Shown: positions 1 to 64,000 of the stretch, piece by piece | How the letters are laid out: each line of letters opens with the position of its first letter | Position numbering within the stretch: position 1 is the first letter of the stretch | Assembly (NCBI RefSeq): GCF_013376475.1 | Contig: NZ_CP045508.1 | Coordinates: forward strand, 2,392,001 to 2,456,000 | Origin: Desulfolutivibrio sulfoxidireducens | GTDB taxonomy: Bacteria; Desulfobacterota; Desulfovibrionia; Desulfovibrionales; Desulfovibrionaceae | DNA: 64,000 nucleotides | Direction of reading: 5' to 3' | The notes under the pieces: model-generated | What the model saw: the letters and a program-made list of their open reading frames with translations, nothing else | The model's database searches: none | What the model was told of the DNA's origin: nothing | Position numbers and translations under genes: made by a program

Positions 1-20
1 AACCGGGCCTTGCGCGACAG

Positions 21-84
21 CCGCTCCGGTCGTGGGCCGCTCCGGTCGTGGGCCGCTCCGGTCGTGAGCCGCTCCGGTCGTGGG
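21..84. repeat. 16-bp tandem repeat, four copies
   Basis: Four head-to-tail copies of CCGCTCCGGTCGTGGG run from 21 to 84; the third copy differs by one base (A for G near its end). No gene covers it. It lies about 200 bases upstream of the Tim44-like gene; a role is not apparent. The remaining bases up to 289 hold no gene that I can support. Confidence 0.85.
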
Positions 85-289
85 CCTTGACATCGAGGCC
101 GGATTGGTTATTTTTACATCTTCTTGAAGGGGAGTAGCTCTTTCGGGCAAGGTCAACAGCACTGCGTCTACCCGGCGCTTGGCCTTGCCGCCGACGCCAG
201 TCGGCGAGCGAGACCTTCCGCATGAGCAATCATGCTGGAAGTCTCGTTTTTTTCGGGGACCTCCAGCAAAAACCACACTGGAGGCTATC

Positions 290-1327
290 TTGCATCACCA
301 TCCGCCTTTCACCGCCCACCCCCTGGCCGCCGGTCGGCAGCCCGCCGCCGCCCGCCCGTTGCCCGGACATGGCGGCGCGGCCATCCTGCGCCGCATCGGC
401 GCCCCGCTTCTGGCGCTGGCCATGCTGCTTGTGGCCGTGGATCTGGCCGAGGCCAAGCGCGTCGGCGGCGGCAAGTCCTTCGGCAGCCGGGACACCTATT
501 CCAAGCCCTACAACAAGCCGACCTCGCCGGACCGCAACACCTCGACCGTCAATCAGCAGGCCACCCCGAACCAGCCGGGCGGCCCGGCGGCCGCCGGAAC
601 CCCAGGCGCTCCCGCCGCCAGACCCGGCATGTTCGGCGGACTCGGCGGCATGTTCGGCGGCCTGCTCATGGGCGGGCTCATCGGCTCGATGCTGTTCGGC
701 GGCGGCGCGGGCGCGGGGGGATTTGGAATCCTGGAGATTCTGCTCCTGGGCGGCGGCGCGTATCTGCTCTTCAAGCTCGTTATGGGGCGGAAAAAGGCCC
801 CCACGCGGCAGACCGCATCCGGCGGCGAGCGCTTCGCCTACGCCACTGGCGGCAATCCGGACGCCGACCGGGCGCCGGACGGCTGGGGCGCGCTGCGCGC
901 GACGCCCCCGGGCCAGGATCGGGGCGACACGGCCTCAAGCCCGGTCATGCCCGCGGGCCTTGACGAGGCCGAGTTCCTGGCCGGGGTCAAGGCCCTCTAC
1001 GCCCGGCTTCAGGCCTCCTGGGACAAGCGCGACCTGGACGACATCCGGCAGTTCACCAGCCCCGAGGTGTTTTCCGAGATCACCCGGCAGGCCGAGGAAG
1101 ACCCGACCCCGGGCCAGACCGACATCCTCATGGTCGAGGCCCGGGTGCTCGAGGCCGGTTCGCACGGCGGCCAGACCGTGATCACGGTCTTTTTCGACGT
1201 CCTTCTGCGCGAGGACCGGACGGCTGACGCCCCCAACCAGGTCCGCGAGGTCTGGCGCATCAGCCGCGACGAACAGGCCCCCAAGCCGTCCTGGACCCTG
1301 GAGGGCATCCAGCAGTTGGCCATGTGA
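290..1327 (+). CDS. Tim44-like domain exported/membrane protein
   Basis: The protein has about 345 residues. After a long basic leader comes a hydrophobic stretch (GAPLLALAMLLVAVDLAEA) that looks like a signal peptide. A low-complexity Gln/Pro/Gly linker follows, then a Gly-rich hydrophobic hairpin (two GGLGGMFGG-type segments) with a transmembrane segment (FGILEILLLGGGAYLLFKLV), and a C-terminal alpha/beta domain of about 130 residues. That domain begins at LDEAEFLAGVKALYARLQASWD and resembles the Tim44-like/NTF2-fold domain of bacterial membrane proteins. The function of this bacterial family is poorly defined; membrane anchoring is inferred. I chose the TTG at 290 because GGAGG at 280-284 stands at good spacing. 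The frame is open from 179, and an ATG at 422 would leave only half a signal peptide. The gene is monocistronic here. Confidence 0.7.
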   Translation: MHHHPPFTAHPLAAGRQPAAARPLPGHGGAAILRRIGAPLLALAMLLVAVDLAEAKRVGGGKSFGSRDTYSKPYNKPTSPDRNTSTVNQQATPNQPGGPAAAGTPGAPAARPGMFGGLGGMFGGLLMGGLIGSMLFGGGAGAGGFGILEILLLGGGAYLLFKLVMGRKKAPTRQTASGGERFAYATGGNPDADRAPDGWGALRATPPGQDRGDTASSPVMPAGLDEAEFLAGVKALYARLQASWDKRDLDDIRQFTSPEVFSEITRQAEEDPTPGQTDILMVEARVLEAGSHGGQTVITVFFDVLLREDRTADAPNQVREVWRISRDEQAPKPSWTLEGIQQLAM

Positions 1328-1451
1328 GGCACACCACCTGAACGGGCTGGGCCGTCCCTGACCACGCCCCGGCCCGGGGACTCGGATGGGTCGCCAAAGG
1401 GATGAGGCGGATTGGCTGGCGCGGGCTGGCCCTGCTGGCGCGGCCTTGACT

Positions 1452-1520
1452 GGCGCGGCCGGCCGGCCAGGGATTCCATCTGGACATGCGCCGGCCGGGT
1501 GACGCCCATGCGCCGCGCCT
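1452..1520 (-). pseudogene. relic of HTH antitoxin gene (middle part)
   Basis: Read on the minus strand this stretch encodes RMGVTRPAHVQMESLAGRP. This is nearly the same as the helix-turn-helix segment RMGVTRQAYLQMESLAGRP of the intact antitoxin at 2149-2490, and the DNA is also close to identical. No intact reading frame of the antitoxin surrounds it, so it looks like a fragment left by duplication or by decay of a second toxin-antitoxin locus. Confidence 0.75.
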
Positions 1521-1522
1521 AT

Positions 1523-1939
1523 CTAGGCCTGCGTCCAGGATTCATGCGAATGGATGATCTTCCAGCCGGCGACGCCTTTTTCCCACAGCATGGTGAAGAC
1601 GTGTTTTCCGTCGAAGCCGCCGCCGCCCGGCTGTTCGATGACGGAGTTCTCCTCGCTGGTCAAAAGGGCCAGCGACGACGACAAGGCCTCGATGCGCACC
1701 ACCTTCAGGGTGACGCGCTGGGATTTCCTGGCCGCGAAATACGCCCGTATGGCCTCGACCCATGCGAATTTGGACACGTAACAATCGGTTCCCGCGATGG
1801 CGGACACAAAGGCCGTGTCGCTGTAAAACGAGGCCCACGTTTCGATGTCCATGGCGTTTATGGCCCTAACCAGGGCCAGGAACTGGTCATCGACCTCGGC
1901 CAATATCTGTTCCTTCATCTCCGGATGCAGACTGTCCAT
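1523..1939 (-). CDS. SnoaL/NTF2-like small protein
   Basis: A 138-residue soluble protein with the layout of the NTF2-like (SnoaL or DUF4440-like) alpha+beta barrel: an N-terminal helix (KEQILAEVDDQFLALVRAINAMD), the typical WASFYSDTAFVSAIAG segment and a C-terminal strand ending WKIIHSHESW. Members bind or turn over small ligands, but no substrate can be read from the sequence. The start at 1939 is favoured over the longer open frame to 2056 because GGAGGG precedes it at good distance; the upstream extension is Arg/Pro-rich and looks non-coding. It stands alone, between an antitoxin relic and a toxin-antitoxin pair. There is no signal peptide. Confidence 0.65.
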   Translation of the reverse strand: MDSLHPEMKEQILAEVDDQFLALVRAINAMDIETWASFYSDTAFVSAIAGTDCYVSKFAWVEAIRAYFAARKSQRVTLKVVRIEALSSSLALLTSEENSVIEQPGGGGFDGKHVFTMLWEKGVAGWKIIHSHESWTQA

Positions 1940-2148
1940 GATTCCCTCCTGATGGGTCCATGCGGCGCATGGCCGGCGGACGGATAGCCGAGGCGGCGCG
2001 GCCGTCGGCGGGGATTGGCGCGCCCCCCGAAGGCGGAAGCGGCTGTCCGGTGGCATCGCACATCTTCATGGCCCTGCGCAAGGCCGGGGTTCGCCGTGCG
2101 GGTTGCCGCCCCGCCCCCCCATCGTTCCTTCCCGCATGCGGCCCCTCT

Positions 2149-2490
2149 TCATGCCCGAAGTTGCTCCCAGGCCACGCCCATGGCCACGGCGATCTTTTTG
2201 AGCGTGGCCACGCGCGGCCGGCCGGCAAGAGATTCCATCTGGAGATAGGCCTGCCGGGTGACGCCCATGCGGCGGGCCACCTCGTCCTGGGTCAGGCCGA
2301 GGTGTTCGCGCCAGGCGCGGATGAGGCTGACGCCGCGTTCGTCCTCGATGACGATGACGGCGTGGGGGATGGTGACTTCGTCGTCCGGCCTGCCGCCGAA
2401 ATGCTCCTCGTAGTCATCCCATGGGACCACGACATAGAGGGGCGTGCCGTCCGGGGCCTTCAGGATATGGTGCTCAGTATGTGCGGTCAT
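2149..2490 (-). CDS. HTH (Xre-type) antitoxin of a RelE-type module
   Basis: A 113-residue protein. The N-terminal part (HHILKAPDGTPLYVVVPWDDYEE) resembles antitoxins that contact the toxin. The C-terminal part is an Xre/Cro-type helix-turn-helix (REHLGLTQDEVARRMGVTRQAYLQME) followed by LKKIAVAMGVAWEQLRA. It should neutralise the toxin encoded just upstream and repress the operon through the HTH. The start at 2490 has GAGGAGG upstream, inside the end of the toxin gene, so the two genes overlap by 17 bases and are probably translationally coupled. Toxin-first order with an HTH antitoxin is the HigBA-like arrangement. Two decayed copies of parts of this gene lie at 1452-1520 and 6006-6062. Confidence 0.8.
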   Translation of the reverse strand: MTAHTEHHILKAPDGTPLYVVVPWDDYEEHFGGRPDDEVTIPHAVIVIEDERGVSLIRAWREHLGLTQDEVARRMGVTRQAYLQMESLAGRPRVATLKKIAVAMGVAWEQLRA

Positions 2491-2731
2491 CGCGTTTTTT
2501 GACCTCCTCAATGCGGATAACCACTGGAATATTTCTTGTGTTCACGGTAAAGAGGACTCGATACCGGCCGACCCGCAGGCGGTAGCCGTCCCGCCCGACC
2601 AACGCCTTGACGTTGCCGCAACGGGGCCACTCCGCCAGCGTGCCGACGGCTTCGCGAATGGTTACGCGCTGTTCGGCGTCGATGCGGCGGAATTGCTTGC
2701 GGGCCTTGGCGGTCCACTCGATTTCGTTCAC
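2474..2731 (-). CDS. RelE/ParE-superfamily toxin
   Basis: An 85-residue basic protein with the RelE fold pattern: N-terminal WTAKARKQFRRID helix, a second helix with LAEWPRCGNVKAL, then the strand motif YRLRVGRYRVLFTV and a C-terminal strand ending IRIEEVKKRDDRTY. The conserved Arg residues of RVGRYRVLF and the C-terminal R-D-x-x-Y resemble RelE mRNA interferases. Activity as a ribosome-dependent RNase is known for the family but not proven here. It starts with GTG and a weak ribosome binding site, which fits low toxin expression. It is first in a two-gene operon with the antitoxin. Confidence 0.8.
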   Translation of the reverse strand: MNEIEWTAKARKQFRRIDAEQRVTIREAVGTLAEWPRCGNVKALVGRDGYRLRVGRYRVLFTVNTRNIPVVIRIEEVKKRDDRTY

Positions 2732-3049
2732 GGTTAGAAGGTAAGAAAAAGCAAGAAAAAAGTCAAAATTTACTTGACCACATGCTTTATCACCAAGAAT
2801 GTTCTATCAAACAAACTATTTCACCTTAATATACAGACATGAATACGATTAATGAAGATTACAATCTTTGCTCAGGTTCTGTATCCTTTTCATGCCTTGT
2901 TGATAATATGCATATTGAAAATTTCTCGATACAAAATATAACAAAAAAAATATGCAATGTACTGATAAAAACGAATAATGGAGCACTAACCATAAACGCA
3001 GAATACAGATGCAGTGATAACATCACAGATTGCGAAATCAATTATGGAC

Positions 3050-3463
3050 TTATCCATAAATAATTTTGGTTTTTATCTTCCGTAATGCAATGATCGCCGC
3101 CGCCAAGTGGATCAATGCTAAATGGGTTGCCCCGAGCTTTTCATACCGAATCGTCAACTTGCGAAACCGATTGAACCAAGAGTGGCAGGCCTCAACGACC
3201 CACCGTCGTGCTTTGAAAGAAGGGTTTTCAAGCTTTTCTCGCTGTTCTTCGCCGCGAGGGCGCACATGTGGTTTGTATCCGGCCGCGAGCATTTCTTTGC
3301 AAGGAGCTTCTCCCGCATATCCAGCATCCGCGCATAGGTTTTCAGACTCGGCGTCCATGATCGGCTCCGCAATCTTGTTTGCCAAAACTGCTTTCAGCTG
3401 ACTGACGTCATGCCGGTTGGCCCCGGTGACGACGACCGATAACGGGACGCCACGCCCGTCCAC
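3050..3463 (-). CDS. IS5-family transposase, downstream frame (OrfB)
   Basis: The C-terminal half of the DDE transposase, in the +1 frame relative to OrfA. It contains VDGRGVPLSVVVTGANRHD with the region of the second Asp, CADAGYAGE, and the RRWVVEACHSWFNRFRKLTIRYEK signature with the catalytic Glu. It ends almost at the IS terminus. It is probably made only as an OrfA-OrfB fusion through the A7 run; conserved residues continue upstream of its first Met (GTKRHILV), which supports fusion rather than separate translation. Confidence 0.88.
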   Translation of the reverse strand: MDGRGVPLSVVVTGANRHDVSQLKAVLANKIAEPIMDAESENLCADAGYAGEAPCKEMLAAGYKPHVRPRGEEQREKLENPSFKARRWVVEACHSWFNRFRKLTIRYEKLGATHLALIHLAAAIIALRKIKTKIIYG

Positions 3464-3893
3464 AAGGATATGGCGCTTTGTTCCTTTTTTTCCCTCGATC
3501 CGTTGGATTTCTCCCGGAATTCTCTTTGGCCATTGGAGCTTTGTTCATGCAGCCATCTATGGATTGCCATTCCCAGGCGATTCCTTCCATGTCGTCATAC
3601 TCGGACAAGCCTCTCTGCCAAAGTTCCAGAAAGAAGCCCGCTTGTTCCCATTCTCTGAAATACCGGTGAATTGCGCTCGGACTGCCAAAAACTTCTTTGG
3701 GTAACGCCTTCCATTGAATGCCGGTCCGCAACACATACACAATAGCGGAAAAGACAGTGCGTGCCGCAATTGGCTTTCTGCCTCCTCCAACCTTCCGTTT
3801 ATATTGCTTTTCACCGTCTCTCTTTGGCCTGGGGATCAAAGGCTCAACTATCTCCCAAAACGCGTCCGACACTTCCCATGATTTTATGCTCAT
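3408..3893 (-). CDS. IS5-family transposase, upstream frame (OrfA)
   Basis: The N-terminal half of a DDE transposase: WEVSDAFWEIVEPLIP, GGGRKPIAARTVFSAIVYVLRTGIQW, then WQSIDGCMNKAP with the first catalytic Asp. The start at 3893 has GGAGA upstream, and the longer frame would run outside typical family lengths. Near 3483-3489 an A7 run (AGGGAAAAAAAGG on this strand) marks the point where the second frame continues the conserved sequence (GTKRHILVDGRGVPL). The shift needed is +1, by ribosomal frameshifting or polymerase slippage, which is usual for this group. After the shift point the OrfA tail is non-conserved. Confidence 0.88.
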   Translation of the reverse strand: MSIKSWEVSDAFWEIVEPLIPRPKRDGEKQYKRKVGGGRKPIAARTVFSAIVYVLRTGIQWKALPKEVFGSPSAIHRYFREWEQAGFFLELWQRGLSEYDDMEGIAWEWQSIDGCMNKAPMAKENSGRNPTDRGKKRNKAPYPCGRAWRPVIGRRHRGQPA

Positions 3894-4590
3894 CTGCTTG
3901 TCTCCGTTGGAGAAAAGCATACTAACAATTGAGTACAAATGCAATTTTATTTATGGATAAGTCCTATGAAATTCGCACAGTTTGTGAACATGTGCTAGAC
4001 ATACTATCTCTTATTCTGAAAGTAAGTATACCAAAAACACATTGTACCGGTTCGTCAAGGAAAAGGCCTGGAAAATTAACTCAAGTCGCGGGGGAGATAA
4101 GAGCAATCCATTCTCTCGAAGAAGCACCGGTCGAGCTTACCGACAACGCTGGCACCCAGATAAAAAATATCATATCCAATAACATACCATCAAAAAACTA
4201 TCATCTAGTCTTATGGAGAGAAGCACAAAACAGATCGGACATTGTATCAAAATTTTTAATATTATACAGCATACTGATTGACCTTTGCGACAACCAAAAA
4301 GATGTTGATTCCTTTATACGACGTATATCTCCTAATACAATTTTTACCAAGTCTCCAGTCAACTCAAAATACAATGAAAGTCAGTATACCAGAATAAGAA
4401 ATGAATTATCACATCGAAGGGACGGAGTTGATATCAATACAACGATCACTGAGCTTACGCCATGCATGGCCGACTTTGAGCAAATAGTTAAAAAGATACT
4501 CCTTGAAGAACTTACCCACTGAGAATCCGCGTGGAGTAGCCCCCAATTCGACCGGACACCCTCTTCAACCTAGGAGATAGGTCTAGAGGT

Positions 4591-4989
4591 ATGTCCAGAC
4601 ATAGTGCTAACGAGTTCGCCACGGTCGAGTTGGTCAACGAGGTCCAGCGTCGGCGCTGGCCATTGTCGGAGAAGCTTCGGATCGTGGAGGAGTCGTCCCT
4701 GCCAGGGATGAGCGTCTCGTACGTCGCCCGCAAGCACGGCATCGCACCAAACCAGCTCTTCCACTGGAGGAAGCTCATGAGCGAGGGCGGCAAGGTGGCT
4801 GTACAGGCGGACGACCAAGTGGTCAGCGCTTCGGAGGCTCGTGCTCTCAAGAAGCGGGTTCGCGAGCTGGAACGACTCCTGGGCAAGAAGACCATGGAGG
4901 TGGAAATTCTCAAGGAAGGCATCAAGATCGCGCGCGAAAAAAAACTGATATCGCGCACGCCGTTGCCTTTCGAGGAGGATTTCCTGTGA
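4591..4989 (+). CDS. IS3-family OrfA (DNA-binding subunit)
   Basis: A 132-residue protein with an HTH of the InsE/transposase-8 type (WPLSEKLRIVEESSLPGMSVSYVARKHGIAPNQLFHWRK) followed by a leucine-zipper-like coiled coil (ARALKKRVRELERLLGKKTMEVEILKEG). An A8 run near 4937-4945 allows a -1 frameshift. The -1 frame is open from there to the orfB start, so an OrfAB fusion transposase is expected, as in IS2. The last bases overlap the GTG of orfB (GTGA). Confidence 0.9.
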   Translation: MSRHSANEFATVELVNEVQRRRWPLSEKLRIVEESSLPGMSVSYVARKHGIAPNQLFHWRKLMSEGGKVAVQADDQVVSASEARALKKRVRELERLLGKKTMEVEILKEGIKIAREKKLISRTPLPFEEDFL

Positions 4990-5915
4990 AACGGGTGGCG
5001 GAGGCGTTCGACGTGGCCCGTTCGCAGTTGTCCGAACGACTGGCGACCGGCCCAAGGAATCGCCCTCTCCGTTATTCCAAGGCCCAGGACGAAGTCCTGC
5101 TGCCTTTGATCCGTGAGATCGTCGATGGTCGGCTGACCTACGGCTACCGGCGAGTGTGCGCCCTGCTGAACCGGCGTCTCGTGGAACTGGGGCAGGCACG
5201 GGTGAACCACAAGCGCGTGTATCGGATCATGCGCCTTTACGGCCTGCTTTTGGCCAGGCACACCGGCAAGCGTCCAGAGCGGTCTCATGATGGCAAGGTC
5301 ATCATGCTGCGGAGCAATCTGCGCTGGTGTGCTGATGCTTTCGAGATTGGATGCTTGAACAGCGAGAAGGTCAGGGTGGCGTTCGCCCTGGATTGCTGCG
5401 ATAGGGAAATCATCGGCTTTGTGGCCGCGACAGGGGGCATCTCCGGCGCCATGGTGCGGGATATGATGCTGGAATGCGTGGAGAAACGATTCGGGACGAG
5501 CCATGCGCCGCACCGTTTGGAGTGGCTGACCGACAACGGCTCCTGCTTCACGGCCAAGGAGACTGTGGAATTTGCGTCCTGGCTGGGCCTGGTTAGCAGG
5601 TTCACCCCGGTCAGAAGCCCGGAGAGCAACGGCATGGCCGAGGCGTTCGTGAAGACCTTCAAACGCGATTACGTGTACGTCAACGATCGTCCAGATGCCC
5701 GGACCGTCCTGAGCCAGCTTGCGGCATGGTTCGAGGATTACAACGAAATCCATCCGCACAAAGGGCTGAAGATGATGTCGCCTCGTGAGTTCATACGGAT
5801 GTGTGTTGCTGGCGAGTCACTGCGGAGTAAGCCGACGGCCCGCCGCCGAGAATGGGCCGCCAACGAGCTCGTCGGAGGCGGCCGGACGGCGGCGGGGCGT
5901 GGCCAACGTTCTTAA
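4986..5915 (+). CDS. IS3-family OrfB (rve integrase core, IS2-like)
   Basis: A 309-residue DDE integrase. Order: HTH_21-like YGYRRVCALLNRR..VNHKRVYRIMRLYGL, then the rve core with FALDCCDREIIGF (first Asp), WLTDNGSCF (second Asp, DNG) and SPESNGMAEAFVKTFKRDY with the catalytic Glu, ending HPHKGLKMMSPREF. This pattern matches the IS2 group closely. It starts with GTG overlapping the orfA stop, and is probably expressed mainly as a frameshift fusion with OrfA. It looks complete, so the element may be active. Confidence 0.92.
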   Translation: MKRVAEAFDVARSQLSERLATGPRNRPLRYSKAQDEVLLPLIREIVDGRLTYGYRRVCALLNRRLVELGQARVNHKRVYRIMRLYGLLLARHTGKRPERSHDGKVIMLRSNLRWCADAFEIGCLNSEKVRVAFALDCCDREIIGFVAATGGISGAMVRDMMLECVEKRFGTSHAPHRLEWLTDNGSCFTAKETVEFASWLGLVSRFTPVRSPESNGMAEAFVKTFKRDYVYVNDRPDARTVLSQLAAWFEDYNEIHPHKGLKMMSPREFIRMCVAGESLRSKPTARRREWAANELVGGGRTAAGRGQRS

Positions 5916-6005
5916 ACTGGTGTCCGGTTTAGCGGGGGCAACTCCACCGCATAACTCCACAATGGAAGATAAGAAAAGGCCACCCCACTCCGGAGCTGCC
6001 CATTT

Positions 6006-6062
6006 TCATGTCCGGAGATGCTCCCCGGCGACCCCCATGACGGTACTTTTTTGAGTGTTGCG
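6006..6062 (-). pseudogene. relic of HTH antitoxin gene (3' end)
   Basis: The minus strand encodes TLKK-VPVMGVAGEHLRT followed by TGA, with a small deletion. It matches the C-terminus TLKKIAVAMGVAWEQLRA of the antitoxin ending at 2149. It lies about 40 bases upstream of the second HEPN-like gene, as the live toxin-antitoxin pair lies upstream of the first. The rest of 5947-6103 holds no gene. Confidence 0.7.
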
Positions 6063-6103
6063 CCGAGTTATGATCAAAATGCTTTAGCCTAAAGGGAAAC
6101 GCC

Positions 6104-6844
6104 ATGTACGACGGAACACTACACTTCGCATGTCATTTATTTGGCTTCATCATGCCAGCCTTTTCGATGCCAGGAACATCAGCAAGTATAACTAATATAC
6201 ATATACATATTCATGATAATAAACTTAATTTTTCGTGCAACATCAAGTCTAAAACCGTAGCAATCGAAGAATCAATTTTGAATGAATGCATGTGCACATG
6301 CAAAAAAATATCTACAAACCTCGCCTTTGAACGCGAAGTTATAATCGGCGAGCTAGAATATCTCGGAGGAGAAATTATCAATGGGGCAGAGATATATAGA
6401 GCAGTTTCTCTAACATTACCCCACCTCGAAGTTGCTGGAACAATGACAACGATAATCGATGAAAATGCATCCACAACTTTGCGAGATTTTATTACTCGAA
6501 ATTATGAATTGACTAATATAGTAATTATACTATACACTAAAATATTCAACATCAACGATATAATGTCAAAATTTATGATGTTATACCATATATTGCTAAT
6601 ACTAAATGATGACAAGCAAAATTACGTTGATCTTTGCATCAAAAAAATAGCCCCGGCAACAAAATTATTTGAATCTCCGCGCGGAAGCGGAAAAAGTGAA
6701 ACATTATATACAAAATTACGGAATGAGATTGCTCATTATCGCAAAGAAGTAGACATCCGATCGACAATCAATCAACTTGAAGATATCATTCCTGATTTCA
6801 CCAAAATAGTAAGACAAGCAATCCTTGATTCCTTACCAAACTGA
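6104..6844 (+). CDS. HEPN-like protein of unknown function
   Basis: A 246-residue, AT-rich, mostly helical-looking protein. It is the intact paralog of the gene split at 2839-4522, with alignable blocks DIMSKFMMLYHILL, YTKLRNEIAHYRKEVDIRSTINQL and a C-terminal DFTKIVRQAILDSL. RNEIAH (residues 206-211) fits the R-N-x3-H catalytic signature of HEPN RNases, so an RNA-cleaving or toxin-like role is possible; this is inference from one motif. The N-terminal 30 residues are non-conserved relative to the paralog. The start ATG at 6104 has AAAGGGAAA upstream. It is monocistronic and ends at a strong bidirectional terminator. Base use differs sharply from neighbours, suggesting horizontal acquisition. 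Confidence 0.65.
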   Translation: MYDGTLHFACHLFGFIMPAFSMPGTSASITNIHIHIHDNKLNFSCNIKSKTVAIEESILNECMCTCKKISTNLAFEREVIIGELEYLGGEIINGAEIYRAVSLTLPHLEVAGTMTTIIDENASTTLRDFITRNYELTNIVIILYTKIFNINDIMSKFMMLYHILLILNDDKQNYVDLCIKKIAPATKLFESPRGSGKSETLYTKLRNEIAHYRKEVDIRSTINQLEDIIPDFTKIVRQAILDSLPN

Positions 6845-6862
6845 AATAATAATCCGCACAAA

Positions 6863-6890
6863 AAGGGCCACCCCTTTCGGGGCGGCCCTT
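6863..6890. terminator. bidirectional terminator between HEPN-like gene and acs
   Basis: Stem AAGGGCCACCCC / GGGGCGGCCCTT with a TTTC loop and one mismatch. A-rich bases precede it and T-rich bases follow (CCATTTTTCT), so it can serve both the plus-strand gene ending at 6844 and acs ending at 6940. Confidence 0.85.
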
Positions 6891-6939
6891 CCATTTTTCT
6901 TCTCTTTTCTCCCGGCTCGTTGCCGGAACCCGCTGAGCG

Positions 6940-8928
6940 CTAGCCCAAAAGCCGCTTCTTGCCGTCGATGAGTTCGCCCACCACACTCGGATCGGCCAGG
7001 GTCGAGGTATCGCCCAGGCTCTCGGTCTCGTCCGAGGCGATTTTCCGCAGAATGCGCCGCATGATCTTGCCGCTACGGGTCTTGGGCAGCCCCGGCGCGA
7101 ACTGGATCACCTCCGGCTGCGCGATCGGCCCGATCTCCTTGCGCACATGCATCTTGAGTTCCTTCAAAAGCTCCTCGCTGTCATCGAAGCCGGCCTTCAA
7201 GGTCACATAGGCGTAGATGCTCTGGCCCTTGACGTCGTGGGGCATGCCCACCACCGCCGCCTCGGCCACGGTCGGATGCGACACCAGCGCGGATTCGATC
7301 TCGGCCGTGCCCATGCGGTGCCCGGACACGTTGATCACGTCGTCCACCCGGCCCATGATCCAGAAATAGCCGTTCGTGTCCCGGCGCGCCCCGTCGCCGC
7401 TCTCGTAGACGCCCTTGAACCCGGCGAAATACTGCTGCTTGAACCGGGCCGGATCGCCCCACACCCCGCGCAGCATGCCCGGCCAGGGCTTGCGGATGAC
7501 CAGGAACCCGCCGTCGCCAAGCGGCACCTCCTGGCCCTCGGAATTGACGATGGCGGCGTCCACGCCCGGCAGCGGATACGTGGCCGACCCGGGCCGAAGC
7601 GGCGTGGCGTACGGCAAAGCCGAGATCATCAGCCCCCCGGTCTCGGTCTGCCACCAGGTGTCCACGATGGGCAGTTTCCCCTTGCCGATGTGCTCGTGAT
7701 ACCACATCCAGGCCTCAGGGTTGATGGGCTCGCCCACGGACCCAAGGATGCGCAGCGACGACAGGTCGTGATTCTCGGTCCACTGCGGTCCGGAACGCAT
7801 CAGCGACCGGATGACCGTGGGCGCGGTATAAAAGATGTTGACCTTGAATTTCTCGCAGATCTGCCAGAACCGGTCCGGCCCCGGATACGTGGGCACGCCC
7901 TCGAACATAAGCGACGTGGCCCCAAGCGCCAACGGCCCGTAGACGATGTAGGAATGGCCCGTGACCCAGCCGATGTCCGCCGTGCACCAGTGGATGTCGT
8001 CGTCGTGCACGTCGAAGACCCACTGGGTGGTGTGGGCCACATAGGTCAGATAGCCGCCCGTGGTGTGGTAGACGCCCTTGGGCTTGCCCGTGGATCCGGA
8101 GGTGTAGAGGATAAAGAGCACGTCCTCGGCGTCCATGTGTTCCGGCTCGCACACGGTGGTGATGTCCGGATCGGCCATCACGTCGTGCCACCAGACATCC
8201 CGGCCCTCGACCATGTCCACCTCGTTGCCGCCGTGCTTAAGCACGATGCACTTCTCGATGGTCGGACATTCCTTGAGGGCGTCGTCGGCGTTTTTCTTCA
8301 GGGGAATGGTCTTGCCGGCCCGGATGACCGCGTCGCTGACCACGATGATCTTGGACTGGCAGTCGTTGATGCGGTCGCGCAGGCTATGGGCGGAGAATCC
8401 GGCGAAGATGATGCTGTGCGGCGCGCCGATGCGGGCGCAGGCCAGCATGGCGATGGCCAGTTCCGGCACCATGGGCAGGTACAGGGCGACCCGGTCGCCG
8501 CGCTTGACGCCCATTTTTTTCAGCACGTTGGCGAAGCGGCAGACCTCGTCATGCAGCATCTGGTAGGTGTAGACCCGTACGTCCTTGTCCTTTTCGCCCT
8601 GCCAGATGATGGCCGCCTTGTTGCGCCGGCCGTCAGTCAGGTGGCGATCCAGGCAGTTGTAGGCCACATTGAGCTCGCCGCCCGCGAACCACTTGATCTC
8701 GGGCGTCTCGAAGCTCCATTCCAGGGCCTTGTCCCATTTCTTGTACCAGGTCAGAAGCTCGCTCGTCCGGTCGGACCAGAACCCCTCCGGGTCCTCCATG
8801 GACCGCTTGTATACCGCCCGATATTCGTCCATGCTTTTGATATAGGCGTTTTCCCGTCCAACCATGGGCGGCTCGAACACGCGGTCCTCATGCATCATGC
8901 TCTCGATTCTCTCCGAAGTCATCTTCAT
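6940..8928 (-). CDS. acs: acetyl-CoA synthetase (AMP-forming)
   Basis: A 662-residue cytoplasmic ANL-superfamily ligase that activates acetate to acetyl-AMP and then acetyl-CoA. The usual features are present: the phosphate-binding loop YTSGSTGKPKGV near residue 275, WWQTETGG in the adenylation core, the hinge/A8 region GHRMGTAEIESALVSHP, and the C-terminal PKTRSGKIMRR with the lysine that is acetylated in regulated homologs. Length agrees with the family (about 650). The start at 8928 follows GGGGG; a second Met two codons later is possible. It has its own terminator and no operon partners, and runs in the same direction as the lar operon about 295 bases upstream. In a sulfate reducer it would assimilate or scavenge acetate. 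Confidence 0.96.
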   Translation of the reverse strand: MKMTSERIESMMHEDRVFEPPMVGRENAYIKSMDEYRAVYKRSMEDPEGFWSDRTSELLTWYKKWDKALEWSFETPEIKWFAGGELNVAYNCLDRHLTDGRRNKAAIIWQGEKDKDVRVYTYQMLHDEVCRFANVLKKMGVKRGDRVALYLPMVPELAIAMLACARIGAPHSIIFAGFSAHSLRDRINDCQSKIIVVSDAVIRAGKTIPLKKNADDALKECPTIEKCIVLKHGGNEVDMVEGRDVWWHDVMADPDITTVCEPEHMDAEDVLFILYTSGSTGKPKGVYHTTGGYLTYVAHTTQWVFDVHDDDIHWCTADIGWVTGHSYIVYGPLALGATSLMFEGVPTYPGPDRFWQICEKFKVNIFYTAPTVIRSLMRSGPQWTENHDLSSLRILGSVGEPINPEAWMWYHEHIGKGKLPIVDTWWQTETGGLMISALPYATPLRPGSATYPLPGVDAAIVNSEGQEVPLGDGGFLVIRKPWPGMLRGVWGDPARFKQQYFAGFKGVYESGDGARRDTNGYFWIMGRVDDVINVSGHRMGTAEIESALVSHPTVAEAAVVGMPHDVKGQSIYAYVTLKAGFDDSEELLKELKMHVRKEIGPIAQPEVIQFAPGLPKTRSGKIMRRILRKIASDETESLGDTSTLADPSVVGELIDGKKRLLG

Positions 8929-9223
8929 CCCCCGGTTCCTAGGTTGAAACGCATTGCAAGCGTGGGCGGAACCTACACGCCCGTAAAGTCAATTTCCACG
9001 ACTTTTCGGTAAACGGCCCGAAAAATCCGGTTGTGCGTCCGGCGTCCAGGGCATGTGCCGTTCACCGGACCACGGCCGCCGTTTACCGTACAGACGCAAG
9101 TGTCCTTGCGCCTTTGTTCTCAAAATCACAAGAGCCCTCCGGAGCCTTTCCGCGAGGCCGGGGAGAACTTCTCCCCGCCTGGGGCATGACGCGAACAGGA
9201 CCGGCCAACCGGGCGGCCCGGGG

Positions 9224-10297
9224 TCATTGCGGCCTGGAACGACCCCGCCCGGTCGGGACGGCCGGCTGATCGTGCCCATGGTCGTGCGGATGGGCATGGG
9301 AATGATCGTGCGCATGTTCGTGGGCATGTTCGTGCGGATGGGCATGGGAATGATCGTGCGCATGTTCGTGGGCATGTTCGTGCGGATGGGCATGGGAATG
9401 TTCGTGCGCATGATCATGGGAATGTTCGTGCGGATGGGCATGGGAATGTTCGTGGGAATGCGGGGCGTCCCCCTCGTCGCCGGCCCGGTCCCGGCCGTCC
9501 CGAATGTCCGGGCGACCAAGCCGGGAGGGCTCCCCCAGGGCGAACACGGCCCCGTTGGGGACCCCGGGGATGATCCGGGTCCCGAAGGCCCGGGCCTGGC
9601 GCGTAAGGACCATGGCCGGCCAGTCCCTGAATTCGGCCTGAAAGGCGCGCAACAGGGCCGCCGCCGTGGGGGTCACGGTCTCCCCGGCCCCGGGGATGCC
9701 GTAGACCGGCATGCCCTCCAAAAGGGCCAGGGTGGCCGGGGCCGGCGTGGACAACAGCCCATGGGCGCAGGCCACCACCCCGTCGCTTACGGGCAGCGGC
9801 CCGCACACGAAGCGCGACGGCCCGATCAGGGCGAAAAGCTCGGCTGAAAGGCACACGTCCAGGATGCTGTCCAGGGCCCCGACCTCGTGGAAGGCCACGG
9901 CCTCAACAGCCACCCCGTGCACGGCGGCCTCGGCCCGGGCCAGTTCCTCGAAGGCGGCCAGGGCCAGCTCCCCGCCGCGCCGGGACATCCCGCTTTTCCC
10001 GATCAGCTCCCGGATGTCGGCCATGGTGGCATGGCGGTGGACGTGGGGCAGACGGATCTCGCAGCCGTAGCCGGAGATGCCGGACACGCTCCGGGGGACC
10101 ACCCGCAACGCCCCGGCCAGTTGCGGCGCGCCGAGCCGCGCGACCAGGGCCTCCACGGCGGCCGCGTCCAGGCCGGCCATACGGCACAACCCGGCCACGA
10201 ACATGTCCCCGGAGAGGCCCGACGGGGCGCGAAGGACCAGGATCGCGGCGGGCGCGGGCTCGCCGGAACCGCCAGACGAGGGAGAAAGGTCATGCAT
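9224..10297 (-). CDS. larC: LarC-like nickel insertion protein with His-rich tail
   Basis: A 357-residue protein that matches the LarC1 part of the nickel-pincer cofactor metallochelatase: APSGLSGDMFVAGL near residue 25, HVHRHATMADIRELI, FHEVGALDSILDVC near 137, and the GETVTPTAAALLRAF block near 205. LarC inserts Ni into the P2TMN precursor. From residue 280 to 343 it is almost only His alternating with Ala/Ser/Pro/Asp/Glu (period about 16 residues), a likely nickel store. The second LarC domain (LarC2), usual in the family, is absent, and only 200 bases remain before acs, so it is not supplied by frameshift. The start at 10297 overlaps the larB end by 8 bases. It is the last gene of the operon. 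Confidence 0.88.
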   Translation of the reverse strand: MHDLSPSSGGSGEPAPAAILVLRAPSGLSGDMFVAGLCRMAGLDAAAVEALVARLGAPQLAGALRVVPRSVSGISGYGCEIRLPHVHRHATMADIRELIGKSGMSRRGGELALAAFEELARAEAAVHGVAVEAVAFHEVGALDSILDVCLSAELFALIGPSRFVCGPLPVSDGVVACAHGLLSTPAPATLALLEGMPVYGIPGAGETVTPTAAALLRAFQAEFRDWPAMVLTRQARAFGTRIIPGVPNGAVFALGEPSRLGRPDIRDGRDRAGDEGDAPHSHEHSHAHPHEHSHDHAHEHSHAHPHEHAHEHAHDHSHAHPHEHAHEHAHDHSHAHPHDHGHDQPAVPTGRGRSRPQ

Positions 10298-10946
10298 GGT
10301 TGATGAGCCTGATGATCCGGGCCGCGGCGCAGGCCGCGCCATAGCCGTTGTCGATGTTGCATACGCCCACCCCGGGGGCGCAACTGGCCAGCATGGAGAA
10401 AAGCGCGGTACGGCCGCCCTCGGCCACGCCGTAGCCCACGGAGGTGGGCACGGCCATGACCGGTTTCGGGGTCAGTCCGCCCAGGACCGAGGCCAGGGCC
10501 GCGTCCATGCCGGCGACAACGATGACCACGTCGTGGGCGTTTATGGCCTCGAGATTCGCAGCGACCCGCCACAGCCCGGCCACGCCGTTGTCCTCGAAGA
10601 GGGTGTTTCCGATGCCCAGATAGTCCAGGGTGCGCCTGGCCTCGTGGGCCACGGGACCGTCCGAGGTGCCGGCCGAGACCACGGCCACCCGGCCGCGCGG
10701 TAGCGGCGGCAGGACGGCGGTATGGGCCGTGCGCGACAGTTCGTGGTAGTCGAGAAGGCGTTGCAGGCCCGGGTCCAGGGCCGCGAAGACCTCGGGGGCC
10801 AGCCGGGTGAAAAAAAGGGGCGATCCGCCGGGCCGGCCGTGCTCGGCAACCAGCCCGGCGATGACGCAAAGCGGCTTGCCCTGGCAAAAGACAGTCTCGG
10901 GCAGGCCGATGCGCTCCTGGCGGCTGTGGTCAAAGAGGATGCTCAT
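10290..10946 (-). CDS. larB: LarB, nicotinate-nucleotide carboxylase/hydrolase
   Basis: A 218-residue protein with a C-terminal PurE-like domain: VAVVSAGTSDGPVAHEARR, VVIVVAGMDAALASVLGGL, KPVMAVPTSVGYG and GVGVCNIDNGYGAA are typical of LarB. LarB carboxylates the pyridinium ring of NaAD and releases AMP, the first step of the nickel-pincer nucleotide cofactor. The N-terminus (HSRQERIGLPETVFCQGKP) is slightly shorter than in many homologs. The start overlaps the larE stop (ATGA), and the end overlaps larC, so the three lar genes are translationally coupled. Confidence 0.93.
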   Translation of the reverse strand: MSILFDHSRQERIGLPETVFCQGKPLCVIAGLVAEHGRPGGSPLFFTRLAPEVFAALDPGLQRLLDYHELSRTAHTAVLPPLPRGRVAVVSAGTSDGPVAHEARRTLDYLGIGNTLFEDNGVAGLWRVAANLEAINAHDVVIVVAGMDAALASVLGGLTPKPVMAVPTSVGYGVAEGGRTALFSMLASCAPGVGVCNIDNGYGAACAAARIIRLINHA

Positions 10947-11758
10947 GGCTTTCCGACAAAGGCCCGGCCCCGGGCGTAGCCCCGTGGGTCCAGTTCCACG
11001 GTTGCGAGAAAGGGAAAGCGGTCCGCGAACACCCGGCCGATTTCGGCCACGGCGGCCTCAAGTCCGGCCCGCATCCCGGGATCGTGAAGGATCTCGGGCG
11101 CGACCTCGATCCGGGCCGCGTCGCCCTCGATGCGGCAGCGCACCACAGGCAGGCCGCAGCGCCTGCGGACAAGCTCCTCGGCCGCGTCCACGGCCGCCAG
11201 ACGCTCACGGGTGATGACCGTGCCGGTGTGAATGCGGCTTCCCAGGCACGGCGAGGCCGGGATGTCGGCGAAACACAGCCCCATGGACCGGGCCATGGCC
11301 CGGATGGCGGCCTTGTCCATGCCGGCCTCGACAAAGGGGTGGCGCACCCCGGCCTCCCGGGCCGCGACCAGCCCGGGGCGGTAGTCGGAGAGGTCATCGC
11401 GATTCGTGCCGCTTATGATCGCCGCCGCGCCCGCGTCCCGGGCGATCCCGGCCAACGCCGCGTACAGATGCGACTTGCAGTGATAGCAGCGGTCCACGGG
11501 GTTTTGCAGGTAGCGCGGGTCGCGCATCTCCCCGGCGTCCACCTCGCGCACGGCGAAGCCCTCGTCCCGGGCGGTCCGGCGCAGGCGGGCGGCGTCCCCG
11601 GCCGGCACGGCCGGGGACGCGGCGTGGACCAGGATGGCCCCGCGTCCCAGGGTCCGATGGGCCACGACGGCCAGAAGCAGGCTGTCCACCCCGCCGCTGA
11701 CGGCTGCCACGCAGGACCCGTATCCGGCCAGGATGGTTTGGATGTCGGTGGGCATCAT
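10943..11758 (-). CDS. larE: LarE, ATP-dependent sacrificial sulfur transferase
   Basis: A 271-residue PP-loop protein: SGGVDSLLLAVVA is the pyrophosphatase loop, followed by CYHCKSHLY, GTNRDDLSDYRPGLVAAREAGVRHPF and ASPCLGSRI. LarE adenylates the biscarboxylated pyridine nucleotide and adds sulfur; in some LarE proteins one Cys is sacrificed, in others an Fe-S cluster is used. The Cys in SPCLGSR is at the site of the sacrificial Cys; two further Cys occur in CYHCK. Which sulfur mechanism applies cannot be decided by eye. It is 30 bases after the polyferredoxin gene and overlaps larB by 4 bases. A second Met two positions on is an alternative start. Confidence 0.93.
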   Translation of the reverse strand: MMPTDIQTILAGYGSCVAAVSGGVDSLLLAVVAHRTLGRGAILVHAASPAVPAGDAARLRRTARDEGFAVREVDAGEMRDPRYLQNPVDRCYHCKSHLYAALAGIARDAGAAAIISGTNRDDLSDYRPGLVAAREAGVRHPFVEAGMDKAAIRAMARSMGLCFADIPASPCLGSRIHTGTVITRERLAAVDAAEELVRRRCGLPVVRCRIEGDAARIEVAPEILHDPGMRAGLEAAVAEIGRVFADRFPFLATVELDPRGYARGRAFVGKP

Positions 11759-11788
11759 GAAAACATCGTTCCGAAACGGGTGTCCGGG

Positions 11789-13471
11789 TCACGGCGAAAA
11801 TCCCGGGGGAAGATCGTTTGGGCCTTGACCTGACGGGGCCTGGGTCGGATCGCGATACGGCCCGTCGGGCCGGCGTTCGATGCGCAGTCCGGCGGCCCGC
11901 CCGGCCTCCCGGTAGGAGCCGGCGGCCAGCCTGGCCGCGCCCATGGGTTCGACCACGATGGCCGGCTTAGCGGTCACCGGACAGTGCCTCTCGCACCAGC
12001 CGCAGCCCGTGCACTTGTCCTCGAGGACAAACGGCACGGCAACGGAATGCCCCTCGATCATCAGAAACTGCAAGGCGTTGTACGGACAGACCTCGTCGCA
12101 CACAAGGCATTTCTTGTCGAACTCCCAGGCCAGGCACTTGTGGCGCAGAACATGCGCCGTGCCCATCCTGGCCCACATCTTTTCCTCGCCGGCAAGCTCC
12201 CGGATGGCCCCGGTGGGGCACACGGCGCCGCAGGCCGTACAGTCCGGCTGGCAGCCGCCGCGCCGGGCCATGGCCAGGGGCGAGAAAAGCCCGGTCCACC
12301 CGGTGGAAAACACGTCCGGCTGGAGCATGTTGGTGGGGCACACCCGCATGCAGGCCCCGCAGCGCACGCACCTGGCCAAAAAATCCGGTTCCGGGACCGC
12401 GCCCGGGGGCCGCACGGCCGCCGGGGACAGGGGCCGGCCCCCGGCGTCGTCGCCCCAGACGCCCTCCCGCAGGCCGGTCAGGCCGGTCACGGCCGCTCCC
12501 AGCCCCACGGCCCCGGCGGCCAGAAACTCCCGCCGGGATGGGGAAACGGGCTCATGGGCGGCCGCCGGCGGCGTCCCGGGACCGGTAAAGGGGGTAAACG
12601 AGATCGCCTTCTCGGGACAGGCCCCGAGGCAGGCCCGGCAGACGATGCATTCGGAAAAGATGGTGGTTTTCGGGTCGACCGGGATGGCCCCCATGGGACA
12701 GGCCCGGCGGCAGGCCCCGCATCCGGTGCAGCCCTCCCCCACCCGGCGGGCCACAAGCCTGGGCCTGCCGGAAAAAAGGGCCAGGATGGCCCCGGCCGGA
12801 CACAGGTACCGGCACCAGAAGCGGGGCTCGCGCCGGGCCAGGATAAAAAGGGTCCCGAAAAAGGCGACGATGAAAAGCTGCCCGGCGAACCGGTGCCCCG
12901 GCACGGAGGCGTATTTCAGGCCGATGAGCGACAAGGCCTCAAGCAGCGGATCAGCGGCGCGTAAAAAGCCGTTCGCGGCCAGTTCGGCGGCCGGCAAAAC
13001 AAAAAGCCCGTAAAACCGGGTGGCCAGCGACAGGGGGGAGACCCAAAACACCAGGGACACCCCGGCCAGGGCCGAGGCGAGCACGGCCGCCAGGACCAGA
13101 TATTTGAGCCGGCGCGGCCCGGCGGATCGGGACTGGCCGGCCCGCTCGACCGGATTGGCCGGGGGCCGGCGTTTCTCGCGTCCGACCAGACGCCCGGCCG
13201 CGTCCAGGGTGGCCCCCATGGGACAGATGTTGCCGCAAAACGCGCGACCGAAAACAAGCCCGGACAGGGTCACGACCCCGGCCAGCCACAGGGAGGCGGC
13301 CACGGCCCGGGCCGCGATGTCCGCGCCAAAAACCAGGACCGGATCGAGCCGCGAATAAAACCGGGCCAGTGCCGCGCCCGGCCCGGACATCCCGGAATCC
13401 CGGGCCATCGCCCACACGGCAAGGACAAAAAGCCCCAGGCTTATGCCTTGCGCCGCCCTTTTGATCCGCAT
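11789..13471 (-). CDS. NapH-NapG-like fusion: membrane polyferredoxin
   Basis: About 560 residues. The first part is NapH-like: transmembrane segments near 8-24, 55-75, 124-145 and 196-212, the conserved CGNICPMGA (79-87) and CRYLCPAGA (220-228) motifs, and two 4Fe-4S motifs (CTGCGACRRACP and CIVCRACLGACP, 248-286). At 311-332 comes PSRREFLAAGAVGLGAAVTG, a twin-arginine-like segment that normally starts a separate NapG-type protein. Four more cysteine clusters follow (368-379, 407-419, 446-462, 487-498). NapG and NapH normally pass quinol electrons to periplasmic reductases; here the electron acceptor is unknown. The start at 13471 overlaps the DUF362 stop as TGATG, and a longer frame to 13585 is rejected as antisense-like. 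It is co-transcribed with lar genes. Confidence 0.85.
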   Translation of the reverse strand: MRIKRAAQGISLGLFVLAVWAMARDSGMSGPGAALARFYSRLDPVLVFGADIAARAVAASLWLAGVVTLSGLVFGRAFCGNICPMGATLDAAGRLVGREKRRPPANPVERAGQSRSAGPRRLKYLVLAAVLASALAGVSLVFWVSPLSLATRFYGLFVLPAAELAANGFLRAADPLLEALSLIGLKYASVPGHRFAGQLFIVAFFGTLFILARREPRFWCRYLCPAGAILALFSGRPRLVARRVGEGCTGCGACRRACPMGAIPVDPKTTIFSECIVCRACLGACPEKAISFTPFTGPGTPPAAAHEPVSPSRREFLAAGAVGLGAAVTGLTGLREGVWGDDAGGRPLSPAAVRPPGAVPEPDFLARCVRCGACMRVCPTNMLQPDVFSTGWTGLFSPLAMARRGGCQPDCTACGAVCPTGAIRELAGEEKMWARMGTAHVLRHKCLAWEFDKKCLVCDEVCPYNALQFLMIEGHSVAVPFVLEDKCTGCGWCERHCPVTAKPAIVVEPMGAARLAAGSYREAGRAAGLRIERRPDGPYRDPTQAPSGQGPNDLPPGFSP

Positions 13472-14475
13472 CACACGCTCACGCGCGCCTCGCGCAGGTT
13501 TTCCACGTCCATGCGCCCCAGCCCCCTCTCGTGGGCCAGGGCGATGTGCCTGACCTGGCGGGGGGCGAAACGCCGGCCGTACCATTCGGAAAGGACCACT
13601 GTGCGGGCGTCGGCGGCCACGGGATCGCGCGAGGCGATGACCGTGTCCAGGGCGTCCACCTTGCCCGGCCCGCCCGGGCCGTTGGTGGTCAGGACCCGGG
13701 TGGCGTCCACCACCACCAGGGCCGGCTTAAGCAGGGTGTTCAGATCCACGATGGCCACGCTTAAATCATGCCCCGAATGCATGATCCCCCGATCGAAGAT
13801 GAGCCCCATCATGTTCTTCATGGACAGGGAGACCCCGGCCGAGGAATGGGACTTGGCCACGGGCGCGGAGATGAGCACATCGGCGTCCAGGACGTCGGCC
13901 ATGACCCGGGTGGTCTTCATGGACGCGCCGCCCGGGATGGGGACCTCGCGGTAGAACCGGGGGTCGCTGAGGCCGTGCACGATGCCCCGGATCACGGACT
14001 CGCAGGAGTCGGCCACCCCGGATCGCTCCAGGCAGGCCCCGACGTCGTAGAGGGTATGGTCCAGGACCGTGATCCGGGCGGCCCCGGCCTCGCGGCACAG
14101 GACCACCAGTTCCCGGACCACCTCGGGATGGGTGGTGGTGGCGGCCTCGGGGGGATTGGGAAAGGACATGTTGGGCTTGATGACCACCCGGCTGCCGGGC
14201 GTGACGAAGGCGGCCATGCCGCCCAGAAGCCCCACGGCGGCCCGGGTGGCGGCGGCGGGCCGGCCCGTGGCCAGGGCCAGATCCGGGGTGTCGTCGGCCA
14301 GGGCCCGGCACGGCCCCGCCAGTCCGGCCGCGCCGGCCATGCCGACGGTCCCGGCCGCAAGCCACAAAGCGCCCCGCACCTGCCATTTGAGAAAATCCCG
14401 GCGGCTCAAAAACGCGCCCGCCCCGCGCGGCGCGGGGACACGGCCAAGTGGATCGCCATGAAATCGTTGCGGCAT
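13471..14475 (-). CDS. Tat-exported DUF362 protein
   Basis: About 334 residues. The N-terminal region has SRRDFLKW followed by a hydrophobic stretch (GALWLAAGTVGMAGAAGLAG), a twin-arginine signal for folded cofactor-bearing proteins. The body matches DUF362: GSRVVIKPNMSFPNPPEAATTTHPE, ISAPVAKSHSSAGVSLSMKNMMGLI and DATRVLTTNGPGGPGKV. DUF362 proteins often co-occur with ferredoxins; their reaction is not established. The start at 14475 is preceded by AGGAGGGGAGG at ideal spacing. It overlaps the NapHG-like fusion gene, so the two products probably act together at the outer face of the membrane. Confidence 0.85.
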   Translation of the reverse strand: MPQRFHGDPLGRVPAPRGAGAFLSRRDFLKWQVRGALWLAAGTVGMAGAAGLAGPCRALADDTPDLALATGRPAAATRAAVGLLGGMAAFVTPGSRVVIKPNMSFPNPPEAATTTHPEVVRELVVLCREAGAARITVLDHTLYDVGACLERSGVADSCESVIRGIVHGLSDPRFYREVPIPGGASMKTTRVMADVLDADVLISAPVAKSHSSAGVSLSMKNMMGLIFDRGIMHSGHDLSVAIVDLNTLLKPALVVVDATRVLTTNGPGGPGKVDALDTVIASRDPVAADARTVVLSEWYGRRFAPRQVRHIALAHERGLGRMDVENLREARVSV

Positions 14476-14599
14476 CCTCCCCTCCTGACGGGATCGCCCC
14501 CCGGAAAAGCCCATCGGACGCCCCGCGAGACCTGACCGCACCCGCCCGGCAACGGCCGCCGGGCAAAGGCGCGCCGTCGCCCCCTGTCAAGGACGCGGC

Positions 14600-15019
14600 T
14601 CACCTGGCCCGGGCCGAGGCCTCCTCCATGACCTTCACGGCATGGGCCTCTACCATGTCGGCCAGTTCTTCCGCGTACTCCTTGTCCTCGGTACGCTCAT
14701 ACACATGCTCACGAAAAGGCTCCAAAAGGCTTGAACAGGCGGTGCAGGCGGATTTGGCCGCCTCGGAGGAAAATCCCTTCTTTCCGATCCGGGCCTTGAC
14801 ATAGGAGGCAAAGGCACAGTCCTGGAACGGTTTGATCATGGCCAGGATGGCCGCGCCGGGCAAGCCGGGGGCCGCGATTTGGGCGTTGGAGGGGATCTGA
14901 GCCACCATCCGGTCATAATCGGCCGAAGCGCCCTTTTCGGCCTGGCATCCCCACATCCCTGAAAGACAGGCCATCACGGCCACAACCGCCGGGAGCGCAT
15001 GAAACCGACGACATGTCAT
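14600..15019 (-). CDS. small exported Cys-containing protein, unknown
   Basis: A 139-residue protein with an N-terminal signal sequence (ALPAVVAVMACLSGMWGC), where the Cys could be a lipidation site although the lipobox (MWGC) is poor. The mature part is helical, with QDCAF and SACTACSSLL cysteines, and ends in a charged helix. I do not recognise a family. The start at 15019 follows AAGGAGG and overlaps the upstream gene by ATGA, so translational coupling is likely. It lies 124 bases before the DUF362 gene in the same direction. Confidence 0.65.
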   Translation of the reverse strand: MTCRRFHALPAVVAVMACLSGMWGCQAEKGASADYDRMVAQIPSNAQIAAPGLPGAAILAMIKPFQDCAFASYVKARIGKKGFSSEAAKSACTACSSLLEPFREHVYERTEDKEYAEELADMVEAHAVKVMEEASARAR

Positions 15020-15294
15020 GGCGTACCTCCTTTTTTGCCGTCGGAGAGACATCCGGCCAGCTTTTCGATCTGGGCCGGGGCGCGGGACGCCAGCAGATCT
15101 TCAAGGGTCTTGCGACCGAGCTTGCGCCCGATTTTGCCCAAATCCCGGCTTGAGGGGGTTCTGGAGAACTTCATGACCACCACCTCGCCGGTCAGGGGGT
15201 TGGTGACGTCCCGCTCGGCCAGGGCGGCCGGGACGAACGATACCATGGCCAGGACCGCGATGGCGGCGGCCGCTCCACACGTGGCGATGCGCAT
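15016..15294 (-). CDS. small exported protein, unknown
   Basis: A 92-residue protein: signal peptide MRIATCGAAAAIAVLAMVSF with cleavage after ALA, then a short basic/acidic domain (TNPLTGEVVVMKFSRTPSS, LGRKTLEDLLASRAPAQIEKLAGCLSDG). No family is recognised. It begins 32 bases after the FecR-like gene and overlaps the next small exported protein by 4 bases, so all three are likely one transcript. Confidence 0.65.
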   Translation of the reverse strand: MRIATCGAAAAIAVLAMVSFVPAALAERDVTNPLTGEVVVMKFSRTPSSRDLGKIGRKLGRKTLEDLLASRAPAQIEKLAGCLSDGKKGGTP

Positions 15295-15326
15295 GGATCA
15301 CTCTCCTTTGCGGGTTTCTCCCGGAA

Positions 15327-15995
15327 TCAGCAGCCGCCGCCGGATGAGGGATCGGCCGGGCCGGGAGCGAGGCGGTCCAGGGCGGACTTGACCGCCGGGG
15401 GCGTGGGTTCCGGGGCGGCCATGGGCTTGCCGCGTTCCTTGGCCACGCTCATGCCCTCCCGGACCTCCACCGTGGCCCCGAACTCCCTGTCCGTGACCAC
15501 GGCTGGACCGCCGGAAAGCACGCTCACCCGGCCGGACGCGGCCGAGGCGGCGATGCCCAGGTCCGTGCCGCGCACCCCGATGTCCAGAAGCGGGGTCTCG
15601 ACCTTGAAGCTTTCCGGGCGTTTGGCGGCCATCTTTCCGGTGACCACGCGCATAAGGCCCACAGCGGACCTGACGACCATGGCGTTTGCGTCCGGGGGGT
15701 TGTCGTAGGCGTAGACGTAGCCGGCCAGCTCGATTTCGCTCTCGGCGTCCATGACCAGGACGGACTGGTCGATGAACTGGAACTGGGCCTTGGAACTCTT
15801 GCCCGTTCGGGCCGTGTCGGACTGGAAGACGCAATCGGCGGCGGCGATCACCCGCTCGTCCTGTCCGGGCAGTCTGGCGGTGACCGTGCCCTGGACGAGC
15901 TGGGCGTGCCCGACGGGTCCCGCCTCCCGGGCCGGCGCGATCGACGCGGCGAACAGCAGGAAGAGACAGAGAAAAGCCGAGACACGTGTCTTCAT
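15327..15995 (-). CDS. FecR-domain exported protein
   Basis: About 222 residues with a signal peptide (FLCLFLLFAASIAPA) and a FecR-like domain: GTVTARLPGQDERVIAAADCVFQSDTARTGKSSKAQFQFID, then the strand pattern MDAESEIELAGYVY and ETPLLDIGVRGTDLGI. In Gram-negative signalling FecR couples receptors to ECF sigma factors, but stand-alone exported FecR-domain proteins without a sigma factor, as here, have unclear roles, perhaps envelope scaffolding. The start at 15995 is supported by GAGGTGG and by the signal peptide. It is the first gene of the run that ends in larC. A related domain occurs at 62366-63486. Confidence 0.8.
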   Translation of the reverse strand: MKTRVSAFLCLFLLFAASIAPAREAGPVGHAQLVQGTVTARLPGQDERVIAAADCVFQSDTARTGKSSKAQFQFIDQSVLVMDAESEIELAGYVYAYDNPPDANAMVVRSAVGLMRVVTGKMAAKRPESFKVETPLLDIGVRGTDLGIAASAASGRVSVLSGGPAVVTDREFGATVEVREGMSVAKERGKPMAAPEPTPPAVKSALDRLAPGPADPSSGGGC

Positions 15996-16407
15996 CGTTA
16001 TGCCACCTCGCGTGCGGTCTTGGAACGACGTTTGGGAACCAACGCCTCCGGATACGACGCAGGGCGTCACGGCCGGGACACGGAGATACCATCCCAGGGA
16101 CGCGCATCTCGACTGACCGTATAGTTTTTACACTCCGGAAACGGGCCGCGTCAACACCCATCCGAAACCGTTTCCACCCGGCGTCCCAAAGGCGTTCGCC
16201 ATCACCCGGCCCTGTCCGGACGGACGCGGCCAACCCTTTCCCCGGCCGACCCTGCACATACCTGCACACAATATGTGCACAAGCTTGCACATAAAAGGGA
16301 AGAACCCTGGCGTACCGGACAATCCCCAGGTGCAAAGACGGAAAACACGATATGCGCGCCCGGTTTACGGGGAAAGGCACGGTTCTTGATGAGGGGGACC
16401 TGGAGGC

Positions 16408-16438
16408 GAAAAAAGGGCGCGTCCGAAGGGACACGCCC
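16408..16438 (-). terminator. terminator of tRNA-Arg
   Basis: On the minus strand, GGGCGTGTCC and GGACGCGCCC form a stem with a CTTC loop, followed by a T6 run. It lies 13 bases after the tRNA CCA end. Confidence 0.85.
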
Positions 16439-16450
16439 GCGATGACAGCA

Positions 16451-16527
<77 letters not shown>

Positions 16528-16641
16528 ACGCAACGGGCTGGTCGCGCCGTATGGGCGAACCGGTGGGGCCGCCCGCGGGCGGGACCGGGGAAAGACGGCC
16601 GGCCTGGACAGCGGCCGGCCTTGACGAAGCCCGAATTGGTT

Positions 16642-16670
16642 CTAGTATTATTGGCTGCCTGCCTTGTCAA
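16642..16670 (-). promoter_or_regulatory. sigma-70-type promoter for tRNA-Arg
   Basis: On the minus strand TTGACA (16670-16665), a 17-base spacer and TACTAG (16647-16642) precede the tRNA by about 115 bases. The rest of the 16528-16938 gap, apart from this promoter, holds no gene I can support; degP regulation must lie in its right part but no clear motif is seen. Confidence 0.6.
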
Positions 16671-16938
16671 GGTGGGAAGCCCGGCAAAGGTCCCCGGCGG
16701 CGCGCCCGGCGCGCCTGGTTCCGGCCCCTGGCGACCGCCCGTCCGGACGGCGGCCCCAGTGTCAAGCCGGTTTACAAGACCCGGGATCGGCGTATAAAAC
16801 CTCATACACTGGCGCGAAGGCCGGCCCCTTGGATCCGTGATCCGAAAGCCCTCCCTTCCCGCCTCGACGCGCCCCAAGGCAGGGCTCCTTCCCTTTTTGG
16901 GGAAGCCATCCCGAAGCCTTGCGGCCCAGGAGAAAACC

Positions 16939-18426
16939 ATGATCCATATCGTCAAATCGTCCGTCCTGGCGGTCGTGACCCTGATCGCCCTTTCCGCCTC
17001 GGCCCTGGCCTCCTCCCTGCCCGAGGTGACCGCCCTGGTCGAGCAGGCCGGTCCGGCCGTGGTCAACATCTCCACCACCAAAACCATCAACAACCAGGGC
17101 AAGCTGCGGGATTTCTTCCAGCAGATGCCGCGCAAGGGCACGCCCTTCGACGATTTTTTCGACCAGTTCGACCGCTTCTTCGGCCCCCAGGGTCCCCACG
17201 GCGGCCCCCAGGGTCCCCAAAACGGACCGCAGGGTCCCCGGGACAGGGAACGCGGCCCCAAGCAACGCTCCCTGGGTTCGGGGTTCATCATCTCCCGTGA
17301 CGGCTACATCGTGACCAACAACCACGTCATCGACCAGGCCGACGAGGTCAAGGTGCTGCTTCGCGATTCGGACAAGCCGCTTTCGGCCAAGGTCGTGGGC
17401 CGCGATCCGGAGATGGACCTGGCGCTGATCAAGATCGACGGCCAAAAGGACCTGCCCTATCTCGAATTCGGCGACTCCGGGGCGCTGAAGGTCGGGGAAT
17501 GGGTGGTGGCCATCGGCAACCCCTTCGGCCTGCAAAACACCGTGACCATGGGCATCGTCAGCGCCAAGGGGCGTATCATCGGGGCCGGTCCCTTCGACAA
17601 CTTCATCCAGACCGACGCCTCCATCAACCCGGGCAACTCCGGCGGCCCCCTGCTGGACCTCGACGGCAGGGTCATCGGCATCAACACCGCCATCGTGGCC
17701 TCGGGCCAGGGCATCGGGTTCGCCATCCCCAGCAACATGGCCAAGGACATCATCGGCCAGCTTCGGGAAAACAAGTCCGTCAAGCGCGGCTGGCTCGGGG
17801 TGACCATCCAGAACATCGACGAGAACACGGCCAAGGCCCTGGACATGAAGGACACCAAGGGCGCCCTTCTGACCTCGGTCATCCCCGGCGACCCGGCCGA
17901 CAAGGCCGGGCTTAAGACCGGCGACGTGATCACCGCGGTCAACGGCGAGAGCGTGGAGGACACCAACGCCCTTCTGCGCAAGGTCGCGGCCCTGCGCCCC
18001 GGCGAAAAGGCAGAGTTGACCTATCTGCGCAAGGGCTCCACGTCCAAGGCGACCGTGAGCCTGGGCGAGCGCGACTCCAAGTCCGTGGCCCAGGGCGAGA
18101 TGCAAAACGGCGAGGACGATACCGCGCGGGAGGCGCTTTTGGGCCTGAGCCTGCGCCCGGTCAACGCCCAGGAGGCCAAGGCCCTTGGCCTGGACAAGGC
18201 CCAGGGACTTTTGGTGGCCGGGGTGGAACAGGGTTCGGCGGCCGAGGATGCCGACGTGCGCCCCGGGGATGTCATCGTGGAGATCAACCAGTCACCGGTC
18301 GGGTCCGTGGACGCCTTCACCAAGGCGGTCAAGGAGGACGGCCGCAAAAAGGGCGTGGTCATGCTCCTGGTCAAGCGGCAGGGACAAAACCTCTTCCGCA
18401 CCATCCCGGTGACGGACGCGAAGTAG
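16939..18426 (+). CDS. degP: periplasmic serine protease DegP/HtrA
   Basis: About 495 residues. The signal peptide is IVKSSVLAVVTLIALSASALA. The trypsin-like domain has the catalytic triad His in VTNNHVID, Asp in DLALIKID and Ser in GNSGGPLL. Two PDZ domains follow (GWLGVTIQNID... and LLGLSLRPVN...). It degrades or refolds misfolded envelope proteins. Between residues about 76 and 98 there is a repeated P-Q-G-P linker (three or four copies, mirrored in repeated CCCCAGGGTCCCC DNA) in the place of the Q-linker/LA loop region. The start at 16939 has CAGGAG upstream and fits the signal peptide, while the upstream open frame does not. It is followed by a strong terminator. Confidence 0.95.
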   Translation: MIHIVKSSVLAVVTLIALSASALASSLPEVTALVEQAGPAVVNISTTKTINNQGKLRDFFQQMPRKGTPFDDFFDQFDRFFGPQGPHGGPQGPQNGPQGPRDRERGPKQRSLGSGFIISRDGYIVTNNHVIDQADEVKVLLRDSDKPLSAKVVGRDPEMDLALIKIDGQKDLPYLEFGDSGALKVGEWVVAIGNPFGLQNTVTMGIVSAKGRIIGAGPFDNFIQTDASINPGNSGGPLLDLDGRVIGINTAIVASGQGIGFAIPSNMAKDIIGQLRENKSVKRGWLGVTIQNIDENTAKALDMKDTKGALLTSVIPGDPADKAGLKTGDVITAVNGESVEDTNALLRKVAALRPGEKAELTYLRKGSTSKATVSLGERDSKSVAQGEMQNGEDDTAREALLGLSLRPVNAQEAKALGLDKAQGLLVAGVEQGSAAEDADVRPGDVIVEINQSPVGSVDAFTKAVKEDGRKKGVVMLLVKRQGQNLFRTIPVTDAK

Positions 18427-18440
18427 CCCGTCTTTGACGA

Positions 18441-18473
18441 CGCGGGGCGGGAGACTTCCCGCCCCGCGTTTTT
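18441..18473 (+). terminator. terminator after degP
   Basis: A 12-bp GC-rich stem (CGCGGGGCGGGA with its complement), a GACT loop, and then TTTTT. It is 15 bases before the ispE start, so ispE transcription may start within or pass through it. Confidence 0.9.
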
Positions 18474-18487
18474 CATAGGGATACGCC

Positions 18488-19375
18488 ATGCCCCACGCCG
18501 CCGAGCCAGTCGAGGAGACCGTCCTCGCCGCGCCGTGCAAGATCAACCTGCACCTGCGCATCCTCGGTCGCCGCGAAAACGGCTACCATGACCTGGAGAC
18601 CCTTTTTTTCCCCCTGCCCGAACCGGCCGACGAACTCTTCGTGCGGCGCTTCGCGAAAGGTTCCGGGCTTGTCCTGCGCTGTTGCGAGCCGGCCCTTTCC
18701 GGCCCGGACAACCTCGTGGCCCGGGCCTATCGGGCCTTTAAGGACAAAACCGGATTCGCCCCGTCCCTGGACGTCTGTCTGGACAAGCGCATCCCGGCCG
18801 GATCGGGCCTGGGCGGGGCCAGTTCCGACGCGGCCCGGATGCTGGCCTATCTCAACGAGCGCGCCCCCGTCCCCCTTGGCCCCGACGAGCTTCGGGCCAT
18901 CGGCGCGCGCCTGGGTGCGGACGTGCCGTTTTTTTTGCAGGACGGCCCGGCCCTGGCCCGGGGCATCGGCGACGAGCTGTCCCCGGCGGACGTTCGTCTG
19001 TCCGGATACGCCCTGGTCCTGGTCTGCCCCGAGGAGCGGGTTTCCACGGCCTGGGCCTATACGGCCTACGACGAGGCCACGCGGGGCGTGGGCTTCGAAC
19101 CGGAAAGTCTCTTGACAAGCGTTTTTCGTCGAAATATAGGACCCTTTTGCGTGACCGGACTGCCGTTGTCCAACAGCTTTGAAAGGGTCGTTTTCGCGGC
19201 CCTTCCCGAGTTGCGTCGGCTCAAGGAAACCCTTTTCTTCCTTGGCGCCGGCGCGGTGGCCTTAAGCGGCAGCGGGTCCGCCATGTTCGGACTGTTCCGG
19301 GATCGGGAACGGGCTCGCCAGGCGCTTGCCGCCCTTGTCCGCCACGGCGTGGAGACCTGGCTGGTCCTTTTTTAG
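18488..19375 (+). CDS. ispE: 4-diphosphocytidyl-2-C-methyl-D-erythritol kinase
   Basis: A 295-residue GHMP kinase of the MEP isoprenoid pathway; it phosphorylates CDP-ME at the 2-hydroxyl. Visible motifs are APCKINLHLRILGRRENGYHDLETLF at the N-terminus (KINL and GYHD are typical), the ATP loop PAGSGLGGASSDAA near residue 105, and a C-terminal ALSGSGSAMFGLF. It is followed by tRNA-Gln and prs, an order common in proteobacteria. Confidence 0.95.
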   Translation: MPHAAEPVEETVLAAPCKINLHLRILGRRENGYHDLETLFFPLPEPADELFVRRFAKGSGLVLRCCEPALSGPDNLVARAYRAFKDKTGFAPSLDVCLDKRIPAGSGLGGASSDAARMLAYLNERAPVPLGPDELRAIGARLGADVPFFLQDGPALARGIGDELSPADVRLSGYALVLVCPEERVSTAWAYTAYDEATRGVGFEPESLLTSVFRRNIGPFCVTGLPLSNSFERVVFAALPELRRLKETLFFLGAGAVALSGSGSAMFGLFRDRERARQALAALVRHGVETWLVLF

Positions 19376-19419
19376 CGCCGCCTCGCGGCACGATCCTCCG
19401 GAAGACCGTCCGGCCCTGC

Positions 19420-19495
19420 TGGGGCGTCGCCAAGTTGGCAAGGCACGGGGTTTTGGTCCCCGCATACGTGGGTTCGAATCCTACCGCCCCAGCCA
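19420..19495 (+). tRNA. tRNA-Gln (anticodon TTG)
   Basis: Cloverleaf: acceptor TGGGGCG/CGCCCCA, D-arm with AAGTTGGCAAGGC, anticodon arm CGGGG-TTTTGGT-CCCCG with anticodon TTG, T-arm GTGGG-TTCGAAT-CCTAC, discriminator G and encoded CCA. It lies between ispE and prs, the usual place of a Gln tRNA in this gene order. Confidence 0.95.
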
Positions 19496-19642
19496 TCTTT
19501 TCCTTTTGTCGCGCCCGGCCCGCCCGGCGTCGACGCCGGGACACAGGAACATCCGCCGCGGGCTCCCGGCGGAGACGCTTCGCGGAAACGACGCAAACGG
19601 TCGCGGCTTGGCCGCGCCCCACCACAATCGAGGCACAACGCG

Positions 19643-20587
19643 ATGGCCCAAGGCGATCTGAAAATCCTCTCCGGCACGTCCAACCCGGCGCTGGCCGAGG
19701 CCATCTGCGACCACCTGGGGTGCACGCTTCTGCCCTCCAAGGTGGGCACCTTCAGCGACGGCGAGATCCGCGTGGAGATCGGGGCCAACGTGCGCGGTTC
19801 GGACATCTTCGTCATCCAGTCCACCTGCAAGCCCGTGAACTTCCTGCTCATGGAGCTGTGCCTGATCCTCGACGCCTTAAAAAGGGCCAGCGCCCACCGG
19901 GTGACCGCCGTGGTGCCCTATTACGGCTACGCCCGCCAGGACCGCAAGGTGCTGCCCCGGGCGCCGATAAGCGCCAAGCTGGTGGCCGATTTCCTGACCG
20001 TGGCCGGCATGGACCGTCTGTTGACCATCGATCTGCACGCCGGGCAGATCCAGGGCTTTTTCAATCTGCCCGTGGACAACCTCTACGCCGCGCCGATCAT
20101 GGCCGAATACTTCCGGGGCATCCCGGCCGAGGATCTGATGGTCGTCTCCCCGGACGCCGGGGGCGTGGAGCGGGCCCGGGCCTTCGGCAAGCGCCTCGAG
20201 GGCGGATTGGCCATCATCGACAAACGCCGGGACGCGCCCAACCAGGCCAAGGCCATGCACGTCATCGGCGACGTCACGGACAAGGTCTGCGTGGTTTTGG
20301 ACGACATGATCGACACCGCCGGGACCATTGTCCAGGCCGGGCAGGTGCTTCTGGACAACGGCGCCCGCGAGGTCCTGGCCTGCGCCACCCACCCCGTGCT
20401 GTCCGGTCCGGCCATCGAGCGCCTGGAGGCCTCGCCCTTTTCCCAGATCGTGACCACCAACACCATCCCCTTAAGCGATGACGCCAAAAACTTTTCCAAG
20501 ATAAAGGTGCTGTCCATCGCCGGGCTTCTGGCCAAGGCCATCCACAACATCCACACCGAATCCTCGGTGAGCGTGCTTTTCACCTAA
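19643..20587 (+). CDS. prs: ribose-phosphate pyrophosphokinase
   Basis: A 314-residue PRPP synthetase that makes PRPP from ribose 5-phosphate and ATP for nucleotide, His and Trp synthesis. Motifs are [43 protein letters not shown] (ATP-binding flexible loop), [13 protein letters not shown] and the PRPP loop [12 protein letters not shown]. Length is typical. It is followed after 54 bases by rplY, and the two probably form one transcription unit. Confidence 0.96.
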
Positions 20588-20641
20588 AACAAACCCACGC
20601 CGGGAGCGCCAGACGCGCCGGAATCGAAAAGGAGAACCATC

Positions 20642-21238
20642 ATGAAAGAACAACTGTCCCTTGCGGTCAAACCCCGCTCCGGGAGAGGAAAGGGCGCCTG
20701 CCGCAGGCTTCGGGTCGAGAGCCTCGTTCCCGGGATCTTCTACGATTCCAAGGGGACCAATATCCCGGTCCTGGTCGACGAACTGCCCCTGACCAAGTTG
20801 CGGCAAAAAGCCGGCTCCTCCCACGTCTTCGACCTGATCATCGAGTCCGAGTCCGGGGCCGAGACCAGGCCCTCGCTGATCTGGAACGTGCAGCGCCATC
20901 CCTTCAAGCCCCGCATCACCCACGTGGACTTTTACGGCGTGGACCTGGACAAGGTCATCCGGGTGTCCGTGCCCGTGGTGGTCACCGGCAAGGCCAAGGG
21001 CGTGGTGCTCGGCGGCAAGCTGGAGATATTCAGGGACATGATCGAGATCGAATGCCTGCCCATGGCCATTCCGGACAAGGTGGTCGTCGACGTCACGGCC
21101 CTGGACACCAACGAGAACGTGTCCGTGGCGGACGTGGTCATGCCCGAGGGGGTCAAGGCCGTCTATGACGACAACTTCGCGGTTGTCGGCGTGGTGTATG
21201 AGACCGAGGAAGAGGAAAAACCAGGCGCCGAGTCCTGA
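20642..21238 (+). CDS. rplY: 50S ribosomal protein L25/general stress protein Ctc
   Basis: A 198-residue long-form L25 (TL5/Ctc type): an N-terminal 5S rRNA-binding domain (RSGRGKGACRRLRVESLVPGIFY and later WNVQRHPFKPRITHVDFYGVD) and a C-terminal beta domain ending in an acidic tail (YETEEEEKPGAES). The prs-rplY-pth order is widely conserved. It has AAAGGAG-like sequence upstream and a strong terminator downstream. Confidence 0.93.
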   Translation: MKEQLSLAVKPRSGRGKGACRRLRVESLVPGIFYDSKGTNIPVLVDELPLTKLRQKAGSSHVFDLIIESESGAETRPSLIWNVQRHPFKPRITHVDFYGVDLDKVIRVSVPVVVTGKAKGVVLGGKLEIFRDMIEIECLPMAIPDKVVVDVTALDTNENVSVADVVMPEGVKAVYDDNFAVVGVVYETEEEEKPGAES

Positions 21239-21253
21239 TTCGCGCCTGCCGCC

Positions 21254-21286
21254 GGAGGCGGCCCGTTTTCGGGCCGCCTCCCTTTT
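21254..21286 (+). terminator. terminator after rplY
   Basis: A perfect 12-bp stem GGAGGCGGCCCG/CGGGCCGCCTCC with a TTTT loop, followed by CTTTT. Confidence 0.88.
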
Positions 21287-21428
21287 GGCCACGCCCCTCC
21301 GGACGCGCCCCCGATTTTCCCGGAGTTCCGCCTTCCCCCGGCGCCCGGCATCCGCGCCCCATGTCCGCCGACATGCCGGCACGAATTTTCCCGAAGCGCC
21401 AACCCCTTTCACATGGTAAACCCGCCCC

Positions 21429-22052
21429 ATGGCCTTTGACGCCCTGATCATGGGACTTGGCAATCCCGGTCCCCAATACGCCGCGACCCGCCACAACCTG
21501 GGTTTCTGGGCCGCCGACGCCCTGGCCCGCCTGGCCGCGGCCCGGGGCGGCGGCGCACCGCGGCTGTCCTCGCGAAAGGACGTGGAGCTTTTCCACCTGA
21601 CCCTGGCCGGGCCGGCCCGGGGATCGTATCTTCTGGCCAAGCCCCTGACCTTCATGAACCTAAGCGGCCTGGCCGCCGCGCACCTGTGCGGCTACTACAA
21701 GATCGCGCCGGAGAACCTGGTGGTCCTGCACGACGAGTTGGACCTGCCCCTGGGCCGGGTGCGGGTCAAACGCGGCGGAGGCAACGCCGGGCATCAGGGA
21801 CTCAATTCCATCGCCAGGGAGCTTGGCCTCCCGGATTTCGTGCGCATCCGCCTGGGCATCGGCCGGCCCGCGCCGGGACGCGACGTCAAAGGCTATGTGC
21901 TGGAGCGCTTCCCCGAGGCCGAACGGGCGGTGGCGGAAGGCGTGGCCGCCGACGCGGCCGGGCTGGTGGAGACCTTTCTGGCCCAGGGGCTTGACGCGGC
22001 CAGGCGCGAGGCCGGCCAGATCAACCGCTGTCCGGCCGGGGAATCCGCCTAG
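21429..22052 (+). CDS. pth: peptidyl-tRNA hydrolase
   Basis: A 207-residue Pth-family hydrolase that frees tRNA from drop-off peptidyl-tRNA. It shows GLGNPGPQYAATRHNLGF with the catalytic His, KPLTFMNLSG, and LHDELDLPLGRVRVKRGGGNAGHQGLNSI with the conserved Asp and His. Length and motif spacing are typical. The CarD-type gene follows after 111 bases. Confidence 0.95.
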   Translation: MAFDALIMGLGNPGPQYAATRHNLGFWAADALARLAAARGGGAPRLSSRKDVELFHLTLAGPARGSYLLAKPLTFMNLSGLAAAHLCGYYKIAPENLVVLHDELDLPLGRVRVKRGGGNAGHQGLNSIARELGLPDFVRIRLGIGRPAPGRDVKGYVLERFPEAERAVAEGVAADAAGLVETFLAQGLDAARREAGQINRCPAGESA

Positions 22053-22163
22053 GCGGCCCCCTGCGCATCCCAAACAGACATGGACTCTTTTCGACCATTG
22101 CGGTATACAGAAAAAACACTGGACGTATCCTCACTTTTTCTTGACGCGCAAAGGAGCACCACG

Positions 22164-22691
22164 GTGTTTTCCGTTGACCAATTGGTCGTCTATCCCGCCC
22201 AGGGCGTGGGAAAAGTAGAACGCATCGAAACCCGCGACATTGGCGGGGCGACGACAAATTTTTTTATCGTGCGGATCTTAAGCAACAACGTCACGCTCAT
22301 GGTGCCTGTCGCCAACGCCGGGAACGTGGGCCTGCGCCCCTTGTGCAGCGAGGCCCAGGGCCTGGCCATCATCGAATCCCTCAAGGACCGCTCGGATTTT
22401 ACCGGCTATACCGGACAGAATTGGAACCGCCGCTACCGGGAGTATTCCGAAAAGCTCAAAAGCGGCGATCTGGCCGATGTGGCCTACGTGCTCAAGGAGC
22501 TTTTGCTCATCGGCCAAAACAAGGAGCTGTCCTTTGGCGAACGACGGCTTCTGGAGCAGGCCACAAGCCTTTTGACCCTGGAGCTGGCCTTGGCCCTTCA
22601 CCGGGAACAGGACGACGTCAAGGCCGTGATCAATGAACTGTTCGCCGACGTGATCCAACCCAAGGCCTCGGAACACCCCCAAGGCGCGTGA
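22164..22691 (+). CDS. CarD-family transcriptional regulator
   Basis: About 175 residues. The N-terminal RNA-polymerase-interacting domain FSVDQLVVYPAQGVGKVERIETRDIGG is typical of CarD/CdnL; the rest is a helical domain (WNRRYREYSEKLKSGDLADVAYVLKELLL, LSFGERRLLEQA). CarD-type proteins bind the RNA polymerase beta subunit and stabilise open complexes. I place the start at GTG 22164 because AAGGAG stands 7 bases upstream (22151-22156); the open frame extends back to 22080 but has no such site there. It lies between pth and rho. Confidence 0.9.
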   Translation: MFSVDQLVVYPAQGVGKVERIETRDIGGATTNFFIVRILSNNVTLMVPVANAGNVGLRPLCSEAQGLAIIESLKDRSDFTGYTGQNWNRRYREYSEKLKSGDLADVAYVLKELLLIGQNKELSFGERRLLEQATSLLTLELALALHREQDDVKAVINELFADVIQPKASEHPQGA

Positions 22692-23020
22692 GATGCGCCG
22701 GAAAGGCACATGGCGCTTGACAGCGTCCGTAAAAAGTATAAGGAACTCGACGGGCAGCCACGTAGTGCCCCCCGCATATCCGGTTCTTTTTTACAGAATT
22801 GACACTTCCGTGAAGGCAGCAGCGACTGGAGCTTAAGTATTCCGCGAGCGTCTTTCCGCTTACGCTATTCCCGATACATGCGGCATCGTTTTGTCCGCTG
22901 TATGTTTCCGCTCTAAGAAAGCCGTCGCATTTAAATGAAATCAACTCGAACGACTCGCAGGTCACCTCCTGATTTCTGCCGGTCGTTCAGGTGCAACCGA
23001 CCCACCCTACGGAGTGAGGA
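22692..23020 (+). promoter_or_regulatory. rho upstream region, no gene seen
   Basis: About 330 bases without a supportable gene. A TTGACA hexamer at 22717-22722 may be part of a promoter, though the matching -10 is poor (GTATAA/TATAAG at short spacing). The long leader would allow autoregulation of rho by premature termination, as known in other bacteria; that is inference. Confidence 0.3.
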
Positions 23021-24268
23021 ATGAATCTCTCGGAACTCAAAACCAAAAGCATGTCCGAGCTCATGGAGCTTGCGACCTCCTACAACGTCGAGAATCCGAG
23101 CGGCATGCGCAAACAGGAGCTGATTTTCGGCATCCTGCAAAACTGTGCCTCGCAAAACGGCTCGATTTTCGGCGAAGGCGTCCTGGAGATTCTGCCCGAC
23201 GGTTTCGGTTTCCTGCGCTCCCCCATGTACAGCTACATGCCGGGCCCGGACGACATCTACGTCTCGCCGTCGCAGATCCGGCGCTTCGGACTGCGCAAGG
23301 GCGACGTCATCTCCGGCCAGATCCGTCCTCCCAAGGAGGGCGAACGCTATTTCGCCCTGCTTCGCGTGGGGGAGATCGGCTTCGCCCCGCCCGAGGCCTC
23401 CAAGAATCTGGTGCTCTTCGACAACCTGACGCCGCTGTATCCCAACCAGCGTTTCGTCATGGAAAACGGCGGGGAAAACTATCCCTCCCGGGTCATCGAT
23501 CTTCTGTCCCCCATCGGACACGGCCAGCGCGGCCTCATCGTGGCCCCGCCGCGCACCGGCAAGACCATGCTGCTGCAGACCATCGCCAACTCCATCAACG
23601 CCAACCACCCCGAGGCCTACCTCATCGTGCTTCTGATCGACGAACGGCCCGAGGAGGTCACGGACATGGAGCGCACGGTGCGGGCCGAGGTGGTCAGCTC
23701 CACCTTCGACGAGCCGCCCCAGCGCCACGTCCAAGTGGCCGAGATGGTCAGCGAGAAGGCCAAGCGGCTGGTGGAGCGCAAGCGCGACGTGGTCATCCTG
23801 CTCGACAGCATCACCCGCCTGGGCCGGGCCTACAACGCCGTGACCCCGTCCTCGGGCCGGGTGCTCTCGGGCGGCCTTGACGCCAACGCCCTGCAACGCC
23901 CCAAGCGCTTTTTCGGCGCGGCCCGCAACATCGAGGGCGGCGGCTCCCTGACCATCATCGCCACGGCGCTGATCGACACCGGTTCGCGCATGGACGAGGT
24001 CATCTTCGAGGAGTTCAAGGGCACGGGCAACATGGAGATCTACCTGGACCGCCACCTGTCCGAGAAGCGCGTGTTCCCGGCCATCGACATGAACCGGTCC
24101 GGGACCCGCAAGGAGGAGCTGCTTCTGCCCGAGGACGTGCTCAACCGGGTATGGATCCTGCGCAAGCTTCTGGCCCCCATGAGCCCCATCGACAGCATGG
24201 AATTTCTTTTGGACAAGATGCGCGGCAGCAAGAACAACCGCGAATTTTTGGACCTGATGAACCGGTAG
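23021..24268 (+). CDS. rho: transcription termination factor Rho
   Basis: A 415-residue hexameric RNA helicase. It has an N-terminal Rho_N helical domain ([18 protein letters not shown]), a cold-shock-like RNA-binding domain ([36 protein letters not shown]), then a RecA-type ATPase with Walker [12 protein letters not shown], Walker [13 protein letters not shown] and the Q/R-loop regions ([27 protein letters not shown]). Length is typical. It is followed closely (63 bases) by the M48 protease gene. Confidence 0.97.
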
Positions 24269-24331
24269 CGGCCCAGCCCGGTCGATTCCCGTCGCCCTTT
24301 TCTTTTTGCGCCGACGGCGGTAAGAAAGGAT

Positions 24332-25777
24332 ATGGACAACGCGTTTCGCCGCAAGGCCGTGACGTTCGCGACGGTCGTCCTGGCCTGGGCGGCGCTGATT
24401 TTTTCCGTCGCGCGCCCCGCGTCCGCCGGCCTTTTCGAGTTCACCCTCAAGGACGAAAAGGAGCTGGGCGAGAAGTTCAACGCCCTGATCCGGGCCCGCC
24501 TGCCCCTGGTGGACGACGCCGAGGTCCAGGCCTACGTGGCCGGCATCGTGGACCGGGTGGCCAAATCCCTGCCGCCCCAGCCCTTCCCCCTGACCGTGGG
24601 GACCATCCAGAACAATGCCTTAAACGCCTTCGCGGCCCCGGCCGGCTACGTCTTCATCTTCACCGGCCTGATCCTGCATCTCGACCACGAATCCCAGGTG
24701 GCCGGGGTCATCGCCCACGAACTGGCCCACGTCACCCAGCGCCACCTGGCCAGCCGCTACGAGAAGATGACCACCCTGAGCATCGCCCAACTGGTGGGCA
24801 TGGTGGCCGGCATCGCCCTGGGCGCGGCGGCCGGGGCCCCCGAGGCCGGCAGCGCGCTGATCATCGGCTCCCAGGCGGCCGCGACCCAGACCTATCTCGG
24901 CTACAGCCGCGAGGACGAACGCGAGGCCGACCAGGTGGGCATGAACTACCTGACGGCCGCCGGCTATCCGCCCCAGGGCATGGTCGGGGCCTTCGAGATC
25001 ATCCGCCGCATGCGCTGGCTCAAGGGCCAGGGCGAGATCCCGGCCTACCTGAGCACCCACCCGGACGTGGCCGAGCGCATCGGCTACCTCAAGGACCGCA
25101 TCAAGCAGATGCCCAAGGCCATCCGGGACCGCACGAACGACGACACCCGTTTTTTGCGCATCAAGACCATCGTCCGGGCCCGCTACGACGATCCCAAGCT
25201 GGCCATGGCCGCCTTCCGCGCCAGGGGCGACAAGATGACCTGCCTGGACAGGCTGGGGCTGGCCGTGGCCATGGGCCGGACCCACGACATCGCCGGGGCC
25301 CGGACCGCCTTCGGCGAGGCCCTGGCCTGCGGCGGGGACGACGCCCTGGTCTTGCGCGAGGCCGGCCGGTTCGAGGCCAAGGCCCGCAACTTCGACCAGG
25401 CTGAGACCTACCTCAGGCGGTCCATGGACAAAAACCCCAACGACCTGACGACCCTTTTCGAATACGCCCGGCTTCTGGCCCAGTCCGGACGCGTGGCCCA
25501 GGCCCTGCCGCTGATGAACCGGGTGCGCATGAACTTTCCCGAAAACGCGGACATGTACACGGCCTACGGGCAGATGCTGGGTCAGTCCGGCGACCTGTTC
25601 CAGGCCCATCTGAATCTGGCCTATGCCGCCGTGTTCGAGAACAACGAACGCCAGGCCAAATTCCAGATGGACAAGGCCAAGTCCCTGGCCCGCACCGAAG
25701 AGCAGAAACGGGAATTCGCCAAGATCGAGGAACTCTTCAAAAAACGCTCCGAATTCTGGAAAAAGAGGATCATCTGA
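24332..25777 (+). CDS. M48-family metalloprotease with TPR domain (BepA-like)
   Basis: A 481-residue exported protein: signal peptide (VVLAWAALIFSVARPASA), peptidase M48 domain with the zinc motif HELAH in VIAHELAHVTQRH, the third ligand Glu in SREDEREADQVGMNYL, and a C-terminal TPR-rich part (ALACGGDDALVLREAGRFEAKARNFDQAETYLRRSMDKNPND...). This layout matches BepA/YfgC, which monitors outer-membrane protein assembly. Its final codons are followed one base later by the PPC-domain gene. Confidence 0.93.
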   Translation: MDNAFRRKAVTFATVVLAWAALIFSVARPASAGLFEFTLKDEKELGEKFNALIRARLPLVDDAEVQAYVAGIVDRVAKSLPPQPFPLTVGTIQNNALNAFAAPAGYVFIFTGLILHLDHESQVAGVIAHELAHVTQRHLASRYEKMTTLSIAQLVGMVAGIALGAAAGAPEAGSALIIGSQAAATQTYLGYSREDEREADQVGMNYLTAAGYPPQGMVGAFEIIRRMRWLKGQGEIPAYLSTHPDVAERIGYLKDRIKQMPKAIRDRTNDDTRFLRIKTIVRARYDDPKLAMAAFRARGDKMTCLDRLGLAVAMGRTHDIAGARTAFGEALACGGDDALVLREAGRFEAKARNFDQAETYLRRSMDKNPNDLTTLFEYARLLAQSGRVAQALPLMNRVRMNFPENADMYTAYGQMLGQSGDLFQAHLNLAYAAVFENNERQAKFQMDKAKSLARTEEQKREFAKIEELFKKRSEFWKKRII

Positions 25778-25778
25778 C

Positions 25779-26183
25779 ATGAGCGCGCCGCATCTGTTCC
25801 GTCTGCCAAAGGACGCCGATCTGCTCACGGCCCTGGAAACCATCTGTCTCGAACGCGACGTCACCCACGCCTGCGTCACCCTCATCGGGGCCCTCACCCG
25901 GGCCTGTCTCGGGTTCTACCTCCAGGACGAGCGGCGCTACGTGTCCCATGACGTGGACAGGCCCATGGAGATTCTGGCCGGCATCGGCAACGTGTCCCTC
26001 AAGGAGGGCCGGCCCTTCGTGCACCTGCACCTGACCCTTGGCGACGACACGGGCGCGGCCCTGGGCGGCCACGCCATGCCCGGGTGCCGCGTCTTCGCGG
26101 CCGAGGCGGCCATCCAGCCGGCCGAAGGTCCCAACAGGCACCGGGTGTACGACGAGGCCACGGGGCTTTTCCTTTGGGCCTAG
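25779..26183 (+). CDS. PPC/DUF296-domain protein
   Basis: A 134-residue protein resembling the PPC (DUF296) domain: DADLLTALETICLERDVTHACVTLIGALTRACLGFY, then GIGNVSLKEGRPFVHLHLTLGDDTGAALGGHAMPGCRVFAAEAAI, with the His residues (HLHL..GG-H) that sit in the conserved pocket. Bacterial members are trimeric and of unclear function. The start at 25779 lies one base after the protease stop, with AGAGG upstream inside that gene, so the two genes are coupled. Confidence 0.85.
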   Translation: MSAPHLFRLPKDADLLTALETICLERDVTHACVTLIGALTRACLGFYLQDERRYVSHDVDRPMEILAGIGNVSLKEGRPFVHLHLTLGDDTGAALGGHAMPGCRVFAAEAAIQPAEGPNRHRVYDEATGLFLWA

Positions 26184-26221
26184 TGTGACGTTCGGCAATT
26201 TTCTGATGTCAGCCGGACAGA

Positions 26222-26362
26222 AATGATCCGGATCGCTTCCAGGATGTCGATCCGGCTTCACATGCGGATGCGCTGTTCGGCTTCCTGGACGGAAAACCTG
26301 TTTTTGCACAATTGAACGAAATGCTGGACGGATACGTGTTCCCCAAGCTTCCAGTGCAATAG
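26222..26362 (+). pseudogene. possible gene remnant before arsR
   Basis: One frame here encodes about 46 residues (including DALFGFLDGKPVFAQLNEML and ending FPKLPVQ, TAG at 26360-26362) that look like the C-terminal end of a real protein but have no start or upstream part. I do not recognise the family. The rest of 26184-26653 shows no gene except the ars promoter at its right end. Confidence 0.3.
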
Positions 26363-26619
26363 CGGGTGATCATCACATGCCGGTTGCGCGGACGGCTCCC
26401 GTCTTCATGGCGGGAGCCGCCCGCCGGTTTGGACTTTGACCAGCGTGACCTCGCGTTGAAGACCGCGCGGCCCGCGACCACATCCACCTGCCCGGTGTTT
26501 TCAGGACCGGATCGAGGTGCATGGCCGGTCTGGTCATGGCCATCAGCATGGAGTTCATTCCATCGCTTCAGAAATATTCACTGTTTTTCCGCCATGAGGT
26601 ATGCTTTGAGGCATTTCCC

Positions 26620-26647
26620 TTGACATATCCGCATATGCGAATATGAT
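26620..26647 (+). promoter_or_regulatory. ars promoter with ArsR operator
   Basis: TTGACA (26620-26625), a 16-base spacer and TATGAT (26642-26647) precede arsR by 6 bases. The spacer holds an almost perfect 20-bp dyad (ATATCCGCATATGCGAATAT, 26625-26644). Its centre between the -35 and -10 fits repression by ArsR, which would dissociate on binding arsenite. Confidence 0.8.
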
Positions 26648-26653
26648 CAAGTC

Positions 26654-27034
26654 ATGAATGACATCGCGAGACGGCTCAAGGCCCTGTCCGATCCGACCCG
26701 GCTGCGCATCGTCAGGATCCTGGATTGCGGCGAGATGTGCGTCTGCGACGTGATGGCGGCGCTTGAGCTGCCGCAGTCCCGGGTGTCGCGGCACCTGGCC
26801 TACCTGGACAATTCCGGCTGGGTGACAGGGAAACGCAAGGGGAAATGGGTGTATTACCGCCTGGCCGAGCCGGCGGACCCCGTCCAGGCCCGGGTGCTGT
26901 CCGCGCTCCGCGAGACCTTGCCCGGCCTGCCGGCGGCCCGGGACGATCACGCCAGGCTGTGCGTCCATCTCAAGGCCAAGACCGCCGCCACGTGCGGAGA
27001 ACCCGACACCAAGCGACAAGGAGACGGGGCATGA
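26654..27034 (+). CDS. arsR: ArsR-family arsenite-responsive repressor
   Basis: A 126-residue winged-helix repressor: [16 protein letters not shown], then [32 protein letters not shown] with the recognition helix, and the wing [15 protein letters not shown] in the third helix fits the As(III)-binding Cys pair of ArsR; a third Cys near the C-terminus (RLCVHLK) might contribute. It lies just after the operator and overlaps acr3 by ATGA. Confidence 0.93.
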
Positions 27035-28122
27035 CCGATTCCGTGGTGAAAAAACTGTCCTTCCTGGACCGGTACCTGACGGTGTGGATATTCCTGGCCA
27101 TGTTTCTTGGCGTTGGGAGCGGCTCTCTCTACCCCGGCATCAAGGACGTCATCGACGCCTTCCAGGTGGGCGCGACCAACATCCCCATCGCCATCGGGCT
27201 CATCCTCATGATGTATCCGCCCCTGGCCAAGGTGAAATACGAAGAGCTCGGACAGGTCTTTCGCAATTTCAAGGTGCTGGCCCTGTCCCTCATCCAGAAC
27301 TGGATCATCGGCCCCATCCTCATGTTCGGGCTGGCCGTGGCCTTTTTGTCCGGATACCATGAATACATGGTGGGCCTTATCCTCATCGGCCTGGCCCGGT
27401 GCATCGCCATGGTCATCGTCTGGAACGACCTGGCCAAGGGCGACTGCGAATACTGCGCCGGGCTGGTGGCCTTCAACTCCATCTTCCAGGTGCTTTTTTT
27501 CTCGGCCTACGCCTACATCTTCATCACCGTCCTGCCCGGATGGTTCGGGCTTTCGGGCGTGGTCGTGGACATCTCCATGGGCCAGATCGCCGAAAGCGTC
27601 TTCATCTACCTGGGAATTCCCTTCCTGGCGGGCATGCTGACCCGGTTCGTCGGGCTCAAGGTCAAGGGAAAGGACTGGTACGAACGGGTATTCATCCCCA
27701 GGATCAGCCCCCTGACCCTGGTGTTTTTGCTGTTCACGATCCTGGTCATGTTCTCCCTCAAGGGGGAAAAGGTGGTGCAACTGCCCTTTGACGTCATCCG
27801 CATCGCCATTCCGCTGACCATCTATTTCCTGGTCATGTTCCTGGTGTCCTTTTTCCTGTCCCACAAGGCCGGGGCCACCTACGAGCAGGCCACGACCCTA
27901 AGCTTTACCGCCGCCTCCAACAACTTCGAACTGGCCATCGCCGTGGCCATCGCCGTGTTCGGCATCAACTCCGGCGAGGCCTTCGCCGCGGTCATCGGCC
28001 CCCTGGTGGAGGTCCCGGTGCTCATTGCCCTGGTCAATGTGGCCCTGTATTTCAGGAAAAAGTTCTTCCCGTATGCCGTGCCGACGCCGGGCGGCGTGTG
28101 TCACGTCAGCCGCAAGCCATAA
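27031..28122 (+). CDS. acr3: ACR3-type arsenite efflux permease
   Basis: About 363 residues with some ten transmembrane segments. ACR3 signatures are visible: [17 protein letters not shown] at the start, [40 protein letters not shown] with the conserved Cys in the fourth segment, and [21 protein letters not shown] near the end. It exports arsenite from the cytoplasm. The start overlaps the arsR stop, and the longer open frame upstream is the shifted shadow of arsR. It is followed by arsC after 12 bases. Confidence 0.95.
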
Positions 28123-28134
28123 CGAGGACGGAAT

Positions 28135-28551
28135 ATGGAACCGAGGAAAAAAGTTCTTTTCCTGTGCACGGGCAATTCCTGCCGCAGCCAGATGGCCGAG
28201 GGTTTTGCCCGTGCGTTGCGCCCCGATCTGGAGCCTTATTCAGCGGGGGTGGAGAAACACGGCCTCAACCCTCTGGCCGTCGCGGTCATGGCCGAGGCCG
28301 GGGTGGACATCTCCGGTCAGTGGTCCAAGACTGTGGACGAGCTTCCGATTCAGGAGTTTGACAGCATCGTCACCCTGTGCGGCCACGCCAATGAAAATTG
28401 CCCGTATTTTCCGGGTAACGCGCGACGCATCCATGCCGGCTTCGACGATCCGCCATCTCTAGCCAGGGATGCACAATCAGACGAGGAGGCGTTGGGGCAT
28501 TACCGAAAAGTGCGGGATGAGATCAAGACGTTCATGGCTTCATTTGAATGA
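28135..28551 (+). CDS. arsC: arsenate reductase, thioredoxin-coupled type
   Basis: A 138-residue low-molecular-weight-phosphatase-fold ArsC: P-loop LCTGNSCRSQMAE with Cys 11 (and a second Cys in the loop), and the redox Cys pair in VTLCGHANENCPYFPG, which shuttle the disulfide that thioredoxin reduces. It turns arsenate into arsenite, which Acr3 exports. It is last gene in the ars operon. Confidence 0.95.
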   Translation: MEPRKKVLFLCTGNSCRSQMAEGFARALRPDLEPYSAGVEKHGLNPLAVAVMAEAGVDISGQWSKTVDELPIQEFDSIVTLCGHANENCPYFPGNARRIHAGFDDPPSLARDAQSDEEALGHYRKVRDEIKTFMASFE

Positions 28552-28863
28552 CTGGCTTCTCATCGGACAGATTCCTTTGGTAACATATCTGAATCCTTAT
28601 TTTTCCTCAAAAAAATACCGTCGTATTTTTCAAGAATCGCGGCACTCGCTCCCGCCTTTTGACCAAAGGTCCCAGGGCGCTTTGCCTGTCGGAGCCTTTG
28701 GACATCCCTTCCCCTTTTCTTCCGTGCCCAGCTTCCGTCGGTCCTTGACAAACGCCAAGGCGACGGTCAAATTCCGCGACCGTTATCGTCAAACGCTTCG
28801 CCACGGCAAGACGACGCAGACCGTCCCAACCGGGAAGAAACGCCTCCAGCCAAGGACTCCGCC
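28552..28863. other. intergenic region, no gene seen
   Basis: About 310 bases between arsC and the glycosyltransferase gene. Small frames exist on both strands but none shows a ribosome binding site with a credible product. A TTGACA at 28744-28749 could be a -35 element, with only a poor -10. Confidence 0.4.
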
Positions 28864-29877
28864 ATGCCGACCGAGCATCCGGACATTCTGATATACGACA
28901 GCCTGCGTTGCCACTTGGTTTCAAACAATCCCATCATCATCATCAGCTACGGCTATCCCTTTGCGGCGCCCTCCAGGCTCTGCCCCTACCTCCGGGACAG
29001 AACCGCCTACTTCCTGATGGGGAACTGGTGGTCGCTGCGCGACACGGCGTTTTTGAAAACCAGTCTGGCGCTGCTCACATTTTTTAAACACACCTATACG
29101 AAACATACATTCATTTATTTAACCAACGAGCCCGAGGAGAGCCACATCCTGAACGGACTGGGCATCGACAACCTGTTTTGCAACCAGAACGCATTTATCG
29201 ACGAACGCATTTTCCGCATCGACCCGGGCCAGGAAAAAAAATACGACGCCGTCTACACGGCCAGACCGGAAAGCTTTAAGCGGCATCTCCTGGCCAAGGA
29301 ACTGAACAACTGGCTGCTCCTCTACCACCAGGACCAGACCAAGATCCCGCAGGAGACTCGCTACATCGACATGCTGCAACGCAAAATGCCGCAAATGATC
29401 CGCGGCAACAACATCGGTGAGCAACAAACCTACGTGAAACTGACGCCTCCCCAGATGACAGCGTATTACAACCAATCCAGGGTAGGCCTGTGCCTCTCGG
29501 ACATCGAAGGCAGCAACTATTCGACAACGGAGTACATGCTTTGCGGACTTCCGGTCGTATCGACAGAAAACATCGGCGGCCGCAACTGTTATCTCGACCA
29601 GGACATTGCAAGAATCGTCTCCCCCGATGCGCGCGCCGTCAAGCAGGGCGTCGACGAACTCATAGCGGCGGCGATACCGGGAAACGTGGTCCGAAAAAGA
29701 ACGTTGATCAAGATGCACCGCCACCGCCAGAACTTTATCCGCTATATCCAAGGCATCTACGCAAGCCACGACAGCAACAGGGATTTTTCGTCGGAATGGG
29801 ACGACGTCTTTGTCAACAAGATGCATCGCTATCCGGCCAACGCCGAAACGTTTCTCAAAGGCCATGGACTTGTGTAG
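28864..29877 (+). CDS. glycosyltransferase-like protein (GT-B type)
   Basis: A 337-residue cytosolic protein. The C-terminal half has the look of a glycosyltransferase group 1 domain: VKLTPPQMTAYYNQSRVGLCLSDIEGSNYSTTEYMLCGLPVVSTENIGGRN, the region that binds the nucleotide-sugar in GT-B enzymes. The N-terminal half (IIIISYGYPFAAPS, KHTFIYLTNEPEESHILNGLGI) is less conserved. Donor and acceptor are unknown. It is flanked by intergenic spaces on both sides with no polysaccharide genes nearby. Codon use is less extreme in GC than the neighbours. Confidence 0.7.
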   Translation: MPTEHPDILIYDSLRCHLVSNNPIIIISYGYPFAAPSRLCPYLRDRTAYFLMGNWWSLRDTAFLKTSLALLTFFKHTYTKHTFIYLTNEPEESHILNGLGIDNLFCNQNAFIDERIFRIDPGQEKKYDAVYTARPESFKRHLLAKELNNWLLLYHQDQTKIPQETRYIDMLQRKMPQMIRGNNIGEQQTYVKLTPPQMTAYYNQSRVGLCLSDIEGSNYSTTEYMLCGLPVVSTENIGGRNCYLDQDIARIVSPDARAVKQGVDELIAAAIPGNVVRKRTLIKMHRHRQNFIRYIQGIYASHDSNRDFSSEWDDVFVNKMHRYPANAETFLKGHGLV

Positions 29878-30265
29878 TCCAGTCGGGACTTCTCCGGCGG
29901 CCAGGCCCTCCGAGAAGCGGAAACCTGAAACCCTACGGGAACACGCCCATGGCCCCACGCGTCAGAACCCCCCTGGCCACAGGCCGCGCCTGGTTTATCG
30001 GCAACCATCCCGCAAGCGCCTCATCGAGGCGGGCCGCGCCGCCATCGGCGGGATGACTTGACGGCCGGTTCCACGCGAAACATGGAACCAGCGCCCCGCT
30101 TCCGCCTTGCCTCACCCCGGTTTCTGTTGCTAGTGTCGGTATCGTCAGACAGCCCGTGCCCGTGATCCGCGCCTCGCCACGTGGCGACCATGCGGCGTAT
30201 CCGAAGACACCTTTCCAGTCTTTTTTGACGCGACCCGCGAGCACGACAAACCGGGAGAAGACAGC
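29878..30265. other. intergenic region, no gene seen
   Basis: About 390 bases between the glycosyltransferase and the alpha-2-macroglobulin gene. A hairpin around 29892-29922 (CTTCTCCGG...CCGAGAAG) may terminate the former. No further feature is supported. Confidence 0.4.
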
Positions 30266-33200
30266 ATGCCCGCGCCCGAACGCGCCCCCTGGTTCAAGAA
30301 CTGGAAGAATCAGCTCATCCTGATCCTCTTGGTCATCGTCGTGGCCCAGTTCGCGGCCCTGACCGGGATGCGCCTGTCGCGAACCCCGGACGCCCCGCCG
30401 CCGTCCCCGGTGGCGGCGACGCCCAACGACGTGGCCGTGGCCGGGGTATCCATGGAGGCCGAACAGGGCCGGGCACTGCTTGTGGCCTTCGACCATCCCG
30501 TGGCCGGGGTGACCCCCGGCAGCCGTCCGACGAAAGACCCGGCCGTCATCTCGCCCTCCGTGGCCGGGACCTGGACCTGGATCAACCCCTTCATGCTGCG
30601 CTTCGAGCCGGCCGAGCCCTTCGCCCCGGCCAAAAGCCACGCCATCACCCTCACGCCGGACAACATCGTCTCCGCCCCCCAGCGCCTGACCGGGGAGACG
30701 AAATTCGCCGCGGCCCACGGCGTCTTCGAGGTCAGCCGGCTGTCCGCCCACCTGGAGTCGGCGGCCGACGAGGCCCCGGGCATGGTGCGCATCGAGGGCG
30801 AGGTGGTCTTCAACCGCAACGCCGACCCCAAGGCCCTGCTCGAACACCTCAAGATCCTCGACCCCCTGCGCGGCGACGGCGACCCGGTGCCGTTTTACAT
30901 CCCGGACAGCTCCCCCGGCCGCAAGCTGGCCTTCGTCAGCGACCCCATCCCCCAGAAGGTCCAGGCCAGGGACGTCGCCCTGGTTTTGTCGCCGGGGATG
31001 ATCCCGGAAAAGGGGGGCGTGCCGCTTGGCGCGCAGGTCACGACCACGGTCCCGGTGGTCCTGGACCCGGTGCTTCGGGTGGACGGCGTGACCGCCCAGA
31101 GCCAGGGGGAATCGAGCGTGCTGCGCATCGCCTTCTCCACCCCGGTTGCGGCCGAGGCCCTGGACGCCCATCTGGCCATCGCCCCGGAGGTGGCCCGGCG
31201 CGTCCACTCCGAGGAAGGCCAGCTCGTCGTCACCGGCGGCTTCACGCCCGGCCGGGAATACCGGGTGACCCTGACCAAAGGGCTCACCGCCGCCGACGGC
31301 GCGATCCTGGAGAAGGACGCCTCCGAGACGGTCTTCGTGCCGGACCTCGACCCCATGGTCGTTTTCCAGGATCAGGGCATGTTTTTGTCCCGCACGGGCT
31401 ACAAGAACCTGGCCATAAAAAGCGTCAACACCGAATCGGCCCAGTTGATCGTGGACCGGGTCTATCTCAACAACCTCTTCGCCTTCCTCAATTTCGACTA
31501 CTCGGCCATGGACGAGGCGTTCACCGGACAGTACCTGAGCCACAGCCTGGGCGACCGGCTGGTCAAGACCCGGCTGCCGTTGTCCGCGCCGCAAAACACG
31601 GCCGTGACCACCCCGGTCAACCTGGAGAAATACATCTCCGAGCACACCCCCGGCCTGTACCGGGTGGCCTTGAGCCTGCCCGACCAGTACGAGGGCGGCC
31701 AGCGTCTGGTCCTGATCACGGACCTGGGCGTGGTGGCCAAGCGGGGAAACACGGACATCCTGGTGTTTGTGGCCTCCTTCTCCAACCTGGCCTCGGTGTC
31801 CGGGGCCACAGTGCGGATTTTAAGCGACCAGAACCAGGAGATCGCCCGGGGGACCACCGACGCCTCGGGGCTTTTCCGGGCCAAGCTCACCCCGGAATTC
31901 GCCGAGAAAAACCGCCCCTCTCTCATCACCGTGGAAAAGGGCAACGATTTCAGCTTCCTGCTCTTTGATTCCTTCCGCACCGACACCACCGGCATGGACG
32001 TGGACGGCCGGGTCCTGTCCACAACCGGCTATACCGCCTTTCTGTACGGCGAACGCGACATCTACCGCCCCGGCGAGACCGTGCGCGGCATGGCCATGGT
32101 CCGCGACACGGCCCTCGGCACGCCCGGACCCATGCCCCTGACCCTGCGCCAGCTCGATCCCCAGGGCCGCAAAATCGGGGACACGGTGGTCAGGACCGAC
32201 GAAGCGGGCATGGCCCCCTTCACCCTGCCCCTGCCCTCGTATCTGGTCACCGGCCCCTACGTGCTGGAACTTCTGGCCGGAGAGCGGCAGATCGGGGAAT
32301 ACCGCTTCCAGGTCGAGGATTTCGTGCCCGACCGCATAAACGTCGCCGTGACCCCGGGCCAGCCCCAGGCCCTGCCCGGCCAGAAACTGGGCTATACGGT
32401 CACAAGCCGCTACCTTTTCGGGGCCCCGGCCTCGGATCTGCCCGTGGAGACCAGGATACGGCTGACCAAGGCGGCCTTCGCCCCCAAGGGCTTCGAGAAC
32501 TACACCTTCGGCGACCCCGAACGTTCCTTCGAGGACACGGAGTTTTTCCAGGCCGAGGAAAACCTGGACGCCGACGGCGCGCGGACCTTCGAGGCCGCGC
32601 TTCCCGAAAACGTCCGGCCCCCGGCGGCGCTCGAGGCCGTGATCACGGCCCGGGTGCGCGAGGGCGGCGGCCGGGGGGTGACCTCCCTGGCCAGGGTTCC
32701 GGTGCACGCCTATCCCTCCTACCCGGGCCTTAAGCGCCTGGACCGCGAGGGCCGGGAACCGGGCAGGCCCCTGACCCTGGAGTACGTGAACGTGGCCGCC
32801 TCCGGGACCGAGGCCAAGGCCGGCGAGCTCAAGGCCCGCTTCCACAAGGACGACTGGCAGACGGTGCTGCGCCGCGAACCCGACGGCAGCTACAAATACG
32901 ACTCGGTGCGCGATTCCAAACTGCTCGACGTCAAGACCATCGCCGCCGGGACCAGCCGGGGCGGCCTGACCTTCACCCCGCCAACCGTCGGCAGCTACCG
33001 GGTGACCCTCACCGATTCCCTGACCGGGGCCGCAAGCCAGGTGGAATTTTTCTGCGGCGGCTTCGGCTATTCCCCCTGGGCCCTGGAAAACCCGGCCCGC
33101 ATCGAGCTTGTGCCCGACAAGAAGGAATACGCCTCGGGCGAGACGGCCACGTTCCAGGTCCGCGCCCCCTTTGCCGGGCGCATGCTGGTGACGGTGGAGA

Positions 33201-35734
33201 ACGAGGAGGTGCGCGAGGCCTTTCTCATGGACCTTGCGGGCAACACCGGCCAGATCGCCATCCCGGTCAGGCCCGAATACATGCCCAACGCCTACGTGAC
33301 CGCCACGGTGGTGCGCACGGCCAAGGACCTCCAGAGCGGGGCCGCGGCCCGGGCCTTCGGGGCGGCCCCCCTTTTCACGGACCGCGCCGAAGGCCGGCTG
33401 GAGGTACTGGTCGACGTCCCCGGGGAGATGCGTCCTGGCGCGCCGCTGGCCATCGACGTGACCACCCGTTCCGGGGCGGTCCTGACCGTGGCCGCCGTGG
33501 ACGAGGGCATCCTGCAGCTCATCGCCCAGAAGACCCCGGACCCCTACGGCGAATTCTACGCCAAGCGGGAACTGGCGGTCTCCTCCTACGACACCTTCTG
33601 CATGCTTCTGCCCGAGGTGCCGCCGCTTCACGGCAAGTCCCTGGCCGGGGGCGGCGATTCCATGGAGGATTTGAGCAAGTTTTTGCGTTCGGAAAGTCCG
33701 GCCTCGAAGCTGGTGGCCTTCTGGTCCGGACTGGTGACGGCCGACGGCCAGGGCAAGGCCCGGGTGAGTTTCGACGTGCCGGAGTTTCGCGGGGCGGTGC
33801 GCATCATGGTGGTGGCCGCCGACGGCAAGCGCTTCGGCTCGGCCGAGGCCAGCACCCGGGTGAAAAGTCCGCTGTCCGTGTCCCCGAGCTTCCCGCGCTT
33901 TCTGTCCCTTGAGGAGACGGTGGATATCCCCGTGGCCGTGCGCAACGACACGCCCAGGCCCGGGGACTTCGCCGTGACCCTGACCGTGACCGGTCCGGCC
34001 ACGTGCGCCGAGCCGCACACGACCGTCCACCTTGAGCCGGGCCAGGAAAAGACCCTGTTCTTCCCGGTCAGGACCGGAAGCCTCGAAGGCATCGCGACCC
34101 TGGTTTCCGAGGCCGCCGGGAACGGGGAAAAGGCCGCCTCCAGCCAGGACCTGTCGTGCCGCTCGCCGCTTCCGGCCATATCCGACCTCCAGGCCGGGGG
34201 CGTGGACACGGCCAGGACCACCCTTAAGGACCTGGCCGCCGGGTACGTGCCCGGGACCGTCCGGCGCGACATCTTCGTCGGCCGCCAGCCGCTTTTGCGC
34301 TTCGCCCCGGACCTGCGCCGGCTTTTGCAATATCCCCACGGCTGCGTGGAGCAGACCGTGTCCAAGGCCTTCCCCCTGCTCTACTTCTCCGATCTGGCCA
34401 AGGTGCTGGCCCCGGACCTTCTGCCCGGCGGGCAGCCGGCAGCCATGGTCCAGGCCACGGTTCGCAGGCTGGCCGGCATGCAGCTCTACCAGGGCGGCTT
34501 CTCCATGTGGCCCGGCGGCCAGGAGACCGTGGACTGGCCGAGCATCTATGCCACGCATTTCCTGGTGGAGGCCAAGGCGGCCGGTTACCTCGTGGACGAG
34601 GACTCCCTGAAACGGGCGCTCAGGTTCGTCGCCGGGCTGGCCAAGGACGCCTCCCCATCCGACGCGGACGACGACCAGGGTGAAAACAGCGGCCCCAAGG
34701 TGGCGGCCTACGCCCTGTACGTCCTGGCCCGGGCCGGCAAGGCGGACATCGGGGCCATGGACTACCTGCGCGGCGCCGGCGGCGATCTTCCGGCCGACGC
34801 CCGGGGGCTTCTGGGCGCGGCCTACGCCGCCGTGGGCAACGCCAAGGCCGCCGGGGCGCTTCTGTCCGGCCCGCCCCCCTCCGAGAAGACGGCGCGATCC
34901 TCAGGCGGCACGTTCGACTCGCCGCTTCGGGACACGGCCCTGTATCTCACGGCCCTGATGGACGCCGCGCCCAAGGATCCCCGGCTGCCCAAGCTCGCGG
35001 CGGACACGGCCAGGCTTTTCGCCGCCGTGGGCCACCCCTCCACCCAGGAGTCGGCCTTCGCCTTTCTGGCCCTGGGCAGGTATTACGCCAGGCAGGCGGC
35101 CAAAAAGCCGTTTACCGGAAAGCTGTACGCCGGCAAGACGCTTTTGTCGGATTTCGATGCGGGCAAGCCGCTTCTGCTGCGCAACATCCCCGACGCCGGG
35201 GAACTGCGCCTGGAGATGGACGGGGGCTACGAGGCCGGATCGGCCTTTTTCAGCGTGGAGACGCGCGGGGTTCCGGTCCTTGCAAACTACAAGCCCGTCC
35301 GGGAGGGCCTAGAGATCCTCCGGGAATACCTGGACCGCCAGGGCAACCCGCTTTCCGGCGACACCGTGCCCCAGGGGACGCTTTTGGTGCTCAAAACCTC
35401 GGTGCGCAGCCCGTCCGGGACGCTAAAAAACGTGGCCATCCAGAACCTTCTGCCCACGGGCATCGAGGTGGAGAACCCGCGTCTTGCGACCACGGAGAAA
35501 CTGCCGTGGATGACCGCCGACGATCTGGAAACGGACTATGTGGACTACCGGGGGGACCGGATCAACGTCTTCGCGGACCTGCCCGACGAGAAGTGGCGCA
35601 CCCAGTACAGCCTGGTGCGGGCGGTGACGCCGGGCACGTTTACCGTGCCGCCGCCCCAGGCCGAGGCCATGTACGATCCCTCGATCGTGGCCACGGGGCT
35701 GATGGGGAAGATCACGGTCAGCGTGGCGAAATAG
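30266..35734 (+). CDS. bacterial alpha-2-macroglobulin (YfhM-like)
   Basis: An 1822-residue protein anchored by one N-terminal membrane segment (LILILLVIVVAQFAALTGMRL) after a short cytoplasmic tail. The body consists of macroglobulin-like beta domains, including an MG3-like domain beginning DIYRPGETVRGMAMV, then the A2M core (GGVDTARTTLKDLAAGYVPGTV) and the thioester motif CVEQ at about residue 1360 (PHGCVEQTVSKAF), followed by the alpha/alpha toroid (WPGGQETVDWPSIYATHFLVEAKAAGY). It is thought to trap and covalently bind attacking proteases in the periplasm. Usual bacterial thioester sequences are CLEQ or similar; here Val replaces Leu. The frequent partner pbpC is not present. It carries no lipobox, unlike many homologs. 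Confidence 0.92.
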   Translation: MPAPERAPWFKNWKNQLILILLVIVVAQFAALTGMRLSRTPDAPPPSPVAATPNDVAVAGVSMEAEQGRALLVAFDHPVAGVTPGSRPTKDPAVISPSVAGTWTWINPFMLRFEPAEPFAPAKSHAITLTPDNIVSAPQRLTGETKFAAAHGVFEVSRLSAHLESAADEAPGMVRIEGEVVFNRNADPKALLEHLKILDPLRGDGDPVPFYIPDSSPGRKLAFVSDPIPQKVQARDVALVLSPGMIPEKGGVPLGAQVTTTVPVVLDPVLRVDGVTAQSQGESSVLRIAFSTPVAAEALDAHLAIAPEVARRVHSEEGQLVVTGGFTPGREYRVTLTKGLTAADGAILEKDASETVFVPDLDPMVVFQDQGMFLSRTGYKNLAIKSVNTESAQLIVDRVYLNNLFAFLNFDYSAMDEAFTGQYLSHSLGDRLVKTRLPLSAPQNTAVTTPVNLEKYISEHTPGLYRVALSLPDQYEGGQRLVLITDLGVVAKRGNTDILVFVASFSNLASVSGATVRILSDQNQEIARGTTDASGLFRAKLTPEFAEKNRPSLITVEKGNDFSFLLFDSFRTDTTGMDVDGRVLSTTGYTAFLYGERDIYRPGETVRGMAMVRDTALGTPGPMPLTLRQLDPQGRKIGDTVVRTDEAGMAPFTLPLPSYLVTGPYVLELLAGERQIGEYRFQVEDFVPDRINVAVTPGQPQALPGQKLGYTVTSRYLFGAPASDLPVETRIRLTKAAFAPKGFENYTFGDPERSFEDTEFFQAEENLDADGARTFEAALPENVRPPAALEAVITARVREGGGRGVTSLARVPVHAYPSYPGLKRLDREGREPGRPLTLEYVNVAASGTEAKAGELKARFHKDDWQTVLRREPDGSYKYDSVRDSKLLDVKTIAAGTSRGGLTFTPPTVGSYRVTLTDSLTGAASQVEFFCGGFGYSPWALENPARIELVPDKKEYASGETATFQVRAPFAGRMLVTVENEEVREAFLMDLAGNTGQIAIPVRPEYMPNAYVTATVVRTAKDLQSGAAARAFGAAPLFTDRAEGRLEVLVDVPGEMRPGAPLAIDVTTRSGAVLTVAAVDEGILQLIAQKTPDPYGEFYAKRELAVSSYDTFCMLLPEVPPLHGKSLAGGGDSMEDLSKFLRSESPASKLVAFWSGLVTADGQGKARVSFDVPEFRGAVRIMVVAADGKRFGSAEASTRVKSPLSVSPSFPRFLSLEETVDIPVAVRNDTPRPGDFAVTLTVTGPATCAEPHTTVHLEPGQEKTLFFPVRTGSLEGIATLVSEAAGNGEKAASSQDLSCRSPLPAISDLQAGGVDTARTTLKDLAAGYVPGTVRRDIFVGRQPLLRFAPDLRRLLQYPHGCVEQTVSKAFPLLYFSDLAKVLAPDLLPGGQPAAMVQATVRRLAGMQLYQGGFSMWPGGQETVDWPSIYATHFLVEAKAAGYLVDEDSLKRALRFVAGLAKDASPSDADDDQGENSGPKVAAYALYVLARAGKADIGAMDYLRGAGGDLPADARGLLGAAYAAVGNAKAAGALLSGPPPSEKTARSSGGTFDSPLRDTALYLTALMDAAPKDPRLPKLAADTARLFAAVGHPSTQESAFAFLALGRYYARQAAKKPFTGKLYAGKTLLSDFDAGKPLLLRNIPDAGELRLEMDGGYEAGSAFFSVETRGVPVLANYKPVREGLEILREYLDRQGNPLSGDTVPQGTLLVLKTSVRSPSGTLKNVAIQNLLPTGIEVENPRLATTEKLPWMTADDLETDYVDYRGDRINVFADLPDEKWRTQYSLVRAVTPGTFTVPPPQAEAMYDPSIVATGLMGKITVSVAK

Positions 35735-35897
35735 GCCTCGGGCGTTTCGGAGGCGGTCCGGGACGCCCGGGGTTCACGGCCCGGACGGCCCTGTGGTCGA
35801 GCGGACCATGGTCCGGTTTGCCGCCCGGGGCTTGACGCCGGGCCGGGCATCGTCCAATCTGCAACGTGAATGCATATTGGACGAAAGGGGTCCGGAC
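35735..35897. other. short intergenic region after the macroglobulin gene
   Basis: GC-rich, with CCGGG/CCCGG inverted segments around 35758-35788 that may terminate transcription. No gene is seen. Confidence 0.3.
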
Positions 35898-35987
35898 ATG
35901 TATCTCCCTCGCACCCTGGAGCGGTTCATCCGCGAGGCATCGGCCCAGTTTCCGGCGATTCTAACCAAAAGAAATTTTTCATTTTGA
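35898..35987 (+). pseudogene. 5' remnant of an AAA ATPase (DUF4143-type) gene
   Basis: After AAAGGGG, an ATG opens MYLPRTLERFIREASAQFPAI followed by L-T, the typical N-terminus of DUF4143 AAA proteins, which normally continue into a Walker A motif (GPRQVGKTT). Here the GC-rich coding sequence stops being recognisable after about codon 23 and changes into AT-rich DNA (KRNFSF then stop). The 3' part is not found after the AT-rich cassette, so the gene is truncated. The junction near 35964 marks the left edge of the inserted island. Confidence 0.7.
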
Positions 35988-36094
35988 CATCAGGGCTTCG
36001 CGAATGGGTATGCGCCAGTTTAACACAAGACATAACAAGCAAACGAATTGGCACAATACCTTAAAACAACTGTGCGACATATGAGGAATACTTA

Positions 36095-37276
36095 ATGAAT
36101 CAAGTTAACTCAACTGAATGGTTTGAAGACTATGCCGAAGGAACCGATGACATTCAAATCGATGAATATGACATTACTTCTACACCCAATGATTTTAATG
36201 TTATTACAATAAATAGTTTTATTGAATCCGGTGCAGTCAAGATTCCTGGCTTTCAAAGAAACTTTGTCTGGGACATTGGTAGATCATCAAAGTTAATTGA
36301 ATCTTTGATTTTAGGTCTCCCTGTTCCACAACTTTTTCTTTATGAAAAATCTCGAAATAGCTTTTTAGTGATAGATGGCCAACAAAGACTTATGAGTATT
36401 TATTACTTCATAAAAAAGAAATTTCCTAAAAAGGAAAAACGTGTCGAATTACGCGGGATATTTGACAAAGAAGGGAAAATTCCTGATGAAATTCTTCACG
36501 ATGAAGACTACTTTGAACCTTTCAACCTGAGACTTCCAGAACGTCTTCCCAACCATCCAAACAAATTCAAAGGATTAAATTATGCTACGCTAAAAGATTA
36601 CAAGTCGCAATTTGATTTGAGACCTATTCGCAATATCATTATCAAACAGACGAAACCAAAAGAAGACGATGGCGATGATTCTTCAATGTATGAAGTCTTT
36701 AATAGGCTAAATACGGGGGGGATTAATCTTCGACCACAAGAAATAAGAACAAGTATGTATCATTCTGAATTTTACACTATGCTTTACAGAATTAACGGCC
36801 TTCAAGACTTTCGACGATTTCTCCCTTCGCCAGAGCCTGATTTACATATGAAAGATATAGAAATATTACTACGTGGATATGCAATGTTGATTGATTCAAA
36901 TAACTACGCCCCTTCGATGGTCAAATTTTTAAATAAATTCTCAAATAAATGCACAAAAAATACTGCCGAACAAAATCAGTATTTGGAACATTTATTCAAT
37001 AGTTTTTTGCTTGCCTGTTCAAAACTCGAAACAGATGCATTTCAAAATAAAAAAAATAAAAGATTTAACATTGCGCTATATGAAGCAATTTTTACTGCAA
37101 TTTGTGCTCCTTTTTTTGAAAACAGGAAAGAAGTTGATACTATCATTCAAGCTGATAGAATTAGATCATTAGAAAGTGACCAACAGTTTATCGAGGCATC
37201 TTTAGAAGGAACGACGAGGACATCGAATGTAACCACTAGGATCAGCCGAGCAAAGCAGATAATCTGGAACGCTTAG
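36095..37276 (+). CDS. DUF262 (ParB/GmrS-like) domain protein
   Basis: A 393-residue protein. DUF262 features in order: VKIPGFQRNFVWD (48-60), LILGLPVPQLFLYE (71-84), the catalytic DGQQR motif (94-98) and EVFNRLNTGGINLRPQEIRTSMY (200-222). In GmrS, SspE and BrxU this domain binds or hydrolyses nucleotides and senses modified DNA. The DUF1524 HNH nuclease, often fused at the C-terminus, is absent; the last 150 residues are helical and Lys/Asn-rich. The start ATG at 36095 follows GAGGAA. The gene is AT-rich, unlike its neighbours, and is followed after 10 bases by a HEPN-type gene, so the two form an operon that looks horizontally acquired. A function in phage defence is inferred, not shown. 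Confidence 0.85.
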   Translation: MNQVNSTEWFEDYAEGTDDIQIDEYDITSTPNDFNVITINSFIESGAVKIPGFQRNFVWDIGRSSKLIESLILGLPVPQLFLYEKSRNSFLVIDGQQRLMSIYYFIKKKFPKKEKRVELRGIFDKEGKIPDEILHDEDYFEPFNLRLPERLPNHPNKFKGLNYATLKDYKSQFDLRPIRNIIIKQTKPKEDDGDDSSMYEVFNRLNTGGINLRPQEIRTSMYHSEFYTMLYRINGLQDFRRFLPSPEPDLHMKDIEILLRGYAMLIDSNNYAPSMVKFLNKFSNKCTKNTAEQNQYLEHLFNSFLLACSKLETDAFQNKKNKRFNIALYEAIFTAICAPFFENRKEVDTIIQADRIRSLESDQQFIEASLEGTTRTSNVTTRISRAKQIIWNA

Positions 37277-37286
37277 GATTGCCCTG

Positions 37287-37832
37287 ATGAACGCAACGAT
37301 AGTTAGCAACCTTTATGACGAATTTAATGAATTGCTTTCATTTTTGAAAACACAAAACGAAATATCTTTTCAGGTAACGATCGATGATAACTTTCGAAAG
37401 AATCTTTTATTAGCCGCTGCGAGTTTCTTTGAAAATGAGATTTCCAATCATGTGCGAAAATTTGTAAAAAAAACAACAAACAACAATGAATTAGTATTTT
37501 TATTTCTTGAAAATACAGCGATTGATAGAAAATATCATACTTGGTTTGATTGGCGCTCAGGGTCTGCCAATAGTTTTTTTGCTAAATTTGGAGATGATTT
37601 TAAAAACTTTATGAAGGATAAAATTAAAAATGACATTAATATCTCTATAGCAATTAAGTCATTTATAGAAATTGGAGATCAAAGAAATCGTCTTGTTCAT
37701 CAAAATTTTGCTGCATATAGTTTAGAAAAGACAGCCGCTGAAATCTACGATCTCTATGTTGCGGCAAAACCATTTGTTGAGCATTTCCCATTATATTTAC
37801 AAGAATTCCTTAACAACAGACCTACCAACTAA
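37287..37832 (+). CDS. HEPN-domain protein, partner of the DUF262 gene
   Basis: A 181-residue, mainly helical protein. DQRNRLVHQNF (131-141) contains R-N-x3-H (133-138), the catalytic signature of HEPN RNases, and the preceding helix (FFENEISNHVRKFV) fits the first HEPN helices. It resembles the HEPN families (for example RiboL-PSP or MAE_28990-like) often found next to restriction and toxin genes; the exact family is not certain. It begins 10 bases after the DUF262 stop and shares its AT-rich composition. As a pair, DUF262 would be the sensor or nucleotide-dependent switch and HEPN the RNase effector; this division is inference. Confidence 0.75.
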   Translation: MNATIVSNLYDEFNELLSFLKTQNEISFQVTIDDNFRKNLLLAAASFFENEISNHVRKFVKKTTNNNELVFLFLENTAIDRKYHTWFDWRSGSANSFFAKFGDDFKNFMKDKIKNDINISIAIKSFIEIGDQRNRLVHQNFAAYSLEKTAAEIYDLYVAAKPFVEHFPLYLQEFLNNRPTN

Positions 37833-38027
37833 GTACGTCTCATAACTAATTGATACATAATTCAAAAAAACCCACCACATTCCCCTTGCCACCCGGCCCC
37901 GAAAGAGTAAAGAATCTCTCATGGTTCCTCGCCGGACCGGGTCGTTCGTCCCGAATCCGCCTCTCCCGCGCCCGGCGCGGACTCCCCTTGCGCCATACCC
38001 CCTGCCACACCCAACAAGGAGAACGCC

Positions 38028-38801
38028 ATGCATGTGAGATTCCGGACGGCGGTCCTGGCGGCCGCCCTGATCCTGCTCCCGGCCTCGCTCCCGGCGGCCC
38101 AGAAAAACGACGCCCCGGCCATCGACCCCGTCGCCTCCCAGTACCTGGCCCGGATGTGCGACTACTTGAAAGGCCTCGGATCCTTCTCCTTCCGCGCCGA
38201 GATCGATGTGGACGAGGTCTTCAACGGCGGCCTGACCCTGCAGACCTCGCGCACCGAGGTCATCTCCGTGCGCCGCCCCGACCGCCTGCGCGCCGAGTCC
38301 GTGCAGGACGACGCCGTCAAGACCATCATCTACGACGGCACGGCCTTCACCATCTATAACAAAACCCAGAACCTCTATTCCACTGTGGCCGTTCCAAGTA
38401 CCCTCGACGCCGCCCTGGACCAGATCCTGACCAGCTACGGCGTCACCGCCCCCCTGGCCGAACTGATCCTCAACGCCCCCCACGCCGCCATCACCTCGGG
38501 CATCCTGTCCGGCTTCTACGTCGGCAAACGCATGGTCCAGGGCGTGGCCTGCCACCACCTGGCCTTCACCCAGAAGGACGTGGACTGGCAGATCTGGATC
38601 GAGGACGGGGACAAGCCCCTGCCGCGCAAACTGGTCATCGTGGACAAGACCCTGGCCGGCGCGCCCAACTACGAGGCCATGCTCGTGGACTGGAAGGTCA
38701 ATCCCAGGTTGAAGGACTCCCTGTTCACCTTCACGCCGCCCAAAGACGCCGCCCTGATCGCCATCGTGCCGGTCGCGGATCCGACAACCGTCAGCCAGTG
38801 A
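38028..38801 (+). CDS. DUF2092 exported protein
   Basis: A 257-residue protein with a signal peptide (FRTAVLAAALILLPASLPAA) and a LolA/LolB-like beta fold: YLKGLGSFSFRAEIDVDEVF, RRPDRLRAESVQDDAVKTIIYDGTAFTIYNKTQNLYSTVAVP, and ACHHLAFTQKDVDWQIWIEDGDKPLPRKLVIVDK, as in DUF2092. Its role is unknown; it may bind lipids in the periplasm. It is followed after 13 bases by the Pro/Gly-rich exported protein; the pair often occurs together in Desulfovibrio-like genomes (from memory, not verified). Confidence 0.85.
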   Translation: MHVRFRTAVLAAALILLPASLPAAQKNDAPAIDPVASQYLARMCDYLKGLGSFSFRAEIDVDEVFNGGLTLQTSRTEVISVRRPDRLRAESVQDDAVKTIIYDGTAFTIYNKTQNLYSTVAVPSTLDAALDQILTSYGVTAPLAELILNAPHAAITSGILSGFYVGKRMVQGVACHHLAFTQKDVDWQIWIEDGDKPLPRKLVIVDKTLAGAPNYEAMLVDWKVNPRLKDSLFTFTPPKDAALIAIVPVADPTTVSQ

Positions 38802-38814
38802 CCCGGAGGCCATC

Positions 38815-39537
38815 ATGAAACGCACCGCGCGACTGTTTTGCTGCGCCGTCATGAGCCTGGCCCTGGTCGGCGCCTTCCCCCTGACCGCCATGTCCCGTGG
38901 CGGCGAGTTTGGCGGCGGCGGACCCCGAATGGGCGGCTTCGGCGGTCCCCCAGGCGGCATGCCCGCCCGGGGCGGCTTCGGCGGAGGCGGACCCGGCGGG
39001 GGCGGACCCGGTTTTCGTCCCGGCGGCCCCGGCGGTCCCCCCTCCGGGGGCTTCCCGGCCAGCGGCACCATCCGCCCCGGGCCTGGCCCCGGCTTCGGTC
39101 CTGGACCCGGTCCCCGACCCGGCCCCGGCCCTGGTCCCGGCCCCGGCCCCCGGCCGCCCATACCCCCCGGTCCCGGCCCCGGCCCCGGCCCCCGGCCGCC
39201 CATACCCCCTGGTCCCGGCCCTGGTCCCGGACCCGGCCCCCGGCCGCCCATGCCTCCCGGTCCCGGCCCATGGGGTCCCGGCCCCCGGCCGCCCATGCCC
39301 GTGCCGCCTCCACCGCCGCACCCCGGTCCGTGGGGTCCAGGCCCATGGGGTCCCGGCCCCTGGGGTCCCCGGCCCTGGCCTGTCCTGCCTCCGGGAGCGG
39401 CCTACATCTGGGCTCTGCCGGCCGCGGCCGTGGCCCTCACTGTGGCCGGAACGCTTATCTACCAGGCCGGACAGACCTGCTACCAACCGATGATGATGGG
39501 AGATCAGGTCGTCTATCAACCCATCCCCTGCCCCTGA
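38815..39537 (+). CDS. Pro/Gly-rich exported protein
   Basis: A 240-residue protein: signal peptide (CCAVMSLALVGAFPLTAMS), then about 150 residues of Gly/Pro/Arg repeats (GPGPGPGPRPPIPPGPGPGPG type), then a hydrophobic segment (AAVALTVAGTLIYQAG) and a short C-terminus (CYQPMMMGDQVVYQPIPCP) that resembles cell-wall or outer-membrane surface proteins. The repeated DNA (GGTCCCGGCCCC) is prone to slippage. The opposite frames here give long shadow ORFs. No catalytic function is suggested. Confidence 0.75.
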   Translation: MKRTARLFCCAVMSLALVGAFPLTAMSRGGEFGGGGPRMGGFGGPPGGMPARGGFGGGGPGGGGPGFRPGGPGGPPSGGFPASGTIRPGPGPGFGPGPGPRPGPGPGPGPGPRPPIPPGPGPGPGPRPPIPPGPGPGPGPGPRPPMPPGPGPWGPGPRPPMPVPPPPPHPGPWGPGPWGPGPWGPRPWPVLPPGAAYIWALPAAAVALTVAGTLIYQAGQTCYQPMMMGDQVVYQPIPCP

Positions 39538-39553
39538 CCAGATGTGACGCACC

Positions 39554-39588
39554 GCGCGCCGCGCCGGAAAAAGTCCGGCGCGGCGCGC
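39554..39588 (+). terminator. hairpin after the Pro/Gly-rich gene
   Basis: A perfect 15-bp GC-rich stem (GCGCGCCGCGCCGGA and complement) with a 5-base loop. A T5 run follows only 10 bases later, so efficiency is uncertain. Confidence 0.6.
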
Positions 39589-39736
39589 ATACAGAAGATT
39601 TTTGCCGCGATTTCGCCGCAATAGGGACTTAATAATCGCGGGAAGTTCGGATATGTTGGCCATCGGCGTCCACGGCCGTCCGACGTGATCGCCCGACGCC
39701 CCCCCCCCACACCCCAAACGCACCAAGGAGACAACC

Positions 39737-41047
39737 ATGAGCACCATAGCCGCCGTATGGGCCAGGGAAATACTCGATTCCCGCGGCAACCCCACCGTCG
39801 AGGTGGAAGTCACCCTCGAATCCGGCGCATCCGGCCGGGCCGCCGTGCCCTCCGGCGCCTCCACCGGCACCCGCGAGGCCCTGGAGCTTCGCGACGGCGA
39901 TGAAGGCCGCTACGGCGGCAAGGGCGTGTCCAAGGCCGTGGAAAACGTCCAGGGCGAACTGGCCGAGACCGTGGTGGGCATGGACGCCACCCAGCAGGTG
40001 GCCATCGACAACCTCATGATCGAGACCGACGGCACCGAAAACAAATCCCGCCTGGGGGCCAACGCCATCCTCGGCGTGTCCCTGGCCGTGGCCCGGGCCG
40101 CCTCGAGCTTCGTGGGACTGCCCCTGTACCAGTACCTCGGCGGCATCAACGCCAAGGTCCTGCCCGTGCCCCAGATGAACATCATAAACGGCGGCATGCA
40201 CGCCCCCAACAACCTGGACATCCAGGAATTCATGATCCTGCCGCTGGGGGCCAAGACCTTCGCCGACGCCCTGCGCATGGCCTCGGAGACCTTCCATACC
40301 CTCAAGGCCCTCCTGGCCAAGGACGGCCACATCACCTCCGTGGGCGACGAGGGCGGCTTCGCCCCCAACCTCAAGGACCACGACGAGGCCTTCCGATACA
40401 TCGTCAAGGCCATCGAGGAATCCGGCTACCGGCCCGGCTCGGAAATCTCCCTGGCCATCGACGCCGCCGCCTCGGAATTCTTCAAGGACGGCAAATACAT
40501 CCTTGCCGGCGAGAAGAAAAACCTGTCCTCCAGGGACATGGTCAAATACCTGGGCGAATTCGCCGCCAAATACCCCATCGTGTCCATCGAGGACGGCCTG
40601 GCCGAGAGCGACTGGGACGGCTGGAAGATCCTGACCAACGAGCTCGGCGACAATCTCCAGATCGTGGGCGACGACATCTTCGTCACCAACCCGGACATCC
40701 TGGCCGAAGGCATCGACCGGGGCATCGCCAACTCCATTCTCATCAAACTCAACCAGATCGGCACGGTCACCGAGACCCTGGACACCATCGAGATGGCCAA
40801 ACAGGCCGCCTACACCACCGTGGTCTCCCACCGCTCCGGCGAGACCGAGGACAGCTTCATCTCCGACTTGGCCGTGGGCATCAACGCCGGCCAGATCAAG
40901 TCCGGCTCCCTGTCCCGTAGCGACCGGCTGGCCAAATACAACCAGCTTCTGCGCATCGAGGAGGAACTCGAGGACCAGGCCATCTTCTACGGCCCCATCA
41001 TGGCCGCCCAGTGGTACGACGAGGACGAGGACGAAGGCGAAGAATAA
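39737..41047 (+). CDS. eno: enolase
   Basis: A 436-residue phosphopyruvate hydratase of glycolysis. Typical signatures: [19 protein letters not shown]-type start, [26 protein letters not shown], the Mg-binding [14 protein letters not shown] and GDDIFVTN, and the C-terminal [18 protein letters not shown]. Length is typical; the C-terminus has an acidic tail (DEDEDEGEE). Three strong hairpins follow it. Confidence 0.97.
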
Positions 41048-41076
41048 GAGAGGAAAAAAAGAAGAGCCTCCGGCGG

Positions 41077-41282
41077 CCGGGGGGACACTGTCCCCCCGGA
41101 CCCCCCGGCCCTTTTCCGGTTTTCCCTCCGGCCGCGGCGGCCGGAGGGAAAACCGGAAAAGAAACCGGGCGTACCGGGGAAAAAACCGGGCGTACCGGGA
41201 ACGACGCGAAGCCGACGAAGTTTTTCGGGAGGGGAGGGTTCGGGAGGGGAACCCCTTTTTTCAAAAAGGGGTTCCCCTCCCG
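41077..41282. terminator. three consecutive perfect hairpins between eno and folD
   Basis: Hairpin 1 (41077-41099) is an 11-bp palindrome CCGGGGGGACA/TGTCCCCCCGG. Hairpin 2 (41111-41161) has 24-bp perfect arms with a 3-base loop. Hairpin 3 (41241-41282) has 20-bp arms whose top is A/T-rich, with a 2-base loop. A direct repeat AAACCGGGCGTACCGGG lies between 2 and 3. They likely end eno transcription from both sides; why three are present is unclear. Confidence 0.8.
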
Positions 41283-41318
41283 ATTCCTCCTTCCCCATTC
41301 CCCATCCAAGGAGACCCC

Positions 41319-42197
41319 ATGATCCTGATCGACGGCAAAAAGGTAGCGGCCGAGGTGCGCGCGGGGGTGAAGCGCGACGTGGAGCGGCTGCGGCGCAAAT
41401 ACGGCCGCGCCCCGAGCCTGGCGGTGGTGCTGGTGGGGGAGGATCCGGCCTCGCAGGTCTATGTGCGCAACAAGGAGAAGGCCTGTGAGGAAGCCGGGAT
41501 TGCTTCACGCACGTGGCGGCTGGACACCCGCACCGAACAGTCGCACGTGGAACGACTGGTCCTGGAACTCGGGTCGAGCGACGACATCGACGGGGTCCTG
41601 GTGCAACTGCCGCTGCCTGAACCGCTGGACGCGGCGGCCTGCCTGTGCCTGATGGACCCGAGAAAGGACGTGGACGGGTTTCATCCGGAAAACGTGGGCC
41701 GGCTGTCGCTGGACTTGCCCGGACTTCGGCCGTGCACCCCGGCCGGGGTCATGACCCTGCTTGAATACTACGCCCTGAGCCCGTCCGGGAAAAAGGCCGT
41801 GGTTCTGGGCAGAAGCAACATCGTGGGCAAACCCATGGCCATGATGCTCTCCGCGAACGGCTCGTTCGCCAACGCCACGGTCACCGTGTGCCATTCGCGC
41901 ACCCCGGACATCGCCAAGGAATGCCGTGACGCGGATTTCCTGATCAGCGCCGTGGGCAAGGCCGGAATTGTGACCCGGGACATGGTCAAGCCCGGGGCCG
42001 TGGTCATCGACGTGGGCATGAACCGCGACGCAAACGGCAAGCTGTGCGGCGACGTGGATTTCGAGGGCGTCAAGGACGTGGCCTCGGCCATAACCCCGGT
42101 GCCCGGCGGCGTGGGGCCCATGACCATCGCCATGCTCATGGTCAATACGGCCAACGCCTTCCGGTGGCGCATGGAGGAGGCCGGCGAAACGCGGTAG
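41319..42197 (+). CDS. folD: FolD, methylene-THF dehydrogenase/cyclohydrolase
   Basis: A 292-residue bifunctional enzyme for one-carbon folate metabolism, with the typical active-site Lys in [27 protein letters not shown], the NADP loop [16 protein letters not shown] and the C-terminal [18 protein letters not shown]. Length is typical. A GGAGACC ribosome binding site precedes it. In a sulfate reducer it may serve C1 assimilation or the Wood-Ljungdahl methyl branch. Confidence 0.96.
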
Positions 42198-42460
42198 GGG
42201 GGAGAGGGAAGAGAATATGCCTCCGGCGGCCAAAGGGGCAATGCCCCTTTGGAATCCCATATAGGGCCTGGAAGCGCGGGATGGGCGCGGATATGACCGG
42301 GACGCGCGGGAGGAAGCGGGGATAAAGACGGCGGGCAAAGGGGCAATACCCCTTGGAATCCCACATAGGGCCTGGAAGCGCGGGATGGGCGCGGATATGA
42401 CCGGGACGCGTGGGAGAAAGCGGGGATAAAGACGGCGGGCAAAGGGGTTGCGCTCTTTGA
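42198..42460 (+). repeat. left arm of inverted repeat with two ~105-bp units
   Basis: Directly after folD comes GAGAGGGAAGAGAATATGCC, then two copies of a 104-105-base unit holding a palindrome (CCAAAGGGGCA-N-TGCCCCTTTGG type), TATAGGGCCTGG and a GCGCGGATATGACCGGGACG block. The same order, including the unique flank, occurs inverted at about 45860-46105. The region 42460-42639 carries no gene; it has an imperfect hairpin at 42533-42596 (GGGTTTGCG..CGCAAACCC with inner CGGCAGC..GCTGCCG). Confidence 0.85.
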
Positions 42461-42639
42461 AATCCCCGGACGGGAAAGAGGCACCTCTTCACAGGATTCC
42501 CGCGCCGAGCCGAGACATCCAGGCCGGGCGACGGGTTTGCGCACAGGGCGCACGGCAGCGCGAAGCATTGCTGCCGAAGCGCTGTGTCGCAAACCCCGAG
42601 CCCGGCCGGCATCCGAATCACACCGCAACCAGGCTCAGC

Positions 42640-42732
42640 GCGGTCCCCTCGCACTCAACTCCCGGATGGCGTCCCGGGCGATCCACCGGGCCTGCGGCGT
42701 ATCCTGGGCCAGGACGCGCCGGGCCGTGTCCA
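42640..42732 (-). repeat. 93-bp copy of the alkD-like gene's 3' end
   Basis: Identical over 93 bases to 44844-44936, the last coding bases of the alkD-like gene. In this copy the reading frame on the minus strand ends ARGPR-stop, probably the original gene end, followed by the hairpin at 42533-42596. The two copies flank about 2.1 kb that holds an IS5-type transposase and an AT-rich gene. Confidence 0.9.
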
Positions 42733-42750
42733 GGGCCGAGGCATGAATAT

Positions 42751-44055
42751 GAGGACGCCTTACAGCGTTTTTCCTTGAAGGAGATCGTTGCGCGAAAAAT
42801 GGCACAAATCTGTTGTAATTTTAGGCAATTGTGCTATGTTTTCTCCATCAAAATGATGGAGGCGATCATGAACGAGCGCAATTCCAAAAAGCCCGGCATT
42901 GCCGACTACGTCGTGTCCCGTCGCAGGCACAAGGAATGCTTCCTGGACGAAATAGATCGCCTCATTGACTGGAAGCCGTTTGAGAAGCTTCTTCGGAAAA
43001 AGCTTAGCCGGGTTGCCAATGCCGTTGGCAATCCCGCCTATGCGCCGTTGCCGATGTTTAAAATCCTTCTGCTCCAGAGGTGGTACAACCTGAGCGATGC
43101 GGCGGTGGAAGAATGCTTGTACGATCGGTTGTCCTTTGTCCGGTTCGTGCGCCTCTCCCTTGATCATGACCAAGTGCCCGATTCCTCGACCATTTGCCGG
43201 TTTCGGCAGAGCCTGCTTGAAAAAAACGTCTTGAAGCGGCTTCTGGACAAACTCAACCATCAACTCCAGCGGCGCGGCATACTGGTACGTGAAGGAGCCA
43301 TCGTGGACGCGAGCGTCATCACCTCCTCGCGCCGCCCCCTCAAGGTGATCGATATTCTTCCCGAAGACCGCGAGGAAGATGACGACGAGGCGTCGGACGT
43401 AACCATCAGCTACTCCGATGACGCCGATGCGGCCTGGTTGCGCAAAGGGAACCGGGCATATTACGGCTACAAAGTCCATGCGGCCACGGACAGCCGGGAC
43501 GGCTTTCTCCTTGGCGGCCATGTCACGCCGGCCAACCATTCGGATACGCAGGAATTCGTGGATATTCTGGATGAGATTGGCCCCATGCCAGGGGGCCGCA
43601 TCTACGCAGACAAGGGATACAGCAGCCAGTTGAACAGGCATGTGCTCCAAGCCCGGGGACTTGCTGACGGCATCATGCATAAGGCCGCTCGCAACCGTGC
43701 GCTGAACCCCGCCGAAAAAGCGGCAAACCGCCAAGTCAGCAGTGTCCGGTCGAAGGTGGAACGGGCTTTCGGAACGCTCAAGCGAGGTTATGGATTCTTC
43801 CGGACGCGTTACCTTGGGGTGCCCAAGGTCGAGCTTGAATTTTTACTCAACGCCATGGCCTTCAACCTAAAAAAGGCGGCGCTCAAAGCGGCATGCTGAG
43901 GAACACTTACGCCAACGGGGTGACGAGCGCCGCCGCAAGGCGAAGCAAGATCATCGCTGTCGGCTAAACAACGGCGGAATAAGACGTCCGAGACCTTTCG
44001 GAAGAATTCCGTAACGACATCATAGGATTGTGCAGCGGTCTCTGAAGGCATCTTC
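42751..44055 (+). mobile_element. IS5-family insertion sequence (limits approximate)
   Basis: Around the transposase gene, possible imperfect terminal repeats are GAGGACGCCTTACAGCG at 42751 and, read inward from 44055 on the other strand, GAAGATGCCTTCAGAGACCG. No target duplication was found, so the limits are tentative. The 43900-44055 tail is non-coding. Confidence 0.55.
42868..43899 (+). CDS. IS5-family transposase
   Basis: A 343-residue DDE transposase: KLSRVANAVGNPAYAPLPMFKILLLQRWYNLSD (the N-terminal DUF772-type region), VDASVITSSRRPLK (first Asp), GYKVHAATDSRDGFLLGGHVTPANHSD, YADKGYSSQLN (second Asp) and RSKVERAFGTLKRGYGF with the catalytic Glu. All three motifs are intact. The start at 42868 has GGAGG six bases upstream; the longer frame to 42448 is not credible as it crosses the alkD fragment. 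Confidence 0.9.
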   Translation: MNERNSKKPGIADYVVSRRRHKECFLDEIDRLIDWKPFEKLLRKKLSRVANAVGNPAYAPLPMFKILLLQRWYNLSDAAVEECLYDRLSFVRFVRLSLDHDQVPDSSTICRFRQSLLEKNVLKRLLDKLNHQLQRRGILVREGAIVDASVITSSRRPLKVIDILPEDREEDDDEASDVTISYSDDADAAWLRKGNRAYYGYKVHAATDSRDGFLLGGHVTPANHSDTQEFVDILDEIGPMPGGRIYADKGYSSQLNRHVLQARGLADGIMHKAARNRALNPAEKAANRQVSSVRSKVERAFGTLKRGYGFFRTRYLGVPKVELEFLLNAMAFNLKKAALKAAC

Positions 44056-44152
44056 CCTTCCAAGGCTCCGAGAGGATGGAGGGCCTACTAGCTACCCAGT
44101 CGGGAGCGGCGGTGTCAGGTGAACACTATCTCAGTACACATAAATACTATCT

Positions 44153-44791
44153 TCACGAAGAAATAATCATACACAGTATTTCTTTTGAAAAAGTAGAAAT
44201 TACTGTTCCAAGAAACATCAAGCACGTCCCGGCAGCTATCAAATCTAGACTATTTGTCTCTACATTTTCAATTTTTTTGCCCACTACATATTCAACTTCG
44301 GATATCAATTTCCGGATCTCACCAACTTCAGACATAGTTGTTTCAAACTTAGCAGTTGTATCGCTTTCTAAATTCTGAATGCGCGTGTAGCATCTCCCAA
44401 CCATTTCCTCTATTATATCAACTCTTTTTTCAAGAACCATCCCTTTCGTATTTGAGAACAACGCGACCCCCTTAGCTTTACCACCTACTATTGCCGTACC
44501 TGAAGCACTTCCATAAGCGATTTTCATTTTTCTGTTAAACGGATACCTACTTAGCCAGTCCATAAATTTTTCAAACGGGTTCTTTAATTTATACTTAGTT
44601 GATATTTTATAAATATTATATATAACGCAAAACACGCCTACAAAGACATATACTACTCCACTCAATCTAACGACAAATTCTGAATTCAAATAGCCAGCAA
44701 TAAGCAACATAAAAAATAATGACAGCAAGAATAACCAAATACTCATTGGGTCAAGGAAGAACCACTTACAAAATCGCCCCAAAGAATTCAT
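44153..44791 (-). CDS. AT-rich membrane protein, unknown
   Basis: A 212-residue protein. Two N-terminal membrane helices (SIWLFLLSLFFMLLIAGYL and GVVYVFVGVFCVIYNIY), a cytoplasmic-looking middle with GSASGTAIVGGKAKGVALF and a coiled-coil-like stretch (IIEEMVGRCYTRIQNLESDTTAKFETTMSEVGEIRKLISEVE), and a C-terminal membrane segment (LIAAGTCLMFLGTVIST). Family not recognised. The start at 44791 has AAAAGGGG upstream. Composition is AT-rich, unlike the surroundings, and it is inside the segment flanked by the alkD duplication, so it is probably foreign. Confidence 0.65.
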   Translation of the reverse strand: MNSLGRFCKWFFLDPMSIWLFLLSLFFMLLIAGYLNSEFVVRLSGVVYVFVGVFCVIYNIYKISTKYKLKNPFEKFMDWLSRYPFNRKMKIAYGSASGTAIVGGKAKGVALFSNTKGMVLEKRVDIIEEMVGRCYTRIQNLESDTTAKFETTMSEVGEIRKLISEVEYVVGKKIENVETNSLDLIAAGTCLMFLGTVISTFSKEILCMIISS

Positions 44792-44826
44792 CTCGAGCCC
44801 CTTTTCTGTCGCAAAAAATGTGCATC

Positions 44827-45516
44827 TCAGAGTCCAATAATCAGCGGTCCCCTCGCACTCAACTCCCGGATGGCGTCCCGGGCGATCCACCGGGCCTGCG
44901 GCGTATCCTGGGCCAGGACGCGCCGGGCCGTGTCCATGGCGGCCAGCCGCAGGGCCTCGTTTCGCTTGCCGATGCCCCGAAGCGCCCAGTTGACAGCCTT
45001 TTTCACGAAATTTCGCCCATCATGCGCCGTAGCCTCCACCAGCCCGAGATATCCCAAAAACCGTTCATCCGGCGCATTCTTGTCGTGCACGGCCAGGCTG
45101 GCCACAAGCGAAAATCCCGCCCGGCGTACGAACTCCTCCGGCCGCCCGGCCCATGCCCGGGCCTTGTCGTGGGCCGCGGCCGTCTTCCTGGCCAGATTGT
45201 TGGTGAACATGTCGCAGATGTCCCAGGAATCCAGGTCAGCCGCCCACCTCTCCAAAAGCGCGTCGTCGGTCTGTCCCGAATCGGCGGTCAGGCAGGCCAG
45301 AAGCCTGGCCTCGTGCAGGCCCGTGTCCCACAGGACCAGGGCCAGTTCATGGTCCTGGCCGATCTCTTTCCGTATCCCGCGCACGACGGCCACGGACACC
45401 CCGGCGGCATGGGCCACGTTGATGCCGTACCTCGCCATGCCCTGGCGGTTATGTTCGCTTCCGGCCGCCCGGATGCGGGCGGCGATGTCCCTCGCCACAG
45501 CCTGAACGTCTTGCAT
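44827..45516 (-). CDS. AlkD-like DNA alkylation repair protein
   Basis: A 229-residue HEAT-repeat protein: YGINVAHAAGVSVAVVRGIRKEIGQDHELALVLWDTGLHEARLLACLTAD, DSWDICDMFTNNLARKT and FLGYLGLVEATAHDGRNFVKKAVNWALRGIGKRN are typical of the AlkD-like family. AlkD excises alkylated bases; the catalytic roles here are inferred. The last four residues (IIGL) come from inserted DNA: the original end ARGPR is found at 42640-42732. The gene is thus slightly altered but probably functional. Confidence 0.85.
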   Translation of the reverse strand: MQDVQAVARDIAARIRAAGSEHNRQGMARYGINVAHAAGVSVAVVRGIRKEIGQDHELALVLWDTGLHEARLLACLTADSGQTDDALLERWAADLDSWDICDMFTNNLARKTAAAHDKARAWAGRPEEFVRRAGFSLVASLAVHDKNAPDERFLGYLGLVEATAHDGRNFVKKAVNWALRGIGKRNEALRLAAMDTARRVLAQDTPQARWIARDAIRELSARGPLIIGL

Positions 45517-45646
45517 GCCATCCTCCAGTCGCCATGCCGGCGACAGCCTCCCAAGCCCATTCGCGCGGTTCCGCCCGGTCCCTCTCCGACGGCGAGCCGA
45601 CCCCTCTCCCTTCCACGGGACTCCACTGGAAGCAAGCCCTTAACCC

Positions 45647-46105
45647 TCCGTCCCCGCTTCCTCCCGCGCGTCCCGGTCATATCCGCGCCCATCCCGCACT
45701 TCCAGGCCCTATAAGGGGTTCCAAAGGGGCAGTGCCCCTTTGGCCGCCGTCTTTATCCCCGCTTCCTCCCGCGCGTCCCGGTCATATCCGCGCCCATCCC
45801 GCACTTCCAGGCCCTATATGGGATTCCAAAGGGGCAGTGCCCCTTTGGCCGCCGTCTTTATCCCCGCTTCCTCCCGCGCGTCCCGGTCATATCCGCGCCC
45901 ATCCCGCACTTCCAGGCCCTATAAGGGGTTCCAAAGGGGCAGTGCCCCTTTGGCCGCCGTCTTTATCCCCGCTTTCTCCCGCGCGTCCCGGTCATATCCG
46001 CGCCCATCCCGCGCTTCCAGGCCCTATATGGGATTCCAAAGGGGCAGTGCCCCTTTGGCCGCCGGAGGCATATTCTCTTTCTCTTCCCTCTCCCGCCCCC
46101 CCCGC
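45647..46105 (+). repeat. 105-bp tandem array (four units), right inverted arm
   Basis: Units start at 45661, 45766, 45871 and 45976, exactly 105 bases apart. Each has a GCGCGTCCCGGTCATATCCG block, a TATAAGGGG or TATATGGGA variant (alternating A, B, A, B, as if a pair had been duplicated) and a perfect palindrome of 23 bases (CCAAAGGGGCA/TGCCCCTTTGG around one base). The last unit with its flank (GCATATTCTC..CTTCCCTCTC) is the inverted copy of 42198-42330. No gene lies in 45517-46207 apart from this. Confidence 0.9.
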
Positions 46106-46207
46106 CGCCCCCGCATCCCTTCCGCACCTTGACTTGCGCCGCCCAAGCGGAGATACCCGTAACATCACGGAAAGCTCTCGCGGCCGGCCCGCGAAAAGGA
46201 GTGCGGC

Positions 46208-48622
<2,415 letters not shown>

Positions 48623-48715
48623 TAACAACCGCCTGTCTCCTCATCAGGGAGAAACCTGATGGAGTTGCGAGAAGGATAGGTCGATGATGCCTTGCGTTTC
48701 AAGCTCCGGCGGCCA

Positions 48716-48746
48716 GGGGGGAAACCTTTTTCAAAAGGTTTCCCCC
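48716..48746. terminator. bidirectional hairpin between ppsA and the hybrid kinase
   Basis: A perfect 14-bp stem GGGGGAAACCTTTT/AAAAGGTTTCCCCC with a 2-base loop. It can act for ppsA (plus) and for the kinase gene ending at 48804 (minus). Confidence 0.8.
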
Positions 48747-48803
48747 GTCCTCCTCATGCTTTCACCGCATCGCGCTCCAGGCCGAGGCCCGGAGGATTTT
48801 GCG

Positions 48804-51800
48804 CTATGAGCCGGACCGCTCCAGAAACTGCGACAGCATTGCCGTGAGTTGCTCCTTTCCAACCGGCTTGGCCAGGTAGCCATCCAACCCGGCGGCAAGG
48901 ATCTTTTCCCGGTCTCCAGGCATGGCGTAGGCCGTCATAGCGATAATCGGAATGCACGATTTCTCCTTGAATTTTACATCGCCGCGAATGATCCTCGCCG
49001 CCTCGATGCCGTCCATGACCGGCATTTGAATATCCATGATGATCGCATCGACATTGTTACGGAGGACGTATTCCAGGGCCTGACTCCCATCCTCGGCGGT
49101 GGCGACGGAATACCCGACTTTCTCCAACTGCCATTTCAAGGCAACTCGGTTGACGGCATCGTCCTCGACAACCAGGATGAGGACCTTTTCCACGCCCCGC
49201 CTTGGTTCGGGCAATTCCTCGACAGGGGAAACGGCACGGGCGGGCTTCGCGATATCAAACGGCAGGACCAGATACACGGAGGTCCCCACCCCTTCCTCAC
49301 TCTCGATGCATACCTCGCCTCTCATGAGACGGGTCAAACGTCTGACGATGGCCAATCCCAGCCCCGCGCCTTGATAGCGACGAACATAAGACCCCTCTAC
49401 CTGGGTGAAGGGTTCAAAGATGTCCGCCAACCTGTGTTCCGGGATGCCGATCCCCGTATCGGCGACAGTGAAGAGGATACGGCAGGGGACAGCGCCAACC
49501 TGGGATACGCGGTCTACTTGAATTTCGACTTTTCCTTTCAACGTGAATTTCAATGCGTTTCCAACAAGATTGAACAGGAGTTGCCGCAACCGTATTTCGT
49601 CGCCGATGAGATTGTAGGGGATGTTTTCGTCGATATGGCAACAGAGGGTTAGCCCTTTTTGAGCAGCGTCCTGGTCGAAAATTTCGTTTATCGACGTGCA
49701 CACTTCCATGATGCTGAATGGTGCGGATTGGACGGCAAGCTTGCCGGACTCGATGACGGAAAGGTCCAGGATATCGCTCAAAAGGCGTGTCAGGCGCTTT
49801 GAGGCATTAAGTGCCATGAGGATATATTCCTGTTGCTCCGCACCGAGGGAACTGGATTCCAACAGGTTGAGCATCCCGATGATACCGTTGAGGGGAGTGC
49901 GAATCTCGTGGCTCATGTTGGCCAAAAACTCGCTTTTGGCCTTGTTCGCGGCCTCTGCCTTCAGGGCGAGGTCTTCCGCGTTCGCCAACGCGGCGCGCAA
50001 CGCCTCCTCCGCCCTGACCCGATCCGTGACGTCTCTGGAAAAGACGGCGACCTGGACGGCCTCGCCCGAATCGTCAAGGACGGGAAACATCCGTACCTGG
50101 TAGCACTTGCCGTTGACCCGCTCGTCGATGTCGATCCAATGTCTGTTCTTGGCGATCTGCGTCAATCCTTCCTTGCGAGCCGCGGCAACATCCGGGGGCA
50201 GAAAATTTTCCATGGCCCTGCCGACCATGTCCCGCGTCTCCAGGCCGCGTCGCCGACTTCCCGGCTCATTGACAGCCAGGATTGCGCCCGAGGCGTCCAG
50301 AAGCATCACCGAGTCGGTCGTGGCGTTGATAAGCGCCCGTATCTTCTGCTCAGTCGTCCACAGATCCATGAGGGTGTCGTGGCGGTCAATGGCCAGGGCG
50401 TACAGGCCGGCCAGACGCTTGATCACCTCCAAATCGCTATCCGTATACATCTCTGGCGTATTGGCGAGGGCGATGAGACCGATCAATTTGTCGCCCTTCA
50501 TCGCCGGAACAGCAAGAAAGTTCCGCAGCGGGATGTGCCCTCTTGGAACGCCGCAGGATGCCGGGTGTGAACCGGGTTCGTTGGTGTAAAAGCAAAGTCT
50601 CGTATTGAGGGCGTGTCCCCATAGCGTCGGATAGCTACCATCTGGATTCGGGGAAAACGTGATCCTTTTCTCCGTTTCCTCCACCTGGCATTCCTTGTCC
50701 AGCATCCGCGTCAGGGTATAACAGACAACGTCCCGGGTATTCTGATCGAGCACAGAGACAAATCCATGCTCGCTACGGGTGAGGGAACAGGCGTAGTGTT
50801 GGGTGATATCCGCAATGTCTTGAAGCGTGGTGGCCTTGTCGATCAAAGCACCCGACAGTTCCGACATGGCCGTGTTGACGGCCAGTTCCCTGGCCAGGCT
50901 GTTCTCGGCCCGCTTGCGGTCGGTGATGTCCCTGTTGCTGGCGCGGCGGCCCAGCGAAGTGCCGTCCGGCCTGCCGATATCCGTGCAGGTGTGGTTGAGC
51001 CAAACGATTCGCCCCGACTTGTGCACGATGCGAAAATCAATATCGCAGGGCGCACCTGGGCCTTGCCGCGAGGTGCGCGGATGCTGGTCATACAGTCCCA
51101 CATCCTCTGGGTGAACGATGCTCCGGAAGAGTTCCGGCGAGTGCAGGAAGTCGTCGGCCGTGTATCCTGTCACCCTTTCACAGGAGGGCGACATCCACAC
51201 CAATTGGCTGTCTGGAGCAATCCAGTACTCCCAGTCGTAGGTAAAATCGGCAACGGTGCGAAATTTTTCTTCGCTCTCACCCAGTCTTCCGAAAAACAGA
51301 AGCGTATTCAAGGCCTCCTGAATGCGGCTTCCCATGGCTTTGAAAACCGCCTTGTCCACCTCGGACCAGGCGCGTTCCCACGAACATTGGTGCACCCCGA
51401 ACAGCCATGGTTTGTCGATCTTGGGAAAAAGCGCGAGGGCGAGAAAGGATTTGACGCCAAACTCATCCATGAGAGACTGCTCCAGGGGCAGATCTCCCCC
51501 CGGACCGCAGGAGGTCGGTTCCTCCGCGGCCAGGAAGCGTCTCCAGGCCTCCCGGTTTTGCGGGGTAAGCCGAAATGGATCCGTTGAGGCGCCGCCGCCG
51601 GGCCATCCCGGCCTGGTGCGCTCCATGGGGACGCTCCAGAATTCGGTGTCGACATCGCAGGGATAGACAAGCCAGGCCCTGTCGGCCTGCATGACATCAA
51701 GGACCACATCCAGGGCGTCGCGCATCATCTGTTCCACGTTTGGCGCCTTCCGGATGACCTCGTCGAGGCGTCCAAGGGTCTTCAGGAAGGTGATGCTTTC

Positions 51801-53168
51801 CTTGAGGGTCTCATCAGCCTTCTTGCGGGCCGTGATATCCGTGTACACGCCCAGCACGGCAAAGGGGTGCCCCTTTTCATCCGTCAGGGGGAGCTTGGTT
51901 GTTTCGATCCAGATACGGGAGCCGTTCGCTTGTCGTAACGTCTCGACAATATGGCGTTTCGGAGCATTGCTTCCCAGCACTTCCCGGTCATCGGCGCGGT
52001 AGGCGTCGGTATCCTCCGTTGTCCAGGGGAGATCATAGTCTGTTTTGCCTACGATAGCCTCAGGATGCTCCATTCCGGCCGCAGCAGCGAAAAGACGGTT
52101 GCATCCGAGGTAGCGGCCGTCCACATCCTTCCAGAAAATGGATTGCGGGACGGTATCCAGGATCATGTTCAGGGTCGCCCGGCTCTTGCGGAGTTCCTCC
52201 TCCGAACGCCTGCGCCTTCGGATTTCCCTGGCCTGCGCAGCTATGCCAAAAACAGCAATCATCAATGCCAATGAAATAGATGCTATCGTCCAGTATAGCG
52301 TCTGCCGCTCCAATTGCTCCCTGGTCTTGAATATGATTTCCTTCCCTCTCCATTTATCAAGGATCTTGTCGTATGTGCCATCATTTCTGATCTCAAATAA
52401 CGCATTATTTATATCAGCAAGAAGAAGTCTATTCCCCTTTTTCACCGCGATGGATGAATAGCTTCTACTGATAGGTTCTTCAATCATCTTGACATTTTGT
52501 ATTTTATTTTCAGCAAGGACGTAGCATCCCACCCACCGATCCGCCACCACTGCGTCAATTTCTCCATCTTTCAACTTTCCGAAACCCACAACGAAATTCG
52601 GAATGACCTCGACAATGATTTGAGGGTCATTTTGCAGCAGAAGAATCGGCAGACCCTTGCCTTCCACTCCGACCCTCAGCCCGCGAAGGTCTTGCATGGA
52701 TTTGATCCCGTGATACCTGGACGAGGTAAAAATCGAAAATTCAGAGTTCAGCAGGGGTTCCGAAAAATCAAATATCTTCAACCGCTCAGGATTGGCGTTG
52801 ATCTGCAGTAGCGCGTCCGCCCGGCCATCGACAACAAGCTTCTGGGCTTCACTCCAATCCATAAGCCGGATTTCCACCGGGGAGTGCATGCGTTGCGCAA
52901 GGGCTTCAGCCAGATCGATGACGATGCCAACCGGCCGGCCATCTTTCAGGTAGTTCATCGGAGGGAGCGATTGATTTCCCAGGAATACGACAGGCTTTCC
53001 GGTGATGTTGACATGATCTGAGGCCGGTCGAACTCCAAGATGCTCCAAATCGGATGCCTGCGTGTCTGCCGCACCAGCAAAGACATTGGGCAATCCAAGA
53101 CCTATCCATGAAAGCGCAGCGCAAAATACAAACAACGTCAAGACAAATATATCTGCAAAACGTTTCAT
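48804..53168 (-). CDS. hybrid sensor histidine kinase, periplasmic-binding-protein sensor
   Basis: About 1454 residues. In order: signal/anchor segment, a SBP_bac_3 domain facing the periplasm (VFLGNQSLPPMNYLKDGRPVGIVIDLAEALAQR..., residues about 55-285), a membrane helix (LYWTIASISLALMIAVFGIAA), a PAS domain (TVPQSIFWKDVDGRYLGCN), a GAF domain, a second PAS (DWEYWIAPDSQLVWMSPSC), a second GAF, a third PAS, the HisKA box (NMSHEIRTPLNG), HATPase (NLVGNALKFT, DTGIGIPE, GAGLGLAI) and a C-terminal receiver (VVEDDAVN, MDIQMPVMDG). The likely input is a small ligand such as an amino acid. No separate regulator is adjacent. I prefer the start at 53168 (AAGGA, signal peptide); 53186 is possible. Confidence 0.9.
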   Translation of the reverse strand: MKRFADIFVLTLFVFCAALSWIGLGLPNVFAGAADTQASDLEHLGVRPASDHVNITGKPVVFLGNQSLPPMNYLKDGRPVGIVIDLAEALAQRMHSPVEIRLMDWSEAQKLVVDGRADALLQINANPERLKIFDFSEPLLNSEFSIFTSSRYHGIKSMQDLRGLRVGVEGKGLPILLLQNDPQIIVEVIPNFVVGFGKLKDGEIDAVVADRWVGCYVLAENKIQNVKMIEEPISRSYSSIAVKKGNRLLLADINNALFEIRNDGTYDKILDKWRGKEIIFKTREQLERQTLYWTIASISLALMIAVFGIAAQAREIRRRRRSEEELRKSRATLNMILDTVPQSIFWKDVDGRYLGCNRLFAAAAGMEHPEAIVGKTDYDLPWTTEDTDAYRADDREVLGSNAPKRHIVETLRQANGSRIWIETTKLPLTDEKGHPFAVLGVYTDITARKKADETLKESITFLKTLGRLDEVIRKAPNVEQMMRDALDVVLDVMQADRAWLVYPCDVDTEFWSVPMERTRPGWPGGGASTDPFRLTPQNREAWRRFLAAEEPTSCGPGGDLPLEQSLMDEFGVKSFLALALFPKIDKPWLFGVHQCSWERAWSEVDKAVFKAMGSRIQEALNTLLFFGRLGESEEKFRTVADFTYDWEYWIAPDSQLVWMSPSCERVTGYTADDFLHSPELFRSIVHPEDVGLYDQHPRTSRQGPGAPCDIDFRIVHKSGRIVWLNHTCTDIGRPDGTSLGRRASNRDITDRKRAENSLARELAVNTAMSELSGALIDKATTLQDIADITQHYACSLTRSEHGFVSVLDQNTRDVVCYTLTRMLDKECQVEETEKRITFSPNPDGSYPTLWGHALNTRLCFYTNEPGSHPASCGVPRGHIPLRNFLAVPAMKGDKLIGLIALANTPEMYTDSDLEVIKRLAGLYALAIDRHDTLMDLWTTEQKIRALINATTDSVMLLDASGAILAVNEPGSRRRGLETRDMVGRAMENFLPPDVAAARKEGLTQIAKNRHWIDIDERVNGKCYQVRMFPVLDDSGEAVQVAVFSRDVTDRVRAEEALRAALANAEDLALKAEAANKAKSEFLANMSHEIRTPLNGIIGMLNLLESSSLGAEQQEYILMALNASKRLTRLLSDILDLSVIESGKLAVQSAPFSIMEVCTSINEIFDQDAAQKGLTLCCHIDENIPYNLIGDEIRLRQLLFNLVGNALKFTLKGKVEIQVDRVSQVGAVPCRILFTVADTGIGIPEHRLADIFEPFTQVEGSYVRRYQGAGLGLAIVRRLTRLMRGEVCIESEEGVGTSVYLVLPFDIAKPARAVSPVEELPEPRRGVEKVLILVVEDDAVNRVALKWQLEKVGYSVATAEDGSQALEYVLRNNVDAIIMDIQMPVMDGIEAARIIRGDVKFKEKSCIPIIAMTAYAMPGDREKILAAGLDGYLAKPVGKEQLTAMLSQFLERSGS

Positions 53169-53186
53169 ACAATATCCTTGGTGCAT

Positions 53187-53765
53187 TTATCCCTTGCTGG
53201 TCAATGCCATCTTCAAATCCATATCACCCAAGGAGAACACCGGATGCGAAAAAACTATACATTTTCACAATATTGTTTCAACTACATAAAATGACACCAT
53301 GTCATTTTCCGCCATCATCTTTTCAATAAAACCAAATCATACCACACTTATCATCTGATGTATCAAATAATCATAAAAAGAAAAAAATCACAATGCCAAA
53401 AACAACCTGAGCCGACCTGAACCATTCGATATCTGTGGGCACACTACCTGCTTGTGCAAAAAATTCGCATCTTGCACATCCATCCTGCCGCTCTTCCACA
53501 CAAAAGTGAAGGTTCCAAACGAGGCCTGTAGAAAAAGCCCATGCGGATGTCTTTCCCGGTCAGAGCCGGACTCCTTGGCCTCATGGCAGCCAGGTCTCGA
53601 TTCTTCCAGACATGCGGCAGAAAACATCTCTTCTCCCAATGCCCGGCTTCGCCGAACCACCCCTCCAATTCCGGCAGCCTCCGCCGAACACCGACGCCCC
53701 CCGAGAGCCCCAGGCCGCCTTTCCCCCCTCGCCAATCCCCCGCAAACGCGGTACATCGCCTCCCC
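53187..53765. other. intergenic region between divergent kinase and thiL
   Basis: About 580 bases. The left part (53187-53400) is AT-rich and probably holds the kinase promoter; the right part is GC-rich with several open frames that look like shadows. No motif is strong enough to name. Confidence 0.4.
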
Positions 53766-54746
53766 ATGAGCCGCATCGCCTCGGAAGACGCCTTCCTACG
53801 CCTCATCGACCGTCACTTCCCGCGCCGCCATCCGGCCGTGCCCCTGCATCGCGGCGACGACGCGGCCGTTTTGGACCTGCCGGGCCGGATCTGCCTCACC
53901 ACGGACCTGTTCCTGGAGGACGCCCACTTCCGGCGCGCCTATTTCACGCCCGAGGACATCGGCTACAAGGCCCTGGCCGTAAACTTAAGCGACGTGGCGG
54001 CCATGGGCGCGAGGCCCCTGGGCTTTTCCCTGGTCATCACCTCCCCGGCCGACGCCGGCGAGGATTTCTGGGACGGCGTGTTTCGCGGCATGGCCGCATT
54101 GGCCGATTCCCTGGACACGCCCCTTGTCGGCGGCGACCTGAACCGGGGTCCCTCGGTGGCCCTGGCGGTCACTGCCTGGGGCGGGCCGGGGCCGTCGGGG
54201 CGGTTTCTCACGCGCGGACAGGGCCGGCCCGGAGACGTCCTTTTCGTCGTGGGCGAACTGGGGCTTGCCGCCGTGGGCCTGGCCGTCCTTGAGGCCTCGG
54301 GACGGACCGCCGTTGCGGCATGGCCGGCCGCCACCGCCGCCCACCTGCGCCCGGCCGCGCGCGTGGAGGCGGGTCTGGCCCTGGCCGAGGTCCCGGGCGT
54401 GCGCGGGGCCATGGACGTCTCGGACGGTCTGGCCGCCGACCTGCCCCGCTTCCTGGCCCCGCAAACCGGCGCGGACATCCGCCTGGCCCCCGCCCGGCCG
54501 CATGCCGAGGTGATCGCCCACGCCGCGACACACGGCCTGGACCCGGCCGAGGCCGCCTTTTTGGGCGGCGAGGACTACGCGCTTTTGGGCGTCGCGGCCC
54601 CCGAGGCCCTGCCGGAGGTGCTGCGGGCCGTACCCGAGGCCTATCCCGTCGGCACGGTCACGGCCGGGCCGGGCATCACCGTCAACGGCCGGCCGGCCAG
54701 CCGGCGCGGTTTCGACCATTTCGAGTCCCGCCCATGCTGCACTTGA
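53766..54746 (+). CDS. thiL: thiamine-monophosphate kinase
   Basis: About 326 residues of the PurM/ThiL fold: RGDDAAVLDLPGRICLTTDLFLEDAHF with the Mg/ATP-binding Asp residues, YKALAVNLSDVAAMGARPLGF, GGDLNRGP, and MDVSDGLAADL near residue 220. It phosphorylates TMP to TPP. The start at 53766 fits family length; the longer frame upstream is rejected. The C-terminal end lies inside a 110-bp tandem duplication shared with the start of the next gene. Confidence 0.9.
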   Translation: MSRIASEDAFLRLIDRHFPRRHPAVPLHRGDDAAVLDLPGRICLTTDLFLEDAHFRRAYFTPEDIGYKALAVNLSDVAAMGARPLGFSLVITSPADAGEDFWDGVFRGMAALADSLDTPLVGGDLNRGPSVALAVTAWGGPGPSGRFLTRGQGRPGDVLFVVGELGLAAVGLAVLEASGRTAVAAWPAATAAHLRPAARVEAGLALAEVPGVRGAMDVSDGLAADLPRFLAPQTGADIRLAPARPHAEVIAHAATHGLDPAEAAFLGGEDYALLGVAAPEALPEVLRAVPEAYPVGTVTAGPGITVNGRPASRRGFDHFESRPCCT

Positions 54747-54910
54747 TCCTTGGCGCGGCCCGCAGCACCCCCTCGGCGGTTGTCGCGAAACATGCCCACC
54801 GGCCGGCCGCCCGGCGCGGGTTTGACCATTCCGAGTCCCGCCCATGCTGCAATTGATCCTTGGCGCGGCCTGCATCAGCTTTTCGGCCGTGTTCGTGAAA
54901 CTGGCCCACG
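54691..54910 (+). repeat. 110-bp tandem duplication across the thiL/EamA junction
   Basis: 54691-54800 and 54801-54910 are diverged copies with a period of exactly 110 bases (ATG of the transporter at 54844, its decayed counterpart at 54734). The first copy keeps the thiL end; the second keeps the transporter start. Before duplication the two genes would have overlapped by 13 bases. Confidence 0.85.
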
Positions 54911-55701
54911 TCTCGGCCCTGTCCGCCGCCTTCTACCGCATGGGCGTGGGCGGCCTCGGGCTTTTCGCGGCCCTGGCCCTGACCGGCCGGCTCGGGGCCG
55001 TGCGCGGCCGACTCCTGTGGCGGGCCTTGCCCTGCGCGGTCTTTTTCGCCGCCGACCTGTGGACCTGGCACGTAAGCATCAACATCGTGGGGCCGGGCAT
55101 GGGCACCCTGCTCGGCAACTTCCAGGTGTTCATGCTGGCCCTGGTCTCGGTGACGCTCTACAAACAGAAAACCGGGCCGGTCTTCTGGATTTCCATGGCC
55201 CTGGCCGTGATCGGCCTGTACGCCATGGTCGGGGTGGGCTTCGCGCAAAGGCCCCCGGACTACGGCCTGGGCGTCCTGTACGGCCTCTCGACCGCCTTTT
55301 TCTACGGCCTGTACATCCTAAGCCTGCAAAAGGCCGTCTCCGGCCTTGGGGCCAGCGATCCCCTGGCCATCACGGCCATGCTCTCCCTTGGCGCGGCGGC
55401 GCTCATCGGCTGCGGCATGGCGGCCATGGGCGACACCTTCGCCATCCCGGACACGGAATCGATCCTGGCGCTTCTGGCGTATGGCATCGTCTGCCAGGCC
55501 CTGGGCTCGCTTTTCATCACGCGCGGGCTGATGCTGGTCCGGGCCGCCCTGGCCGGGCTGATCCTTTTGCTCCAGCCGGTTTTGGCCTATGTCTGGGACA
55601 TCCTGTTTTTCGCCAAGCCCATGAGCGCGGCCGAGCTGTCCGGCGCGGCCCTGGCCCTGGTGGGCATCTATCTCGGGTCCACACGGAGGAAAAAGGCATG
55701 A
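54844..55701 (+). CDS. EamA/DMT-family transporter
   Basis: A 285-residue membrane protein with about ten hydrophobic helices and the double EamA repeat: QLILGAACISFSAVFVKLAHVSALSAAFYRMGVGGLGL in the first half, and YGLSTAFFYGLYILSLQKAV..., ALAGLILLLQPVLAYVWDILFFAKPMSAAELSGAALALVGIYLG in the second. Substrate unknown (family members export metabolites). It overlaps trmO by ATGA, so it is co-translated with it. Confidence 0.88.
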   Translation: MLQLILGAACISFSAVFVKLAHVSALSAAFYRMGVGGLGLFAALALTGRLGAVRGRLLWRALPCAVFFAADLWTWHVSINIVGPGMGTLLGNFQVFMLALVSVTLYKQKTGPVFWISMALAVIGLYAMVGVGFAQRPPDYGLGVLYGLSTAFFYGLYILSLQKAVSGLGASDPLAITAMLSLGAAALIGCGMAAMGDTFAIPDTESILALLAYGIVCQALGSLFITRGLMLVRAALAGLILLLQPVLAYVWDILFFAKPMSAAELSGAALALVGIYLGSTRRKKA

Positions 55702-56123
55702 TCGACAACACGCTTCGCTTCATCGGCACGGTCCGCTCCGAACTTCGCGACCGCAAGGACGCCCCCAGAAACGAGGCCGAGGGCGCGCCCCCGGCCACCA
55801 TCGTCATCGATCCGGCCTATCTGGAGGGCCTCGACGGGCTTCAAATCGGCCAGGAGATCATCGTCCTGACCTGGCTGCACCTCTCGGATCGCGACGTGCT
55901 CAAGGTCCATCCGCGCAACAACAAAAATATGCCCAAGCGCGGGGTGTTCACCACCCGCTCCCCGGCCCGGCCCAACCCCATCGGCTACCACCGGGTGCGC
56001 GTCACAGGCCTGGACGACGACGGCACGGTGCATGTGGACGCCCTGGAGGCCGTGGACGGCACCCCGGTCCTGGACATCAAGACCGGCGGACGCCCGACCA
56101 CGCCACCCGCCGCCAAAGCCTGA
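55698..56123 (+). CDS. trmO: TrmO/TsaA-type tRNA methyltransferase
   Basis: A 141-residue protein of the UPF0066 (YaeB/TsaA) family, which N6-methylates t6A37 of some tRNAs: FIGTVRSELRD at the start, IVLTWLHLSDRDVLKVHPRNN, RGVFTTRSPARPNPIGYHRVRV with the family signature RSPxRPNPIG, and ALEAVDGTPVLDIK. The start at 55698 overlaps the EamA stop. It is shorter than the E. coli protein, which has a C-terminal extension. Confidence 0.88.
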   Translation: MIDNTLRFIGTVRSELRDRKDAPRNEAEGAPPATIVIDPAYLEGLDGLQIGQEIIVLTWLHLSDRDVLKVHPRNNKNMPKRGVFTTRSPARPNPIGYHRVRVTGLDDDGTVHVDALEAVDGTPVLDIKTGGRPTTPPAAKA

Positions 56124-56263
56124 CGGAGGGCTCCGTAGCGTCTTTTGCGGCATAGCGACATGCGGACGGGGCGGCTTTTTTTTTGCCGCATTCCGGTACG
56201 TGCTTGCCGCGCCCCCGCGCATTGGTTAGAAACATTGGGAAAAATCGCACGAAAGGAGTCGTC

Positions 56264-56521
56264 ATGTCCAAGCAGGAGATCAAAAAGATCAACGGAGTGG
56301 TTTCCGCCTATTTCGCCCATACCGGCCACATCACCAAGGCCGAGGCCCAGGAATTAAGCGGTCTGGACGAAAGCCATTTCGCGGAAGTCTATGCCAAGGC
56401 CGCCAAGATCTTCGACAAGATCGAGGGCGACCCGAGCGCCAAGGTCAACAGGTTCCTGGACCACCTGGCCGCCGAGGTGGACGAGTACATGAAGAAAATC
56501 AGCGGGGTCGGCATCGCCTAG
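56264..56521 (+). CDS. small protein of unknown function
   Basis: An 85-residue soluble protein, helical by eye (KQEIKKINGVVSAYFAHTGHITKAEAQELSGLDESHFAEVYAKAAKIFDKI). GAAAGGAG six bases before the ATG at 56264 makes translation likely. No family recognised; no signal peptide or membrane segment. It stands alone between trmO and yihY. Confidence 0.65.
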   Translation: MSKQEIKKINGVVSAYFAHTGHITKAEAQELSGLDESHFAEVYAKAAKIFDKIEGDPSAKVNRFLDHLAAEVDEYMKKISGVGIA

Positions 56522-56769
56522 CGACGCGATCCGAAAAAACGACAGCCCGGTTTCCTGAAGGAAGCAGTTGCTTTTCTTTGCGTACGGTCCGCTGATCCAT
56601 CGGCATGGGTCTTGAGGGCACGACACGCGTTCGCTTCCCGGGGCGCGCCCCATTTTTCGCGGAGAAAGACCTGTGCCGCCTTCTGCGGGCCACGCCGCGA
56701 AACAGGCGCGCCCCGGACAACGTCCCGTCCGGGCGGGGCGCCCCGCCCGCGCGCCGAGGCGGTTTGTCC

Positions 56770-58107
56770 ATGTCACACTCCTCGCCGGCCCCCACCTCCC
56801 GGCCCCCGCTCCCCGGCCTTTCCCGCGCCGTCCGCGCGGCGGCGAAGGACCTCCCCGGGGCCGCCGCTTTCGTTTTGACGTCCTTTTTCCGGGACCGCTG
56901 CCTGATGCAGGCCTCGGCCCTGTCCTTTGCCACGGTGCTGTCCATCGTGCCCTTTCTGGCCGTGGCCTTCGCCGTGACCAAGGGCCTTGGCCTGTACGAC
57001 GCGCCCCAGGTGCGCTCCCTGCTGCTCGGGCTTGCCGCCGGCCAGGCCGAGGTGGCCGACGCGGTCCTGCAATACATCCAGAACACCAACGTCAAGGCCC
57101 TGGGCGTGGTGGGCACGGCCTTTCTGCTGGTGACGGCGGTGTCGCTGGTGGGGACCATCGAATCGGCGCTCAACGCCGTGTGGAAGGCCTCGACGGACCG
57201 GGGCTTCAGGCGACGCTTCGTCAACTACGTGACCCTGATCCTGGTCTGTCCGGTTTTTCTCTTCGCGGCCTTCGGGGCCACGGCGGGACTGCGGAACATG
57301 ACCCTGGTACGCTGGCTGCTGGAATTCACGTTGGTCAGCCGAGCCTATCTGCTTTTCCTGTCCCTTCTGCCCTATCTTATGATCTGGATGGCCTTTTTTC
57401 TGCTCTATATGTTTTTGCCGAACACCAGGGTCCGGTTTTCGAGCGCGGCCCTGTCCGCGATCCTCGCCGGCACCCTGTGGCAGATGACCCAGAAGCTGTA
57501 CATCGAATACCAAGCCGCGGCCACCGGGTACAACGCCGTCTACGGCAGCTTCGCCCAGATACCGCTTCTTTTCGTGTGGCTGTACGTCAGTTGGGTGATC
57601 GTGCTTGCCGGGGCCGAGGTGGGCCACGCCCTGCAACGCTACCGGGACATCCGGGACCAGGAACGCGACGCGGGACTAAGCCCGGCCGACCGCCGCACCC
57701 TGGGCCTTGCCCTGCTGGCGCTTCTGGCCAGGGACGCCGACGACCGTAGCCCGCCCACGTCCACGCCCGCCCTGGCCGACCGCCTGGACGCGCCGCGCCA
57801 GGGCGTTCAAAGGCTTCTGGCCGTTTTCGGGGCATCCGGCATCGCGGCCGGGGTCAGCGCCCCGAACGGAGAAACCGTCTGGCTTTTGTCCGCTCCTCCG
57901 GACAAAATCACCGTGGCCGAGGCCGTGGCCGCCATGGACCGGGCCCGTCCGAACGACGCCCCGGGTCCGCCCGAGTTTCTCACCCGAAACGCCCCCTTGG
58001 TCGAACGTCTGGCCGCCCTCTCGGAACAGGCCCGGGAAACCGCCACCCTGCGCGATCTGGCCCAGGGGGAAGGGGCCTGCGACCTCGCCCCGACAGCCCG
58101 GCCCTGA
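56770..58107 (+). CDS. YihY/UPF0761 family membrane protein
   Basis: About 445 residues with six transmembrane helices in the YihY (formerly RNase BN) domain: LMQASALSFATVLSIVPFLAVAFAV, GVVGTAFLLVTAVSLVGTIESALNAVWK, FVNYVTLILVCPVFLFAAFGATAG, LLFLSLLPYLMIWMAFFLLYMFLPN, AILAGTLWQMTQKLYIEYQ and IPLLFVWLYVSWVIVLAGAEVGHAL. The C-terminal 130 residues form a soluble winged-helix-like domain. The true function is unclear; RNase activity once ascribed to the family was withdrawn. The start at 56770 is chosen over 56605 because the upstream part is Arg/Pro-rich and atypical. Confidence 0.88.
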   Translation: MSHSSPAPTSRPPLPGLSRAVRAAAKDLPGAAAFVLTSFFRDRCLMQASALSFATVLSIVPFLAVAFAVTKGLGLYDAPQVRSLLLGLAAGQAEVADAVLQYIQNTNVKALGVVGTAFLLVTAVSLVGTIESALNAVWKASTDRGFRRRFVNYVTLILVCPVFLFAAFGATAGLRNMTLVRWLLEFTLVSRAYLLFLSLLPYLMIWMAFFLLYMFLPNTRVRFSSAALSAILAGTLWQMTQKLYIEYQAAATGYNAVYGSFAQIPLLFVWLYVSWVIVLAGAEVGHALQRYRDIRDQERDAGLSPADRRTLGLALLALLARDADDRSPPTSTPALADRLDAPRQGVQRLLAVFGASGIAAGVSAPNGETVWLLSAPPDKITVAEAVAAMDRARPNDAPGPPEFLTRNAPLVERLAALSEQARETATLRDLAQGEGACDLAPTARP

Positions 58108-58327
58108 TTTTTTCGGAAAAAATCGCCCCCTGGAGGCGTCGCCGTCCATCAACCATCCCGCCCCCCGAAACGGCGACCCGGCCCACAACCGCGTCTCCCC
58201 GGCCGGCACGGCCCGTCTTCCCCGCCCCTTGCTTTTCGGCCCCAAGTCCTTAATTGAAACCCCTCGTCACCACGCACACAAAACCCGCGACAGGGCCGCG
58301 CACGTCCCCCCGCCGCCGGAGAAACCC

Positions 58328-61081
58328 ATGTCTTTCTCGTCCGTGATCCATATCGAGGGCGCCCGCCATCACAATCTCAAGGACCTGACCCTGGACATCC
58401 CCCGGGACAAGCTGGTGGTCGTGTGCGGCCCGAGCGGCTCGGGCAAGTCCACCCTGGCCTTCGACATCGTCTACGCCGAGGGCCAGCGCCGCTATGTCGA
58501 GTCCCTTTCGGCCTACGCCCGGCAGTTTCTGCCCCAGCTCGACAAGCCCCAGGTGGACAAGATCGAGGGCCTGTCCCCGGCCATCTCCCTGGAGCAGCAG
58601 TCGGCCACCCGAAACCCCCGCTCCACTGTGGGCACCGTGACCGAGATCCACGATTTTCTGCGCGTGTTTTTCGCCCGCCTGGGCCGGCCCCACTGCCCGA
58701 ACTGCGGCCGGCCCATCCAGGCCCGCACCCTGGACGAGATCATCGCCGACCTCATGACCCTGCCCGAGGGCGCGAAACTCATCCTCATGGCCCCGCTGGT
58801 GGAACACCAGAAGGGCACCCAGGCCGACCGCCTGGCCAAACTCAAGGCCCAGGGGTTCGTGCGCGTCCGGGCGGACGGCAAAATCACGGGCCTGGACCCC
58901 CTGCCCGAGCTTGAAAAAAACAAGCGCCACACCCTGGATCTGGTGGTTGACCGGCTGGTGGCCAAGCCGGACATCCGCTCCCGGCTGGCCGACTCCGTGG
59001 AACTGGCCTTACGCCACGGCCAGGGCCGGCTGGTGGTCTCCGTGGTCGGCGAGAAGGCGGACCGGGTCTTTTCCACCCAAAGCTCGTGCCCGGACTGCGC
59101 CGTAAGCGTGCCCAAGCCCACGCCGCAGCTTTTCTCCTTCAACGCCCCCCAGGGCGCCTGTCCCGCCTGCGCCGGCATCGGTTCCGTGGAATACTACGAA
59201 CCGGCGCTTCTGGCCCCCAACAAGGGCCTGTCCCTGAGCCAGGGGGCCGTCTTGCCCTGGCGCGGCGAGCGGGTCCTGGCCCGCCACCGCCAGTCCCTGG
59301 AATTCGTGGGCGCACGTCACGGCTTCACCCTGGACACGCCCCTGTCGGACTTTTCCCCCGAGGCCCTCCAGGCCCTTTTTTTCGGCGACCCGGCCGCCTC
59401 CTACGAAGGCGTGGTCAACCTCCTGGAGCGCGGCCAGTCCCTGGGTCCCTTCTGGCACGACGAGCTGGCCCGCTACCGCCAGACCCGGCCCTGTCCGGCC
59501 TGCGGCGGGGCCAGGCTGCGCCCCGAATCCCTGGCGGTCCGGGTCGGGGACCTGAACATCCATGAATTCTGCAGCCTGCCCATCGAGCGGGCGCTTTCCT
59601 GGCTGGACGGCCTGACGTTTCCCGGGGCGGCCGCCGTGGTGGCCGGGCCGCTTTTAAAGGAACTCACCCACCGCCTGCGGTTTCTGGCCGGGGTCGGGCT
59701 TGACTACCTGTGCCTGGCCCGCAACATGGCCACCCTGTCCGGCGGCGAGGCCCAGCGCATCCGGCTGGCCGGACAGCTCGGCTCCGGCCTCGTGGGCGTG
59801 ACCTACGTGCTCGACGAGCCGAGCATCGGGCTGCACCCCCGGGACAACGCCCGGCTCCTTGAGACCCTGCGCAGCCTCCAGAGCCGGGGCAACACGGTGC
59901 TGGTGGTCGAGCACGACGAGGCCACCATCAAAAGCGCCGATCACGTGATCGAGCTTGGGCCCGGATCGGGCTGGCTCGGCGGCGAGATCGTCTACCAGGG
60001 CGACGTGGCCGGCATGATGGAGGACCCGACGTCCCTGACCGGCAAGTTTTTGCGCGGCGATCTGGTCATCGAGCGGCCGAAGACGCGCCGTACGCCCACG
60101 GGCCATCTGGCCCTGCGCGGGGTCCGGACCAACAACTTAAAAAACCTGGACTGCCGCATCCCCCTGGGCTGCCTGACCTGCGTCACGGGCGTGTCCGGCT
60201 CGGGCAAGAGTTCGCTTGTGGTGGATACCCTGTACAAGCACCTGGCCCTGGCCCGGGGCATCAAGGTGGAGGCCCCAGGCCAGATCGCCGGCATCGAGGG
60301 GGCGGGCGCCATCGAAAAGATCGTGGCCATCGACCAGACCCCCATCGGCCGCACCCCGCGCTCCAACCCGGCCACCTACACCAAGATCTTCGACGAGATC
60401 CGAAACATCTTCGCCGCGACCCAGGACGCCCGCAAGCGCGGCTACAAGCCCGGCCGGTTCAGCTTCAACGTCAGCGGCGGCCGGTGCCAGGCCTGCTTGG
60501 GCGACGGCCAGATACGGGTGGAGATGCATTTTCTGCCGGACATCTTCGTCACCTGCGAGGTCTGCGGCGGCCTGCGCTACAACCGGGAGACCCTGGAGGT
60601 GCGCTACAAGGGCAAAAACATCTCCGAGGTCCTGGATATGACCGTGCGCCAGGCCGGGGAGTTCTTCGAGAACTATCCGGCCCTTCGCCGCCGGCTGGAC
60701 GTGCTTTGCGAGGTGGGCCTCGAATATCTGCGGCTTGGGCAGCCGGCCACCACCCTGTCCGGAGGCGAGGCCCAGCGCATCAAGATTTCCCGGGAACTGG
60801 GCAAGCGCAGCCTGCCCGGGACCCTGTACATCCTGGACGAGCCGACCACGGGCCTGCACATGGTGGAGGTGGGCAAGCTCATCGCGGTGCTGCAAAAGCT
60901 GGTGGACCGGGGGGCCAGCGTGGTGGTCATCGAGCACAACACGGACGTGATCATGGCCGCGGACCATGTCATCGACCTGGGGCCGGGCGGCGGCGAGGCC
61001 GGGGGGCGCATCGTGTCCAGCGGCACCCCCGAGGAGATCATGGCCGATCCCGAGTCCGTCACCGGGCGGTTTTTGGTCTAG
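58328..61081 (+). CDS. uvrA: excinuclease ABC subunit A
   Basis: A 917-residue ABC ATPase that detects DNA damage with UvrB. Two nucleotide-binding domains: Walker [14 protein letters not shown] (residues about 35-47) and [11 protein letters not shown] (about 620-630), signatures [12 protein letters not shown] and [12 protein letters not shown], and the Walker [11 protein letters not shown] and [14 protein letters not shown]. Zinc-finger cysteines are present in [21 protein letters not shown] and [11 protein letters not shown]...CEVCGGLRY. The start at 58328 matches the conserved N-terminus ([14 protein letters not shown]); upstream open frame is not coding. It ends near a hairpin. Confidence 0.97.
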
Positions 61082-61162
61082 CCGCGCGGCGGCGCGGGTG
61101 GACGGCCGGAAGTCGGCGTGCGGAGGGGAGGAAATCGGGAGGTGGGGTGTGGTGGAATCCTC

Positions 61163-61183
61163 CGGAGGCCAAAGGGCTTCGCC
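61163..61183. terminator. hairpin after uvrA
   Basis: An 8-bp stem CCAAAGGG/CCCTTTGG with a CTTCG loop, in a context like the palindromes at 42225 and 45730. It lies about 80 bases after uvrA and may end it, though no T-run follows. Confidence 0.5.
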
Positions 61184-61287
61184 CTTTGGAATCCCGTAAC
61201 GGTCCACGTCCGGGCGTAGCGACTCAGGAATTGCCGGTTGTCGCGTCGCTACGGCGTCGCCATTCCTGACGAGCAACAATCGAGTAT

Positions 61288-62034
61288 CTACAGCCCTGCC
61301 GCCTTCAAAGCATCTTTAAATTCTAGTACATCTGCTTCAATTCCTTTCTCATTCTTATAATGCCTGTTGGGATCGTTCATCCAACGAAACACTGGATTTA
61401 ATATGAACAACGCAACACAAGAATGACCGCCTATTTTCACATTGGATATGACGCTGTCACCTTGAATACCTTGTATTCCTTTTCCCCTCCAACATTCCAA
61501 CTGAGATGAAACATAGGATAAAAAATCAGTTACTTTTGTCCCAATGGCGACAATTAATTTTGGTTGCTGAACAGATACTTGGAACTTAAAAAAATCTTGA
61601 CATTGTTTGACAAAATGTTGTTGTTTTTTAATTTCATTTTGAAATTTATTTTTTTTCTTATCGACATGCAGACCCATATACGCATTAGTAAAAAAAGTAT
61701 TTTGCAAATTTCCTTTTGCAAGATTATACACTTTTTGTAGCCCTTCCCAAAATGGATTCCCAACATTATAACATTTTATATCATTTGTTCTATTGTATTC
61801 CCTTTCGATTTCTTCACTCTTTTCTACAGAATCAAAAATCTCAGCTACGGCCATAATCCCCTGATAAGGAAATGGCGGCAAAACATCCGCAGATTCTTTC
61901 CATAGGCCATGCCCTCGTGGAAAGAATGCTATGGGAACGACTTGCTTTCCAACCCGCTCGACGACTCCCGCAGGGTACGCGGTCACCATCTCCTTGCTTT
62001 TCTCAAACAACGCAACCGACGGATGATCCCCCAT
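61288..62034 (-). CDS. uracil-DNA-glycosylase-like protein, tentative
   Basis: A 248-residue AT-rich gene. Weak likeness to the uracil-DNA glycosylase superfamily: FTNAYMGLHVDKKKN (N-A-x-x-G-L), PKLIVAIGTKVTDFLSYV (P-x-x-I-V-x-x-G) and a late SCVALFILNPVFRW. The classical active-site motifs are not certain, so the call is tentative. The start at 62034 has a strong GGGAGGGAGAG ribosome binding site. Because of a frameshift in the FecR-like gene upstream, one open frame of 732 codons (61288-63486) now covers both genes; this ribosome binding site and a terminator at 62286-62317 argue that they are separate genes. Confidence 0.5.
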   Translation of the reverse strand: MGDHPSVALFEKSKEMVTAYPAGVVERVGKQVVPIAFFPRGHGLWKESADVLPPFPYQGIMAVAEIFDSVEKSEEIEREYNRTNDIKCYNVGNPFWEGLQKVYNLAKGNLQNTFFTNAYMGLHVDKKKNKFQNEIKKQQHFVKQCQDFFKFQVSVQQPKLIVAIGTKVTDFLSYVSSQLECWRGKGIQGIQGDSVISNVKIGGHSCVALFILNPVFRWMNDPNRHYKNEKGIEADVLEFKDALKAAGL

Positions 62035-62163
62035 CTCTCCCTCCCTTGGGCTGGATGACGTCACGCACCGCGAAGCACACGCAAAGATGATTTGATAATT
62101 CGGTGTCATATTACAGGAAATAACAGAAAAAATCAAGAAAAGAATACGCGACACGCGTTGCGT

Positions 62164-62210
62164 TGCCGACATCGCGCACACAAACACTGTGTGATCGTTC
62201 CGGAAAACGG
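62164..62210. repeat. 47-bp direct repeat, copy 1
   Basis: Identical to 63916-63962 over 47 bases, with continued similarity on the right (GGGCATCGCCACCCCTGGCC). It sits downstream of the FecR-like gene; the other copy sits upstream of it. Confidence 0.85.
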
Positions 62211-62282
62211 ATGCCAGCTTCAGGGCATCGCCACCCCTGGCCGGCCGCGCCGCAACCATGCCCCGCTCCCGCCGGGCGCTCG

Positions 62283-62317
62283 AAAAACAAAGCGCCCCGG
62301 AACGGACGTCCCGGGGC
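62283..62317 (-). terminator. terminator of the FecR-like gene
   Basis: On the minus strand GCCCCGG and CCGGGGC form a stem with a 10-base loop followed by GCGCTTTGTTTTT. It lies about 50 bases after the unshifted stop codon at 62366. The rest of 62035-62365 holds no gene. Confidence 0.65.
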
Positions 62318-62365
62318 CGAGGACGGCCGTTGATCCCTCCAACGGCCGGGATGATCGGTCCGGGG

Positions 62366-63486
62366 TCAGAAGCTGTTCGGGCTTTCGCCGCCGGTTGTGC
62401 CCGCGCCGGTGCTGGAACCGCCGCTGCCCGAGGTGCCGCCGGTTGTGCCCGCGCCGGTGCTGGAACCGCCGCTGCCCGAGGTGCCGCCGGTTGTGCCCGC
62501 GCCGGTGCTGGAACCGCCGCTGCGCTGCCCGAGGTGCCGCCGGTTGTGCCCGCGCCGGTGCTGGAACCGCCGCTGCCCGAGGTGCCGCCGGTTGTGCCCG
62601 CGCCGGTGCTGGAGCCGCCGCCGCTCCTTGAGGGGCTGCTATTATCCCTGTCGGTACCGTCGCTCTTGTTTGATCCCGGGTTGTCGTGAAGCGTGGCCTT
62701 ATATGCGGACGGAATCCTGGCCGAGGTGTTGATGGGAGTGCTCTTTATGGGAACCGTCAGGGCCACGGGCAGGGGACCGGCCTCGGATACGCCGCGTTCC
62801 CGCGTGACGGTAACGCCCTGGTCCACGGCCATGTTGACGCTTTTCCCCGACTTGTCCGTAAAGACCAGGGGCCGCTTGGCCGATCCGGCCAGATGCCCGT
62901 GCGCCTCGGCGGACGTAAACCCGGATGCGGCGGTTTTCAGGACGGCCACGATGCCCGCCGCGTCCGCCCCCGGGGCGAAGGCCGCTTCCAGGACGGCGCG
63001 ATAGGGCTTGCCCGAGGCCTCAGCGGGGGGGCTCACCACGGAACCGAGCTCCGTGCCCCGGATGCCGATGGCCCCAAGCGGGGTCTGCACCGAAAATGCG
63101 GCCGGATTGCGGTGGGCGATGATCCCGGTGACGGCCCGGAACACGCCCGGTCCGTAGGAGAAACGCACCTCGTTGGACAGGGTGTGTTCCTGCCCCCACT
63201 CGTTGACGTACTCATCCACGGAAAAAAGGCTTTCCGGTCCCAGGGCCACAGTGGTGCCATCCGAGAAGATGGCCTGAAGCGACGATTCCGCCTTGGTGGC
63301 CAGGGTATCGCCGGAAAAGATCGGATCCTTGGCCTCGATGGGCCGGGACTGTCCGGCCCGGACGGCCAGGGCCTGCCCCTTGACCGCCTGCGCAAACCCC
63401 GCCGGCTTGTCCGAGGCGGCGGCCAGGGTGGACGTTGCCAATAGGATCAGCCATGCCACGGCCCAACCGCGAAGATGAGTGATCAT
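62366..63486 (-). CDS. FecR-domain exported protein, frameshifted C-terminus
   Basis: The protein has a signal peptide (GWAVAWLILLATSTLAAA) and a FecR-like domain: VKGQALAVRAGQSRPIEAKDPIFSGDTLATKAESSLQAIFSDGTTVALGPES, GPGVFRAVTGIIAHRNPAAFSVQTPLGAIGIRGTELGSV. It ends in Ser/Gly/Thr-rich repeats of 16 residues (GGSSTGAGTTGGTSGS; five 48-bp units at 62391-62632). The third unit has a 5-bp insertion (62519-62527). Without it the frame ends ESPNSF-stop at 62366; with it, translation changes to Ala/Pro-rich sequence and runs on to 61288. So as it stands the C-terminus is altered. The start at 63486 follows GGGAGGC. It probably anchors or assembles in the envelope. Confidence 0.75.
62391..62632 (-). 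repeat. 48-bp tandem coding repeats (five units)
   Basis: Five units of CCGCCGGTTGTGCCCGCGCC + GGTGCTGGAACCGCCGCTGC + CCGAGGTG on the plus strand. The third unit is 53 bases long through a GCTGC duplication. The outer units have diverged slightly. Such arrays gain or lose units by slippage. Confidence 0.9.
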
Positions 63487-64000
63487 GGAACGCCTCCCTG
63501 TTGTCTTTGAAAAAAATGCTCTTCGAGGAGGATCGGCGGATGTGACGTCCGGTTCCCAATGCTCTTCATACTTCCTCCGAGGCTATTGTCAATCACAAGT
63601 CGCAAAATGTTGTTACGGGGCAAATTCCGTCCGTTTCCTCTGCCCTGAACTCGTGTCGTGTTCTCGAAATTCATTCGTACGGATTTTAAATATATCAACT
63701 CGAAACACGTATTTTTTTAACAATAGCGGCGTATTTTTCAAGGGGCGCAACACGAGCGAGCATCTAGATCAACGTGGTGTAACTACCTTTATGCCCGTAA
63801 TAACCATTGAGGTGGTTCCATGCCGCAAGACACATGGCAAAGAAAATCTGATTGTATTTGTAATTTTCCCAATCACCATAGCAACAATCAAAAAAATACG
63901 TGACAAGCGTTTTCATGCCGACATCGCGCACACAAACACTGTGTGATCGTTCCGGAAAACGGCTGCCATCCCCGGGGCATCGCCACCCCTGGCCGGCCAC
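63487..64000. other. upstream region of the FecR-like gene, no gene seen
   Basis: About 514 bases with no supportable gene; 63600-63900 is relatively AT-rich and should contain the promoter. The second copy of the 47-bp repeat lies at 63916-63962, and similarity to the region after the FecR-like gene continues to the window end, which suggests another gene of this kind beyond it. Confidence 0.4.
63916..63962. repeat. 47-bp direct repeat, copy 2
   Basis: Identical to 62164-62210. Contains a short dyad (CACA-N7-TGTG). Together the copies flank the FecR-like gene. Confidence 0.85.

Follow-up and report, generated by a model that had tools for sequence, protein, structure and literature searches.

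The window analyzed here, a stretch of 64,000 nucleotides of Desulfolutivibrio sulfoxidireducens (contig NZ_CP045508.1, positions 2,392,001 to 2,456,000), contains a gene for a polytopic polyferredoxin of 560 amino acids (11789..13471, minus strand), recognized as a NapH-NapG fusion from its open reading frame and translation and from the NapH- and NapG-family models. Our results indicate that this protein is very probably a dual Sec/Tat-targeted membrane polyferredoxin whose C-terminal Fe-S domain is exported by the Tat pathway.

The polyferredoxin frame runs from ATG to TGA, and its start codon overlaps the stop of the DUF362 gene upstream. A longer frame starting at 13585 was rejected, as its start falls within the DUF362 gene and the alignments of several relatives begin at residue 1 of the protein starting at 13471. 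The NapH-like half (residues 1-290; 12602..13471, minus strand) has Fer4_5 and Fer4 matches and contains four predicted helices, two CX3CP motifs (C79-C83 and C220-C224) and two [4Fe-4S] ferredoxin motifs (C248-C258 and C275-C285); the ferredoxin motifs are predicted to lie on the cytoplasmic side, in keeping with the loop charges. It is followed by the internal twin-arginine segment PSRREFLAAGAVGLGAAVTG at residues 311-330 (12482..12541, minus strand), identified in the translation, the alignment and the predicted model, where helix TM5 spans residues 313-332. An earlier note on this DNA had placed the segment after two cytoplasmic-type ferredoxin motifs and before four more clusters, and this position was exact in the 560-residue translation. 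The NapG-like half (residues 354-500; 11972..12412, minus strand), delimited by family models, cysteine motifs and alignment, carries four [4Fe-4S] clusters (C368-C378, C407-C418, C446-C462, and C487-C497) and is predicted to be periplasmic. The protein has 28 cysteines, 12 before the twin arginine and 16 after it, which were invariant in all 46 aligned sequences. They match the seven-cluster layout of the homologue Q1NSB0, with three clusters inside and four outside, the clusters here being predicted from motifs. Searched by sequence against solved structures, the polyferredoxin gave matches to cluster domains only, the best of which covers part of the protein. A second NapH-like Fer4_5 match was observed in the same genome (C1:3744094-3744222), within a frame of 647 residues.

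The family models meet at the fusion joint. In a scan that was run on the longer frame, so that its numbers were shifted by 38, the best stretch of the NapH-type model TIGR02163 corresponded to residues 195-293 and ended just before the twin-arginine segment. The NapG model covered residues 308-522, with its position 6 at residue 308. The scores were below the family cut-offs, at 104.6 bits against 269 for the NapG equivalog NF007012, 79.8 against 234 for the NapH model NF007013, and 82.3 against 213.05 for TIGR02163. The proposed NapH-NapG fusion was thus borne out in that each half aligns with its respective family model, though at scores below the cut-offs of both families. Because the NapG model aligns onto the twin-arginine segment almost from its first position, the segment appears to be NapG's own Tat signal, retained where the end of NapH meets the start of NapG. 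No nap gene was recognized among the seven proteins scanned around the polyferredoxin, and no split NapH/NapG pair was evident among the matches listed, leaving aside a few short ones (such as L033 and G063). The suggestion that homologs encoded as separate genes carry the same Tat segment also found support, as the NapG family model takes in the segment from position 6 and distant homologues are reported, in the available text of PMC5449189, to be widespread as separate NapH and NapG polypeptides.

Of the 141 distinct homologous sequences collected from the 156 polyferredoxin-holding loci among 157 searched, 138 have the twin arginine; some of the 141 may derive from a single gene delimited differently at two loci. 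Two distant polyferredoxins (L185 and L189) have KR instead of RR before TM5, and one sequence (L033) does not span the site. In two alignments, of 25 sequences and of 46 sequences with the window protein included, R313 and R314 were invariant. The peptide patterns used to gather 80 named loci left the twin arginine out. Mean pairwise identity was 17.5% in the linker (residues 291-312), 33% in TM5, 20% after TM5 (residues 335-353), and 57% in the NapG half. Since the twin arginine persists in 138 of 141 sequences amid a poorly conserved linker, it is real and beyond chance. In addition, the homologues mostly have F/L and L/I at the third and fourth positions past the first arginine, as in Tat motifs.

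A Tat signal at this place might also be cleaved. If signal peptidase cut after TM5 once Tat had exported the NapG half, separate NapH-like and NapG-like products would result, as in split systems, and the N-terminus of the NapG model does take in the signal segment. However, few positions are conserved in residues 335-353, and most homologues among the matches listed are still encoded in one frame of roughly 500 to 680 amino acids, so that constant cleavage is hard to square with them; we regard this reading as improbable and prefer a polyferredoxin that stays in one piece.

The polyferredoxin model, predicted by AlphaFold2 with 46 sequences (pTM 0.86 for the whole protein), contains helices at residues 2-24, 61-74, 119-135 with 146-172 (broken), and 198-214, followed by the helix at 313-332. 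The last of these was confidently predicted, with a mean pLDDT of 92-94 over residues 311-330. Thus, four predicted helices precede the twin arginine and one directly follows it, in agreement with the even-number criterion of dual Sec/Tat polyferredoxins. The hydropathy maxima agree with the predicted helices, and weaker maxima lie near cysteine motifs at 223-241 and 465-484. The N-terminus has a mean net charge of +47 per 100 residues (35 sequences), and the corresponding values over 46 sequences were -1.1 for loop 1, +10.5 for loop 2, +1.2 for loop 3, +5.5 for the ferredoxin loop, and -1.3 after TM5. These charges fit an arrangement with the N-terminus and the ferredoxin domain inside and the NapG half outside. 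We infer a topology for the window polyferredoxin in which the NapG-like half is periplasmic. The genome also holds tat genes, with two matches to TatC and two to TatA/B/E.

Such proteins have been described before. Tooke et al. (2017) found a family of polytopic polyferredoxins by joint prediction of Tat signals and helices (PMC5449189). One member, Q1NSB0 of the delta proteobacterium MLMS-1, was described as a fusion of NapH and NapG that has five helices and seven clusters split three/four; according to the available text, reporters fused after its TMD5 were exported in a Tat-dependent manner and changing RR to KK abolished export (PMC5449189). The signal for release from Sec was proposed there to consist of a weakly hydrophobic TMD5 and the positive charges following it (PMC5449189). 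Dual Sec/Tat assembly as in Rieske proteins, with a hand-over from Sec to Tat, is therefore a published mechanism for the homologue Q1NSB0 (PMC5449189, in its available text), and the idea of dual Sec/Tat use as in Rieske-type proteins, raised in the earlier note, agrees with it. Likewise, the claim that the middle of a polytopic protein holds a Tat signal by which a folded Fe-S domain is exported is supported by the twin arginine in 138/141 sequences, the NapG-model alignment and the homologue tested in that paper.

The release signals of TM5 were less clear. On a simple summed Hessa scale, TM5 had the lowest hydrophobicity when averaged over homologues, but among the 37 homologues scorable for all five helices, only 22 had it as their least hydrophobic one; in this copy the sums were 4.82 for TM1, 2.51 for TM4, and 2.15 for TM5, which is not the least hydrophobic helix. 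The scale values were simply added, whereas a server was used in PMC5449189. In this copy, residues 333-353 include three acidic residues besides two positive ones; at least one positive residue occurs there in 43 of the 46 sequences and none in 3. The window polyferredoxin matches the architecture of the 2017 class and lies in between on the TM5 release signals. A TM5 no less hydrophobic than TM1 or TM4 on this simple scale is what might be expected if Sec alone inserted TM5 and the twin arginine were a relic of NapG. However, a relic would be expected to erode, yet the twin arginine is kept in 138 of 141 sequences while its flanks diverge; the domain with four [4Fe-4S] clusters would need to be threaded unfolded, and the homologue tested in PMC5449189 needs Tat, as its available text states. 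Insertion by Sec alone is thus very unlikely in our view, and release of TM5 to Tat is the reading that we retain.

Under dual Sec/Tat targeting, Sec would insert the four NapH-type helices co-translationally with the N-terminus inside, and the ferredoxin domain would stay cytoplasmic with two clusters, plus one more if both CX3CP motifs jointly bind one. The fifth helix, with the twin arginine just ahead of it as the retained NapG Tat signal, would be let go by Sec. The C-terminal domain would then fold with its four [4Fe-4S] clusters, and Tat would integrate the helix, leaving the domain periplasmic. The outcome would be a one-piece, seven-cluster wire spanning the membrane. The DUF362 protein encoded immediately upstream, which is likely a Tat substrate too, would be the most probable partner for electron exchange; this partnership and the direction of electron flow are proposed from the arrangement described here.

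The DUF362 protein (13471..14541, minus strand; Pfam DUF362, PF04015, E 4.3e-49) has an N-terminal twin arginine (R47 R48) and, by fold search, a predicted LarA-like fold. Its gene lies directly upstream of the polyferredoxin gene, with its stop overlapping the polyferredoxin start. A DUF362 match upstream on the same strand was found at 135 of the 156 polyferredoxin loci, with a median gap between matches of 78 bases and a largest gap of 1430. At the other 21 loci none was found with a single query, which divergent copies may escape, and six of these have less than 500 bases of upstream DNA. Several loci, L106, L108, L113, L116, L139, L141, L053, and L016 among others, had no DUF362 match despite 1.4 to 4 kb of upstream sequence, so the pairing is not absolute. 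Among the distinct DUF362 copies with a readable N-terminus, 114 of 117 carry a twin arginine at some point of the open frame ahead of the DUF362 domain. The twin arginine would place this partner outside, which supports a periplasmic NapG half. It also bears on the possibility that the helix with the twin arginine is unused and both ferredoxin halves are cytoplasmic. Such an arrangement is hard to reconcile with a Tat motif in the adjoining protein, with a near-invariant twin arginine heading a separate predicted helix of 20 residues, or with the published homologue (PMC5449189, available text), and we consider it extremely improbable; a periplasmic NapG half is the better reading. No function of the DUF362 neighbor was found in the openly licensed PMC literature, and its frequent presence makes it a candidate periplasmic partner for membrane polyferredoxin wires. 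Farther upstream are a small protein with no family match that looks lipoprotein-like by eye (14600-15052, minus strand) and a FecR-domain protein (15327-16070, minus strand), both of which also occur in locus L062.

The predicted structure of the DUF362 protein had a mean pLDDT of 86.3. A Foldseek search (E<=0.001) returned 19 chains, 18 of them named lactate/malate racemases or LarA-like and the other an unnamed Thermotoga maritima protein (4nar). Structural alignment gave Z scores of 15.1-19.1 over 206-214 residues, and the next match had a Z of 5.7; residues 92-322 aligned with LarA 34-270 (9eia_A) at Z 19.1 and an rmsd of 2.6 over 208 residues. The DUF362 partner is thus predicted to have the fold of the LarA N-terminal domain, and the fold alone shows no function. 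By sequence, DUF362 was the sole Pfam match of the protein at E<=0.001, Lar_N (PF09861) was not matched, and nothing significant was found among solved structures (best E 0.41). A kinship between DUF362 and LarA is already known because both belong to Pfam clan CL0471, and DUF362 has been used as an outgroup (PMC11770544, available text).

The motif H232-x9-K242-x12-H255 of the DUF362 protein (13777..13848, minus strand) is in line with H-x9-K-x15-H of LarA by alignment and motif spacing. We take the LarA residues to be H174, K184, and H200 in L. plantarum numbering, of which K184, the cofactor lysine, and H200 have a role in LarA. The role of H174 is taken from PMC11770544, in its available text. 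K242 and H255 were present in 48 of 48 DUF362 sequences and H232 in 47 of 48, and K-x-H-x9-K was present in 116 of 123 distinct DUF362 copies; among the 7 that lack it are fragments and a KTN variant. The profile alignment of DUF362 with LarA was weak (E 0.028, probability 1.7), and the residue pairing rests on that alignment and the spacing. What is new here is the putative alignment of near-invariant H232, K242, and H255 with the His, Lys, and His of LarA.

Three lar genes lie next to the polyferredoxin gene on the same strand. The larE gene (10943..11758, minus strand; TIGR00268, 255.4 bits, cut-off 150) is directly downstream, followed by larB (10290..10946, minus strand; NF033503, 239.1 bits, cut-off 175) and a larC-like gene (9224..10342, minus strand) that holds only the N-terminal part of LarC (PF01969 positions 1-229 of 375; TIGR00299 LarC1, 158 bits, cut-off 90) and then a His-rich tail. 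The LarC-like match also stops at 229 in a genome of the same genus, G002 (positions 2-229), and the C-terminal half of LarC was seen in neither genome. With this truncation and the His-rich tail, the larC-like gene may fail to yield the usual cofactor. Lar_N was not matched at E<=0.001 anywhere in the genome, nor in G001 of the same genus. According to the available text of PMC11796402, larB, larE, and larC occur in the absence of larA in about 15% of surveyed genomes, the cofactor-using protein there is not known, and for cyanobacteria a distinct sequence and fold is expected.

The LarA-like fold, the kept residues and the adjacent lar genes suggest a periplasmic nickel-pincer protein. In its full form, this reading would have the DUF362 protein exported by Tat as an enzyme of LarA fold. 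Its nickel-pincer nucleotide would come from the neighboring larE-larB-larC-like genes, the dual-targeted polyferredoxin would connect it to the electron pool of the cell, and it would be one of the missing clients of larA-less genomes; we regard this full form as unlikely, with a small chance of being right. Among eight hand-picked relatives, the four with LarC have 3 to 7 DUF362 matches and the four without it have 0, 0, 1, and 2 weak ones, a contrast in favor of this reading, although the sample is tiny, was chosen by hand, and has genome size as a confounder. Fourteen control genomes were mixed, with DUF362 present in four and absent from two of the 6 LarC-positive genomes and present in one of the 8 LarC-negative genomes. 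Across 297 genomes, the polyferredoxin was found in 27 of 45 LarC-negative and 152 of 252 LarC-positive ones, 60% of each class, and there is therefore no overall association between the polyferredoxin and LarC. Close polyferredoxin matches (E<1e-100) occurred in 47 genomes, 10 of them without LarC; each of the 10 is at most 93% complete, so the absence of LarC may be due to missing sequence. K-x-H-x9-K was present in 14 of 14 polyferredoxin-adjoining DUF362 copies from LarC-negative genomes and in both other DUF362 proteins of this genome; the motif, kept where LarC is lacking, does not single out nickel-pincer users. LarE/LarB stood beside the pair at 2 of 137 loci (L005 and L062, which represent one and the same contig), in this genus only, and many loci reach only about 1.5 kb past the gene. 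In G002, a third member of the genus, larB and a larC-like gene are present, with no polyferredoxin match. Co-occurrence across genomes thus does not support the nickel-pincer reading. Two genomes of one genus (G045 and G053) have a nearly full-length LarC match and no LarB above the family cut-off. A link between DUF362 and nickel-pincer use was not found in any openly licensed PMC paper, except for the outgroup role in the available text of PMC11770544. If DUF362 proteins do bind the nickel-pincer cofactor, the cofactor user in larA-less genomes becomes directly testable.

Polyferredoxin matches (E<=1e-20) were found in at least 179 of 297 genomes of the phylum, this genome included; the survey scored 4 candidates per genome, and the counts are lower bounds. 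In a set of relatives, 28 of 59 genomes, again with this one included, had a match at the same threshold. The polyferredoxin is therefore an ordinary gene of the group, and the fusion is not unusual. Since such proteins have been described before and are widespread, the window protein adds a clear case and not a new kind, and the class defined in 2017 gains this case and a count showing that it is common in the phylum and not exotic.

Compared with known systems, the DUF362 partner resembles LarA in its predicted N-terminal fold, in H-x9-K followed by His, and in belonging to the same clan, CL0471 (PMC11770544, available text). It differs in the spacing to the last His, x12 against x15, in having no match to the LarA C-terminal domain, and in carrying a Tat motif. 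The polyferredoxin halves align with the models of NapH and NapG of periplasmic nitrate reductase systems, but here they form one fused chain with scores below the cut-offs and a DUF362 neighbor. The Sec-then-Tat assembly logic is the same as that of the actinobacterial Rieske protein Sco2149 and the MoCo protein Sco3746, as given in the available text of PMC5449189, whereas their domains and cofactors are unrelated to those of the polyferredoxin. The likeness to Q1NSB0 extends to five helices, the twin arginine directly before the fifth, and seven [4Fe-4S] clusters split three/four. Compared by description and not by sequence alignment, TMD5 of Q1NSB0 lies at 338-359 and the predicted helix here at 313-332, with mixed charges following it in the window protein.
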